Positions 1 through 64,000 of a DNA stretch of 64,000 bases are shown here, piece by piece. The notes beneath the pieces were generated by a model. It saw only the letters and a list, made by a program, of their open reading frames with translations, searched no databases and was not told where the DNA came from. A program made the translations under genes and the position numbers. This DNA comes from Schizophyllum amplum (taxonomy: Eukaryota; Basidiomycota; Agaricomycetes; Agaricales; Schizophyllaceae), in assembly GCA_007026445.1 (NCBI GenBank), contig VDMD01000024.1:248001-312000 (forward strand), in the 5' to 3' direction. The first letter of the stretch is position 1; every line of letters begins with the position of its first letter.

Positions 1-260
1 GAAAGCGCCCAGCGCGCACGTGAATATAACATGGTCTATAGCTAGTAGGACCGTTGGCCATTACGTCGACGAATACGGAACCTTCCGCGACGAGCCTGTC
101 TTAGGTCTGCCGCCGAGCTCGACGAGCGCCTTTTAGACGCAATGGCTGCACATATCTGCCCAGAACTACCAGTCTGTCCAGATCCACCACTCTGTCCAGA
201 ACCACCATGACCTACTTCACATCGTCGACGCTGCCTCTCCGAACACCACCCCGTACACCC

Positions 261-1001
261 ATGCTCGTCCCACACCCCCACCTCGCCCACCTCGCCTTCT
301 TCCTCGCTTTTCCCTATCCCACCCAAGCACAATACTTCTACACAAACACCCGACATAGCCTATCGCCGGGGCAGATTGCTGGGATCGTGGTCGGTGAGTG
401 GATGCGATCCTTCGCTACCCATCTTCCAATTCCCCCCACTGCACTCCTTCAATCTCCCACCCTCTCTCCCCTCCCTTCTATCCCTCCCCTTCCCGATCCC
501 TTACTAACTCCCGCCCGCCTCGCCAGCCGCCGCCGCCGCCATCTTCGGCGGCCTCGGGATCGCCTTTTGGACGCGCCGGCGCAAGCAGCGGACGCTGGCG
601 CTTCAGAAGGTGCACAGCGAGCCGCAGAGCGCGGGATATCAGCCCGACCCCCAAATGGCAGAGCATCAGAACACGCTTAAAATGCGGGGAGAGTCTGTCG
701 GGCAAGAGCACCAACCTGCCCAACAACATCAACCTGCCCAACAACACCAACCTACTCAACAACACCAACTTACCCAACATCCGCCTGCGAGGCAAGCCGG
801 TTTGCACGAAGTCCCTCATCACTTCCACCTCAAAGCGCCTGCGCCCGCCGTGACGCACACAGTGGTGAGTAGCCGAACCTTTTGCCAGTTTTGAGAGCTT
901 TACTGAGGGTTGTGCAGGAATCGCACGATGCATCTTTTGGGGGATCCCTACCGCAAGGGGAGGAGCCGCACGCTGGCCGCACGTCAAGGGGGAAGTTGTG
1001 A
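261..1001 (+). CDS. Small single-pass membrane protein, signal peptide plus Gln/Pro-rich tail
   Basis: Three exons fit: 261-393, 527-864 and 918-1001, all with GT-AG introns and phases that join cleanly. The protein is about 184 aa. It starts with a hydrophobic signal peptide ending near ..PTQAQ, followed by a short luminal stretch. A glycine/alanine transmembrane helix (GQIAGIVVAAAAAIFGGLG) comes next, then a basic stop-transfer TRRRKQR and a cytosolic tail. The tail has three or four QHQPAQ-type repeats encoded around 708-780. An upstream in-frame ATG at 207 would add 18 residues that spoil the signal peptide, so I prefer 261. The architecture matches the short type I membrane proteins common in Agaricomycetes and is shared with the convergent gene at 1274-1966. 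I cannot assign a function. Confidence 0.65.
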
Positions 1002-1273
1002 ACAGCTGCCAGCTTGTATGCACCATCGGCTTCTCAATCAATATACTGTTCAAATCGTCCATTGTCATTGACCAAATATTCGTGATTGTCATATGTACTA
1101 CAGCAGACACATAATATACAAAAAGATCAGAAAGTTCGAATGGGATACAGTGGTCTTCGGTAGTCGTTCGAATCGTGATTACAACGGGGTCTAAGGTATC
1201 CTTTCAGTCGTTAGGAAACGGACGTCTGGGCGCTGCGTGTTCTCAAGTCCATGGAAGCAGCGTGCGTATATGC

Positions 1274-1966
1274 TCAGGCCTGCGGCCTGAAGCCACCGAT
1301 GAAGCCATTGTCCTTGTCGTTTGTATGCGCCTGAGGAGGTGCACCAGGGGGCTGAAAATACATTAGCCATCTCCGCCATCGTGTCCCCGAGAGAAGCATA
1401 CCGGTGCATATGTTGACTGAGTGCCCTGGCTTTGCACGGGCGGTGAACCGGGCGGCTAGCAAGGAGTCAGATTTCAACCCTGTCTCAAAGATTTATCTCC
1501 ACATACCGGTGCATACGTCTGCTCCTTCGCTCCGCCGTCATAGGCTGGAGGGGGCGGGGGCGGGGACGCTCGGCCAGGCGCGGGACCGGGGGGAGGTTGA
1601 TACGCCCCCTGGTAGCTGGGCTGGCTCGGCGGTGGGCCCTGGAAATGCGAAGGGGGCGCCTGGTACTGCTGCACCGGTCTTGCCTCAATGTGGCCCATAC
1701 GGCCGAGGACCGCCCTTTGGCGTCGGCGGCGCATGCAGAAGGCGAGGAGGAAGCAAAACAGTGCCGCGCATGCGCAAGCTAGGCGTCGTCGTGAGAAAAG
1801 CAGCAGCAACAGTGAAAACGGAGAACATACCAACCGCTATCCCAGCAATAGCCCCACTCGCGAGTCTGCTCCGCCGGCGTCCATAGGGATATTGGGCCTC
1901 AACCGCGCGGGGGAGGGCGACAATAGCGACGAGCGCCACGCTTTGAAGGCGTGTGGTGGATATCAT
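1274..1966 (-). CDS. Small single-pass membrane protein with proline-rich tail (RCR-like layout)
   Basis: Likely exons are 1831-1966, 1507-1778, a 15-nt microexon 1402-1416, and 1274-1351; all phases fit. The product is about 166 aa. It has a signal peptide ending near ..AVEAQ, a linker, a TM helix (SGAIAGIAVACACAALFC), a basic RRRRQR stop-transfer, then a proline/glutamine-rich cytosolic tail with GPPPSQP, QPPPGPAP and a run of six prolines. This layout resembles fungal RCR (Congo-red resistance) membrane proteins that bind trafficking or ubiquitin-ligase factors through PY-type motifs, but I see no decisive motif. It is convergent with a gene of the same plan, so the two are probably diverged paralogs. 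Without the microexon the third intron would be 155 nt, long for this genome. Confidence 0.6.
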
Positions 1967-2981
1967 GATGGTGGGGAAAGGGAAAGATGAGTTTGCAGTG
2001 CGTCGTCGGCCAACATATAAGTACGCGGAGCGAAAGTTGTCACCAGGTTGTCACTTGCTGTCAGTGTCACCTTGGTTCCGTCTCGGATGACGTCGCGTTA
2101 CGCGCAGCGCCACACTGCTGTTCATCCAGAAAAGGCACCGCCGTGGTGGCTGTGGCCCACGCGGGTCAGACCCCCGCAACGCGCAGAGAGGTCCGATCCA
2201 AAAAGCGGTCTTTTCCGCCAATTTGTCGCACGTAATTTGGTCTTTGGTATCTTTCCGTCGCATTAGATCTAACATGCTGCTGAGAACCATGTTTTCGTCG
2301 CACCTAGGATCGGAGCTCGCTGGAGACGGACCTCAGGTGAAGCTGCACTGAGCCATCTCGTCTGCTGAGGCGGACGGGAAGCGGCCTTTGTGGGCGTTGG
2401 GGGGTCTTCCATGGCGGGCCCCCGAATTTGCTGCTGGTTCGTCGCACCACAGATCGGACGTGGCTTACAGCTACCTTCGAACGTCGCACACAGGATCAGA
2501 CATGCGTCACATATGAGTGCTGAATCGTCGCATTGGGATCGAACGTCGAGGGTTTTTGACGGTAGAAATCGTCGCACTAGATCGGAGGTTTGGGAATTGC
2601 CGGGGTCCTCGCGGGTCTCACTTTCTTTGGCTTGGCATTTCTGCAAACTGTGGACTCTCTCTCTCAACAAAAATTCCTGCTCCCTGATCATGCGACGGGC
2701 TTCCCCAGAGCGCCGTTTGTCGCTTCACATTTGGTGTTGGTGCAGACGTCCGGACACCAAGAAACATAATGAAAGCGCTCATGCCATAAAATTACAATGT
2801 CCCTGTCCCATACTCAAAAACGGAGCAGCAGAGTTAACAGCAAGCAGAAAGCGGTATCCAAACCGAGAGAAGGTATATGCGACCCCATCCAACGCGAGGT
2901 ATATGTCCCCTGGACAAGGCCGAGGTATCCGTTCCGTCCGACATGCCAGAGGCATCGGCGGTATGGGCTCAATAGCACAAC
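1967..2981. other. Intergenic stretch with dispersed TCGTCGCA-type repeats
   Basis: I find no convincing gene between the membrane-protein start and the Unc13 stop. Open frames here (for example 2390-3055 on plus) lack domain-like composition. The stretch holds seven irregularly spaced copies of a short motif, listed as a separate repeat feature. Confidence 0.5.
2224..2588 (+). repeat. Seven dispersed copies of a TCGTCGCAC..AGATCGGA motif
   Basis: Copies of a roughly 20-bp word, consensus TCGTCGCAnnnAGATCGGA, lie at about 2224, 2255, 2294, 2438, 2479, 2523 and 2567. The two leftmost are the most degenerate. Spacing varies from about 30 to 145 bp. All copies have the same orientation. No ORF frame is shared by the copies, so they are not a coding repeat. 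Confidence 0.55.
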
Positions 2982-5900
2982 TCACTCAGCCACCGGCGAT
3001 GGCACAGGTGGAATCGCGCTCAGGCGGCTCGACCGACTTTGTGACGGTCGATTGAGACGGCGCTGCGTCTGAGTCGCCTGCCGCTGCTGCTCCTGTTCCG
3101 CCTGCATGTGCATAATCTGCAGTTGCTGCGCGATAAAATCGGACGTGCCCGGTCTGCACGTCGTATCAGCATAACGCCAGTTACGCAGACAAGCCGAAAC
3201 GGTTGGAAAAAGGTCAAACCAGACGTGCGGACGAGTTGAACCAGATGATAGTCGAAATACGCACCTCATTCGCAATATTCGCATAATGGTCTCCCCGTTG
3301 TTAATCTCCTTGTCGTTACGCTTCTCCTTCTTGCGCTCCTTGATCGTGCCAAGGTTCCGCTGGTTGTACACGCTCTTCGCCTTCTTCTTCATCGTGCCCG
3401 ACGAGCGCAGGCTTTGCGACATCATCCGCACGCATTCCTCCATCAACGCATCGCTACGAAGAAACCTTAGCGCATGTCAACCCCAACCAAAGAGAAAACC
3501 GCACCTATGCCAGTCGTAGTACAACCGGATAGAAACAATGCTGTGATACTTCTGGTTCTGCAGCTCCTCCAGTGGCACGGGACCCTCCCCACCCGCATAG
3601 AAGTAGTCGCGCAAGAACTACACCATCAGTCAGCACCTTTTCACCGCATCCTTCTCGCACACAAACACACCTTTAGCCACTTGAACACGATATCCACCTC
3701 CTTATCGCTCAGCGGCTTCATGTCGCTCGACGCGTCCGACAGCGGCGGGATCAGCAGGCCCTCGATGACCGTCAACACCTCCTTCCACACGCGCGTCATC
3801 ACCATCTCCTTCGCCATGTCGCTCAGGTACGTGTTCAGCGTCTGCAGGTTTGCGTCGAAATAGTCGAACAGCGGCAGGATCGCCTGCTCGATCTCCACAT
3901 CCGTCAGCTCCTCAGGCCGCACGCGCGGCTTCTCGGATTGCGGTAGCGGAATCTGCGGGTCGTTCGAGGCGGAGCCCATGGCGGAGCGGTAGAGCGCGGT
4001 CACGTTCCCCAAAGCCTTGTTGTAATCGAGGCTGGTGTTGCCCTTGACCAACGTCTTGAGTACGTTGCGCGAGAGGCATTGGCAGATGAAGGGCGACATC
4101 TGTTGAGCATGTCAACAAATGAGCGCATCAAACCTGAGAGCGTCTTACCTTGTCGATGAAGATCCTCAACATATCCGCCTCTGCGCGCTTCAAAGACCGG
4201 AAGGCCCGCCCGAAGTAGAACTGAATGTCGTCTTTCTCGCCCTCCATGCTCACACGCACGAGTACCCGTCCCTGCGAGTCCAGGTCCATCCACAAGTCAT
4301 GGGCGAGGAAGTCGCCGAACCGCCGCGGGTCAAGGCATAGGTATGCGCGACCAACCGTGTCATGCTTCCCGACGAGCGCACGATCGCGCACGCTGACCAT
4401 CAACCACAACGGCTTATCGACCGAAATATCGAAAGTCTCGTCCCCTGCCAGCACATCAACACCGCCCAAAATATCCTCGGAAAAGCAACGCACATCGTGG
4501 ATTCAAGCTCTCATATATCGTTCGCGTCTTCGCCACCCGGTTGCCCGCCTCGTCACTGAGCGTCACAAACGTGTCCAACTTCGACGACGGGCTGCTATCC
4601 AGCGGGATCAACCCCTCCGCGATCACCACCTTCACTGTGAACAAGAACCGCTCCCGGTCGACCTTGTCCGGCACTGGCGGTGCGAGCTCGCGCAGAGTGT
4701 CCGCAACATTATCCGCATGCATCTGATCGTACATCTTGTCCAGCAGCCTCCGCGCCGCCTCAATGTTGTTCAGCTTCACGCACGACTCCGGCTGGAAGTT
4801 GTACGGCTCGACGCGCTTCTCGCCCTGGATCGCTAGCTGGCGCGCCTTCTCCAGCCACGCGGACGACTTCTGCGGCTGCAGGAAGTCATTGGGCCGCGGG
4901 AACATCTCCGTGAGGAAAAGGCCTTCCACGTTCCTGCAGTACTGCTCGACAGCTTTTGAGACAGTCTGCGTTTTGGGTGAGTATGATGACGGTTCTACAT
5001 CTATGGAACGCACCTTGGAGAGTGCGGTGAAGAACCTAGCGTTCTGATACTCGTCCTCCCATTCAAGATCTTCCAAGAAGTTGATCGGGCTGCGCAAAGA
5101 GTCGAACAGGTCCATGATTGACGAACTGTGACCCTCCGTGCTTTCTGCCTCGAACTGCGGTCCGTCGCTTTAGCACAGTTACACAAGGATCGAAATGCTA
5201 CTGACCTTGTCAGCGGCTATAGCGGCCTCGACCCACTGGCTTGTCTTCGCGTCCGTATTTGCTAGCCATTGTCGAACGTACGGTTCAAAGAATTGTGCGA
5301 GGTCGAAAGACAACTGCCCTCTGCAAGCGGTTGTCAGACCAAGCCAAAAACATGGATAAGGACACTCACTCAGGTACAAAGGCCTTGTACATGCCCAGCA
5401 GCGTCTTCGTTCTCCGGTAGAGGGCGAATATGTCTTGTATAGGCACATCCGGTGTCGGTCCATTCATTGATGCTTCGAACAGGTGCTTCTCGTTCCGTTG
5501 CAACTCAGCAACGAACAAGGGTATCTGCTCGCCGACCACGAGCGAAACAATGTCAAGCTGCCTGCAGGGCTTGTCAGCCTACCTCCCCTCATAAGCAAAC
5601 GATGCGCACCCCAGTATCGGTTCAGCAAACCGCTTGTCCAGTAGCTTCGCGTGCTTCTCAATGTCGTCCGTCATCAGCAACAACGGGAGCGCGCGGTTGA
5701 CACCAGGCTCCGCATGGAATTCCTGCGTCTTGAACTCGTAGTAGTGCTGCGCGACCTGCCGTATTCGCTCCTGGATGTCGCCCATCCGCGCCTGTACGTC
5801 GACTTCGAAGCGTTCCAAAAGTCCGCTCTCCTGAAGCTGCTCGAGCACGGCGAGATACGGCGCTATGTCTGCCTTCTTCAGGTCCGGCAGGGCGTCCATC

Positions 5901-7735
5901 GAATGATAGACGGAGGACAGGAAGATGTTGAACAGGCTGCCGTACACGCTGGTGAGATACTCCATCTGCGGCGGAGTCAGTATATCATTCCAACTGATCT
6001 TCTGGCGGATGGAAAGTGCGTACATCCTGCATCGGCCACTTATCGAACTCCACTTCGCCCATGACGCGCTGCACGTTCTGCAATGCCTCCGGAACACACT
6101 CCATGGGCACGTCGTTGCGCTCATAGAACTGGCGCACAAGATCAAGGAAGCACGCTACTCGATATGGTTGCCCAATCCGCCACCGCAACGCGCACTCGTT
6201 GATCAGCTCGATGTGCGACGCGGACAATATTCCCAGTGACACCTCGTCGTTGTCATCCACCTCCGGACTCATCATGCGCTCTAAGTCGGACAGCAAGCAG
6301 AACTCCAGGAGCTTCTTGTAGTACTTCTTCGGATTCGGCGGGATGTAGGTGTAGTTGTGGCCGACTTGGATGTCGTCGTCGTCGCCGTTCTCATCGTCGA
6401 CGTCCTGCTCCAGTGCATATAGGGAGCGTCGGCTGCCAACGGAGGCTTGGCGAGACGCTGAGTACGAGTGGCCAGGGCGTGTGGATGACAGTACGTCGGC
6501 AGGGGTGGACTTGGCGAGCTCGGGATTGAACTGAACCATGGCTACCATGAGCTGCTGGATATGTGAAGTCTCTAGTGTTCGCCAGTGATGCCACGCGGCC
6601 TCACTAGTGAAGTCTTCCTCCCGACCGGGGAATGGTGCGCCCGCGTTGATATTCTTCAGGCATGTCTACAAGCGAGATTGGGCGGTTAGAAACAAGGTAG
6701 CGTACTAAATCGAGACTAACCTTCAAATCTGTGAGTGCCGCCTTCTCGGTACAAATTTCCCGGAGCTTGTCGACCTCCTTTTGTACGGCAGATTCGGGAA
6801 CTTTGAAGAGCGCGGCCACCGTACGAACGAGATCCATGTCGTTGATACTTGCACTGATCCTGGGTGTAGTGTAGGAGTCCCTCTGAGATCCAGAGTCGTA
6901 TCCGGAGTCTGTGGAAGGCACAGACGCAGCCGGCGCCAGCTTCGCAGTGTACATATCCAAGCGGGAGAGCAGCTCGGGCGAGACGTGGTTGAGATTTCGC
7001 AAGCAGTCATGCAGAATCTGGACGAATTGCGCGATCTGTTTGTTCAGCTCGATCTTCCAGCCGTCGCCGGCGAGGGTGGGCTCCTTCTTGAGTACTCCCG
7101 TAGCGTGTGTTGCGAACATCAGGATGAGCTCCTCAATCTTGCGATTCTCCTTCATCTGCCGCTTGAAGCTGTCGACCATGAACTGGGTATAAAACTTCGC
7201 CATTGTTCGGCGCACGAGCTGGTCGGAATACCTGCGGCGTTAATCTTGTGAGCAGCAGTTGGCCGGGAGGAGCATACGACGCACGACGGATCCTTTCCCA
7301 TCGCAATATTCTGCAACTTCTGCTCAAGCACCTTCAACATCTTCTCGGGGAACTTGACGCTCTTGGGTCCGTCCCGCACGTCCTTGAATAGGTCCCCAAT
7401 CGAGAAGTTTGACAACGCGGACAAGCGGAGCGAGTGCTCTCTCTCGCGCTCTCGCTCCCTTTCCTTGATATCTTGGCCATTGTTGACCTCCGCTGGCTTG
7501 GGGAGGACGAGGTATGCCAGAACGCTGTGGCGCGCGCAATATCAGATGGAGTTCAAGACGCGATCGACGGGGACCCTTACGCTACTCTCAGCACATATCT
7601 ATGCGCCACGTCAGTCATGTACATTTGACACTAGAGGTTCACGCACTCGAAAAGGTCATCGTCCGTTATGCGATGCCTCGAAATCCTCTTCTCCCGTGAG
7701 ACGCTGTCATAACTGGCCACGCTCCGTCTTGACAT
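2982..7735 (-). CDS. Unc13/Munc13-like exocytosis protein (MUN, C2 and MHD2 regions)
   Basis: A multi-exon gene, probably 1,200-1,300 aa, starting at MSRRSVASYDSV (ATG at 7735). Exon 2 is an 18-nt microexon at 7581-7598 that joins LFE to YVLRVA. The N-terminal part contains charged ERERER and EHSLRLSALSNFS, then a long helical region (MUN/DUF810-like) coded roughly 7285-4500. A C2 domain lies near 4493-4150 (DETFDISVDKPLWLMVSVRD ... HDLWMDLD). An MHD2-type helical segment follows at 4099-3641. A basic, Gln-rich C-terminus ends at 2982. Fungal homologs such as fission-yeast Ync13 act in vesicle tethering/priming at the growing tip and septum; the role here is inferred from that family. A MULE is inserted about 290 bp upstream of the start, in the presumed promoter. 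Confidence 0.82.
7581..7598 (-). other. 18-nt microexon of the Unc13-like gene
   Basis: The minus-strand segment is flanked by CATAG acceptor and GTAAGG donor signals. It keeps frame between exon 1 (ending 7647, phase 2) and exon 3 (starting 7524). It supplies most of YVLRVA in the continuous reading LFEYVLRVAVLAYLVLP, which reads as a regular amphipathic segment. Skipping it would also keep frame, so a skipped isoform is possible. Confidence 0.55.
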
Positions 7736-8024
7736 GAAAGACTGGTTGAGAAGTAGTGGAGGGGGTGGGGGATATAGATGATGGGCGTTTCCGGGCAGTG
7801 GGCTCGGTGCACACGCGCGATGTCTTTGGTAATCGCAGATAGAGACGGTTAGTTGGATGTTCTGGCTCTGAAACGCTGCGCGCGCACCAAGGGTCAGGCC
7901 AGTGCCCGCTACTGCTGCTTCACGATATGCTAGATCTCTCGTCGTCGTCCCAGACGTCGGTTCAGCAAGGACTCGGAACAGTAGTTGACTTCCGGGTCAG
8001 CCGCGCAGTCGCGGAGAAGTGCAA

Positions 8025-8033
8025 GGAGCAGAG
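8025..8033. repeat. Left 9-bp target-site duplication of the MULE
   Basis: GGAGCAGAG abuts the left terminal inverted repeat. The identical word abuts the right end at 11251-11259. Bases outside the 9 bp differ between the two sides. Confidence 0.88.
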
Positions 8034-8073
8034 AGTTCTTGCCTAATCCACCCGTGCACGTGATTCCTAAAGG
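8034..8073 (+). repeat. Left terminal inverted repeat of the MULE
   Basis: Pairs with the reverse complement of 11211-11250. The first eight inner bases after AG are divergent; from AATCCACCC inward the match is strong. Both arms contain the palindromic GCACGTG, a possible transposase or host-factor site. Confidence 0.85.
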
Positions 8074-8287
8074 GGAATATGTCACGTGACCGCCATGCGC
8101 CCCGGGCGCTCCTCCATTAACCGTCGATTTATTCCCCCTGCATCCATGTTTCTGGTATATACGGACGGTAAATAGGTTGTATTTGTGCACCCAAACAATA
8201 AACAGAGGTCCCGTGATCTGTCTGGCGGTTGGGAAACCCGCGGATGGCCTCCTCCTCCCTCCCTCCGTCTTCCCCCTCATTCTTATC

Positions 8288-11054
8288 ATGGAGTTCTCAT
8301 TCTGCGTCAATGGCTATGCCCCCGACACGCGTCATTCCGACTCTACTGCGGTTGGAACGTTCGCACATGACCGCGGCAACGGCTACGACCTTCAATTCCC
8401 CGACATCGCGTCATTCAAGGCATGGCTCTCCCAGGAACAGCGCGCAAAGGGTATTGAGTATCTCCGCAAGGAGATTGTTCATCCCCCGAGGCACGAGCTG
8501 CCGGCGCGCTACCTGGAGAAGACCATCTACGTCTGCAGCCGGCGCGGCAACGGTCGGAAGGAGTACCAACCTAAGGAAGGCTCGAACAGGAAGATCGAGC
8601 CGAAGCACAATGGGTGTAGTAGTCGCATAACTGCCAAGACGTACCCGAGCACCAGCATAGTCCTCGTGCGCTATGTCGCTCATCACAGCACGCACGAGAC
8701 GGGCGAGATGAACCTCAGGTTCCTGCGACACGCGGAGGAGACGAAGGCGAAGGTCAGGATGATGGCCAACATGGGAATGGATCGGAAGACAATCGTGCGT
8801 TGCCTGATCTTGTCGAGAAGTCAATGAAGCTAATCTCTATTCATAGATCACGCTGCTGCAGTCCTCGCCCAATGGCGCCCCACTTAACCGCGAGAACATG
8901 ATCACGTCGAAGGACATCCGTCGTATCGAGTACGACGTCGAGCAAGAAGTCTGCCGTTTTGCGGCATCGGACATCGACTCGCTCAGGAAGTGGACGGAGA
9001 GACTGCGTGCCGACGGCCACTTTGTCTTCCTGAAGTGCAAGGACGAGCACATCCCCGGATACGACGATGATGTCTTCCTTCTTGTCATCCAGATGACATA
9101 TCAGATCAAGTGTTGGCGCGAGTGGGGCTCTCGCTTTGCTGGTCTGGATGCGACACACAATACGACGTTCTACGAGAATATGAGTCTCTTTACCCTCATG
9201 TGTCGCGACAACTGGGGCAAAGGAATGCCCGCCGCGTGGATGATCTGCAACTCTGGGCGACAATCAAGCATCGACGCGTTCTTACGGCTCATTCTTGCTC
9301 AATCCCCCTCTGTGCAGCCGCGATATTCCATGTCCGACAAGGACTACGCGCAGATGAACGCCATGAGAGCCGTCTACCCGCTGACCGTGCTCTATCTCTG
9401 CTGGTGGCATGTACTCCGAGCGTGGCGGCAGCATTTCAATACCAACGCCTTCCCGGAGCTCTGGACCATGATGCGCCAGTGGATCCGGATCACCGACCGC
9501 GCGGAGTTCGATAAGATTTGGGAGCGCATCAAAACCATCGCACCGCCAAGTGTCACAAAATACCTCGAGGAGAACTGGATGAAGGAGGTTGAGCTGTGGT
9601 CTGCCGTCTACAGGACGACGCGCGACATTCACGCGGTACCCGACACCAACATGCTCGTCGAAGCGTGGCACCGTCTGCTGAAGCATCACTTCATGGGCAG
9701 CAAGCACGGGCGCCGCGTCGATCAGCTCATCCATGTGCTCGCTACTGTCGCGATTCCTCATTATCAACAACGCCATCTTCGTCAGAGTCTTGGTTTTGAC
9801 GGCATGGACTTGACTCAGACAGAGATCGACCTGGCGACGCGGAAGGGTGCAGATATCCCGCCCGAAGATGTTCTGCCGCGTAAAGACCTGGTGCAGGCGT
9901 ACACGGTGCGCTCGCAGACCATGCGCGATCGGACTTACGTTGTGCACGTCGACACGGCATGCAACTGCACATGCCTCGCATTCCCTCGTATCCTCTACTG
10001 CAAGCACATCCGTGCTGTACAGATCCATTTCCAGCTCGACCTGCCAGCACCCATTCACTCCAGGTCTGCCTTGGACTACGACGGCCACGCAGACGACCCG
10101 GAGTCCGAATGCGACATCACCATCACGGAGAACAATGATCTAGGCGACGCGTCCGATCATTCTTCTGTTGTCCTCTCCCATGATCATCATCCCGCCGCTC
10201 TGCGCGCGGACCCCGCCCTCGTTGGTCGTCTGCAAGCCGACGTAGCCTGGATTGCCTGTCGACTCCTTGCAGGCCCAACACTCCCCGAAACGGCGGCGCT
10301 GGTCGCGCTCGCGGACGCGCTCACGCTCGCAGTTCAGAGCGTGAAGTTGCTCGATGCCGGTGCTACGGTCCCGCCGCCCGACGCACTGCCCCCGAGAAAG
10401 CAAGTTGGACCTCGCCAGCAGCAGCAGACGCTAACAGCCGCCGCGATGGGCGCGGGTATCAAAGGCGCGGAGAAGCGCAAGCGCAAGCGCGGCGATGGTG
10501 ATCGAGGCGAGCTCCCCGAGTTCGAAGCGGGTGAGGAGCCGGGCTTGAAGGCCAAGCCAGATGCCCGTGGGCTGGCGATAACATCTAGGTGCGTAGCCCT
10601 TACCTTCCTTGCTCGCTCGGTACTTACTCATGCGCGCTTTAGTGGCAACTTTGACGCGAAAAACTTCGACATAGGCGACGAGAAGGCCGTTGACGCCCTC
10701 AACGCCATTCAGATGCAAGAGCTGTGCAAGCAGCATGGGGTGACGACTGCGCGCGGCCCGCAGAAGACCGAGAAGATGGCACAACGCCTCCTTGCCCACT
10801 CCCGCGAGTGCCAATGCGGACGCGCCGGTGCTGCGCCTGCCGACAAGGCCCTCCCTCCCGCGCTGCCGCCTGTTCCCGTGTCGCTCCCTCCCGTACCGCC
10901 CCCTTGTCCGGGCCCACCTCCGACGTACTACGGGCTCCCAAGCTCCTACTCTACACCCTCCGTGGCCTCGGCAGTCGTTACTCCTTACTTCCAGTACATA
11001 CCTTACTATACACCTCAGTATCATGTTCCTACATACAGTTATACGGCTCCCTAA
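8288..11054 (+). CDS. MULE transposase with N-terminal zinc-binding, DDE, SWIM and SAP-like domains
   Basis: Exons are 8288-8794 and 8847-11054, with a likely 54-nt in-frame intron at 10589-10642. The protein is about 890 aa with no stops. The N-terminal part has a Cys/His pattern (VCSRRG ... NGCSSRIT ... VAHHSTHE) like the WRKY/GCM1-type finger of Mutator transposases. The catalytic core starts at GLDATHNTTFYENM (first Asp). It continues through SDKDYAQMNAMRAVYP and LCWWHVLRAW (CxxH-type Trp-His), and reaches a candidate Glu in NMLVEAWHRLLKHHF. A SWIM zinc finger follows (CNCTCLAF...YCKHIRAV; CxC...CxH). Near the C-terminus AIQMQELCKQHG...KTEKMAQRLL resembles a SAP helix-loop-helix. The tail is Pro/Tyr-rich. 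All these are intact, so it may be active. Confidence 0.88.
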
Positions 11055-11210
11055 TAGAACTTGCCTCAATCTCTGCACAACTCCCTTTGTCTGAGTCCAT
11101 TAATTCAAATTAAAGCTCAGTGGCCTGGATATAATATACATTTACCGCGGTACGACGCCGACCTCGCGCCGGGACTCCGGGACTTGCCGGAAGCGCTTGT
11201 ACACTTAACT

Positions 11211-11250
11211 CCGTTAGGCGTCACGTGCATGGGTGGATTCGGTGGCTCCT
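11211..11250 (-). repeat. Right terminal inverted repeat of the MULE
   Basis: Inverted partner of 8034-8073, 29 of 40 positions matching. Confidence 0.85.
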
Positions 11251-11259
11251 GGAGCAGAG
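11251..11259. repeat. Right 9-bp target-site duplication of the MULE
   Basis: Direct copy of GGAGCAGAG at 8025-8033, directly after the right terminal inverted repeat. Confidence 0.88.
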
Positions 11260-11940
11260 CCTGACGACACCGGCTGCCGGATGCCGCTCCGGCCTCTTAC
11301 CGCCTTAGGGAATCCGAAATATCAGACGTTGCTCTGGTGTGCCCGAGCAGCGCTCAATAACTCAGACAAGGCCGGACCAGAGATGAGTTCTGTCTTATAT
11401 TATTGACACTTCCATTGCAGTCCGGCAGACTGATATACCTTTCTCTGTTTCGCAAACAAGGACAACAAACATCAGAATGCAGGAAACAGCGTGCATTGTC
11501 AATGTGTCCTCGTATGCTGACCCAGTGTATGTAGCAGAGTCACAGTAATACTAACACTATGCGGTCGACATGACATGACCTCAGAGCAGAACAGGGACAA
11601 AAGGACGAGTGGTAAGTAAAAGCGAATCTATGGCCGCGAGTCTTGACGCGATCACCTGACATGTTGGAGTTCATCATCATGATCATTCGAACGACCCAGG
11701 ACGCCCCGCCCGAGCGGATTCCACGCACCTGCCACTTCAGCACCTTGTTCAGCCAAGCATATTCCACAGCCGTCGTCCAAACCGTCTAGAGATAGCAGAG
11801 TGAGTACCAATTAGATAAAAACATGCGGCAGAGTGCCTGCAGATGATCCCTATAAATTACGAAGTCCCTCGCGGCCCACGTCCTGCGAGGTGCCACTGTC
11901 CCATTAAAAACGAAAGCCCTCTAATGACCGCTGACATTGT
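11260..11940. other. Intergenic, no gene seen
   Basis: 680 bp between the MULE target duplication and the 3' end of the first F-box-like gene. Only short, composition-poor open frames occur. The first 100 bp are GC-rich; the rest probably includes the 3' flank of the minus-strand gene. Confidence 0.5.
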
Positions 11941-12906
11941 TCAAGTTGTCCAGCAGCCTGGCGCTGTCCCATCCAGATAATTCGTCCACATCTTCACAGC
12001 CGGCGACGCGGGAACGCAACGCCGCACACGATTGTCCTCGTGCAGCTCGCCGTTGTCCATCTCGTTTTCAGGATCATATACCAGCACACGTAGGAGCTCG
12101 AGTTGTGCACAGCTCTCAATAGCCGTGCTGATCGCCTCGGGATACGGCCCGTCCTTGCCCCAGAACAGGTTCACCTGCGACGTATAAGCGCTCTAGCCGT
12201 GGGCAAAAAAGCGAGCGGACATCAAACGCACCTGTGTCAATGCCGGAAGGGCTCTCAAGTCCGCGAGCGCCGGCGGCGCATCCCAATACACCAGCTCCAG
12301 ATGGCGCAGCGTCGTCGCCCACGAGCACGACGACACGGCCGCTTGCCGTACGGTCACCGGCTCGCCCTCGCCCTCGGCCCCCCTCGCACGGCACAGCGGC
12401 GAGAGCACGGTATTGAACGTCCCGAGCTCAATGTTTAGGCTGCGCAGCGGCATGCGGTGGAGGAGTGGCACGATCGCCTCGCGGTCGTCGAACTTGACCC
12501 AACACGCCAGGTCGCGCACACCCGAGCACACCGCGAGCACCTGCATCGCGACGTCGGCGCCCACCGCGCAGGTGATGCACAGGCTCTTGACCGTGCGCTC
12601 GAAAAACGCCGCGGGCTTCATGGTGAGCGTTCGCAAGAACTTCTGCACGCGCCCGAGATTGATGACATGGCGCGCGGAGGAGTCGAGGACGACCGTGTTG
12701 TAGATGAGGGGGTTGATGCTGGGCGCGGGGCAGGTCATCGGGGGAAAAAAAAACTTATGGTAGGGGGCGACTCACATGCTATGCACCCGCCGTGAGACAA
12801 GGGTGAGCTCGAGCGCGGCCTTGGGCGCGAGGATCGCTGCCCACAGCAGGATTTCGTCCTCGAGCTCGGCGGGGAGGCAGATGGGGGCGAGCAGGTACGT
12901 TACCAT
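11941..12906 (-). CDS. F-box/LRR-like protein, tandem paralog 1
   Basis: Starts at ATG 12906 (MVTYLLAPICLPAELEDEIL) with an F-box-like N-terminus: LPAELEDEILLWAAIL then LELTLVSRRVHS. The first intron is about 70 nt and contains a nine-A tract on the plus strand. Exon 2 encodes NPLIYNTVVLDSS and regularly spaced leucines of an LRR-like body (VRDLACWVKF, LRSLNIELG, LRHLELVYWDAPP). A second intron (GTGCGT...GTCGCAG) leads to the last exon VNLFWGKDG...MWTNYLDGTAPGCW. Length is about 280 aa. It shares the xWxNYxDGxxPxCW C-terminus with the next gene, so the two are tandem duplicates. F-box proteins are usually SCF substrate receptors; the substrate cannot be guessed. Confidence 0.68.
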
Positions 12907-13390
12907 GGTCAGCGGCGAGACGATGGTCGGGAGCAAGAGGGGAATTGCCTATCCGCCGGTCCACCGCGGTCTTTGCGGATTCTTGATATCTGGGCGGCGA
13001 CTGATACTTATTGCATGTCCAATCACAATGCTTTATACCCTCGGCCCGACCGCGCCGGGGGCCTTAGAACATCCGTTCCGTCGTCCGATCACTAAGTACC
13101 GATCACATTCCCCCGCCCAGCCCCCACCAGAATCGAGGCTTCTGCTGTTCTCTACAACTCCGTGTGGCCTCCGAGCAGAGCAACGCTGGGGCGCACGCCG
13201 AGAGTGGAGTGGGTGTACACTGGCACTACCACATGGAAGCACAGAATTTCATCGGCTATTCCGAGCTGATTCCGAGTGGATGAGTGAAATACTAGTAGGG
13301 ACGACCGCCTGAATATAACAGGTACGAGCGTCCAGAGTACCCTCTTATCGAGTCGTCTGCTAGCTACAGTATTCTAGCTCTACTCGATAT
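12907..13390. other. Intergenic between tandem paralogs
   Basis: 484 bp that should contain the promoter of paralog 1 and the 3' flank of paralog 2. I see no further gene. Confidence 0.45.
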
Positions 13391-14322
13391 CTATAAGCTC
13401 CAGCAATGAGGGTACGCGCCATCCACGTAATTCCGCCACAGCGAGGCCCCCTCATGGGGGCTGCTCGCCAGATACTTCACCTTCCCAGAGACCAGGATAT
13501 CCGGCAGCAAACGTAACATAACGCGCAGACGCCTCAGGCGCGGCGGCGACAGCAGCACGTCTAGCACCCGCGGCGCCGGCCTGCCGAACGCGCGCAGGTT
13601 GAGCTCGCGCAGGGCCACCAGTGGCGCGAGGCTGGGGAGGGGCACGACATCCAGGGCCTCCGCACCCCAGTACGCGACCTCGAGGAACTCCAGGGTCCCG
13701 CACCACGCAGGTAGGGCGGCGCCATCACCTGCTTCCGCTATACAGCTTGAGAAGGCGAGGAGGTGCGTGGTGAGGCTGCGCAGGGGCATAGGGTGTATGA
13801 GTGGCGCGAGGCGGATGCGCCAGTCCTTCCAGCACACGAGATTGACAACACCAGTGCAGACGGTGAGAATGCGGACAGCGTCGGCCGGTGGGACGAGGGC
13901 GTGGATGTACAGGTTCTTCACAGCCCGCGCGAAAAAGTATGCGGGCTGCGAGGCGATAGCCAACATGAAAGATTGTACGCGCGCGTAGAGGCCGTTGCGA
14001 TCAGGATGGTCAAGGATGACAGTCTCGTAGATTACAGGTGCCACTCTGGAGGTTGTTAGCTAAACTCAACAGAGGACAGGCAGCGATGGGGACGTACAGT
14101 GAGTGTATAGCCTTGGAGACACGAAGGAGGCTCAAGGCGTGCGCAAGATCTTCTCGAGCAACATGCAAGAATATCTCTGCAGCTATATCCCAGGGAATAT
14201 CTTCTATGTTTTGATGAAGGGAGCCTGGCGGTCAAATGCTAGAGAGGTGGCCATGGACATGGAAAACGTCTGAGCTTCGAGGGAGCTGCGTGCAAGTCAG
14301 AGATTGTAGGGATAAGCTGCAT
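13391..14322 (-). CDS. F-box/LRR-like protein, tandem paralog 2
   Basis: The main exon ends at 13391 and encodes APVIYETVILDHPDRNG ... LWRNYVDGAYPHCWSL, clearly paralogous to the gene at 11941-12906 (shared VIYxTVxLD, VKxLxI, VCxGVxxLxCW and C-terminal W-NY-DG motifs). The preceding exon carries the F-box-like EDIPWDIAAEIFLHVARE and LSLLRVSKAIHS, joined through a 50-nt intron ending just before 14042. The 5' end is uncertain. I place the ATG at 14322 (MQLIPTISDLHAAPSK), using a 43-nt intron with a poor GTTTTC donor. A different first exon is possible. Predicted length is about 285 aa. Confidence 0.62.
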
Positions 14323-15238
14323 GGTGGCTGCCAGTGCAAGTGCAACGTCGGGAGGAAGACGGGCCGGAGAAGCGTCGCGTGGCCTAAAAGTCATCCATTT
14401 CGGGAAGTTTGATGGCACGCGAGCGATCCACGCCGGGCCGCGGCAGCTCATTGTGTGTTTCAATTCGCACCTGGTTTGCATACTTTACTGCTTGCGTATG
14501 CTTGTGCCCCGCTTCCGTCTTCGCACCTTCAAGCTTCACCTCTGAGCCTCAGGACAGGACGACATGGAACTCCGCTTTCAGTAGCCCTTCGATGGAGGCA
14601 TGAAATGCTCACAGCCTAAGTACTTAGGCACGATATGCATTGATTTCCTATGAATCAGCTCTTGACAGCCACTTTCACTGAAGTTGAATGACTGAGCTGC
14701 CCAGGGCCTTCCGAAGGGACAGATGTCCCCTCTGTCACATGGTCAATCGACAGGATGTAAATTAAGTGCACGGACTGTGTCCCACCAAAGTCCACCAATC
14801 ATCCTGAGCAAAGCCTCCCGTATATAAAGCGCTCAATCCATGTCTATGTCTCCCAGCATCTGATCCTAGCGATTTGCATCGATTCAGGCTGCCTCTACAC
14901 GAAGCAGTACTCTCAGCAGCCTCTACAACACATCTCGACCCGTCACAATGCCACCCTGATGCCACCGTATCAGGTGCCACTGGCCAGCAGGGCGTGTATG
15001 TCTGGCTCAATCCGGCTTCCCTGCCAGTGTCGTTATCGAAGTCTGAGATTCTGCCCCTCTCTCTGCCCTCTCTCTAGGCTCGTCCGTCGTTGACTTCCTT
15101 CTCGCCGACGAAATATATATTCCTCCCTCGCGTCGTAACTCGTTCTGCCAGCGGGCTTGCCGCTCGCGGCTGCGCGCGCGAATCCATGACTCGACCCTTC
15201 TCACTCAGTTCGGCTTCAGCGCCGAATACGACTGCTAC
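14323..15238. other. Intergenic with an orphan TATA-like promoter signature
   Basis: No intact gene is visible. TATATAAAGC at 14821 is followed by pyrimidine/CA-rich sequence and an ATG at 14948 that hits a stop after three codons. This looks like a promoter without a usable reading frame, either a decayed gene or a non-coding transcript. Confidence 0.4.
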
Positions 15239-15737
15239 GAGCCTGTACAGCAACCGCCGATTTCCAGCGGAAACCGTTTCCGCTGAGAACTGACGGCAAG
15301 TCGCCGACGGCATCAGCCGGCAGGGACCGGGCGCGTGGTGTTTCTCCGGCCACGCGCTTGCGTCATCACCAGCGCCCGTCCTTCCCGCCCTCCAGCTCGT
15401 CGTCGCGCGCGTCGCCGCCGCGAGTTCCATGTCGTTGACGATATTTTTGATTGACGTATAACTTTATTAGAACCATACATGTGAGCTTGTTCATTCGCTA
15501 TACCCTACGACGCTTATGAGCGATATGCAAAACCTTGGCGGTTGGGCAACGTCGACGGGGCACCGCAGCGGCGGCGACACGCGCGACGACGAGCGGGAGA
15601 GCGGGCGCTGGTGATGACGCAATCGCGTGGAGAAACACCACGCGTCCGGCCCCTGCCGGCTGATGCCGTCGGCGACTTGCCGTCAGTTCTCAGCGGAAAC
15701 GGTTTCCGCTGGAAATCGGCGGTTGCTGTACAGGCTC
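15239..15737. repeat. Foldback inverted repeat (non-coding), possible foldback/MITE-type element
   Basis: The left arm 15239-15422 is the near-exact reverse complement of the right arm 15568-15737. The outer 86 bases of the arms are identical. Further in there are a 4-base gap, a few substitutions and one divergent patch. The loop (about 145 bp) is AT-richer than the arms. Each arm contains a near-perfect 21-bp palindrome built on CAGCGGAAAC (15265-15285 and 15691-15711). No protein-like ORF spans it. TAC lies directly outside both ends, too short to prove a target duplication. Confidence 0.8.
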
Positions 15738-16200
15738 TACGAGGGGAAGCCTGTCCCCGAACCCCGACTGATAGCCTACGGGGGTCGGCGGCAGAGTTCA
15801 CTGCAAAGCAATTGAAGCAGTATTTGGAGAAGGAGACGAATTGTGAAGTAGTGAAGATTGTGCTCTGCAGTTCTTCCTGTTACGCTTGCTGTTCGTACTG
15901 TAACATTGTCTAGGCTGAACAATCCTTTCCCTCATCGCACACTCGCAGGGAGATCGCACCAAGCCAGTCAATAAGTCATATGCTACACAGTTATAGTTGC
16001 TTGTGATACAAATATGGATACACCCCGTCCAGCGAGGATCTCCGCCGATTATGCCCGTGATATGTACCGTACTCTCGTCCAAGATAACCCCATGAATTGT
16101 CGTGTCTTGTTCGTCGCAGTGGTGACCCCAAGGCCGCTCGCGTGCGCGCGAGCTGCTCGCGACAGCAGATGTCGCTAGCGGCCAGTATTGGATTGGTCGA
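15738..16200. other. Intergenic, no gene seen
   Basis: The stretch between the foldback repeat and the stop of the DUF7598-like gene, presumably including that gene's 3' untranslated region. Confidence 0.4.
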
Positions 16201-17243
16201 TCACTTGCTCGACGCATTCAGCTTCGCCGCATACCGCGGCAGCGTCTCCATCGGCTTCGAGATCAGGTAGCCCTTCAAGCCCGCCGCCTTCTCGCCCTGG
16301 CGGCCGAACCCGAAGCCCGCCTTCGTGTCCATCGCGGGCTGCTTCTCCGACATGCCTGGCGCGCCCGCGTTCTTCTTGTTCCCGAACGCTGCCGCGTTGA
16401 ACTTGCCAGCGAACGCGTTGTTCTTGTCCGCGAACGCATTGGAAACGAAGCTCGGCGGCTTGATGTTGGAGATATCCACGGGTCCGATGTGCGTGGGCAG
16501 TACATGCGCGGCGGTAGCCTTCGCATGATCGCGCCACGCGAAGAGAGAGCGCTTCGTCTTGGCGCCGGCGCGAAAGATGAGGCCGACGAGGACGTTGAGG
16601 ACGCCGACGGAGAAGAGGAAGAAGGCGGCGACGAGCGTGAAGTCGTCAATGTGGTGCGAGAGAATGGAGGCGCCAAGACTACGAAAGGGAAAGGGTCAGT
16701 CACTGAGTCTCTCGGGGAATGGAGGGGGAGCGCACAGGCACTGAATGACACCAAGCGCGCCGAGGCCGAAGTCGTCGCCCAGGATGGGGAAGAAGCGGTT
16801 GAAGAAGGCCATCGGCCAGCCGAGCTCGGACAGCAGCAGTACTATGACTTGGAAGAGTATGAACAGGCGGTTGAGCACTGCCCAGAAGATGCCCAGGGGC
16901 TGATTTGGCACGGTGCTGCCTCTATTCAAAGACGCGTCAGTAGATGCACTCTGAAGAAAGGCAGCAGAACGCACTCGATGTAGTCCCCGTTCAGATAGTC
17001 CGTCATCGTCGAGTTCATTGCGCTGCTCGAGTCATCCGCGGCCTTGTCCGCCGCCATGAAGCGGTTGACGGCCTCGATGTCATGCACGAGCGTCTCGATG
17101 TTGCTGGCGAAGACGAGCAGTAGGCCGATGATGCTCAAGGTGCGGATGATGTTGAGGCCAATGAAGAAGTCTAGGGTGACGCGTTAGCAAAGTGCCTTTT
17201 TGCGCGGACCAGCGCATCACTCACATGCGCGGGGAGGAAGCAT
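16201..17243 (-). CDS. Four-helix fungal membrane protein (DUF7598-like)
   Basis: The ATG at 17243 opens a tiny exon (MLPPRA), then TYR-joined YFFIGLNIIRTLSIIGLLL. Four hydrophobic segments follow: FFIGLNIIRTLSIIGLLLVF, LGIFWAVLNRLFILFQVIVL, an FFNRFFPILG/LGALGVIQ segment, and DDFTLVAAFFLFSVGVLNVL. Between helices 1 and 2 lies an acidic loop with NSTMTDYLNGDYIE. The C-terminal tail is soluble, rich in Ala/Asn/Lys/Phe with NAFADKNNAFAGKFNAAAFG, and ends KLNASSK. Several 45-60-nt introns are present. Length is about 265 aa. The pattern fits a conserved Agaricomycete membrane family of unknown function; I assign the family from memory of its layout only. Confidence 0.7.
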
Positions 17244-18599
17244 CTTGGTGGTCGTGGGTGGTAAGAGCGGCAGTGGTGGTGGCTAGAACTCGGTATGAAA
17301 GGGATAGATACTGCTTGCGTATCTATTTAGTCGTCAAAAGAGTGCGTGCGCAGCACGAGGAGAGGCGTCAGATCAAGTAAGAAGGGGCGTTAGAGAACGT
17401 GAAAGGGAAGTTGAAAGGCGCGTGCCGGGCGCGAGGTGCGAGGGGGGCAAATGGTGGTGCGAAAGCAAGGCGGGGTGTTTAGTTTTATCGGGCGGCATCT
17501 CTTGTTTTGATGGCAAGTTTTGGGGTTGCCATGAGACTGTGCATTGCCCGCCAGGTCCACGCATGGTCTGCATTGTTGCACAAAAGAGGAACAATAAGCT
17601 ATTGTGCACCGCCACCGGCCTTCGGCCGCCAGCGCACGTGATTAAATCAGACGGGCCGTGTTCCGGACTCGGCTTTCTCTTTTCTCCTCCTTCCTCTCAT
17701 GTATCCTCCTCCCATCCAACATTCATGTGTCCTCTCTGACGCCAATAGCAAGCACTGCCGACTCTTTGTGGTGAGAATGTGGCTCTTTCTTGCTCTTTGA
17801 TGACACTCTTTGTATCCATTACATCCGCTGAGCGAGGCGCGTCGCCAGGCGCCGGCCTCTCCATGGTTTGAGTCTTCGACTCCATATCTTCTCTCTGATC
17901 CTTCACATTTCATTCATATCGATTGACATGGACTGACAACACTTCACTTGCAGGAGGACTATCCTTCGATATCGTTGAGCAACAAAGCGGTTTCATTCGC
18001 GCTCACCTCCTCCTCATGAACCACCCGTTCAGGACCTCCATTGGCATTGAATTTTCACTTGCACAAGTAGACTTATCTTGAAGCAAGTAATTCAATTCAT
18101 CCGTTCGTGTATCCCGATCTACCTGGTGCGCACTTCAAGATCGAGCTATGGGCCCCCATGGCCCATTTTGAGCGCTCGACGGCTGGCTTTACATGCGTCC
18201 TCCCCCAATCGTCCCCTCGCAAAGTATTTAGCACACTTGGGCCTTGGAGGCCACTCATGTGGATGGTGCTGCTCGGCACTTCAAGTTCGTTGAAATCAAA
18301 TCTGTCCTTGAGGGAAATACCACCTGAGGTGGGAAGCTGAGTGCTCTGCGCGTGCACAACAAAATGCCTTCATATATAGGACATGAATTCTGCCTTTGAG
18401 TTGTCTACGCAGGAGTGTCAACGAAGGGACGTTCGTTAGTGAAATGAGTTAGGCGTCGGAAGGTCGGACCGAAGTATGTACGCGCTGTTGATGCGTATTT
18501 GGAAAACGCGTCGCGGCCTTGTCCTCAACCTCGTCTGGCGTCACCGCCAGACACCTCAATCGGGACTCTTAAAGTCCAGCACAGCGCCACTTGGGCGCC
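17244..18599. other. Intergenic, divergent promoter region
   Basis: 1.36 kb between the divergent DUF7598-like gene (-) and Nup192 (+). It contains scattered short ORFs without domain character. I see no RNA gene or repeat of note. Confidence 0.5.
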
Positions 18600-21500
18600 A
18601 TGGAACACATTCCGCGGCTCAAAACACTCCTCCTAGCCGTTGCGAACGGAGCAACGTCACCAAACCTCGAAGAGAATGTCTTCAACGCCCTGAACGCGTC
18701 AAAACCCCAGCTACTCCGCTTGCTCGATGTCGGCCCACGAAATGCGCAGGAAAAGAAGGAGCTGGAAGCTGGTGTGTGACTGCGCATACCCTCACCTTTC
18801 ATCATGCTGATCGGCGTACAGGGAGGATATACATCAAGGGCGCCCAGCGCGCATTGAACCGGGAGTTCGTGCAGCAGGCCCTCTATTTGGCGCAGGAGCT
18901 TGACTGTTCGGAAGCGTACGTCACCGACATACTATGGGAGGTACAGAAGGAGTACCACAACGACGACCCCCTGCGCTGGCTCGAGCTGTCCGTGGCGGTC
19001 TTCCACCGAAGACGACGGGACCTGGCACACTGCCTCGAACTTCTGTTCGACCTGGTCAAGACCTCGGGGGACAACTGGATCTCGTTGAGGCTTTGGACGC
19101 AGAACGAGCTTATGAACCACCCCTCGGCAGGGTCCTTCCCGGCGCGCGTCATGAAGGAGCTTGAGACCGTTACAAACTTGATCGCGCGGACGGAGGCTAC
19201 GAGGAGGAATGCGCGAAGCAACACCATGATGCCTACCGCAGGTATGTCGCCTGCACTATTGCAGTCGTAGAGACACTGAACGCCTTCGCAGGAACATCGT
19301 TTACGTTCGGTGCGGATGTTCTCACCGCCCGCATAGACTCACTCAAGAGCGAGCGACGAACAATGGCGCTCGTGCTCTGCGCCGTGCTTGCCAACGACTT
19401 CTTCGCTTCATCCGACATCAAGATGGTCATCGACTGGTTGGCAGATCGACCCAACGACCCTCTCACCTACTATATGCTAACCGCGCTGTTCACCGTCCTC
19501 GAGCCCATCGACCCTGACGTCGGCATAGGCACAATACGCGACTCTCTTCCACGAGACGCGTCGCTTGTGTCACACGTGTCCAAGAAACTAGCCGCCACGA
19601 CCACTTGGAAGGACAACGGCCTGAAGGGCGCCGTCCTCTTGAAATGGACCCTCTTCTTGACGGACGCACGCCATCTAGACGAGAAACTCGAACAGAGCCC
19701 AGGCCTCACAGCCGACGAGCTGGAGTCGCAGACATACAGTGCCATATATGCAGGCGCTTTCCAATTCCTGACGTGTGTCATGCTGCACTTGGAAAGGCGA
19801 CAAACTCCCTCTACCCGCGGGTTTGATCTCTCTCAGGCGCAGCTCGACCAGCGCGAAGTTCCACCAGAGGCTTTCAAGCCATTGACCTACGCCACATTTC
19901 AAAGCCTCGTCCGGAGCACCATCTCGTACGCCTCTCCCGTTATACGCAGAATCAAGCAGCGTCAAGAGGACCGCGGCCTCGCCCGCGGCGACCGGCAACG
20001 CGCAGCGGAGGAGCAGCGCAACGACATCCCCACCCTCTTCGCCTTCATCGGCCAGCTGTACTCCGCCCTCCCGCCCGACTCCGCATTACCTTTCTGGGGC
20101 TCCGCACCGCTGAGCGCGACATTGACATACCACGAACAGCAGGAAATGGAGACTGGGAAGCTACCGAATTTCTTGCAGTTCGCCGTGTGGCAGACGCCGA
20201 TCCCCGCCGTGGGACAGACGTCAATGCCCGCCGTAGGGCAGGCGCCGCAGGCGGACGCGAGCATGGCAATCGCACTGTATGACATGCTCAGTGGGCTCGC
20301 GCACGGGCGGCAATGCAGCGAACTCGCGTATAACTTCATGGCGCGGGCGACCGGGGACGTCGTCGCAGGCGGCATGCTGGCCTCCGGCTCGTCGGGCGGG
20401 CAAGGTGTGTCGTGGGCGGCGATATTCAGCGCGATTGAGTACTGGGTCAACCAGGGACCGCCGCGGACGACGCAGGCGCAGTCGCTCATTGCCGGTCCGT
20501 CATTCTTGGGGCAGTCGTCGATGTATCAGTCGCAGGTGGCCCAACCGCCGCCCAAGCCTATTGGTATCACACTGAGCGAGGTGTTGCTCGCGCAAGCCTT
20601 CCTTCGGTTCACAGCGACGGTGGTGCGGCACTCGGTCGCGGTGCGCGAGACCCTGGCAAGGCATGCGATTTATCACGGGCGGTATGCTATCCAAGACATG
20701 GTCGTGCTGATCACGCTGGCGGTGCCTTTGGAGCTGAAGGCGGCGCTTTTCGAGACTTTGGCAGCCTTTGGGGAGCCGGGGGCGGGACGACAAGGTGTGG
20801 AGATCTGCATGGCAATCTGGACCGCGATGGAAAAGGAGCAGGTCATCGACGTCCGCGGGAGCATAGGCAGCATGGGTATTCCCGTACCCCCGACGAAGGG
20901 TGTCGAAGTGGAGCTCGAGGAGATCGAGATGCCGAACAAGGTCTTCCCCGAGACCACGGCCTTCCTGCGCCTTCTCACTACGCTCGTGCACACGCCGAAG
21001 AGGCTATCAGTCCGTGGCCAAGCCCTTGACTCGGAGAGCCTCAACACCGTCCCCGCGGGCCTCGGGCAGCCCTACCGGCACCCGGGCGCGGGGCCATACG
21101 TACGCTTCGTCGTCGACACTGTCTTTGCAAACGTGCATGCGCGGGAGTACCGGAACCCTGCGGACCGCTGGGAGATCAACGACCTCTGCCTATGCTTCAT
21201 CGAACGCCACCTCGCGAGCTTTGCGCCAGAGAAGCTCGTGGAGGTCAGCGAGGACGCGCAGGCACTGCGGCAGGTCGCGGAGGCGCTCGTGGTGCACCCA
21301 GGATACGAGCTCGTCGTGCGGTTGCTGTCCGAGACGCCTCTGCGCGGGACCATCCTGCAGTACACGGTTGACGGTGTGGATGGCATGGCAGGCGATCTGG
21401 GGCAGGAACCGTTCTTCTGCACGTCGTTGATCCGCGTGGTGCGCATCATACAAAGGGTACTGGAGATCCAGGACGTGTTTCTCGATGTGCTGGTGCCCCT

Positions 21501-24500
21501 GCTCGCGGACGTGGGGGACCTGTCCAAGGTCTCCGCGCATGTGCATCCGCGCTCGTACTACACGCGCTTCGACCAGGCGCTGTCGTTCAACACTGCCTAC
21601 GTGCCGTCCCTCGCGCGGTGCATGGCGGTGCCGCAATACGGCGAGCTGGTGTTGTTGGCGCTGAAGACGCTCAGCTCGCTGGCGTCCTCGCACTATCTGC
21701 CCAACCTCGCCACATTGATAGAGCGGAGCCACGAGTCGGAGGAGATCTTGGCTGGGCTAGTACAGATCCTGCGCAGTGATTCCATGCAAGACGTGCAGGA
21801 GGCAGAGGACTACGCGACACAGGGGACAGGCGCGGGTGCCGCCGACCCTCTCACGGACTCGTCTTCGCTGGAACAGGCGATCAGGCTTGCGGCGCTGGAC
21901 TTCTTCATCGAGAACACAAAAGCAGACCGGAAGTTCCCAAATGTCGCCCACTTGTTCTTGCTCGGCCCATTGACGACCTCGCGAAAGATCGTGGAGGACG
22001 CGCATGCGCTCGGTGCCCAGACGACCTGCTTCCATGTCATCCTGGAGCTGGTCAGCGATGCCATACCGAAGGTGGCGGATAAGGGGAAGGCGCCAGCCGC
22101 TATCGAGTATATGCCGAGCGTCGACGATGCGACAAAGGCGCCTCAACTTACCGGGACGCCGCTCTTCATGGCGCTACCGGGTCTTGCGGAGAAATGCTAT
22201 CGAGTGCTCCTCAATCTCTGCCAGCATCAGCGCACTTCGGACGTCACGATGCGGTACCTCCGGTCTCACGAGCGCTTCTTTGCGCGGCAATTAGCCGCGA
22301 TGCGCAACTACGTTCCTGTATCGGCGCAGGAGGCTTCAGTCAGCATTCAGTATCCGGACGGCACGACGATCCGGACGACTGTACATGAGCTGAGCGCGTT
22401 CTTGCGCGTGCGATCCATCGTCTTCGACCTCGCTGCATTGGATGTGCACGACGTCGTTGCGAAGGGTCGTATCTCGGCGGCCACGCGGACGCTGGAGGTG
22501 CTCTTCGGCAACGACACGGAGGTGGCCCACGATGTGTGGGGGCTGCATCCATTCCACGACATCGGCCAGACGAACATCCGCGTGGTCGAGTTCGTGCAGT
22601 CGCTTGCCTTCGAGATATTCGACCATCTGCAAGTCGAGCCCGTTAAGCTCGAGTTCCTTGCCGAGCTGGACCTTGCATCGTGCTTCCGGAAGGACGCGCA
22701 CGGCTGCGATATTGTCGACCGTGCCGCGCTGGTCACTCTTCTCACGACAGCCAAAGCGATACTGTGGGCGAAGGGCGCCATAGCCGACGACCGCGACAAG
22801 GAGAAGCTCGGCAAAGAGGTCTTTTATATCATGGAGAGTTGCGCGCTCGAGAACCACCGCCGAGAGATCAGCCATGCGATGGCCAACGCGTACGCTGCGT
22901 GGGCTCGTTTGCTCAACATCGTCCTGCACAGATGCTTTTCCCGCCTATCCTCGGATCGTCGGGAAAGTGCGCTGTTCGAGCTCATGCATGTTTTGCCACC
23001 CATCGCAGCGTCTCCTGCATTGCAAGAACCGACCGCCGTCGTGCTCTCCGAGACGATATTGACATGCATAGTCAAGCTGCGGGAGAACCGGCATAATCAG
23101 GCGATGTTCGATATGGACGCACTACCCCCAGAGCGCCTGCTAAGCATATGCCGAAGCATTCTGGAGTGCATCGTAAACAGCGGGCATATCGAACTCGTCC
23201 GCGGCAACCTGTACGCAGCGCTGGTCAACTATCTGCACCTTGCTCAGCCTCAGCGAGGGGCGCCGATGCCTTCCGAACCCCAGATAACTATGTCGTTATT
23301 GTCATCTGTGGCAACACGAGAAGCCGCTGCCGCAGGTGCTACTCAAGGTCGCAGCTCGCAAGTGGAGTTGGGGACCGGTCGCGCTCGTCAAGACGATCGT
23401 GGACCGGCTCATAGCCATCATCTCGCGCGACGCCATCAGCGGAATGGAGGTCTGGAAGACGGTCGCCTTCATATTGCTCGACTCGCTGCAAGGCCTTTCG
23501 AAGGTCGACAAGCAGCAGGCAATCCTGGCTGCGGTCTCCCGGCACGGCATACTGGCTAACTTCGTGCAAGGCTTAAAGGAGTCCGACGTATTGCTGCAGG
23601 GCGTGCTGAAGCCTGATCCGGGTAAATGACACCTGCACCCTTCTTGTTAACATCAGCGCTCATGGCCCACAGATGATCTGAATCCGCTCTACGTTTACGA
23701 GGCGAAGATGTCCTTATTCACGCAGATGGCGCTGACCAGACAAGGTGCTGAGCGGTTGCTGGAGTCACGACTGGTATCTATCCTGACGGAGTGCGATTAC
23801 CTCGATGCACGTCCGGAATCTGATCAGGCATTCATGGGTCAGTATGCCTTCGTTTCTTGTCTTGCATCTCGCTCATACCTTATAAGATCATAATTCCTTC
23901 TTACCGTCCGCCATACATCGATATCATCAGCTCTTCATGCCAGCACTGCAGGTCTTGAACGCGATGCTCGCAACATTGGGAGGGAAGCATGCCACGGCGG
24001 CGAATGCTGTATGTATGCCTTTGTCGGCTTCGTATGTCTATTGATTTCCTTTTCCAGGTCCTGGACTTCATCACAACACATAACGCGACGATAGTCATCT
24101 TGATCAAGACAGACATCGCGTCTTTGCCATTATCTGTCCTGGACGAGTTGCACCTCATCGTGTCGTTGTGTACACACGTCTTGACATATGTGCCCAAGGA
24201 GCAGTTGGTGAGTAGCGGACCTTTCAGCGTCCTCTACCAGATAACAGAAAGCTGACCGGGTCGCTTAGGCATCTCCCAACACCGCCTTTGGAGCACTTCA
24301 CGCTGCTATCCTCAACCTCGCATCCCGGTGTATATGCACCAGCCGATGGACGAAATTTGTCACACCACAGACAGATACTGAAGTACAGTGGTCAGAAGTT
24401 CATGGATCAGGTCAGTCGGTCGCAATCCTCCGAGGTCGTACTTACATAGCAACAGGCCTTGCACCACGCTCGAAATTCGACGACAGCGTACAGCGGAAAT

Positions 24501-25509
24501 CCCAACTCCTCAGACATGCCCTGACATCATACCTCGGCGTTGCAAGCGACTTCACAGGCCAGTTCACTCCTTGATAGTTCTGCCAGCTCTGTCTGACATT
24601 GATATAGAGCAAGAGCTTTCGCTGGTCCTGTCGCCGCTCACTGCTCAGCCTCGCAGCGATGAGCAAGCATCACAATTCAGCGGTAAAACAGCAATCCTCT
24701 GCATGCACGAAATACTCAACGTTTTCTAGCGTCTCTTCCTACGCTTGGCGATGCATTGCAAACCTTGAATGAGCTATGCGGAGAGGTTCAAGAAGCATTT
24801 ATGCAGCTGCGCTACGTCGCCGCAGAGCTGGCTTCGCCGGAAACCGTCCGGGTAGACAACGTGGAAGAGGTATGACCCCTCTCTGTACGCACATCAGCCC
24901 CGCTGACTCGCGCTCCTCTAGATCGTCCGCGACGTTGACCCCAAAGTCCTGCGCAACCTCGAAATCGGCAGAAAGCGCGCGTTGATATGCCGAGAGTACG
25001 AGCGGATACAAGACACCCTACGGGACGACGCGAAGTTGCTCTTGAGTGAGTTGTCTGTTGTTCTTGCCGTGTCTCACCGTACTCATGCTGTGTGAATAGC
25101 GACGACAGAGATGCTGCTTTTGTTGTTGTGGCGACATATCACCCATTATGTCGAACACCCCGCGGCAAGTCAGAGCCAGCTGCGAGCGTCCCTGGCGCAG
25201 TCGATGCGCTTTCTGTCGATGCCGAAAACGGAGGACTTGAGGATGGATATTCAGGGAAAATTGACACCGATGTTGCAGCGGTTGGACGGACTGAATACGG
25301 TACGTCTGTCGTGTCGCGAGATTGTGCTAGGCAGTGGCGCATGATTGCGCTGGGCATGGTGTTGTAGCGCTCAGTCGCCGTCGTATGCACACGCTGTAGC
25401 TAAACTCACTTCACAGCTCTTTCCGCCAGGATGGCAAGCAAATCAGATGTACATCGGCATCATCGTCACTCGCTTGCAAGGGGTGGTGGAGGCGCCGCCA
25501 GCCGAGTAA
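18600..25509 (+). CDS. NUP192: Nucleoporin Nup192 (Nup205), inner-ring scaffold of the nuclear pore
   Basis: A large scaffold nucleoporin of roughly 2,000 aa, starting MEHIPRLKTLLLAVANGA (18600) and ending QGVVEAPPAE (stop 25507-25509). Family-typical segments are visible: GRIYIKGAQRALNREFVQQA near the N-terminus, ANDFFASSDIKMVIDWLA, and the long alpha-solenoid exon 19290-23307. The C-terminal part has KESDVLLQGVLKPDP, NPLYVYEAKMSLFTQMALTR, RLLESRLVSILTECDYLDAR, and finally LFPPGWQANQMYIGI. The frame change near 23300 is best explained by a short intron (23308-23362, 55 nt, AAG acceptor), giving ...MSLLSS|WSWGPVALVKTIVDRL. The 3' third is split into many small exons. Nup192 binds Nic96/Nup53 partners in the inner ring. 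Confidence 0.88.
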
Positions 25510-25964
25510 TGCGGTGGAAGCACAATGTGCCGAGGAGGTAGTCGCTTGGGGTGTCATGCGCATGTTTGTGTTGTATATACTGTCTGCTTCGTTCGCTGCT
25601 ATCGAACACATCGATGTATCTTGTATGAGTATTGAAGCTTGAAGCTGAGGAAACATGTCAAGGCTGGGTGGGACCTCAGACCAGAGACATATCTTCAGGG
25701 GATCCACACATCCTGAGGCTGGAAAAATATCCCGAGGCCGGGCTTACTACATCCTAAGGCTGGTGTTCGCCTGAGATCATGTACTTAGCATCCTAACGTT
25801 CAAACGTTCAGCTTCAAGGCGTCTATCACTCTCGAGGCCAGAATTTGGAGAATCGTACAGTTATTAGGACATGTTATACAATGCCGAAGCGTTACAATTC
25901 GTGTTCTTCTTTTTACTCTCCTCCCCAGTCTATGTTAAGAGCCAAAAGTCCATGAAGCGCCCAT
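25510..25964. other. Convergent 3' region between NUP192 and gpd
   Basis: 455 bp, AT-richer than its neighbours, with repeated short words such as CATCCTGAGGCTGG, CATCCTAAGGCTGG and CCCGAGGCCGG around 25709-25770. No gene is seen; it should hold both 3' untranslated regions. Confidence 0.45.
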
Positions 25965-27297
<1,333 letters not shown>

Positions 27298-27380
27298 TGT
27301 GTTATTGTCAGTTGCGATGGGACTGAACGGTGATGAGGAAGATGGGAGTGCTGAAGAAAGAGAGCGCTCGCTGACGCGCC

Positions 27381-27389
27381 CTTAAATAC
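27381..27389 (-). promoter_or_regulatory. TATA-like element of gpd
   Basis: Minus-strand GTATTTAAG lies about 85-95 bp upstream of the gpd ATG. It is followed by a CT-rich stretch (27298-27370) of the kind found in highly expressed fungal genes. Confidence 0.6.
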
Positions 27390-29436
27390 CCGCCCCGAGA
27401 TCCGATCGATATTTACTAAACGGGTCACCGATGTGTTCATGGGTCCAGACTGATGTCCATCTGCAAATGCCTCAGCCAGTCCCCGTCGGCAGTTCCAGTC
27501 CCCCTCGAGTGCGCCGTTCTATACAGTCCCTGCGTGACTACAGGCGGAGCGGTCGAGAGAGTCGTCGTTGAGCGACCTGGCCGCAATCCGATGCCTGATC
27601 TTCCGAGTCAGCTTCGGCCGCGCCTTCCCAGCGGCCTGACGTCGTGCGACTGTAGTACTAATCTTGACCGTCTCATCCATCGCGGAGATGTTCCTTGCCA
27701 CCGAATACAATGAGTGGTGTACACGGTAAGAACACCACAGCTCGTAGACACCGATGACTCTTCCCCGACGAGGCGCGGCAAGACCTGGGGCGCTCTTAAT
27801 TTGGATCCCGCCCATTGGGGGCGCGCACCCGGGCGACGGACGTCCATCTGCGCGTCCTCTAGCACAGACTCAGACTCAGGGCTGGCCCAGGCCTCCGACC
27901 CCCCTCGAACGTGCAGACAATACAACGCATGTGCACGACGCGCCGAGCCCGACGGACGGCCCTTGAGCGCCTGAATTCTGATTTTGCAGTTACTGTTCCA
28001 TGGGGACCTGCCTGGTCATCGATGCAACGCGATGAAGGTACTTAGGAAGGTGGATGAAGTCCGGATGAAGTCAGTGTTGCTGCCCCTGTGGGACGATGTG
28101 AGCACTGAACGCGGATGTGGGTCACCGGGCAGTGGGTGGTGCACACAACAGGATTGCCGTCATGAGGACGGAAGAGAGCCCGCTGAGACGAGAAGTTTCT
28201 CGAGACGTGCCCAGCCATTTTCGTCGGCGAGCAAGCGGAACTTCCGCAACATATATGGGTTTGATCGGCTGCGCTGTTACAGGCCACAACTCTTGGCCTG
28301 TTCTACTTGGTCGTAATAACGAGATCCCGAATGTGCACCACCGTGGTGTCTGCCTTGGCGGAAGCGACCGCGCCATAGTATCATCCTAGTGCCCTGGCAA
28401 ACGAATGTGACGGAAGACGTTGACGACGGCGGTGGTACTCATTGGCGCACGATGCGGTACCTCTTCTCAACCGCAGCCAAGTCACCAGCGCCCGCTTCTT
28501 AATGATGAACATCGTCTCATCGGACATGGCCTGCTAAGTACATACGAGCGCACTGCAATCGACAAGGATCATGGTACCATGCGCGAAGAATTGCCAGTCA
28601 GTACGCTGTGAGTCCGAGCCCATCGCCGGCGGGAGCGAGGCGCGGGCGCGCTTCACACCGATCGCGCACTACTATCCCTGACATGGTGCGCGTACGAGAA
28701 TGCATACAGTCCGAGCTACACATGCTGAAATATCGGGCCACATCCATAGACGAGCAAGTCAAGATCAAGCTGTGGAGTTGACTCCGAAGAAAGCCGGCGC
28801 TCGCGGATTCAACTCCAAACGCGGTGGATCTGACTTGCGCCAGTGAGAAAAAAGGTTCCGAAAACAGCAATGTCAACTTGTGGGTCCAGACCACGTGATC
28901 CGGATTTAGAGAGCACGTGCAAGTTGAAGTCACAAGTCACGGCGGGCACCCTTCTGCCCCCGTTCCCTGCCGTCCGTCCGCCGTCATCCGCCATGTCGAT
29001 GGGTGCCCATAAACCTTCCGTGCCGAAATCACCAGTACTTCTTACAGCTCATGTGAACGAAATCGGGTCTACGTCCCTTTGTTTTCGCCGCGACCCTCCG
29101 AGCGCCGAAGACGCCGCATCGGAAGATTGGGATTCAACTGCGCGCGACATCGACTTCTTCTTGACTGATACGTACATTGAACTCTCTGGGCTTCGATCTG
29201 CGCGGCGATGTAGCTAGTGCTTCGAGCGGATATTGCAGATGTGCATTATCGCGCATCATGCTTTCAGCCCATCGTCGAAGGAGGGCGCAGATGATTGTTC
29301 TCAGCGGATCTTCCCCAATTTTCTTTGGTACAGAGGCAGAGCCTGTCCTGGACGGGCCATTCAATAAAGTCAGATTTCATGGTGTCGCCGGGCAGGCAGC
29401 TGCAGGCGCGCGCGCAGGGGGCCGGGGCCAGGCAAC
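27390..29436. other. Gene-poor 2-kb stretch upstream of gpd
   Basis: The first few hundred bases should be the gpd promoter. I find no gene with confidence. A frame from about 28993 to 29217 (+) has the protein-like segment DSTARDIDFFLTDTYIELSG but no partner exons or recognisable domain. The CACTA element begins right after this stretch. Confidence 0.45.
28993..29217 (+). other. Possible orphan exon, unrecognised
   Basis: An open frame starting MSMGAHKPSVPKSP and ending LRSARRCS, about 74 aa, with balanced composition in the middle. No domain is recognised. It could be the first exon of a gene damaged by the CACTA insertion 220 bp downstream, or chance. Confidence 0.2.
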
Positions 29437-29439
29437 AAG
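29437..29439. repeat. Left target-site duplication AAG of the CACTA element
   Basis: The same three bases follow the right end at 35748-35750. Confidence 0.75.
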
Positions 29440-29640
29440 CACTGGAGAGCACGAACTGTGGTAATTTCCCCTAGAATTCGTGGAAATCCTGGATTCCCCC
29501 TACTTCTAGGGGATACCAATTCCCCTGCGACGTAGGAAATTCCACTTTTTGCTGGTGTGCATTTTTTTCCCACATCATGGTTCAAATCAAAGTTTTGAGA
29601 GGCATGGGAAAATCCACGATTCATGTGGAATTTCCACGCA
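29440..29640 (+). repeat. Left terminal and subterminal repeat region of the CACTA element
   Basis: Starts with CACTGGA, then repeated short words related to GTGGAAATCC and GGAATTTCCAC in both orientations (for example 29480, 29537, 29607, 29626). Such arrays are transposase-binding sites in plant CACTA elements; here that role is inferred. Confidence 0.7.
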
Positions 29641-30481
29641 ACGTAGTACAGCTATGAGGCGCGGGATATCTGAGACCGTTTGCGATGAAAAACCACCCTT
29701 CAAAGACACCCCACCCCCCTCATTAAGTGCCCACGGCAGTTTTCCGTCGTCATCCCGCATATCCTGCGCGCTATGAAATGAGCGCGTGCTCGGAACTGGC
29801 TGGTCGAAGTGCAGGCGAGAACGAGGAAGTCGATTCGAGATCGTGCCGTCAGCGTCGAAGACGAGGCACGCGCCGTCCGCCGCGATGATGCCATGTCGCC
29901 CGAGAGCCCGGTCATGGTGCCGCACGCCGCACGAAAGCTACTTAAAGTCTTGAATATGTGCAAAAGGACGGCATACTTTTACTCACAACCAGTATAGGCG
30001 TGCAGGACTCGGACGCGATAAAGGGCGAAGAATACGAGGGTAGTAACCTATGATATAGGGGCGTCAGTTCGGCAGTTACTTCGGAAAGCGCAACACGGCG
30101 CAGCCGCCACCGCACAACGGAAGCGTAACACCACACCCAAAAGTGCAATAATGACTTACCTACGGACCAACTGACAAGTCGCTGAACTGCGTGTTGGGAG
30201 TGGCGCGGAAGGTGCTGCGTGTTTGCGAAGTTGATGTGCGCCAGTGATGACAATGTGGTACAGAGGGCGACAACGCGGTCGACCGCGCAACGCAAAGCAG
30301 TGGGTCGGTAGCTGTCGCTTGATGTCGTTGCGTGCACACTAGTCACGTAGAATTGTGACGTAGCCAACAACACCGACGGCAGCGAGCACTGAGATATCTC
30401 GAGTCCGCGAGTTGCACGGCTGTGATCCGCGTGTTTTGTGAGCAATGGACTCACAAGCACAGCGGAATAGTATCTCACCTA
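29641..30481. other. Non-coding internal part of the CACTA element
   Basis: 840 bp between the left subterminal repeats and the stop of the TNP2 gene. Only low-quality open frames occur; no cargo gene is recognised. Confidence 0.5.
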
Positions 30482-33400
30482 TTAGCGAGTCCCCGGTGCT
30501 AGATCGCGCAGTTCCGACGCAAAATCCACCTTCTCCGCGGCTGCTGGCCGCTCTGCGATTGCCCAACGTCTGCTGTCCTGGATACGAGCGACTAAGCAGT
30601 CAATTTGACCGACATCGATTATTTCGGTGGGTTGCGCAGCGTTGTGGTTGTAGTAGAGGACTCCTCCCTCCTCGCTGATATCACAACAGGAGATCTGGGC
30701 GAGTACGAGTGTTGTCTGTTTGTCGTGATGAGGGAAATGTGCTGGTAGTTGAAGTTCAAAGAAACGGAGGGCACGGCCGTAGAAAGCGCGCCGCTCAAAT
30801 TGTGGAGCTCGAGCGCGGTTCCGACGGTGAATATCAACGTCCAATGTATACTGGGAAGCGGGTGAGGCCTGCGATAAGATTCTAGCAAAGTGGATCTTCA
30901 CATACACGGATGAAGGTTGCGTCGCGAGTCTCCGCAGTGGCCGGGACAAGCTCGGACGCATTGACGCTGTCGCCGTCGATAATCTTGAATCTTGCCCAAT
31001 GCCGGAGCGATCTGGGGACGAATTTGCGCATTTGGGCAGCCGTGGAGTCGTAGACAGTAGCCAAGTGCGATGCGATTGAGCCGCGCAATGACTCGGAAAT
31101 CGGAAGCTCGCGCGATGGCTTCACCAGAGCGATGTCAGGATCTGGACACTGAGTTAGATCTGACCTCAAAATCCAAATGAGGGAACATACATTCCTCGAA
31201 CCGCTGGCCCGTTACATCCATCTCATGATCATCCGTCAGGTCAAGCTCCCTCGCAAGGCCGTAGACCAGCTTCAGCTGATTCAGCTGTGCCACATCACGC
31301 ACACGATGGGCCAGGCTGACATAGGGATGCTTCGGATTCTTGATTGAGCGGCCGAGGGCGCCGCAAAACCGCTCCATCGGAAATGCCCAGTAGCACCAAA
31401 CAGGGCCCGCGTGGCGGATGTCCTGAGCGACGTGTAGGAGCGCGTGAATAGGCAGAGTGCACACGGCAAGACGATCCTTCTTGTATTGGTAGTAGAGTCT
31501 GCCAGAAATTCGATTGTCAGTGCATTTGCATAGCCATGCTCGAGATTCCAACGTACTTTTCGTATCTCTGCACCCATGCAGCCATACCAGCTTCAATCTT
31601 GTCAATCTCCTCGTCACTTAGCTCGAGCTGCATGCATGCATTGATGAGCTCGACGAGCTGCACAAAATGATCATAATAGACGGGCCGCCTGAACCGTCCG
31701 CGGAGAAGGACGGGACCAAGTAATGTTGACCATACGATCCAGTTCTCTGCCGTAAATTGGTAGCGCTGCGTGTGGATATTGGGCACGCGAGCACCAAAGA
31801 CGGAAGGCGTGGTGCTGCCTGAGTTTGTGCACGCATCACCAATGGCCTCCCATACCGTCCCCACAATCACGTAGTCTGTGCAGCCCCCTACGATATCCTT
31901 GTACGACCCGGTCCACATCGCGACGAGGCTGGGTACGATGTTCTCGATAAGGTGCATGAAGTCGTGGGGGAATGACGCGGGGAAGGACAGACTAGAGACC
32001 GTTGAGAGAAGGGGTACACCGGTTATGCCATAGCGTTTCGCGCGTCGGTTACTCTCCGCTCCCGATATATCGGGATCCGCAACTTGTAGCGCATGTCGCA
32101 TCATCGTATCGTGAGTGCGCAGAGGGAGGTGTAGCGGATCATACGACTGGTCATGTTTACGGTGAAGTGGTGCATAGTGCGTCTTCGAACCGTCTGTCCG
32201 GACACCGCGGATACGACAGGCACGGCAGGGGGATATGCCGTTATGACCCTTCATCCGCATGAGCATGGAGATGGCGGGCATGTCACCGAAGACGAGAACC
32301 AAATAGGCTCGGAGCGAGAAGAGGCGGCGTCTTCGAGCATCATACGCGGCCGTGCTGCCGCGCTTGAGTTGATACAGCTCCTCAACGAGCGGTACGAGGT
32401 AAGAGTCGAAATCCTTGGGCTTCTTCGGGCCAGGAACAACACCAAGGCAGATGATGTTCTCGAGCCGAAAGCGAATGGTTGGGGGCAAGTTGTAGTTAAA
32501 GGCGATGATGGGCCAGCACGTCTGCTTGCGCCGCTTGAATGGGCAGAATCCGTCGGTGGATATACCGAGGGCGATGTCCGTCTCCAGCTCGAAGTACCGA
32601 TGTGGTAACTCTTCACCTTCGACGGTGACGTGGCGCTTTCGGAGCTCGTCGTACAACTGAGAGTCGAAGAAATCACCCGTGCGCCCAGGTCGCGACTCGT
32701 AGTCGTGTCGATACTGCATGCGCGAAGACAAGTCCTCGTCCAGGAACATGTCTGCAAGACGAGGGACGATCGGGAGGTAGTCGAATGTATTGCGGGGTCC
32801 ATTCTTCGCATTGTATCGGTTCTCGTTGCAGAAGGGGCAGTGAGTGAGCGACGAGTAGGGACCGGTGAAGCATACGCAGGAGTTGACGCAGCAATGGTAA
32901 CGGACAGGCTGGAGGCCGGACAGGTATGCCATGCGCGTTTGGAGGCGCTGGTGCGTAAGAAGGTCGTTGAGGGAGGGGAATGCGCGACGCAGTTTATCGT
33001 AGGATGTTGCGCTCAGATCAGCATCGACTTTGTAGTTGAAGCCACGAATGTTTGTCATGTCATCCGGTGACATGTGATGGCCTGAATCGCAACTGCCGGT
33101 GAGTTCCCAGCTTATTGACATAGACACATAGGGGACGTACCGCGCTCAGCCCTCTCCGCTTCGAAATCTTCGCGAAGCATGTCTGTCGCCGACAAGCCTC
33201 TCTGCCAAGGGGGCACGTCAGTTGTGGCGTTGCGGAATGCGTCCTCCTCTTCTTCATCCGAAACTTCCCCCCAAAAGCCAAAGCTGCTGTCAACACTCTC
33301 GCCGTCCACAGTGCTGCCGTGGCTGCTTGTACTGCCGATAGTTTCGCATCGCGTCCGCCAGACACCGGCTCGATCACCGATGCCAGCGGCGGGTCCGTCT

Positions 33401-33795
33401 ACTGACGCGCGATGGGTATGGCCTTCGACACGCGCAGGCTCTGGCTCGGAGCTAGGGAATGGGACTGAGGCGGGGGGTGGTGCATCCTCCGTCGAGGATC
33501 CTTCCTCCATCGCGTCCATGTCAACATCCTCGCAGGATAGGTGATTGGCGGGGGGATTGGTTGCCGTTGGTGGTACGTCGTCGATCGCCATGTCGTGCTG
33601 TCCAGAAGACGACTTGTCTGCCACTTTCTTGGACACCTTCCTTTTGATCATCTTCCGGGCGACATTGCGTGCGCGTGCAACGAGCGACTCCTTGGACAAG
33701 GACTTGCCCTGCAGATGCCGGCGGACTTCCTCCCGACTGAGTTGAGCGTCGCACCCGCATGAGCAGGTCTGCTTCGATCGTCGTGTACGGGGCAT
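30482..33795 (-). CDS. CACTA transposase, TNP2 family
   Basis: A transposase of about 1,000 aa starting MPRTRRSKQTCSCGCDAQ (ATG 33795). The N-terminal third is acidic/serine-rich. A zinc-binding segment YHCCVNSCVCFTG...HCPFCNENRYN follows, then the conserved TNP2 core: DIALGISTDGFCPF, YNLPPTIRFRLENI, GHNGISPCRACRIRG, and FPHDFMHLIENIVPSL with the DxMH catalytic signature. The later region has FTAENWIVWSTLLGPVLL and CYWAFPMERFCGALGR. The C-terminal exons (30482-31170) carry a soluble domain ending ASELRDLAPGTR. Five to six short introns interrupt it and no internal stops were seen. It catalyses cut-and-paste transposition of the surrounding element. Confidence 0.88.
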
Positions 33796-34212
33796 CGAGT
33801 AGTGCAATGGGTCGTATATTCAATGTGTTTAATCGAACTGTGAGATGTCCAGGGGGGAGTTACTGCCGGGCGAGGGATTTTCGAGGTGAAAGTTGAAGTC
33901 AGAGTTCGATGACACGAGCGACGGCACATGCAAGGAAATTTCGCATGACTGCGAGGTGGAGCAAGGGACAAATAAATGACGGAATTTATGCAGGGCTGCA
34001 AGGCGCAGCCAGCCTATCCAAGTCGGAACTTAGACGCTGAAGCACGCCCTTGTTTGGCTATGTTGATTGAGACGCCACTTATGACGAAGTATGTGCGCAT
34101 CGCTGCCTGAACCCTGTCTTGTTCTTAACGACCATCATGTCTTGTGCACCATATTTATCTCTGCATATAAAATGCTCGTCGTGCCGCGACTCCCCTCCGC
34201 CCGACCTCCGCT
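33796..34212. promoter_or_regulatory. Central bidirectional promoter region of the CACTA element
   Basis: 417 bp separate the divergent start codons of TNP2 and the second gene. On the plus strand a TATAAAA box at 34166-34172 lies about 40 bp upstream of the second gene's ATG. Confidence 0.5.
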
Positions 34213-35348
34213 ATGGCTAGGCAGCACGACAAGGACAGGAACAAGAAGAAGAATAAGGAGAACCAAGAACCTCGTAGATCTCATCGCAACCGTTCTAGCG
34301 CAGATAAAGTCACCGAGGACCGCCGGGCGCCCGACGACGTACAGAGGGACGTTGAGGATGCTCGGCGTGTGTCTGACGCTAGACGCCGTGCTCGCAAGAG
34401 AAACGATCGACGCAAAGGACGCGACGATATGGATGTTGAACAGGACGACGATACCGATGAAGTGCGACGTCTTCGAGGTGTGTTGCGAGCTTCGCCACAC
34501 CTACCTTGGTGCTCACCGCCTTTTTTGCAGAGGAAAATGCGCGTCTGAAGGCTCAGCGAGACGAAGCCATCGCAGGCGAAGCCGCGGTGCGCCAGCAGGC
34601 CATGGCGCCGCGGTCAGAGGATATTGAGCCGGACTCCGTTGACCGCCCGCACAACATATCCCGCTTCACCATGATGCGTGCGCGTGAGCTTCTCGGAATC
34701 CCGGGCGAGGAGGGTGACGAAGAGTGGCGGGACTTACGGCAGGTCTGTTCATCTTGCGCGCTTCATGAATGTATAGCTTATCTTCTCCAGAAAATCCGCG
34801 ACTACATGTTCCTTGCTGACCTCAAGCAGGGCGGCGGTTGGCGGGCTGCGAAGCCGCGCAAGATAGGCAAGTTCTACGATGCTGTGCGTGTAGCATAATC
34901 TAGCCAGTAACATTTCAGTACTGATGAGTCCATCCAGGTCGAGGAGTCCTACCCGAAGTTGCGCAAGTTCAAGGGCCAATGGCTTACACAAGTCATTGCG
35001 AAGGACACGTATCACTCGTGGGCTGCTTACCAGAGGCAGAAGCGTAATCCGTCGTCGGCCCGGAGCAGGCGAGCTGCTGCCAAGCGCCAGGGCCAGGATG
35101 TACGTCGGACTCAGCTGCGACAGCGCCTACGGATCGAGGATAGCGACAGCGATGGCGACAGAGCTGCTTCGCGTATCTCATTTCCTGACGCACTGCGCGA
35201 CGATAACGACGACGACCGTATGGAAGGCCCGAGCGGTTTAACACCGAGCGACAAGGAGGACGGCCCAGGCGGTGATCAGGAGGAGGACGGCGTCAGCGCA
35301 GGTGAAGACAGCAGCAGCGAGTTGTCTGATGCCCCCGACGACGTCTGA
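34213..35348 (+). CDS. Second gene of the CACTA element, highly charged coiled-coil protein
   Basis: Starts MARQHDKDRNKKKNKENQEP, with four exons implied: 34213 to about 34480, about 34531-34742, about 34790-34884, and about 34937-35348. The N-terminus is very basic. A segment EENARLKAQRDEAIAGEAAV suggests a short coiled coil. The middle contains ISRFTMMRARELLGIPGEEG and YPKLRKFKGQWLTQVIAKDT, which look folded. The C-terminus is acidic and ends SSSELSDAPDDV. I do not recognise a named domain. Its position, divergent from TNP2 inside the same element, suggests an accessory DNA-binding/transposition factor comparable in place to TnpA of plant CACTA elements. Confidence 0.65.
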
Positions 35349-35559
35349 GCCGGTAGTGCAACGGCAACGTATAGAATAGCGTGTATTATTATATATACAT
35401 ATTTGTTGATTTTCCATGCCTAATGCATGTAATGCCTCACGAGAATGTACGGAAAATACACCTCCTAATAATGGGAAAGTCATGACAGAGTAGGGGGACA
35501 ACGATTCCACAGTTGCTCGCCCGTGGACAGCTCGCATTTGGTGGTCACCTAAATACAGT

Positions 35560-35747
35560 GAAAAATCCCCCTGAAATGGGTGGAAAATACTGTGGGGAAT
35601 GCGTCATGAATTATGGGAATCGTTTTCCCACCACAATGTGGACTGTCCACCCACCTTCGGTGGGATTTCCACAGTTCTCAGTGGGACTTTCCCCAATTAA
35701 TGGGGGGGTCAAATGGGGGAATTTCCCACAGTTCGCAGGTTCCAGTG
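35560..35747 (-). repeat. Right terminal and subterminal repeat region of the CACTA element
   Basis: Mirrors the left end, with repeated GTGGAAA, TTTCCCAC and TTTCCACAG words and a short GTCCACCCACC...GGTGGG palindrome near 35646-35670. It ends in the inverted CACTGGA terminus. Confidence 0.7.
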
Positions 35748-35750
35748 AAG
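35748..35750. repeat. Right target-site duplication AAG of the CACTA element
   Basis: Matches 29437-29439; the bases beyond differ. Confidence 0.75.
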
Positions 35751-35921
35751 TCGTCAGCCAATGCAGAGTTCGATTTTACTGCCTCGAGAGTTGGCACTGG
35801 CAGGGGAGGATGCAGGCAGAAGCAGGCGAACAAGATGCAGGCGAGACAGTTCACGAGAACGCAGCTCTGGTAATGTGTTACTGATAAAGTATAGTCACTG
35901 TTCAATGAATCGATACCAGCG

Positions 35922-38267
35922 CTACGTAACGCCCAGCTGCCCCATAATCGCTTGCACCTGCTCATGCGCGTACGCCGGCACCTCGACCTCCTCCATATCG
36001 TCGTCCGAGTCGTCATCATCTGAGCCATCCATGTCGTTGATCATCTGCGACTCCATGTCGTTGGCCATCTGCGACTCCATATCGTTGGCCATCTGCGACT
36101 CCAGTGCCTCCATGTCCTTGGTCATCTGCGCGTCCATCTCGTGCGCGTCCATCTCGTCCGTCTCCGTATCCGTGGGCTCGTCGCTCGTGTGGTGATCGTG
36201 GTCGGCAGTTGGTTGCGTAGCGGACGCTGCAGGCGGTTGCGCGGCGGGCGCGGCAGGTGGCTGAGAGGTGGTTGCGACGGGTGGCGGGTCGGCATTGGGG
36301 CTGGACATTTGACTTGGACCAGACGTCTGCGAGGGATCAAAAGCTTGTGCTGACCCAGACGTTTGTGGCGGGGTGGGTTGAGAGGTAGCTGACGGATAGA
36401 CGGTGGAGGCAACCTGTGCGTACAGTGCTGGATCGATAGGGAACTCGAGCTGTGGCGTTGCTTGGGGAGGTGGCGCTGTCGGCGGAGGAGCTGCAGGGTT
36501 CGACGGCGTCGACGAAGAGGCTGCGGTGCTCGAGGACCGCTCGTTCTGCCACTGTGATGGGCCCGTCTGTGATGTACCCGCCTGCGTCGTCCACGTCTGC
36601 GTCGGCAGCGCATTATATGCATATGCCGGAGTGGCAGTGGTCGCATATGCGGAAGTACTGGTAGTCGGTGCCCCCGCCGTCCCCGCCAGCTCGCTTGCTG
36701 CCTCCACCTGCTCCGCATACGCAATCTCCGTCAGCTGCGCCGCGAGCAGCGCAAGCTGCGCCTGCAGATGCGCGCGCGTATCCGCGTCGAGACCCTCCAT
36801 GTCCACATCCATCGCGTCCTGCGCCTGTTGCTCCTGATCTGCTGGCGCATTCTGCTGCTGCTGCGCGTCCTGAGCGCCGTTCTCCGCCGCATAGCGCTCC
36901 TGGATGGCCTTCAGCAGCGTCTGCGCAGCCTCGTACGCGGCGACGTCGCCACCATTGGCTTCCGTGGTCGACGCCATGGCCTGCCCACCCTTCTGCTCGA
37001 GAGCTTGCGTGAGGGTGAAAAGTGCATCGAGGTTTTGGGAATTGGAATTCGTGAAGGCGGCGGTGTCGAGGCTGGCGGCAGAGGGTGTGCTGTATGTGCG
37101 CACTGTTCCTGGCTGGGCTGGTAGAGACGTATGTGGCCGGCGATTATTGCGGCGCGTCGTCTGTAGTACGACAATTAGTATGGACATATTACAACTACAA
37201 GGCCGCGGCTCACCGGTAGACTGTTCGCGCCGGCGCTGTGATTGATTTTGTACTTGCCGCCGGTGCCCTTCTGAAGGCGACCGCGCTTGTAAGCCTTCTG
37301 CAGGGCCTGCGACGCGGAGGGGCGGAAGTTGGACTGCAGCGAGTAGTGCGCAGCCATCCACGCATATATATCCTTCGGCGGAAGCCCGTCAGGCCGCTGT
37401 CCGTGCTCGTCAGGCGGCGCATTCTCAGTTTCCATCAGTGCCTCGACAATCATGTCCTCGTAACTGGGCATCCCGGCACTCGGGCCTACGGTTGGCCCAC
37501 TGCCATCGGTGGGGGCAGGCAGGGGCTGAGGCGCCTGTGAGGCGCGTGACGGACCCGCTGAGGAAGGGCTGTTGGAATATAACGGATGGGAGGGGTGAGG
37601 GTACGTCAGGGGAGGGGGCTGAACGGGGGGAGGTGGAGGGGCAGGAGGCGGCTGTACAGCGGGGGGAGGTGCTTCTGCGGGTGGTGGCTGGCCCGGTGGT
37701 ATCGTGTACCCCGGGGGTGGCGGATATGGACCATAGGGGTAGTATGGGTATCCGTACTGGACGGGGGGTTGTGGTTGGGGGGTGGGGGTGGATGTTGAAG
37801 ATGTCGCGGCCTGCTGTGGCGCGTCCTGATTGTTCTCCGGGGCGGTCCCCTGTCCTTCAGGCTCCTTGCCCTTCACCGCCTCACTTCCTTCTGGTGGAGG
37901 ATCGGTTGTAGGCGAGTCCTCCCGCGGCGCGTCTTGCTGATCTCGTTCTCGCTGTTCGCGATCTCGATCCCGCTGTTCCTGCTCGCGCTTCTCCTGCTCC
38001 TCTCTCTCCTTGACCGCCTTTATGGCATCGATGGTCCCTTGCAGGTCAAGTGGCCATAATGCACCCTTGAAGTGAATGGGCACGTAGTAGTCGAGCGTCA
38101 GGCATATTTCGACAACCTGCTCGAGTGGCAGAAGCGCGAGATATGTCTTCTTGAGTTCGCGCGGGTGGTCTGCAACATGGTTCTAGCACGATGTTATAGA
38201 TAAGGGCATGACTGCTACCTGGATACTGATAGAAACCAGTCGGGGGATAACCTGGATAGGCGGCCAT
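35922..38267 (-). CDS. H15 (linker-histone globular) domain protein with proline-rich and acidic tails
   Basis: Starts MAAYPGYPPTGFYQYP (ATG 38267), then HPRELKKTYLALLPLEQVVE after a short intron. An Arg/Glu/Gln-rich helix (EREEQEKREQEQRDRDREQR) and a long Pro-rich region precede the winged-helix H15 domain coded about 37450-37235: MPSYEDMIVEALMET...LPPKDIYAWMAAHYSL...ASQALQKAYKRGRLQKGTGG, with the typical terminal GxGxxYK-like strand. After a short intron comes a low-complexity Ala/Thr/Ser/Pro tail. Near the stop lie three tandem SQMANDME-type repeats (36020-36110) and an acidic DGSDDDDSDDDMEEVEVP end. H15 domains bind nucleosomal DNA, so a chromatin role is likely. The CACTA element inserted 175 bp past its stop. 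Confidence 0.8.
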
Positions 38268-38736
38268 TGGCGGCCCCGTCGACGAGCTGTACAGTGTTCG
38301 GAGACAGCCGATGAAAATGTAACCCTCGTGCACGTGAGATTGAGCGCCCACAAAGTCAAATAGGGGCAAGCTTTGGTCCCGCTATTTCCGAATATGAACT
38401 TGCGCATCTAACCATCGCCTCCCTTACATACGGGCAACATAAGGACAGTTGACGGTAGGTAACGCTTGGAGGACTGATCCTTAGCATTGGCGCATTATCA
38501 CAATAAATAAGGCAACAATCCAATCCTCATCATAATGATCTAAGTCTCGTCTCTAGGCAGATAAACAACGGTCTACTTATATATCAGTACTACATCAGCA
38601 TTCAAGTACAACATCAAGATCGTGCAGCAAGGACATGGCGCATAGGCGCAGATAAACATATAGACCGTTATTTCGTTCTCGAGACGCGCTCGACATTCCG
38701 CAAGCGGTACAGATCGCCGCCCTCCACGCACGCAAA
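38268..38736. other. Intergenic, no gene seen
   Basis: The 469-bp stretch between the H15 gene start and the permease stop. AT-rich, with no coding signal. Confidence 0.45.
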
Positions 38737-41707
38737 TCATGCCTTCGAGTTCGAGTCAGAGTCGTCGGTTTTGTTCTCCTCCCCGACGACGTCGACACCA
38801 TCCAGTGACCGGGATTGGTGCAGGTTCGACTGCGGACCGTTGTAGTGCTTGTGGCCGCCCAAGACGTACCAAAGACTGCAAATACAGTCAGCGATGGACA
38901 GAAAGATGTTGGATTTATGAAGAGCATAAGGCGGGAAAACATGATAGATGCAGTGAAAAGGATGATGAGTTCAACGGGAATCCGCGACGAATAGACGAAA
39001 GATATACGCACGCCGACAAGAACATCACGCCGACCGTGATCACCGAGGCGTAATTCATGTTGTCCGATGTCACGGGGCGTACAGTCGGCAGCGAGAAGAT
39101 CACGATGATGAACACCGTCCAGCTAATGCAGATCACTGCAAACTTCAGTCAGCCCCGAGTTCAAGCTATTCGCGGCAACGAAAACCATTCGCCATGAACG
39201 CCCCGCCCCAACATCCCTGCACTCACCATTCGCCGCCAGCCCCACAATCCCATCGCCCATATAAAACGGCCCCGGCTTGAACATCACATCCGGATGGTTC
39301 GCGAACACCCGCCGCAAAAAGATCGGGATCACGTAGCTCAGGTCGAGCGCCATGGCCGTGAGCGAGAAGATCGCGTTCGCGGCGATGGGCGAGGCGAGGT
39401 CGAGGAGGCCGGGGATGAAGGAGACGAGAGTCGAGATCCAGATGGCGTTGAGCGGGATGCCGTACTTGGTATTCCGCCCGAAATAGCCGCCGTCGGGAAG
39501 GCCTGGGTGGGTGGAGGTAAGTACAGCAGAGGATAGAGGCGGATACAGTAGGTGATAGAGAAGGGATAGTAGTGAGTACGATGGCGGGCAAAACGATGGG
39601 AAGATGAGCAGGTGGTCAAAATACGCACCGTGATCCCGACTGAAGGCAAACACCGTGCGCGACGTCGCTTGCAGCGCGGTCTGCACGACGAAGAACGCCG
39701 TGAGGCATACCGGGACCTTTCGGGAAAAACATAATTAGCATGGTACCTTCTCTTACTGGGCTCCCAGGCTACGCACCCAAAGCACCAACGCGCCCGCCTT
39801 GCCCATGCGCAGCGCCATGATTTCCAGGACAGGGTTGCTAGCCGCCACAATATCCTCCCTAGCATTTGGTTAGTACCCTTCTTCGCAAGAATCCGCTTCT
39901 TCGCAGGAGCCCGCTTCTTCGAAGGGCGCACGCTCCCTCGAAAGAGCGTGCAGGCCCCTTCGAAAGAGCGTGCAGGCCCCTTCGAAAGAGCGTGCAGGCC
40001 CCTTCGAAAGAGCGTGCAGCCCCTTCGAAGAGAGCATGCTTCTCCAAAAGATAGCATAAAGAAATGACGCACATTGGGCCGGAGCACAGCACGAGCACGA
40101 TGTTGACTTTAGGCTCGCGCGTGAGAACGGAAGTACCCCATGTCATGACGAGCACCACTCACAAAGCCATCCTATCACACCGGTGCCGATAACTGTAGGG
40201 CGCGGCGTAAGCTTGCTGTGCTTCAACAGATACACCGTGCTCGAGCACAGCGACCGAGCACAAGGAACCCGTGCTTAAACAGAGGGACCGTAAGATAACG
40301 AAGACAACTCACCCGCAATAAAATCGCAGAGGGGGCTGCAAGACAGGAGGCGCCGTATCAGCGCAGTTCGATAGCAGGGCGATAGTCACGCACCGGCATA
40401 CGCCGCTCTCCGCACTTCCTCCCTATCGCGCTGTCAGTGTCGTGTTCGCCAACTGCGAAGCGAGTGACTCACGAGATGTGCGCCGTGGCGTCGTAGTCGG
40501 TCATCTGCAGGGGCCTCTGTCACGACTGGATGAATCTTTGATAAAATTATAGCGTACCGTCCATTGCACGCTGAGCAGACCGAGCAGGAAGGCGATCCCG
40601 GTGTTCCACCCTCCCGTGCCGTTGACGATGCCGGCGCTGCCAAAGACGTAGTTGGCGGCGTGCATCTCTGAGCGCGGAGTCGTCGCGAGGAGCACGATGA
40701 TGATCACTGCATTGCCAACTCAGTAAGCCGCATGCAGGCTGTCAAGGAGCTGGAGCATCGTACGGAATGTGGCTCCAATGTTGACGAAGACGAAGCCTGA
40801 GGTAAACCGCGCGAGATGGCGCGTCCCCACTGAGTTCTGCCGTCTGCGATCAACGGAGTGAGATGGAAAGGAGGTGGTGTATGGACGTACGAGGATGCCG
40901 TGCAGAGCGAGGAGCCCTGCAAATAGACCAACAACCTGGCCAGAGGAAGCCGTGTAGTTACCGTCCTAGAGCACGCGTCAGCTGTGAGGTTGAACAGAGG
41001 TGGCCGTACGGACCTTGCCGACCGAGACTGCAGCCCAGATCATGTTGGACAGACCGAACTCTGTTGAAGAGACTCCAGCGATCTGGCCGAGGATGTTGAG
41101 CCATCCCACCAGCCAGCCGATCTGCAGGCTGTCAGCGCTCTCATTCGTGTTACACAAGCTTGAAGATGTACCCTCGCCCGGTACTTCTTGGGAGACAGAT
41201 TTGCCGACGCGGTGTACCTGCGTGGACGGTCGATACATCAACATAGCTCCGTCTCTGCGGTGATGGAACAGCTACGCACAACCCCCCGCACGTCGGGTAC
41301 GCGCTCACTATCTCGGCTATACTCGACCCCAGCGTGAAGCACATGCATGCGCCGAGGATCCAGCACCAGACGACCGCGGCAGGCCCCCCGGTGGTCAGGG
41401 GCGTCACGAACGTCGTCGAAATGGACGAGCACAGGCCCTGCGCGACGTTAGCAACCTGTGCACACAGGAGGCGGGCGATCGAGCGCACCATGATACTGAA
41501 GGCGAAGCTTATCTGGAGGGGGGACACAGTCAGCTCTCCCTCCTATCCTCGACGCGCGTAGCGTGCACGCACCGTCGCCAGGTTCGTAAACTCGCGCTTG
41601 AACGAGGGGACATATCCGAGGTCGATAAGCTCCTGGTCGTCGTCGTTGGCGCTGGTCTTGTGAGCGGCAGCGGCCGGGGCCTTGTACGGCGGCGGAGTCG
41701 CGCTCAT
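38737..41707 (-). CDS. APC-family amino acid/GABA (choline-type) permease
   Basis: Starts MSATPPPYKAPAAAAHKT (ATG 41707), with cytosolic QELIDLGYVPSFKREFTNLA before TM1. About 12 TM segments follow, including ISFAFSIMGLCSSISTTFVT, TTGGPAAVVWCWILGACMCF, SSIAEIVSAYPTCGGLYTAS, GWLVGWLNILGQIAGVSSTE, MTDYDATAHISEEVRRAA, GLPDGGYFGRNTKYGIPLNA and WTVFIIVIFSLPTVRPVTSD. The order and the YPTCGGLY and DATAHISEE motifs match fungal Uga4/Hnm1-type plasma-membrane transporters for GABA, choline or amino acids; the substrate cannot be fixed. The C-terminus is YVLGGHKHYNGPQSNL...DSDSNSKA. Introns are many and short, except one of 214 nt (39859-40072) filled by a minisatellite. Its exons join as GPM|EDIVAASNP. 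Confidence 0.86.
39880..40050 (+). repeat. 22-bp minisatellite inside a permease intron
   Basis: About four and a half near-exact copies of a 22-bp unit (TTCGAAAGAGCGTGCAGGCC + CC) run from 39936 to 40050. Upstream, 39880-39935 carries three copies of a related 18-bp unit beginning CTTCTTCGCA/GAA. The array accounts for the unusual length of this intron. It is not CRISPR-like: there are no spacers and the host is eukaryotic. Confidence 0.85.
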
Positions 41708-42396
41708 CGTAGAGGCGTAGAGGGGGGAGGATGGAGGGAAGAGGAGAGAAGCGACCTGGGCCAATCAAGCGAGCGTGGCGCATAAGTAGCTTGCCGCATG
41801 CCCGCTCAGAGCGCCAGGTCCCGATCGTGATGGCCCCGCGAAGATCAACGGGCGATCTTCCGAGTCTTCCGGGTCCATTTCGAAATGCCTCTTCCGAGTC
41901 CCTTTCACATGCTGCACCGTGCATTGTTCGTCTAGAAAGGAAGGAGGTAAGCGCGTCGAACCGGAGCGTCAAGAGCATAAAACGTTCAATTGCATAGACT
42001 CGGACATAAATCGATCGACAGCGGTACAGTACAGCGCATATGTAAGTGAATAAATATCGTACACAGATATCAAGAGTTAGAAACGCGGACATCGACAACG
42101 GACTCTCGAAAGTGACCCTGAGCCGCGACGAGGACTTCGGTGGAAAAGTATGTACATAGCAAAAGCAATAAGGAAGTACGAGGACAGCGAGGGCACAGCG
42201 AGTAGTCCGATGCGATGGTGTTTGGTTGCGGTGAGATGGCCGAGTCGGGTCGACGAAGGTGGTCGTGCGCAGCGTAAAGCGTCAAGAGGGGGGGCGTATG
42301 TATCTGCAAATGAGTATCGTGTGCGCACCGTCCGCGCAGGGGGTATCGTAACGGTAGTTGTCTGGTTTTCACCCATGGAGGCATTCAAGAGGAAGT
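41708..42396. other. Intergenic, no gene seen
   Basis: 689 bp between the permease start and the stop of the coiled-coil gene, both on minus. It should include the permease promoter and the coiled-coil gene's 3' flank. Confidence 0.45.
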
Positions 42397-45300
42397 CTAG
42401 GCCGGCGTCGGCACCATCGTCCTCCTTGGCGTCTGCGAGATCGTCTTGTTCTCCTTCTCGTCCGTCTCCGAGGTCTCCGAAATCGAGCTCACGCTCGCCG
42501 CCAGCTTCGGTCCCAGTGACTTCGCAGCCCCGCCCGACGGCACACGCCGATGCGGCGCCGTCGCAGACGCAGGCTTGGACGCCGTCGAGCGCGCCAAGGA
42601 CGAGCGCGGCGCCGGCGTCGGCGTGCCTGCAAACGACGCGCGGGGCTTGGCGCCAACGGGCGGACCCATAGCGCCCTTGGACGAAGCGTTCGTCGGCCTC
42701 GTCGTCTTCGCCAGGGCTGACATACGCGGCCCCGTGCTGATGCTCTCCGCCGACCCCTTCCGGTCATGGCTGGCAGAGGCCGTGGAGCTCGCCTCCGACA
42801 ACGCGGACGCCGGCCGCGACAGGGTGGGCGTGCTGAAGATAGACGACTCGCGCCTGTGCGCCCCGGTCTTCGCCGCTGCCGGTGTCCCGACGGACGCGCG
42901 CGTACCCGTCCTGCGCTTGATCTGGTAACAGCGTATCAGCAAACTGCTATTGTCGGGCGAACGACTATCGTCTGGAGACCACTATCGTCGGCGAAGAGTA
43001 GTGGTCTCCAAGGACGTCAGTCATTCCAATTCGGGCAACTCACCAAGTCCACCTCCTGCTGCTTCGCCTCGAGTGCGATGTTCAGGCTCGTAATCTCGTC
43101 CTTGTCCTGCCCGCGCTGTTTCGTGAGCTGCATCAACTTCATCTCCTTATCGGCGCTATCCTGCTGGAGCTCGTGCACATGGCGGCGCAGCTTCTCAAGC
43201 TCCTCCTGTAGCTTCGCTAGGCGGTCCTTCGACGTGCTGACCTCCACGTCCGCCTCCGCCTTCTGTCGCAGCAGCAATTCGAACTGCTTTTTCGTCTGCC
43301 CCTCCTGGCCGGCGGCCTCGGACAGCGCGCGACCCTGCTCCTCGAGCGCACGCGTGTGCTCGCGCTTGAGAGTGCTCATCTGCTCCTGCATGTCCTCCGC
43401 AGCGCGCTTCTGCTCCGTTAGTTGCTGGCTGATTTGCGTAAGTTCGACATCCCTCTGGCGGATAAGCTCTTGGACGCGGGAGGCGCTCTCATTGGAGAAT
43501 TCGCACTCGCGCTCCAATTCGCCAATACGGTCCTGCTGGTCGGCCATGGCCCTCTCCAGCTCCTCGATGTGATGGCGCTCTTCGGACAAGTAGTGCTCGA
43601 GCTGTAAACAGAACATCAATTAGGCTGAAGAGCACACACGAAGACATTCACTGACCTCCTCCTTGTCCTTCTCGGCCCCTTCCTTTGCCTCCCACAGCTC
43701 CTGCGCCTCCGCCTCGAACTCGTTGCGTTTGTTCTCGCTCTCCGTCCACTCGACCTCCATGCTTGTGATCTTCTGTTCGAGGTCCTCCACGACGGCCTTC
43801 AAGTTGTCTCGTTCCTCCTCCACCTCCTCCATCTTCTTCTTCAGTTCGTCCGACTCCGCCGTCATCTTCTCCGTGCGATCCCATTGCGCCTCCAGCTCAG
43901 CCCGAAGCGTCGTGTACTCCTCGTCCCGCGTGTGCAGTTGCGCGCACTTTGCGTCGTACTCCTCCCGCAGACGCTCCTTCTCCTCGCGTAGTTGGTCGCG
44001 CTCGACGACGAGCCCTTCCGTGCGCGTGAGCAGTTCCGAGCGCTCTTCTTGCCACTGGAACTCGGCCGCGCGCCGGCGCTCTGCCGCGTCGTCCCGATTC
44101 TCGCGCTCTGAGGCGAGCCGTCGAAGCTCGTCCTCGTCAACGCAGATGCTGATGTTGCCCATCTGCTCCATCTGCTCGCGCGCCGAAGTGATGCCCGCCT
44201 GCAGCTCCCGCGCATGCTCGTCGCGCTTACGCAGCGTTTCGCGCAGCTCCTCCACCTCATCCGCGCGCTCGCGCACGGAATGCTGCAGCGCGTTGACCTC
44301 GTCGTGCAGGGCGTCCTCCCGCCTCATCATCGCGTCCTTCTCACGTTCGAGGTCGGCAATCTGGCGGTGCAGCGTGCGCAATGCCTGTCCGCTGGCTTCA
44401 TCCATGATGCTCCGCTCCATGCTGACCTGCTGGGAGCTGTCGACCTCTTCCTCCAGGTAACGCACATGCTTCTCGAGCTCCAAGACCTTCTTGCGCATCG
44501 CCCGCAGTGTCGCCCGCCGCCGGCCCTCCTCCTTCTCGGACTCCTGGATGCGCCGCTCGAGGATGAGGACGGTTTCATCGCGCGCACGAAGATCAGTCTC
44601 GTATTGACCGACGAGCTCCGTCTGCAAGGCCAGCTGGGTCTGAAGCGAGCAGATGAGTGCGTCCTCCTTCGACGTCTTTCTGGAGTGCATGGAGCTGCTG
44701 ATGGAGGACTTCAATGAAGACTTCGGCGGTGTGGTCGGATCATGGTCTGAGGGGTATAGTACGTGTTGGCGTGGGCGTTGAAAGGATCCGGTTGAGGCGC
44801 GGGCTCGGGAGATACAACGATGTCGGCAGATGATTCGTCGTTGATGTCCAGTTCCGGAATGGACCTCGAGCTCACCGGCGAGGACCGCATCATTGAGTAG
44901 AATCGCGTGTCACTGAAAGCCCGACTGCGGCTCTTGGCACTCGTCGACGAGGCGGGCGAGTCGGTCGGCCGCGAGGAGGGCGTGCCGGACTTGACATCGC
45001 TCGAGGAGTACGCAACCTCCGACGATGCAACGGAAGAGCGATGAGTCGTATCTGACTTGTCAGACGACTTCGAGTTCCGTTTCGAGTCTCCTCCGGGCAC
45101 CATGGAATGGTACAAGGTCTGGCCGAAACTGAAAGATTGGCTGCGCTCGTGAAGCAGCGACGGCAGGCGCGGTGCCTTCTCCTGAGCATGGAAGATGTTC
45201 TCGGCAGGTGGGCCCGACTCTGGAATGATGGGAACCTGCGGCAGCTCCTTCGTCGAATCACTGAGATCCACGACCGGTAACTCCTCCTTCTGTTTGCATT

Positions 45301-46426
45301 TGCCCTTCGCCGCAGGGGTGGACGTCATGCCGTGCGCGCCAGTAAGATCGGCGGACATCTCTGGCAACTGCGTCTGGATGTCCATCGCGAGGCTCAGACC
45401 CGGAGGCGGCATGGGTGGCAGGTGAATCTCCTGCGACATGTCGAATGGATTGCTGTTGTTGGCAGGATCCTCGCAGTCTCACGTGGCGAGGACGTCGCCG
45501 CTGGCCCGTCCTGATCCTGCAGAGGCGAGAAGACGCTGCCGAGACCAGGGCGCGACCTCCCCTTCGGCGACAGAATGGCGGGTAGCGTCTGACTGCCCGA
45601 CGCACGTTGTAGACGCTCCATGAATTTGACGTCCTGGACGGGCTGAGGGATGGCGGAGTCCATGGACGTGTCGGGACTGATCGTAAGATACGCGTTCCTT
45701 GAGAAGAAGCGTACATTCTGGCCGGTCCCCGGCGTGTTAGGCTCGCGCATGATAGAGCGGACAGACCCATAATTCGCCTCTTCGCCTATGGTGAACGGCC
45801 CTGGAAGTGTGGAGGATGGTGGTGCAGTCGGGCTGCGAGGTCCTTGAGGCCGACCATCGAAATGATCAGGATCAGCCGCCCTAAGAGCTTCGACGGAAGG
45901 GCGCGGTCGCAGAATGTCGAGGGATGGACTATGTCGCAGCAAGTCGATGGACGCGCGGCGCATACTGCCGCGCTTCTTTCCTTTCTCTTGTGAAGGACGA
46001 CCGAGACCATCTATATGAGGGCGTTCGCCGTTGCGGCCGATGGATGCTTGAGAGGCTGGTCCGATCGTAAGCAGGTGTGGCGCCTGCGACACGCATGCAC
46101 TCACCGTTGCCGTTCTGGAAGGGCATATGCGACGTCACTTTCTGCGTGAATGCGCCAGGGAGCTTGAAGGGCGATGGCGAGCGCATGGAGTCGTATTCTT
46201 GTTCGGGTTGCTTGGCTGGCCGCTTGAAGACACCACGCAGGCCGAGCTTCGATGGCGACTCCGGGCGCGGATGCTGGTCAGGCGGCTGGTGGAAGACCGA
46301 CATATTGGGATGCTGGTCCAGGACGCGGCCTAGCACGTCCGGCTGTGGTTGCGGTTGCGGATGGAGGTGCTCGTGCTCATCGTGACCTTTGCCAGGCTTG
46401 AAGGCACCGGTGATTTTCGACCACAT
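42397..46426 (-). CDS. Long coiled-coil protein with Ser/Pro-rich ends
   Basis: Starts MWSKITGAFKPGKGHDEHEH (ATG 46426), with an estimated 1,150-1,250 aa. The N-terminal third is disordered and rich in Ser/Pro/Arg, with KSRSRAFSDTRFYSMM and similar segments. A continuous coiled coil coded roughly 44700-43030 is built of heptads (for example LELEKHVRYLEEEVDSSQQ, RIGELERECEFSNESASRV). The C-terminus is again Ser/Thr/Pro-rich with KENKTISQTPRRTMVPTPA and possible CDK-type S/TP sites. Such layouts are seen in spindle-pole/MTOC and septation scaffold proteins, but I recognise no specific family. One intron (about 42927-43041) is lengthened by an inverted repeat. Confidence 0.72.
42974..43009. repeat. 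Perfect 11-bp inverted repeat in an intron
   Basis: GGAGACCACTA at 42974-42984 and its exact reverse complement at 42999-43009 are separated by 14 bases. They lie inside an intron of the coiled-coil gene and would form a hairpin in the pre-mRNA. Confidence 0.8.
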
Positions 46427-47210
46427 CGTCGTCGGCGTTGGCGCGGTCGTTGGTCGTCTTGAAGGACCTCGGTGGCGGAGGTCGGAGGCCGGAACAGACG
46501 GCGGCGAACGTTGAGACGAGGATGCGCACGCTCGCTTGGCGGACAACAGTCACGTTGGCGGAAAATAGGCGTCAACACCGCGAAACGTCCCATCACATGC
46601 CCGCGTTTATCACGTGGACTTCGAGTTGCCTCAGCTGGCACTTCAAGCTTCAAGTTCAAGGTCGGGCGACTCCAGCGCGAGCCTTCAGAGCAGACGCATG
46701 ATAGTCACTGTCTATGCTTACTCTCATTCGCGAAAAACCTTCATAACGTTGCCCATTGCCACTGCACTGGCTCTCCAACCTATATTTCCACACAAATCGA
46801 TGCGACATGAGCTTGCCCAGGCTTGTTGCATGATGCATGATGGCTCGTGTGCTGAGGCTATAATCAGGTTGGGGAAATATGCCAAGGTCATCCTAAGGCT
46901 CAGGGGGACACTGGAGCGACATGACTGAAGCAAAATCGAGCTTCGGCATTGGCCGACGAATTTTCTGACCGGGGCTCTCCGACCGGCGACAAGTCAATGA
47001 ACGCCTTTCCTTGCCCGTATCGCATGAGTTCAAACGTTCACGAATCGTGCAGGCTCGTGCATATCAGGAGGATAGTGAGAGCGGCCTCCTGCGCCATCGG
47101 TTTTCATGTTGAAGCGCAAGAGGGGGCATACCTGGGGCATACTGCAGACAACATTCTATAGCCCTCATTGGCCCGCTGTACTCTGTCCATGAGAATGTTA
47201 CGATCCATCA
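46427..47210. other. Intergenic, no gene seen
   Basis: 784 bp between the coiled-coil gene start and the GH79 stop. Short ORFs on both strands have no protein character. Confidence 0.45.
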
Positions 47211-49650
47211 CTACAGCCATATCCATACGATCCATCCCCCTAGCATTATTGCAGTCATCGGCACCAGCCCAATTTTCATCCGGGCGGCTCCGTTCGTCAC
47301 GCTTCCGCGCGACGTGCTGCCTAGTTGCCCGCGCTGCTTGCCCGTCATCCCGTTCGCTGTTGCTAGCACGCTCGGATCGACTGTCGCCGTGTTCAGTGTC
47401 TTTGTCTGTGCCGTCGTCGCGAAAGTCTTCGTGCTCTCTTCTCCTGAACCGCCCTCGTCGGTTAAAAACACGAGGGCGAAGCCAGGCGCGGGCACGGATA
47501 TGTTGCACGACTCGCCGTCGCAAGTCACTGTGTGCACGTCCAGGTCCCCGCGTAGCACGCCGTCTACCTCGAAAGTGTTGCCGAATGTCTGCAGACGTAG
47601 CACATTCAGTACATTAATAACGAACAAGCAGACTCTTGCTGACCTGCCCCGCGTAGGAGATGTCCGACACCGCTGCGACAGATGCGGCCGCCGACTCGAA
47701 GTACTTGACGCGCACGCTCCCGGGCAGCCCCGCTGCGCGGATTGTCACGGCGTAGTTGTGCGCGCCCGATGCGTCAGTCACATAGTTGAACAGCGCGACG
47801 CGTGCAAGGGCGCCATTTTCGTAGATAGCGTACTGCGGGGTCCAAATGCTGCCTTCGTTGCCGCCGACGTCCAGCACCTGCGCAGTACCCGAGGGCCCCA
47901 GAGCCTCGCCGAGAATGAGTGCGCTGTAGAAGATAGAGCCAATGGTAAACTCGGAGTACGCGCTGCGACTGCCGGGAGGTGCTAACAGGGCATCAATTTG
48001 CAGTCCGAGAACAGTAGAGAGAATGTACCGGTGAAGGGCTACGGTGAGATGTCAGCATGGAACTAAGAACCAGAGCTAGGTGGCACTCACGTTGTAGAAG
48101 ACGTTTTGACCGCCGACATGGAGCATGCCTTTTGTAGACGTTATAAACCGATCGCGCAAGCCAGACGAAGGCTGGACTTACCTCCTGAGAAATTGCTGTA
48201 CGCCAATTGTAAGCCGTAGTCGAGCGCCCATAGCGCCGCACCGTAGCTGTTGGAAATACCGGAGAAGCCACCTGAAAGATGAGCCCTTGCCTCTTCAAAG
48301 ACGAGTCCACGACTCACCGCAGCTAGCCGTGTTCGTTTCAAGCATGTAGAACGGTAGACCCAAACCAAGCGCAATTTGACTCGAGTTCAGGTATGGCTGA
48401 ATCAATGATACCGGCGCCGTGTGGTTCAAGAAGAGCGGAAACTCGTCCTGGTCGACTTTCGGGGAGCCGTTGGCGCCGTACATAGCGAAGCAGTTATTGT
48501 CCGGGTAGCTAGAGGCGTTTAGCAAGACAGTCGCGGGGATGCTGTAAGCGGCCCCTTACTGCTCAACGGCCAGTATTCCCAGACTCTCCCTGTGCCGGTC
48601 GATGAACCCCGTGTTCCAGACATCCTCCGGCACCCAGTCGCCTGTAGCCACGCTTGGCCCGATGAGGAAGTCTTGCACGCGGATGTCCGCGGCTGCCAGA
48701 GCAGACGCGCAAGACCCAAATTCGTCGGAATACGTAGCGGGGCTGTATCCGTTGTCGCGGTGGCCGTGGCTACAGTAACCGTAAGCAGGGCTGCGGTGTA
48801 GATCAAACAAGAGTTACTACACACGCCGCGTATAGATCCGGCTCGTTTCCAATTTGCAATGCAATGAGCTTGTCCTGCAGAATCTGCGTCCCGTACTGCG
48901 CGATCTCGAGGCGCCAGTTGGTATCGTTGAAAGGAACGCCTACCACAGGTCAAATTCATGCCACAGATACGAACAGGACACGTACCGAGAATCCAGTGCA
49001 AGTCCACTAACGAGGACACGTTGGACATGAGGTAGAACATGTCCATGGTATATATGACAGCGGGAGTCTCGGTCTTGGGGAACCGTAAGTACCACTTGCC
49101 TTGTCAAGAAGCGATACATACCGGATTTCGCGAGTCTGCCTTCTGCTTCGAAACCGCCTTCCCGCCATCCAGCTCGTCGACCATAAAAGCAAACTCCTGC
49201 GTGTTGCCTCCCAACCGGATGCGAACCGGCCCGCCACGGTCGACCAGGTTTTGCATAAGATTCAGGAAAGGCGGCTGCAGGTGAGTCGAATTACGCCCGA
49301 CTTGCGGAAGAATGGCATTAGATCTTGGCGCATATCCCCGGGCATGAATTTTACTCACTGACTTGGTTCATAACGGACATTTCGATGGAAAAGCCCCATA
49401 GATTACCGTAAGTTTGCGCAATACCTAGCCCAGTGACGGTGTCGTTCGAAGGCTGCAGCTCGATAGTAAAATCATTAGTCGGGGTATCTGGGGGCGATGG
49501 AGCTTCGAGGGTTGAGGTATTATAGGCCGCGTACGTCGTTGCCGTGGCTGCTGGTGCGTCCGTTGCCGAGTAAGGCTGCTGGCCGTAAACGGTGACTGCT
49601 CGAGCGCATTCGAGAGCACACAAAATCAAGTAAAGAGCGAGTGACCACAT
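47211..49650 (-). CDS. Glycoside hydrolase family 79-like protein, membrane anchored
   Basis: Starts MWSLALYLILCALECARAVT (ATG 49650), a signal peptide. Then comes a Ser/Thr/Pro linker and the GH79 N-terminal region NDFTIELQPSNDTVTG...YGNLWGFSIEMSVMNQ. The (beta/alpha)8 part includes GGPVRIRLGGNTQEFAFM, VIYTMDMFYLMSNVSSLV, the acid/base segment ALQIGNEPDLYA and the nucleophile segment PFYMLETNTASCGG. The beta-sandwich C-terminal domain follows (LDVGGNEGSIW, VRVKYFESAAASV). The extreme C-terminus is a Ser/Thr-rich stretch and a hydrophobic tail GLVPMTAIMLGGWIVWIWL, a likely GPI or TM anchor. Around ten introns are present. The family cleaves glucuronides from arabinogalactan or proteoglycan side chains; a cell-surface location is inferred. 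Confidence 0.85.
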
Positions 49651-49943
49651 ATTGGGCCAACGGTCCCGGCCAGACCCAGTAGGCGCTACGTTAGCCAGTT
49701 AACGAGCAAGACGATTGGCGGTTCGGGAGAAAGGAAAAAGTCCAACTACTACTAGGAAACGAGCATGATTGGGCACGTGCTCGGCCCGGTTTTCCCTGGC
49801 CATCATTCGTGTCTGCCATCTCAACTGAACTTCAACGTTCGTCTTCGTTTTCATCCTGAAGCCTCAGGACTCGGGTCGAGCACGCGGCTCACAACTGGCC
49901 TGCTCAAGGCCTGCGCTGGGCATTCCTCCGATATCTCGGACGT
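49651..49943. promoter_or_regulatory. Bidirectional promoter between GH79 and SUS1
   Basis: 293 bp separate the two divergent start codons. No clear TATA box on either strand. Confidence 0.4.
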
Positions 49944-50343
49944 ATGCCTCCCCGGGCGGCGGCTCCGTCGAATGGCCGCCCATACATGTTGAACGGTACC
50001 TCCAAGGCGCCCCCCGACGCCGTCGAGCAGGAACTCCTTCGACGTCTGCTCGCTTCGCCTGAATGGGTCCGCATCCGCGCGACTTTACACGCGCGGCTGA
50101 ACGAGGCGGGCTGGGTCGATGACCTCTACATCCGCGCGAGCTCGCGGACAGCGAACTCCCTGACGGCCGTCACGGTGCAGGACCTAATAGATGTCCTTGG
50201 GCCGCACGCGCATGGTGATTGCAGACCTGTCTGTGTGAATATTGGTTGACGAGTTGAGTCTTGCAGCTGCAGTGCCGGTGGCAGTCAAGCAGGAGATCAT
50301 GGGCATGATCAGAGCCTTCCTCGATCGCCAAGTCGCTTCATAG
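49944..50343 (+). CDS. SUS1: Sus1/ENY2, SAGA deubiquitinase and TREX-2 mRNA-export subunit
   Basis: Two exons, 49944-50214 and 50267-50343, give about 115 aa. The ENY2 core is recognisable: LRRLLASPEWVRIRATLHAR, LNEAGWVDDLY, VTVQDLIDVLGPHAHAAVPV and AVKQEIMGMIRAFLDRQVAS. The GWVDD turn and the final VKxEIxxxIRxFL helix match the family. Sus1 is a small all-helical protein that wraps around Sgf11/Sgf73 and Sac3 in the nucleus, linking histone H2B deubiquitination with mRNA export. A later in-frame ATG at 49986 may be the true start, trimming a disordered 14-residue leader. Confidence 0.8.
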
Positions 50344-50839
50344 CACATACCCCTTGCCACACTACGGCCTACTTCATTATATGGTGCTATACCCGGCCAG
50401 ATATGAACTCTACTCCCCTCCGCAGAACGTATCGCGACACTCGAGGAACACGGCACCTTCGATCGACTCTCAACGCTATGAACTACCATGCAGGGTCGGA
50501 TCATCCCACCATACGCTCCCGCTGGACGCCGCCTCTCATCCTTCTTCTCGAAGGCGCTGCACCTGCTCCAAGAGCCTATACCTACTGCGCTGTAAAGGGT
50601 CATGACGCCCCGACCTCACTCACCATGGTCACCAAACGGATTGACGCACAGCCCGGAGGCCGAGTATCGCCCTCATGTGCGGCATAATAGAGGTATCGAA
50701 TGTGCATCAACTTGGAAGGAGGGAGAGGCGATGGTCGCGCAGGTGCTGATTGTCCTCCTTGTGTCCTCCATTGCTCGGCCTCAGCCATCCTACTTGTTCT
50801 ACGACCATCTCACCATCTTATCAATGCATGTTGTTGACG
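50344..50839. other. Intergenic between convergent SUS1 and Dabb gene
   Basis: 496 bp with no convincing gene; it should hold both 3' ends. Confidence 0.45.
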
Positions 50840-51579
50840 TCAGACTCCGTACACCACACTCGTCGCACAGACCAGGCGCAGACCATCGAGCTCGATTCGC
50901 AGCAAAGAGTAGGTGCGTTCATCGTCTTTGTACTGACATACAAGACATGATCGCAATAGTTCCCTTCAAGCAAAGACATGGTCGTCGAACGTCAATGCGA
51001 TCGCATCGGCAAGTAGTGGTCGGAAGGATCCCTGTGTGCCACATATTCAGTCTACGCACCACCAACGACGAACAAGTACCCACCGCAAATTTCTGGTGCG
51101 TCGGGTCCTTGAGAAGGAAATACTGGAGATCGTCGGTGTTCTGTGAAGGTACGGTCAATATCGGCTGGGACTAGCCCGTAGGCAGGGCTCGCGGGCATCG
51201 TTTATACTCATTCCTGCCTGTAGGAAGGAGCCACCAACTCACCTCGAACTCAAAGACGAACGTCCACTCCCACTCCTTCGCCAGCTTGCCGAGCAAACCC
51301 TCCGTAATCTGGGCGAAGCGTCAGCATGTTTCTACTCACCTTGGTTTGCAGTCTCCTGTCATTCACCTGCTTTCCGCCCCTTACAGAGAGCATGTAGGAT
51401 ACGCCATCAGCCTTCTTGCACGAGTTCTGAAACCAGCGAGTCAGCTCATAGCCTAATCGAGCGAGGCATCAACGAATAACTCTCACCTTCATCTCGAATA
51501 CGCCCTCAAACAGACTACGTGCGGCCAACAAGTCGGTGTCGTCCTTGAGCTTGAACGTGATGACGTGCGTGGCGGGCAT
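50840..51579 (-). CDS. Stress-responsive A/B-barrel (Dabb) domain protein
   Basis: The first exon starts at ATG 51579: MPATHVITFKLKDDTDLLAA...LFEGVFEMK. Small exons follow: NSCKKADGVSYMLSVRGGK, ITEGLLGKLAKEWEWTFVFE and NTDDLQYFLLKDPTHQKFA. The His-Val start, FxLK strand, WTFVFEF strand and YFLxDPxHQxF helix match the dimeric alpha+beta barrel of small fungal and plant Dabb proteins (about 110-130 aa). The last exon is uncertain; ELDGLRLVCATSVVYGV with a stop at 50840-50842 fits the expected position of the LDGL strand. The biological role of fungal members is poorly known. Confidence 0.68.
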
Positions 51580-52472
51580 GACTATGGATGGCTTGATTTC
51601 CGGATGGGAGTGGTGTTGTGTCGGAGAGGTTGAACGAGCGTGGGCTATGTTTGACTCAAACCGAAGATGACTGAGTCTGCGACAGGTGGGGAGCTCACAC
51701 TGGTACTGGTCTCTCTTTCATGCACATTGGGCCTCATATACGCTCCCCCTCGACCCACATTCGACCACAGCTGAGCAAGCCAAGTGATGGCTGCCGCAAT
51801 TGGCCAATGCCCCTATCTGCTATATTCCGTCGGGGCGGAAATTACCTCTGCCGCATTTTATGGCCATTGTTCATTGGGGAGACTCCTTCTTCTGCCTCTA
51901 TCTTCAACGTATATTACAGCGAACGAACCGAATGTGGTACCATGATCCTTGCGACGCCTTGCCACCGGGATTCGTGCGCCAGGCTCTCGATGTTGGTCTG
52001 CATAGCTAGAGAAGAAGAGCCATTACAGTAAATAGAATAGGAAGTGCTTCAATAGCCTTCATCTGGGAAAAATACCGTATAGTAATACAACTGTGTCAGA
52101 CTCGCGACCACCGTAGAGCGACCGAGGATACAAGGTTGATCTTCGAAAATTCTAGAAAGGCAACTCTTGTACTCCGTGCCAGCCTCCCTCATGAGCGGGT
52201 CACTGGCACTGATCACCATCCGTAGCGCAGCACGTACATTTTCTATGATAACCAGAACACAAAGGCAGTTGACTCTCCGAGCAGGGCAACTCGAAATAAG
52301 TAACCGGTAGCCCGCGGTACTCGACGTGTGACATCCAGAAGTTCGGAGTCTTCCCCTCCGTCAACATCACATCCGGAGCCCGATTTACGTAGCGATCGCT
52401 TGTTTCCCCCTCCCATCATCGCGCCAAGCGACACGAAGCGACACGAAGCACGGCCAACCGACACGACAGCCC
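51580..52472. other. Intergenic, divergent promoters of Dabb and SFT2 genes
   Basis: 893 bp without recognisable coding exons. Contains the duplicated word CGACACGAAG at 52428-52450 just upstream of SFT2. Confidence 0.45.
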
Positions 52473-53494
52473 ATGGCGCCCTCAACCGAACAGAACTTCC
52501 GCGCCAACCTCTCCCAATTTCGCTGGGCGCGCGGCGCCGCCGACGACTCGCAGCCCATTGCGGACCAGCAGGCGACGGGGAACCCCTTCGCGCGCTTCTA
52601 TCAGACTATAGCCAGCGACTACATCCCGCTGCGCTCGAGCGAACGCTCCAACGAGGATGAGGCGTGGTTTGCGCTGTCACGATGGGAGAGGTGCGTTAGA
52701 CGCTTCTGTGCGTGGGGACGTAGTTGACGCGGGACGCGCAGATTACTAGGATTCGGCGGCTGCCTCGCTGGTGCAGCGGTGTGCTTCTTCGTGGCGTTTA
52801 TGACGCTGCCATTGCTGGCTGTCAGGTGCGTGCTGTGGTTTAGCAAGGGATAGCAGATCGCTGATGGCGCGTTGCAGGCCAGCGAAGTTCGCGCTTGCAT
52901 TCAGGTAGGATGATGAACTGTCAAGCTGAAGGGCCACAAGCTCACGTTGTACCCCATCACAGCCTGGGTAGCGTACTTGTTATGTTAGGGTGCGTCTTGA
53001 AGCTCTGGACATCCGTGACAAGTGCTAACGAAAGCCCTGGCAGGTTCTCCGTCCTCATTGGCCCTATAAATCACATCAAGCACCTCGTATCAGCAGAGCG
53101 ACTGCCATTCTCCCTCGTCTACTTTGGTAGCTTGGGGTTGACACTGTACTTCTCTTTGGGGGTGAGTGCGCTTTCACTTGCTCCCCTTGCATTCCTCTTC
53201 TCGACACCAGCGCAATTCCACGCACGCCCATGATCAATTTGCGTCCCCCTTTCCCTACTCGTACCAACGAACATTGCGGTCGACATCACTTGTCTTCCTG
53301 AATCCACTTTGGTTCAGATATAGAACTCATAGTCTATGCAGAGACACTCCTACATTGGCTCACTCATCGCCGCCATCGTCCAAGTCGTCGCGCTGGTCTC
53401 GTACGTCTTGGCCTACTTCCCCGGTGGGACGCAAACGCTTCGGATGGGTGGCCAGCTAGCGCTGCGCGGAGCAGGGAGCTTGCTGCCGCGGTGA
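52473..53494 (+). CDS. SFT2: Sft2-family vesicle transport protein (retrograde traffic to Golgi)
   Basis: Starts MAPSTEQNFRANLSQFRWAR with a long cytosolic N-terminus. Small exons carry four membrane helices of the Got1/Sft2 family: RLLGFGGCLAGAAVCFFVAF, then PAKFALAF, LGSVLVMLG and FSVLIGPINHIKHLVSAERL. The last exons hold VYFGSLGLTLYFSLG and HSYIGSLIAAIVQVVALVSY. It ends YFPGGTQTLRMGGQLALRGA...LLPR (stop 53492-53494). The NPF-like and FGG/GPxNHxKH motifs fit Sft2, an integral Golgi protein that assists fusion of endosome-derived vesicles with the Golgi. The penultimate intron is long (about 53162-53341). Confidence 0.87.
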
Positions 53495-53923
53495 TGGACG
53501 TCTACTGTGACGATGCCTCTTTCTCGACGAATAGTTGTCCTATACGACCTCGCTTATGCCCTCGGGAAACTGTGATTCTCCCAACTCAGACGGAGGTCCC
53601 CTGCTGGCGGTTGCTTCTTTGTGTACTTCATTCCGCTGGTCGTGTACGCGAGGAATTAGGACAAGCGGGATGGCATTGCTTTACTTACGTAACCTTATTC
53701 TATGATCAATATTCCTGGTCTCTGGTGGATCCACAATATACCATACAGTATACCACTAGCGGAGCTCTATCGATGTTTACGAAAGTTGGGAACGCTCCGT
53801 TGAAATCTCGACTTGAACTTCGCGCATGAACTCAGCGGGCCGTATCCCCGGAAGAGTGAAGTGTTGATGTTTGTTTGCCTACATTTATGACCAACGGTTG
53901 AAATCCCAACTTGGAATATTCGT
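53495..53923. other. 3' flank of SFT2 / original upstream region of the APH gene
   Basis: 429 bp with no gene. Before the 2.5-kb insertion at 53933 this DNA would have been contiguous with the sequence at 56481, immediately upstream of the APH-like gene. Confidence 0.5.
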
Positions 53924-53932
53924 GTCATCACC
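53924..53932. repeat. Left 9-bp target-site duplication of the helicase/DUF6589 element
   Basis: GTCATCACC, repeated at 56472-56480. Because the terminus is part of a CTAG palindrome, the boundary could be placed one base either way. Confidence 0.85.
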
Positions 53933-54122
53933 TAGTCTCGTGCCCATCCGTTCGCACCGCCACTGCACCCACAAGGATCCACCGCATAGCGTGGCACACG
54001 TTTTTCGGTATTCGGGCGGTATTGAAAAGTGAAGAGCAGTGAGCGGAGCGAACGTCTGGCGCATTCGGCGCGGGTTAGCTAGGATAACGTCATGGATGAA
54101 ATTTAAATTGCCAGGGACGCTC
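53933..54122 (+). repeat. Left 190-bp terminal inverted repeat
   Basis: I compared it by eye base by base with the reverse complement of 56282-56471 and saw no mismatch. Sequence similarity ends abruptly after ...GGGACGCTCT. Confidence 0.88.
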
Positions 54123-54250
54123 TCGCGTGCCGGTCGCGACGCGACCATTGTTCTCCTCCAGTGTCTTTCTAGCTTGCTATACAGCTGTGGGCGTCCGTCC
54201 CGCTGTCTTTCCTTCCTTATTATTTATTCACGTGATCTTGACACCCCGTG

Positions 54251-55295
54251 ATGTCAACATCAGCGCAGTCGCTTGCGGCTTCCCACCACGAAGTCAACAA
54301 AGTGCGCTCAGCCGCCAACCTTCAAGACGCGCGCGACCGCGCATTCAGAAAGCGCGGGTACAACTACGAAGCGACTCGTAGCGACCTCTCTAGCGCATTC
54401 CGATCGACATGGGGCTATGAGCCGCGCGAATGGCAGCTGGATATCACGGAAGCGCTGCTGCTCGGCCTCGATAGCGTCCTGATCGCGGGCACAGGCGCTG
54501 GCAAGACCATGCCATTCATGCTTCCCCTCAAGTACGACGAGCAAAGGACTATCCTGGTCATCTCGCCTCTGAAGATCTTGCAGGAGGATCAGGTGCATGA
54601 CACTCTGCCTTTGCTGTCGTTTCCTTGCACGCTGACCGTGTTCAAAGGCTCATCGCTTCACTGTGGCGGGAATTCCTGCGGTCGCAGTCAATGGGGATAC
54701 ATGGGCGACGGTTGAATCGGTGCGTACACATGCTTAGCAACTACGCTTGAGTACTGACCGAACCCAGGACCTGAACGCGCACAAGTACCGCGCGATCTTG
54801 ACCTCTCCGGAGATGTGCCTGGAGTTTCCGGCCTTTCGTCAATACCTTTCGACACCAGAGTTCCAGAGACATCTCACAACAGTCGCGGTCGATGAGGCGC
54901 ACTGTATTGGGCAGTGGGGCGGCGACTTCAGGAAACACTACGCCATGCTACACAAACTCCGCGCGTTATTCCCTTCCACCATCCCCTTCTTAGCTGCAAC
55001 AGCTACCCTACCTCCTGCGGCTCGGGACGACGTCTGCGCGGAACTGAACATCAATCTGCACGACTCATACTTCGTCAACCTCGGCAACGATCGCCCGAAT
55101 ATTACGCAAGAAGTTCGCTTCGTCGAGAGTGCGCACGACTACGCCGCGCTCGCGGAGCTACTGCCAACCAACGCGCGGACTGCGAAAGACATACCCAAGA
55201 CACTCATTTTCGTGAATTCCCGCCTGGGTACGCAGGAAGCATGTCGCGAGATCCGCAAGCTGTTTCCGCGTTCCCCGTCCATTTGTGACTCATGA
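54251..55295 (+). pseudogene. 5' half of a RecQ-type DNA helicase (element-borne, truncated)
   Basis: Begins MSTSAQSLAASHHEVNKVRS. Motif 0/I region WGYEPREWQLDITEALLLG and Walker A AGTGAGKT are intact. Ia is ILVISPLKILQEDQ, and a short intron leads to AGIPAVAVNGDTWATVE. A second intron leads to HKYRAILTSPEMCLEF, the DEAH box VDEAHCIGQWGGDFRK and motif III FLAATATLPP. The start of the second RecA-like lobe follows (KTLIFVNSRLGTQEACREI). The frame then runs into foreign sequence at about 55275 and stops after about ten codons. Motifs V-VI and any RQC region are missing, so it cannot be a complete helicase. Confidence 0.8.
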
Positions 55296-56161
55296 CGAGG
55301 CCCGACGCATGGAGAGTATCGAATGCTTTCGCGGATAAGCCTTTGAACTTGACGTATATGCTGAGTGCCTTTTGATATCGGCCACAGTTCTTGTTCCGTG
55401 TGTAACAGAGCATACTAATGACCGTGAATACGACCTGCACGCGTCCGATTCCATGAGCGAATGTTATATGTCGTAGCGGTATGGCAACATACCTTGTCAG
55501 GATTTTTTCTTGTATTATGCACTTCCTGTCGTGCACTGTATCCCAACTGTCGCAGAAGACTCCATGCCTGCGGAGCGATATGTTGCACTCGCGGAATAAG
55601 TTCCGAAAAGCGCATAGAAGTCAGCTCCTCTGCAGACAGCTCGCGGTTTGCAGGAGACCGGAGCACTTTGGACGAGACGCTCGCTAGTTCTTGAGTGAGT
55701 TGCTCCAGGACTATGGCGAAAGCAGCCTCTTTGACAGCTGTGGCGCCTCCTTCCGGTTGCGTGCCCTTCCTGACGCGCGGCGGATCAGCCCACCTCTGCA
55801 GCATCGTCGGAAGGTCACTGTGCATGAAAGCACGACGAACACCTCGGACGCGAGGGTCGCTTGTACACGCGCGATTGCCACAGGTGACGAGATCGACGAG
55901 CTCGGCTAGGCTGAATCCTTCGTTCTCGATGGCTGCGAGAGCACGCTTCACGCGGCCAACAAGTAGGGCATCGAATGCGGAGGGCAGCGTATCCTCATCG
56001 CCCCAAGCGTCATCCTTGTTCGACAACGATGGGTGGCGTGCCGCCTCCGCCGCCGCATTGAGTTCTGAATCAGAGCCTGAGGATTCCGTGGGTGAAGAGA
56101 GGTGATATGACATTTCAGAGTCTGTAGAGCTAGTAGCGTTGTCACGTTCATGGTCATTCAT
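55275..56161 (-). pseudogene. 5' half of a DUF6589-type gene (element-borne, truncated)
   Basis: Starts MNDHERDNATSSTDSEMSYH (ATG 56161). A longer in-frame extension into the inverted repeat up to 56365 is open. It contains a Ser-rich leader, then a helical segment FDALLVGRVKRALAAIENEG, FSLAELVDLVTCGNRACTSD and RAFMHSDLPTMLQRWADPPR. After one intron it continues VVFTVISMLCYTRNKNCGRY and QKALSIYVKFKGLSAKAFDT, and it is cut at GLVMSHKWT. This order matches what I remember of the N-terminal part of fungal DUF6589 proteins. The conserved C-terminal body is absent. A transposase or accessory role is only an inference. Confidence 0.65.
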
Positions 56162-56281
56162 GAGGACGACGCGACGCGATGATATTGGCGACGACGAAGA
56201 GATGTAGAAGACAGATAGGCGCGCAGGATCACTCGCGAGATCAGGCCACGCGCGAACGCAACAGGCAAAGAACGCGGTCCA

Positions 56282-56471
56282 GAGCGTCCCTGGCAATTTA
56301 AATTTCATCCATGACGTTATCCTAGCTAACCCGCGCCGAATGCGCCAGACGTTCGCTCCGCTCACTGCTCTTCACTTTTCAATACCGCCCGAATACCGAA
56401 AAACGTGTGCCACGCTATGCGGTGGATCCTTGTGGGTGCAGTGGCGGTGCGAACGGATGGGCACGAGACTA
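56282..56471 (-). repeat. Right 190-bp terminal inverted repeat
   Basis: Inverted partner of 53933-54122. It ends 38 bp before the ATG of the APH-like gene, so it may now act as that gene's 5' flank. Confidence 0.88.
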
Positions 56472-56480
56472 GTCATCACC
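56472..56480. repeat. Right 9-bp target-site duplication of the helicase/DUF6589 element
   Basis: GTCATCACC, identical to 53924-53932. Confidence 0.85.
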
Positions 56481-56509
56481 AGCACAGGTTCACGGCGTAG
56501 AGGGCCAAG

Positions 56510-57310
56510 ATGCTCCTCGCCTTCCTCTGCGAAGCTTATATCTTCGTCCGAGGATGCTTCGAAAAGCGCTTCGGCCGACTCATGCTCATCCCTCTTGGCT
56601 TCGTGCTCAAAATTGGCGACGCCAGCGTTGGCGCTGAAGCAGACACGCTTCGCTTCATTCGGGAATACACCTCCATTCCGGTACCACGCGTCTACGCCGC
56701 GGACCGTGCCTTCGGGCGCACATATTGTCTTATGGAAGAAGTGAAGGGCGCCGAGGAGCTTCACTTCGTATGGCGCGAGCTGTCTGCGAAGCATCGCGGT
56801 CTCGTACTGGACCAGCTCCGCGATGTCATTCGCCAGCTGCGAAGCCTGCGACCACCGCCCTGCGTTCTGTCTGGCGCTATCTGCTCGCTCTACAACGAGG
56901 CCACGAGGGATAGCCGTATTGCCTCAGCGCCGCCCCTTGGACCCTTTCCCAACGAAGCTGCATTCAACGACCGCCTTATAAAGGCTTCGGAATTATTCCT
57001 GGGCGACGACATACTATCTGACATTCGCCCTCGGATGCGCGAGGATCACCGCATCGTCTTCACGCATGGTGACCTAGCACCGCGCAATATCATGGTTCGA
57101 GGCCACCGGATCGTCGCAATCCTTGACTGGGAGGAGTCGGGCTGGTATCCGGAGCACTGGGAGCTTGTCAAGGCGCTGTGGTATCCCGGACTTCCGGATG
57201 GCAAAGACCCGGAATGGAATGAGGGGATGAAGGACATCGTGGGGCGCGAGTACGAGAAGGACTACGACACTGATCACGAATTATCAGGGCGTATGGTTGG
57301 GGCATTTTAG
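56510..57310 (+). CDS. Aminoglycoside phosphotransferase (APH)-like kinase
   Basis: A single-exon 266-aa kinase-like protein. The N-lobe has IPLGFVLKIGDASVGAEADT with the ATP-binding lysine, followed by FIREYTSIPVPRVYAADRAF and the hinge YCLMEEVKGAEEL. The catalytic loop FTHGDLAPRNIMVRGHRIVA and the metal-binding DWEESGWYPEHWELVKAL are intact. The C-terminus is DHELSGRMVGAF. The fold phosphorylates small molecules; large families of these occur in Agaricomycetes without known substrates, so no drug-resistance role should be assumed. The start codon lies only 38 bp from the recent transposon end, so its promoter has probably been displaced. A decayed copy lies at 58742-59300. Confidence 0.85.
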   Translation: MLLAFLCEAYIFVRGCFEKRFGRLMLIPLGFVLKIGDASVGAEADTLRFIREYTSIPVPRVYAADRAFGRTYCLMEEVKGAEELHFVWRELSAKHRGLVLDQLRDVIRQLRSLRPPPCVLSGAICSLYNEATRDSRIASAPPLGPFPNEAAFNDRLIKASELFLGDDILSDIRPRMREDHRIVFTHGDLAPRNIMVRGHRIVAILDWEESGWYPEHWELVKALWYPGLPDGKDPEWNEGMKDIVGREYEKDYDTDHELSGRMVGAF

Positions 57311-57469
57311 GCTTTTTTTAGCTGCACATATCGCTGTAGAGTAAACCTACTTGTATACCAAAGACAGACAGACGCGAGAACATAGGATATGCATTGTTAG
57401 GGTTCGCTATATAGCATGCTGATTGACCTGCGACAAAGAGATTGTGGCACCATAGCAGCCGTACCCTAA

Positions 57470-58158
57470 TTATCCTCCAGACGAAGAGCGCGCTAAGTAT
57501 TGAAGATGATAGACTAGGCCTGGGGAAGGGTCAGGGAATAGGCATTTCCATAAAGCCACGCTGCATACCGGAAGCTCTAAGGCAACGATATGAGGCAGCG
57601 ACCGCTTGTGTTGCTGACGAGCATTAGCAGAAGCTTGCGATGCGAGCCTCAGCGAGGGCAGAAGCGAGTGCTGCGTCGTGATGCGCGCGTCTGCCCAGCC
57701 CCACGGGGACAGAATATCCTTGATAACTTCCACCACCCAGTCCCTGCAATTCCAGCCTGGGAACTTGGGTTTGGGCTGGGCGAGGTCGTGGATCAGCTAC
57801 TCAAGAAGTCAGAATTCGTTCAGATAGGGCGCGTCGCACTCACCTTATTGGCGCTGTCGATGTCCTTGCGCTCCATGACGCCTATGATCACACCGCCGAG
57901 GCACTTCATCGTCTTGTTCAGCGGCATGGTCGGTACGTGGCTCAAGGACCATTCCGAGGGGCGGCCGTCGCTATAGTGGCGGTCCATAATTTGCCACACG
58001 GCAGCCTTGATCTCGGACTCGTCCTTCGATACCACAGCGACGACGGCCCAATGCAGCTGTTCCTCGTGTCCGACGCTGTAGTCATCGCGTTCGTACTGCA
58101 CGATAGCAACCTCGCACTGAGTGCCCTTCTTGAACAACTTATTGAGAAGTGAGCTCAT
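57470..58158 (-). CDS. Small protein of a tandem family, paralog A (H...NCRDWV motif)
   Basis: Exon 1 runs MSSLLNKLFKKGTQCEVAIV (ATG 58158) to KDIDSANK. After a 46-nt intron, exon 2 encodes LIHDLAQPKPKFPGWNCRDW, VVEVIKDILSPWGWADARIT and on to the stop at 57470. The layout, a conserved HWAVVAVVSKD strand followed by a Gly-Trp-Asn-Cys-Arg-Asp-Trp helix, suggests a small papain-like (NlpC/P60-type) or DUF6914-type fold; the assignment is weak. It is clearly paralogous to 59369-59968. The C-terminal 25 residues (VCSVALWKCLFPDPSPG...) have no counterpart in the paralog and may be read-through past the ancestral stop. Confidence 0.6.
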
Positions 58159-58379
58159 GGGGGATGGTGTCGCGAAGGCGGCGGCAAGAGAAGAATAGCT
58201 TGACCAAGAACCAAATGGGCTCAGAAGACGGGACCAAGGGGCCCACAAGCGCGCACTCACATCACAGATCTAGAGAAGCACCGGCTATCGCCGAGCATGA
58301 TAAGATGATTAGGACGTCCATATACATACTTTAAATAAGGCGTCAAGCACTTACTATGCATGTCATCAACGTTCAGCGA

Positions 58380-58640
58380 CGAGCGTCAGCCCATGACCCA
58401 GTCCCTGCAACTCCAGCCCCGGTATTTGGGCTTGGGCTGATGACGTTCTTGGTTGAGCTACGGGAAACATGTTTTCTTGAACTCGAGGACTACAACGCAA
58501 TGTAAGCTCGGTTCCTACACATCGTGCATGTCTTCTGGACGTCCTTCTTGCTGATCTGCCCGAGGATGATGCTGCCGAGGTATTTGGAGGTCTTGTCCAC
58601 CTGCATGGGCGAGGGGGTGGCGGCAAGGGCTTGTCGTCGT
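58380..58640 (-). pseudogene. Fragment of a third copy of the small tandem family
   Basis: Minus-strand DNA still encodes pieces matching the exon 2 start (PKPKY-GW-CRDWV-like, about 58380-58440) and the exon 1 end (KYLGSIILGQISKKDV-like, about 58540-58600). Frames are broken and the 5' half is missing. Confidence 0.6.
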
Positions 58641-58741
58641 CGTCGGCGGCGACGGCGGACGCGATGGTGGTGGTCGAGGTCAAGAAGGTCACGAGACCTT
58701 GTTGATGCAGGCAGTCACTAGTCAATCTTTATTAGATCGCA

Positions 58742-59300
58742 ATGAATACCTTCAAAATAACCCACAAAAAGTTGGAAATGGTCCTGTCCGCACTAGACGA
58801 GCGCGCCCTTGTGCTGGATCGGCTGCGAGACTTCGTTCATCAGCTGCGCAGGCTGCGTCCGCCGCAATGCGTCCGGGCAGGCGCCGACTGCTCGCTTTAT
58901 ACAAGGCCTTCATGGATGGTCGCATCGCGTCAGCGCTTCCCTTAGGACCTTTCGCCGCTTCGGACTACCACCGCATAGTGTTCCCTCATGCCGACCTCGC
59001 GCCACATATACAGGCTTAGGACACCGCGCCACTGCCATCATTAATTGGGAAGAGTCGGGCGGGCACAAGCAGTGGAGCTGTGAGGGCGCTGTATTATCCT
59101 GGACTGCCGGACGACCCCGCATGGAATGAGCGGAATGAGGGAATGAAAGATATCATGGGGCGCGAATTTGAGGACGATTACAACGTGGATCACGAACTAT
59201 CGGGGAATATGGTTGGTGCATTCTGGAGGTACATACAATATGTCTTCTTAGCAATTAGACTAGTCAGGCATTCTCGAGCCGCATTTCGGCATGCTTTATA
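58742..59300 (+). pseudogene. Decayed copy of the APH-like kinase
   Basis: Segments match the intact gene at 56510-57310 in order. They are ALVLDRLRDFVHQLRRLRPP and SLYT, then IASALPLGPF, then HRIVFPHADLAPH (catalytic HGD changed to HAD). ATAIINWEESG and ALYYPGLPDDPAWNE follow, ending DHELSGNMVGAFW. Frames shift at least three times, the N-lobe is gone, and a block of about 30 residues between PLGPF and HRIVF is deleted. Confidence 0.78.
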
Positions 59301-59368
59301 CGCATAAAAAATCTGTTGAATGTCATAAAATCAATATGTGACTAGCACGCCTGAAGATGCACGCTTAC

Positions 59369-59968
59369 CTAGGGATCAAAGGCCACTAGCTGGGGCATCG
59401 GGCGCTTATGGTACTGGCTTGCACTTTTGGAGGCCCTCGACGCGCTTCTCAAGGACGGGAGTAATGAGCGCTGCGAAGTAGCGCCCGCAGCTGCCCACCC
59501 ATTCGGGATGAAGATGTTCTGTATCACCTCCATGACCCAGTCCCTGCAATTCCAGCCCTGGAATTTGGGCTTGGGCTGCTGGAGCTCTCGGACGAGCTGC
59601 GAAGAGCAAAGCCAACGTTCAGAGATTGAAAACGTCCATAGCCATCTTCAACTCACCTTGCGCGCCTTGTCGACGTCCTTCTCGCTAATCTGCCCGAGGA
59701 TAACGCCGCCGAGGCATTTGAAGGTCTTGTTCACCTCCACCTCATTGTCGTGCAGGATCCACTCCATGGGACGACCGTCGCTGTAATGACGGTCTGACAC
59801 CTGCCAGGCGACGCTCCGGATGCTGAGGTCTTTCTTGGAGACCACGGCGACGAGGGCCCAGTGAAACTGTTCCTCATGCCCGACGCTGAAGTCGTTGCGC
59901 TCGTACTGAATGACGGCGACGGTGCACTGGCGCTCCTCTTTGCGGAGCTTGTTCAAAATGGCGCTCAT
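59369..59968 (-). CDS. Small protein of a tandem family, paralog B (H...NCRDWV motif)
   Basis: Exon 1 starts MSAILNKLRKEERQCTVAVI (ATG 59968; an in-frame upstream ATG at 60046 is possible) and continues with YERNDFSVGHEEQFHWALVA and RHYSDGRPMEWILHDNEVEV. After the intron (GTGAGT...TTCGCAG), exon 2 gives LVRELQQPKPKFQGWNCRDW, VMEVIQNIFIPNGWAAAGAT, and ends PMPQLVAFDP at 59369. Length is about 180 aa. It shares every block with paralog A and is the better-preserved of the two. Conserved His (HEEQFHWAL) and Cys (NCRDW) suggest a small thiol-hydrolase-like fold, but no enzyme activity can be claimed. Confidence 0.66.
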
Positions 59969-60455
59969 GGTGCTCGCTGTGGCGCAGGCGGAGGACGAGG
60001 CAACGGAGGAGAGGGTGGTTGAGGAAAGGTGGTAATTGCAGAGCAATTATATATGGGTACTAGAAGCGGGTGCCAAAGGACCCAGGGATTCCTCGCTGGC
60101 CCTGTGCAGTCATGAACATATCACAAAGAACAATGGGAGGGTAAAGCACCGGCGATACTTAGCTTCAGGACGCCCATATAAGGCAATCGGCGCTTATGCA
60201 TGACATAAATGTGGGAAACAAAGGGCCTTGATGCACGCAGACAATGAGCATCGACGCTCTGAATAGAATGGACGTCGAAGTAATTCGTATGCAGCAGCTG
60301 AATATTGGTACCTAGGACCATGTCAATCAGGCGCGTTGAATGCTCGTGTAAGTGAACACGTACCACAACTCCGCCCCTCCCAGCGCCGCTTCGCCATCTT
60401 AGGACGCTCGCCGTGCGGTCCTCGTCCGCATCTACACGCTTAACAATCCTCGGCA
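59969..60455. other. Intergenic, no gene seen
   Basis: 487 bp between paralog B and the PUS3 stop, with no coding signal. Confidence 0.4.
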
Positions 60456-62071
60456 CTACTCCTCCGCATCCTCAGGCGCGTGGTCAGGAATTTTGATCCC
60501 CTTTTGCCGCGCCTTCACCCGCCACCGCTCGTTCTGCACCGCGAAGTGCTCGAGACGGTTCCGCTGCAGCACGGGCACGTACTTGGCAGACATCATCTTG
60601 CGGTGCGTCCCGCCGCCGAGTGGGATGAAGACATTGCGTTGCTCAGGAATTTGCACCGTGGGGGATATAGTATCCTCGTTGGGTGACCCCTCTGCAATGG
60701 GAAGATTTCCGCTCGACACGCTCTCGTCGTTCGGAAGGTCCTCTTCAGTGACCAAGATAGGGTGATTTAACGGTGTGACCGCACGCAACTGCGGCCCCGG
60801 CAACACACGCCCAAGTACCATCTGGGACGGCGCCGGCCCGTGGTTCAGCGCGCGCGCCGCGTCGACGAAGTGCTGCTGCAACGTCGTCTGAATGAGAGCG
60901 CGCTCCGCCATCGCGTCGAGGCTGCGGTACACCATCGACTGCAGGTCGCGCGTTTCGGGCTGCCACGTAACAGAACCGTCGCGGTAGCCGCAGTCCCAGA
61001 GTGTAAGCGGCAGCGCGTCGGCCATCATGTACTCGGGGCGGCACTCGACGACGGGCAGCGGCTCTCCGCTGGGCAGGGCCTCCGCGCCCGGTTCGGCGTT
61101 CATGAGCGCAGGGAGGAGCGTCGGCGGCTCGAGGCCCGCGCCGACGGACAGGAGCACGCCCATGATATTGCGCACCATGTGGTAGAGGAAGGAAGAGCCT
61201 TTGAGGTCAAAGACGTGCATGCCGCCCGGATTGCTCGCATCAACCGGTGAGATGTCGGCGTGCAGGATATCGCGGCGGAATTGGTTGAGCTGCTTCGTCG
61301 GGTCGATCTTGCAGAGGTTGCGGAAGTCGTGCGTGCCGGGGAGGAAGGCGCACGCGGCGCGCATGGCGGGGACGTCAAGGCCGACGGGGGAGAAGAAGTA
61401 CTTGTAGTGCCGCCAGGTGCATGAGTAGCGGGAGGAGAACGCTTCGTCGACGGGCGACCAGGCGAGGATTCTGATGGTGTCGGGGAGGTGGCGGTTGATC
61501 ATGTACACGAAGGGGTGCTCTTCCGTGGGCGCGGCTTTGAGGGGAGGATGTGCGAGGGTCCCGATGTCCTCCATGTCGAGTCCGGGGAGGAAGTCGTCTG
61601 CCAGCGTGTCGTCAGCGGGATCGGCGTCTGCTGTGGGCGCAGCGGCCGGCGTCTCGAGTGCAGAGGCGGTTCCCCGCGTGAGCGTGTCCTGGGGAAGCGC
61701 ACTCTTCACCCAGAGCGAGATGACCTGGCCGGCCGCGCTCACTCCTCTGTCTGTCCTTCCGCATCTCTCCCAGCCACAGCCCTCAAGCCCGCCCTTCGGA
61801 TCGATCAAGCGCGCGCGGACCAGGGCGCCGAACAACTTTCCCTCCACGGTCGGTAAGGGGGTCTTGTCCTTCTGTATCGCAAGTCCTCCATAGTCCCAAC
61901 CGGCATAGCAGAATTTGAGAGCAATCTTCGGCGCGGCTGGTTCGCGAAATCGATTGTCTCGTCCCGCGCACGGCCCTTGCCCTTGGGATATTGCTTGTCC
62001 CCCTTCTCGAGCTGAACAAGGCGGCTTATGAGCTCCTCCTTCGTCCAGGTGTCGTAGTCCGCTTCAGACAT
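60456..62071 (-). CDS. PUS3: tRNA pseudouridine(38/39) synthase Pus3/Deg1, with an apparent frameshift
   Basis: The N-terminus is MSEADYDTWTKEELISRLVQ (ATG 62071) up to DFANQPRR. The body continues in another frame as KIALKFCYAGWDYGGLAIQK. The catalytic Asp segment CGWERCGRTDRGVSAAGQVI follows, then INRHLPDTIRILAWSPVDEA, FSSRYSCTWRHYKYFFSPVG, FLPGTHDFRNLCKIDPTKQL, SSFLYHMVRNIMGVLLSVG and DCGYRDGSVTWQPE. These are TruA/Deg1 hallmarks. Between residues about 50 and 51 (near 61925) one base seems missing: RR|K is expected where the DNA forces RRL. A 35-nt intron could rescue the frame but is unusually short. The enzyme isomerises U38/U39 in tRNA anticodon arms. Confidence 0.82.
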
Positions 62072-62714
62072 GCGCTTTTGGGAGTACCGTCTGTAAGAAG
62101 GTGGCGTAAGGCGAAGTGCTCTTCGTCGGACGATCGGGGACGAGCCATTGCGGATCATGCGACGAAGCGGCGCTGGTACTGACCAGGAATGGGTCTGAGG
62201 GTATAGACTCTAGTAGCCTTTGAATTTTCGCCGACTCTGAAGTGCGAGGACGTCTGGAGAAGGTGGAGGAGGGAGTCAAGTTCAGGACTCAGCTTGGGCG
62301 TCAATCATTTGATGGCAAGGCCGCGGCCCGGACTCCGACTCCCACGTGGGTTGTACTTGTCGAACCCAGGTCGAACCTCCTCCTCCACGGTCCACTGTGA
62401 GTCATCGGACATTGACTTCTCTCATGTAGCGCAAAACAATATGTCTTCGGCATGAGATTTCGAAAACATTCTCGGGCCTTGAAGCGACATATCCAACAAC
62501 GACGCGCCGGTAATAGACTCTGTCCCCTCCCCGTCGCCTGATCCGGTGATGCCAGCGCCAAGGCCTTCTTGAGGCGGCCGCGAGTCGCCGCTCTTGCCAG
62601 CGTCCGTTCACTACAACTTCAAGAACTCGCATATAAAAGGCTTCAGCCTACACAGTCACAGCGACACCGACACACAGAACTGAGCGCGCAAGCACCACAT
62701 TCACAATCACAAAC
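62072..62714. other. Intergenic, divergent promoters of PUS3 and the cupredoxin-like gene
   Basis: 643 bp with no gene seen apart from the TATA box described separately. Confidence 0.45.
62632..62639 (+). promoter_or_regulatory. TATA box of the cupredoxin-like gene
   Basis: TATAAAAG lies 76 bp upstream of the ATG at 62715, with a CA-rich leader (ACACACAGAAC, CACAATCACAAAC) in between. This is the expected arrangement for a secreted-protein gene. Confidence 0.65.
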
Positions 62715-63633
62715 ATGAACTTCCTACTGCTCTCCGCGTTCCTTCCCTGTCTTTGCGCCTACGCGGCCGTGTTCACTGTCGGTGTGGGGAAGGATGAGAC
62801 CACTGGGTGCGCGGAGCTGTACTATCGCTCCAGAACTACTTGCTAATCCACACTTCCCTTCACCTTCGGTGGTCTACATACCGACGCGCTTCGCCACAAT
62901 TGACCCTGCTAACCGACAATAACTCGCCTCTCTGCTTCGCCGCCCTCAGCCTGAAAGGCGTCGGCTTTGACCCCTCTGTCATCTATCCCAATGCTGGAGA
63001 CTCCATCATCTTCGAGTTCCGTAGCGGAAATCACAGCGTAGTCCGTCAGTTGCCCGGGCTCTCTGACATTCTGGTCGCTCAAGCATATCTTTAGAGTCCT
63101 CATACGACAAACCCTGCACCCCAAATGGCGGCTTTGACTCCGGCGTCTTCACTGTAAGCTTCGCGTATGTCCTTGCGCCGCCATTGACTCAAGTCATCCC
63201 TTTGCAGGTGGCGCAAGATGTGGAAGTAGACGCGGACAGCCTCCCCAGCGCTACTCACACCGTGAAGGACTCCAAACCAATGTGGTGAGCTCTAACATCC
63301 GACGCCCTCTATCCACCGATCTGCTCACACTGCCTTCCGTCGCACAGGTTCTACGATGCCGCGTCGGGCGAATGCAACGACGGGGCAGTCTTCGCCGCGA
63401 ATGCACCGACGAGCGGGGACGAGACCGCCGCGGGATTCAAGGAGAAGGCGAGTAGCGCGACGGTGGCAGCGACGTCAACCTCTGCCACCGAGTCGGCGAC
63501 GTCGACCTCCGACTCGGCTGGGCCTGCGTCCACCTCGGCTCCGTCACAGCAAGACGAGAATGGCGCCGCCTCCGTAGCGAGCTGGCCGTACAGCTACATG
63601 CTATGTCTATGCCTGGCAGTAGTCTTGCTTTAG
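62715..63633 (+). CDS. GPI-type extracellular cupredoxin-like (serine-rich) protein lacking copper ligands
   Basis: Starts MNFLLLSAFLPCLCAYAAVF, a signal peptide. Exons join as TTGLKGVGFDPSVIYPNAGD, SIIFEFRSGNHSVVQSSYDK, PCTPNGGFDSGVFT, VAQDVEVDADSLPSATHTVK and DSKPMWFYDAASGECNDGAV. A Ser/Thr-rich stalk and a hydrophobic C-terminal tail (YSYMLCLCLAVVLL) suggest a GPI anchor. The fold matches fungal extracellular plastocyanin-like proteins of about 200 aa. In those, the copper ligands are His (NHSV), Cys (WFYC), His and Met. Here only the first His is kept: Cys is Asp in WFYD, His is Glu in GEC, and Met is Ala in GAVF. It probably does not bind a type-1 copper. Confidence 0.8.
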
Positions 63634-63721
63634 ATGTCATGGGCTCCGTCAAGGTGTTGAAGTGGTGTTGTACATATTGCATTCAGGGACTTAGTACTAT
63701 AAATTCATCCTAATGCGTCGT

Positions 63722-63742
63722 TAGTAGTAGTAGTAGTAGTAG
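63722..63742 (+). repeat. (TAG)7 microsatellite
   Basis: Seven uninterrupted TAG units between two convergent genes. Confidence 0.9.
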
Positions 63743-63750
63743 TCCTCTAT

Positions 63751-64000
63751 TCACGCCACCGCATCGTGATGTAGGAGATCATGTCCCTCGCCCCACTCGC
63801 AGTTGTGCTTCGAGTCGTCTACCTGCACCTCCGGCATGCACAATTGTGCCAGTCCGAGGTCATGCAACCGCGTCATGCGGACCAGCAGCCCGAGCTCGGC
63901 CTTGAGGTGGTCCGCGGGCCCACCTCCGCCTATCGGCCTGTTCAGCATATCCCACGTCGCGTCATCCATCTCCTCCGCCATGGCACCCCATGCGGACTTG
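63751..64000 (-). CDS. 3' end of an unidentified gene, cut by the window edge
   Basis: An open minus-strand frame enters from the right edge and stops at 63751. It encodes KSAWGAMAEEMDDATWDMLN, PADHLKAELGLLVRMTRLHD and ends DLLHHDAVA. The composition is protein-like, but the family is not recognised; the 5' part is outside the window. Confidence 0.5.
   Translation of the reverse strand, partial: KSAWGAMAEEMDDATWDMLNRPIGGGGPADHLKAELGLLVRMTRLHDLGLAQLCMPEVQVDDSKHNCEWGEGHDLLHHDAVA

Follow-up and report, generated by a model that had tools for sequence, protein, structure and literature searches.

Mutator-like elements (MULEs) have long terminal inverted repeats (TIRs) and target duplications of 9-11 bp, and Kolobok elements duplicate the target TTAA. 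AcademH was reportedly the subject of a study by Kojima in 2020 (Mob DNA). In an excerpt of one source, AcademH is described as a helicase-encoding DNA transposon which occurs in low copy number in Basidiomycota, Ascomycota, and Mucoromycota (PMC10799480). A RecQ helicase is also encoded by KolobokH and by Kolobok-1_CCri, according to extracts from PMC9587614; KolobokH is restricted to fungi and has the helicase downstream of the transposase domain, while the rhodophyte element Kolobok-1_CCri has it on the complementary strand. Zisupton/KDZ is a DNA transposon group that occurs in fungi and makes 8-bp target duplications, as stated in a part of PMC12730594, and the term DUF6589 is absent from the main text of that paper. 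Pfam lists DUF6589 as a family of unknown function. The term was not found in the literature searched, and no paper on DUF6589 elements was recognised by title or by the start of the abstract.

The window (the whole stretch of DNA that was analysed, 64 kb in length) contains an element of 2,539 bp at 53933-56471, which starts with TAGTCTC and ends with GAGACTA. An inverted-repeat scan (seed 14, minimum 40 nt) of the 64-kb window gave two pairs in total, one of which bounds this element. The scan reported arms of 192 nt (53932-54123 and 56281-56472) that are 100% complementary. Since the outermost base pair of these arms is part of the target duplication, the element runs from 53933 to 56471 with identical arms of 191 bp, where the preliminary description had put identical repeats of about 190 bp. 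The perfect 9-bp duplication described there was also found; when lengths of 3-13 bp were tried on the flanks, only 9 bp matched. No Rfam family reached its gathering score in 53800-56600. The features are as follows, C273, C245, and C116 being other contigs of the same assembly.

53924..53932, no strand: target-site duplication, left copy, GTCATCACC; present as a single copy in the empty site on C116
53933..54123, plus strand: left TIR, 191 bp; identical to both arms of the C273 copy
54251..54592, plus strand: RecQ-type helicase exon 1 (start codon and N-terminal part of the DEAD domain); boundaries predicted from comparison with C273, not from transcripts
54388..55067, plus strand: divergent tract, element positions 456-1135; 77 of 680 sites differ between the window copy and C273, and C273 equals C245; read as a conversion of C273, the window copy having the older sequence
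54648..54719, plus strand: RecQ-type helicase exon 2; gene model by comparison
54768..55270, plus strand: RecQ-type helicase exon 3, truncated at the deletion junction; the frame continues to a stop at 55293-55295
55266..55270, no strand: deletion junction; CCGCG occurs on either side, and 3,628 bp present in the C273-type element are absent
55266..55434, minus strand: DUF6589 gene, start of exon 2, truncated ahead of the DUF6589 domain; a 64-residue match at 89% extends past the junction
55493..56161, minus strand: DUF6589 gene exon 1 (start codon complement at 56161); from comparison with C273
56281..56471, minus strand: right TIR, 191 bp; from the inverted-repeat scan
56472..56480, no strand: target-site duplication, right copy, GTCATCACC

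The second pair of the scan belongs to another element, MITE-like and about 499 bp long, at 15239-15737, with 109-bp inverted repeats (98%), TAC on both flanks by eye, and paired matches at five other places in the genome. A tandem repeat with a 22-bp spacing lies at 39908-40039.

The preliminary description had proposed comparing the repeat with the whole assembly, and this comparison revealed a full-length relative on C273; matches to the flanks of the insertion revealed an empty site on C116. Neither of the outcomes that the description had named as refuting it came about: other copies with these ends exist, and in C273 the two genes lie between the same repeats. The relative (C273:44958-51122; L028:559-6723) is 6,165 bp in length and has the same ends as the window element, its 191-bp arms being 100% identical to those in the window. 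Both genes lie between its repeats, in the order TIR-DUF6589> <RecQ helicase-TIR. The DUF6589 gene matches PF20231 in exon 2 (7e-90) and exon 4 (1.7e-6), and the helicase gene on the opposite strand has the Pfam domains DEAD and Helicase_C; one helicase exon matches WRN/RecQ chains in the PDB, with WRN as the best match (1.6e-19). By its predicted gene content, the full element of about 6.2 kb has a DUF6589 gene facing a RecQ-type helicase gene, with a 191-bp TIR at either end.

Compared with C273, the window copy has an internal deletion of 3,628 bp, whose joint lies within a 5-bp microhomology, CCGCG; the helicase ends within exon 3 at the deletion. Both helicase pieces in the window match Pfam DEAD (1.4e-7 and 4.8e-7). 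A Pfam scan of the two window ORFs of the DUF6589 gene gave no match because the gene is cut ahead of its named domain. Since the deletion has removed the DUF6589 domain proper from the window copy, the gene was identified via C273. From the window alone, the preliminary description had recognised an internally deleted element with a RecQ-type helicase and a DUF6589-type gene, each starting beside an inverted repeat, pointing inward, and truncated at a single junction near 55275. All of this agrees with the layout of C273 and with the junction at 55266-55270. The description had also supposed that a full-length parent, TIR-helicase>...<DUF6589-TIR, exists elsewhere in the genome. C273 bears this out as a full-length relative with identical 191-bp ends, while C273 in its present form does not qualify as the direct parent, given the 77 differing sites in the divergent tract. 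The C273 copy seems to lie within a host-gene intron, close before the 3′ splice site (L028:500-570 and 6720-6740, by eye); the host gene is AMP-ligase-like by eye, and Pfam gave no match for its upstream piece.

The 191-bp repeat has at least 27 matches in its own genome (49.65 Mb, 309 contigs). Both ends could be paired for 13 copies, while four repeat matches (two on C1 and two on C223) were left unpaired. The paired copies are those of the window (2,539 bp), C273 (6,165 bp), and C245 (35,046 bp), five of 1.2-1.7 kb on C13, C239, C269, C179, and C241, two short ones on C112 (184 and 153 bp), and three of a second, non-coding family on C299 (twice) and C223 (896-897 bp). With the element boundaries fixed at TAG...CTA, an exact 9-bp duplication was found in 12 of the 13, in which all other lengths between 3 and 13 bp failed to match; the C241 copy is without a target duplication. 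The duplications vary in sequence across copies. This measurement over many copies had been suggested by the preliminary description, and so had the presence of other copies with the same ends. The gene-less copies of 0.15-1.7 kb have the same ends and, except for C241, 9-bp duplications; thus, the ends seem to be enough for a copy to be moved.

The two ends on C245 (84466 and 119511) have a 9-bp duplication in common and span 35,046 bp. A giant cargo element was considered at this place and rejected, since the interior is one older 6-kb element interrupted by later stretches. The interruption consists of an LTR retrotransposon of Gypsy type (with RT, integrase, and chromo domain), a Helitron, and further stretches; the interior was read except for 99 bases. 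Inside the span of the interrupted element, L048:7941-8468 has a weak match to a TET/JBP dioxygenase (7.6e-4, below the Pfam cut-off). An excerpt of PMC12730594 reports TET/JBP genes in fungal transposons.

How recently did the window element move? On C116, an element-free site with a single GTCATCACC is identical to the joined window flanks at 219 of 221 positions, with no gaps. Window 53332-53932, the left flank plus one copy of the duplication, matches C116:18109-18709 at 99%, the right flank after the second duplication copy (window 56481-57081) matches C116:18710-19310 at 99%, and the two C116 segments abut. As judged from this match, C116 represents an element-free allele or haplotig, or else a recent duplicate. 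It could be a duplicate and not an allele, and the empty site could also come from precise excision; either way, the element moved recently. It is this empty site, and not the identity of the repeats, that points to recent movement and supports a young insertion. An APH-family phosphotransferase open frame (5.5e-21) at window 56501-57310 adjoins the insertion, and the element may sit in the upstream region of this frame here, unlike in the C116 version. For the C273 copy, no near-identical empty site was found; a gene copy at C273:58464-59545 matches both flanks of the C273 element at 81-82%, 6 bp apart.

The preliminary description had also called the insertion young, and this stands through C116. 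The reason it gave, the identity of the repeats, does not hold in this family. The copies on C239, C269, C179, and C241 have two unlike arms, one resembling the left arm of C245 and the other resembling its right arm (97.6-99.4% each). Between unlike arms, BLAST gives 86-90% identity; in pairwise alignments, the two arms of one such copy have the same base at 93.4-95.6% of the 181 ungapped columns (a further 18 columns have gaps), and the two arms of C245 at 91.6% of 178 ungapped columns (a further 24 have gaps). The C269 and C179 copies are 99.84% identical over 1,282 bp and have thus spread recently, while the identity between their two arms is about 88% by BLAST and 93.4% over the 181 ungapped columns. 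Since such near-identical recent copies have unlike arms, repeat identity is no age clock in this family. Identical inverted repeats, which are often taken as a sign of youth, tell little in such a case.

The comparison of the window copy with C273 and C245 indicates that family copies have exchanged tracts. By element position, the window copy and C273 have no differences at 1-455, 77 at 456-1135, and 2 at 1136-1338. In 100-bp bins, C273 and C245 are 99-100% identical in the tract 456-1135 and 76-97% identical elsewhere; the left edge of the tract is inexact because of the interruption of C245 at 396-465. In three-way site counts, C273 equals C245 against the window copy at 77 sites, the window copy equals C273 at 15 and C245 at one, and all differ at three; four of the 77 and one of the three all-different sites lie past the deletion junction and were left out. 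Of the remaining 73 C273=C245 sites, 72 fall in the tract. At positions 1136-1338, the window copy equals C273 against C245 at 13 sites, with one site the opposite and one all different. Most economically, this is read as a transfer of about 0.67 kb of helicase sequence from a C245-type element into C273, with the older sequence kept in the window copy. With this segment coming from a third lineage, C273 would not be the direct parent as it stands. The window copy itself was considered as the recombinant and rejected, since C273 equals C245 inside the tract and the window copy equals C273 outside it.

The exchange of tracts bears on the age of the insertion. The insertion might be old, with repeats that are identical only through homogenising gene conversion, and both the exchange among family copies and the failure of repeat identity to track age would suit such a history. 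This is most unlikely, however, because the same assembly has the empty site described above and because the differences between the window copy and C273 outside the tract are few: 5 substitutions and 2 indels in 1,209 aligned columns on the DUF6589 side and 2 substitutions in 658 bp on the helicase side, each with the TIR included. A recent insertion is the preferred reading.

Is the pairing of DUF6589 with a helicase common in this genome? PF20231 has 19 matches, which were manually grouped into 10 loci: C299, C7, C1, C77, C79, C273, C223, C46, and two on C245, at 69 and 84 kb. The C299 locus has six stops. A query with a C273 helicase exon gave 16 matches, of which 10 lie beside the DUF6589 loci, one is in the window copy, and five (C260 twice, C35, C183, and C255) have no DUF6589 neighbour. 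All 10 DUF6589 loci have a helicase match, nine at 1.5-2.7 kb and the interrupted C245 copy at 6.0 kb; the match beside C223 is weak (1.5e-4, compared with 5.7e-4 to 6.9e-4 for the unlinked C35, C183, and C255), and the RecQ identity of the neighbour was tested for C273 alone. The gene pairs are convergent in eight loci and divergent in two (C299 and C7). The ends and duplications are known for two of the 10 loci, C273 and C245 at 84 kb; in the other loci examined, no convincing inverted repeat or family end was found, their sequences being too short to decide. C1:2072571-2077073 and C77:32205-36707 (L060 and L061) share 99.1% identity across 4,503 bases and possibly represent two haplotypes of a single locus. 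Together with the empty site on C116, this near-identity suggests that the assembly contains unmerged haplotypes.

Purifying selection acts on both the DUF6589 and the helicase genes, with dN/dS values of at most 0.10. Between C273 and C245, five segments of DUF6589 gave 0.094, 0.036, 0.029, 0.015, and 0.08 (90, 90, 33, 11, and 56 differences), and the helicase gave 0.098 (28 differences in 630 bp, including part of the converted tract). Between the window copy and C273, helicase exon 3 gave 0.02 (40 differences), and exon 1 has 10 substitutions with no amino-acid change. In C273 as in C245, a GT-AG intron leaves the join of DUF6589 exons 3 and 4 out of phase, with an extra GAAG (L028 of C273, about 3154-3210; L047 of C245, about 5975-6029). 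Exon 4 evolves as coding sequence, with a dN/dS of 0.08 in the in-phase frame and 1.28 in a shifted frame. C273 is at most a candidate autonomous copy, given the out-of-phase join in its DUF6589 gene.

In an alignment of DUF6589 sequences, D307, D478, and E720 are invariant in eight of eight, and E439, D583, D625, D652, and D716 are equally invariant. The C1 and C77 sequences in this alignment are near-copies, C7 is partial, the exon joins were made by hand, and the C223 protein was aligned solely without the E720 region. D307-D478-E720 is likely as a candidate DDE triad, chosen among several invariant acidic positions, and, judging by the invariant acidic residues only, DUF6589 is a putative DDE transposase. 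A sequence search of the PDB with one DUF6589 member gave no match, and a DUF6589 profile gave one chance-level match there, to a design construct (E 0.33). No other Pfam family was found at a meaningful E-value in six DUF6589 members, and no DUF6589 relatives were found in viral contigs, by one protein or by profile. Might the helicase drive the movement, with DUF6589 as an accessory? In favour of this, the helicase is conserved about as strongly as DUF6589. However, the combination of TIRs and a 9-bp duplication of constant length indicates a DDE enzyme, RecQ helicases are not known to have a strand-transfer site, and DUF6589 has invariant acidic residues; a helicase-driven movement is thus very unlikely.

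Very probably, the window feature is a non-autonomous member, shortened by an internal deletion, of a cut-and-paste DUF6589/RecQ family of this genome, and the copy would be moved in trans, with DUF6589 as the presumed DDE transposase and the helicase as its presumed assistant. In the proposed mechanism, the DUF6589 protein would bind the TIRs, excise the element, and join it to target strands staggered by 9 bp, and the RecQ-type helicase may aid excision or repair. The internal deletion may have been generated by abortive gap repair slipping at CCGCG. The window copy would be moved by the proteins of a full-length relative, and I infer that C273, or a similar relative, mobilises it. The evidence of movement is unusually direct: a deletion derivative that is polymorphic, the corresponding empty site, and a relative of full length form a natural set of parts, and one DUF6589/helicase pair sits between recently moved repeats. 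The copies thus suggest for DUF6589 a transposase role that is directly testable.

The 191-bp TIRs and 9-bp duplications are like those of MULEs. In contrast to a MULE, no MULE transposase domain was found by Pfam in six gene pieces of C273 or in six DUF6589 members, C273 helicase exons 1-2 and DUF6589 exon 3 lying outside the scan; that the element is a MULE is extremely improbable. Zisupton/KDZ, as far as its excerpted description goes, is likewise a DNA transposon group present in fungi, but its duplications are of 8 bp, whereas with fixed boundaries only a length of 9 matches in the 12 copies here. A RecQ helicase is shared with KolobokH, and a helicase on the strand opposite to the transposase candidate is shared with Kolobok-1_CCri as partly described; the varied 9-bp duplications differ from TTAA, and the helicase of KolobokH, in the same partial description, lies downstream of the transposase domain. 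It is conceivable, though rather doubtful, that DUF6589/RecQ elements are a superfamily of their own, defined by a DDE transposase with a separate RecQ helicase gene, ends of the TAGTCTC...GAGACTA type, a strict 9-bp duplication, copies that recombine, and some lineages with two different terminal repeats. Probably, the element is of a known type. By content, AcademH, compared here through an excerpted description, is the closest known system: it too has a helicase gene inside the element, which in C273 lies between the TIRs and matches DEAD, Helicase_C, and WRN/RecQ. I take it as reasonably likely that the DUF6589/RecQ element belongs to AcademH.
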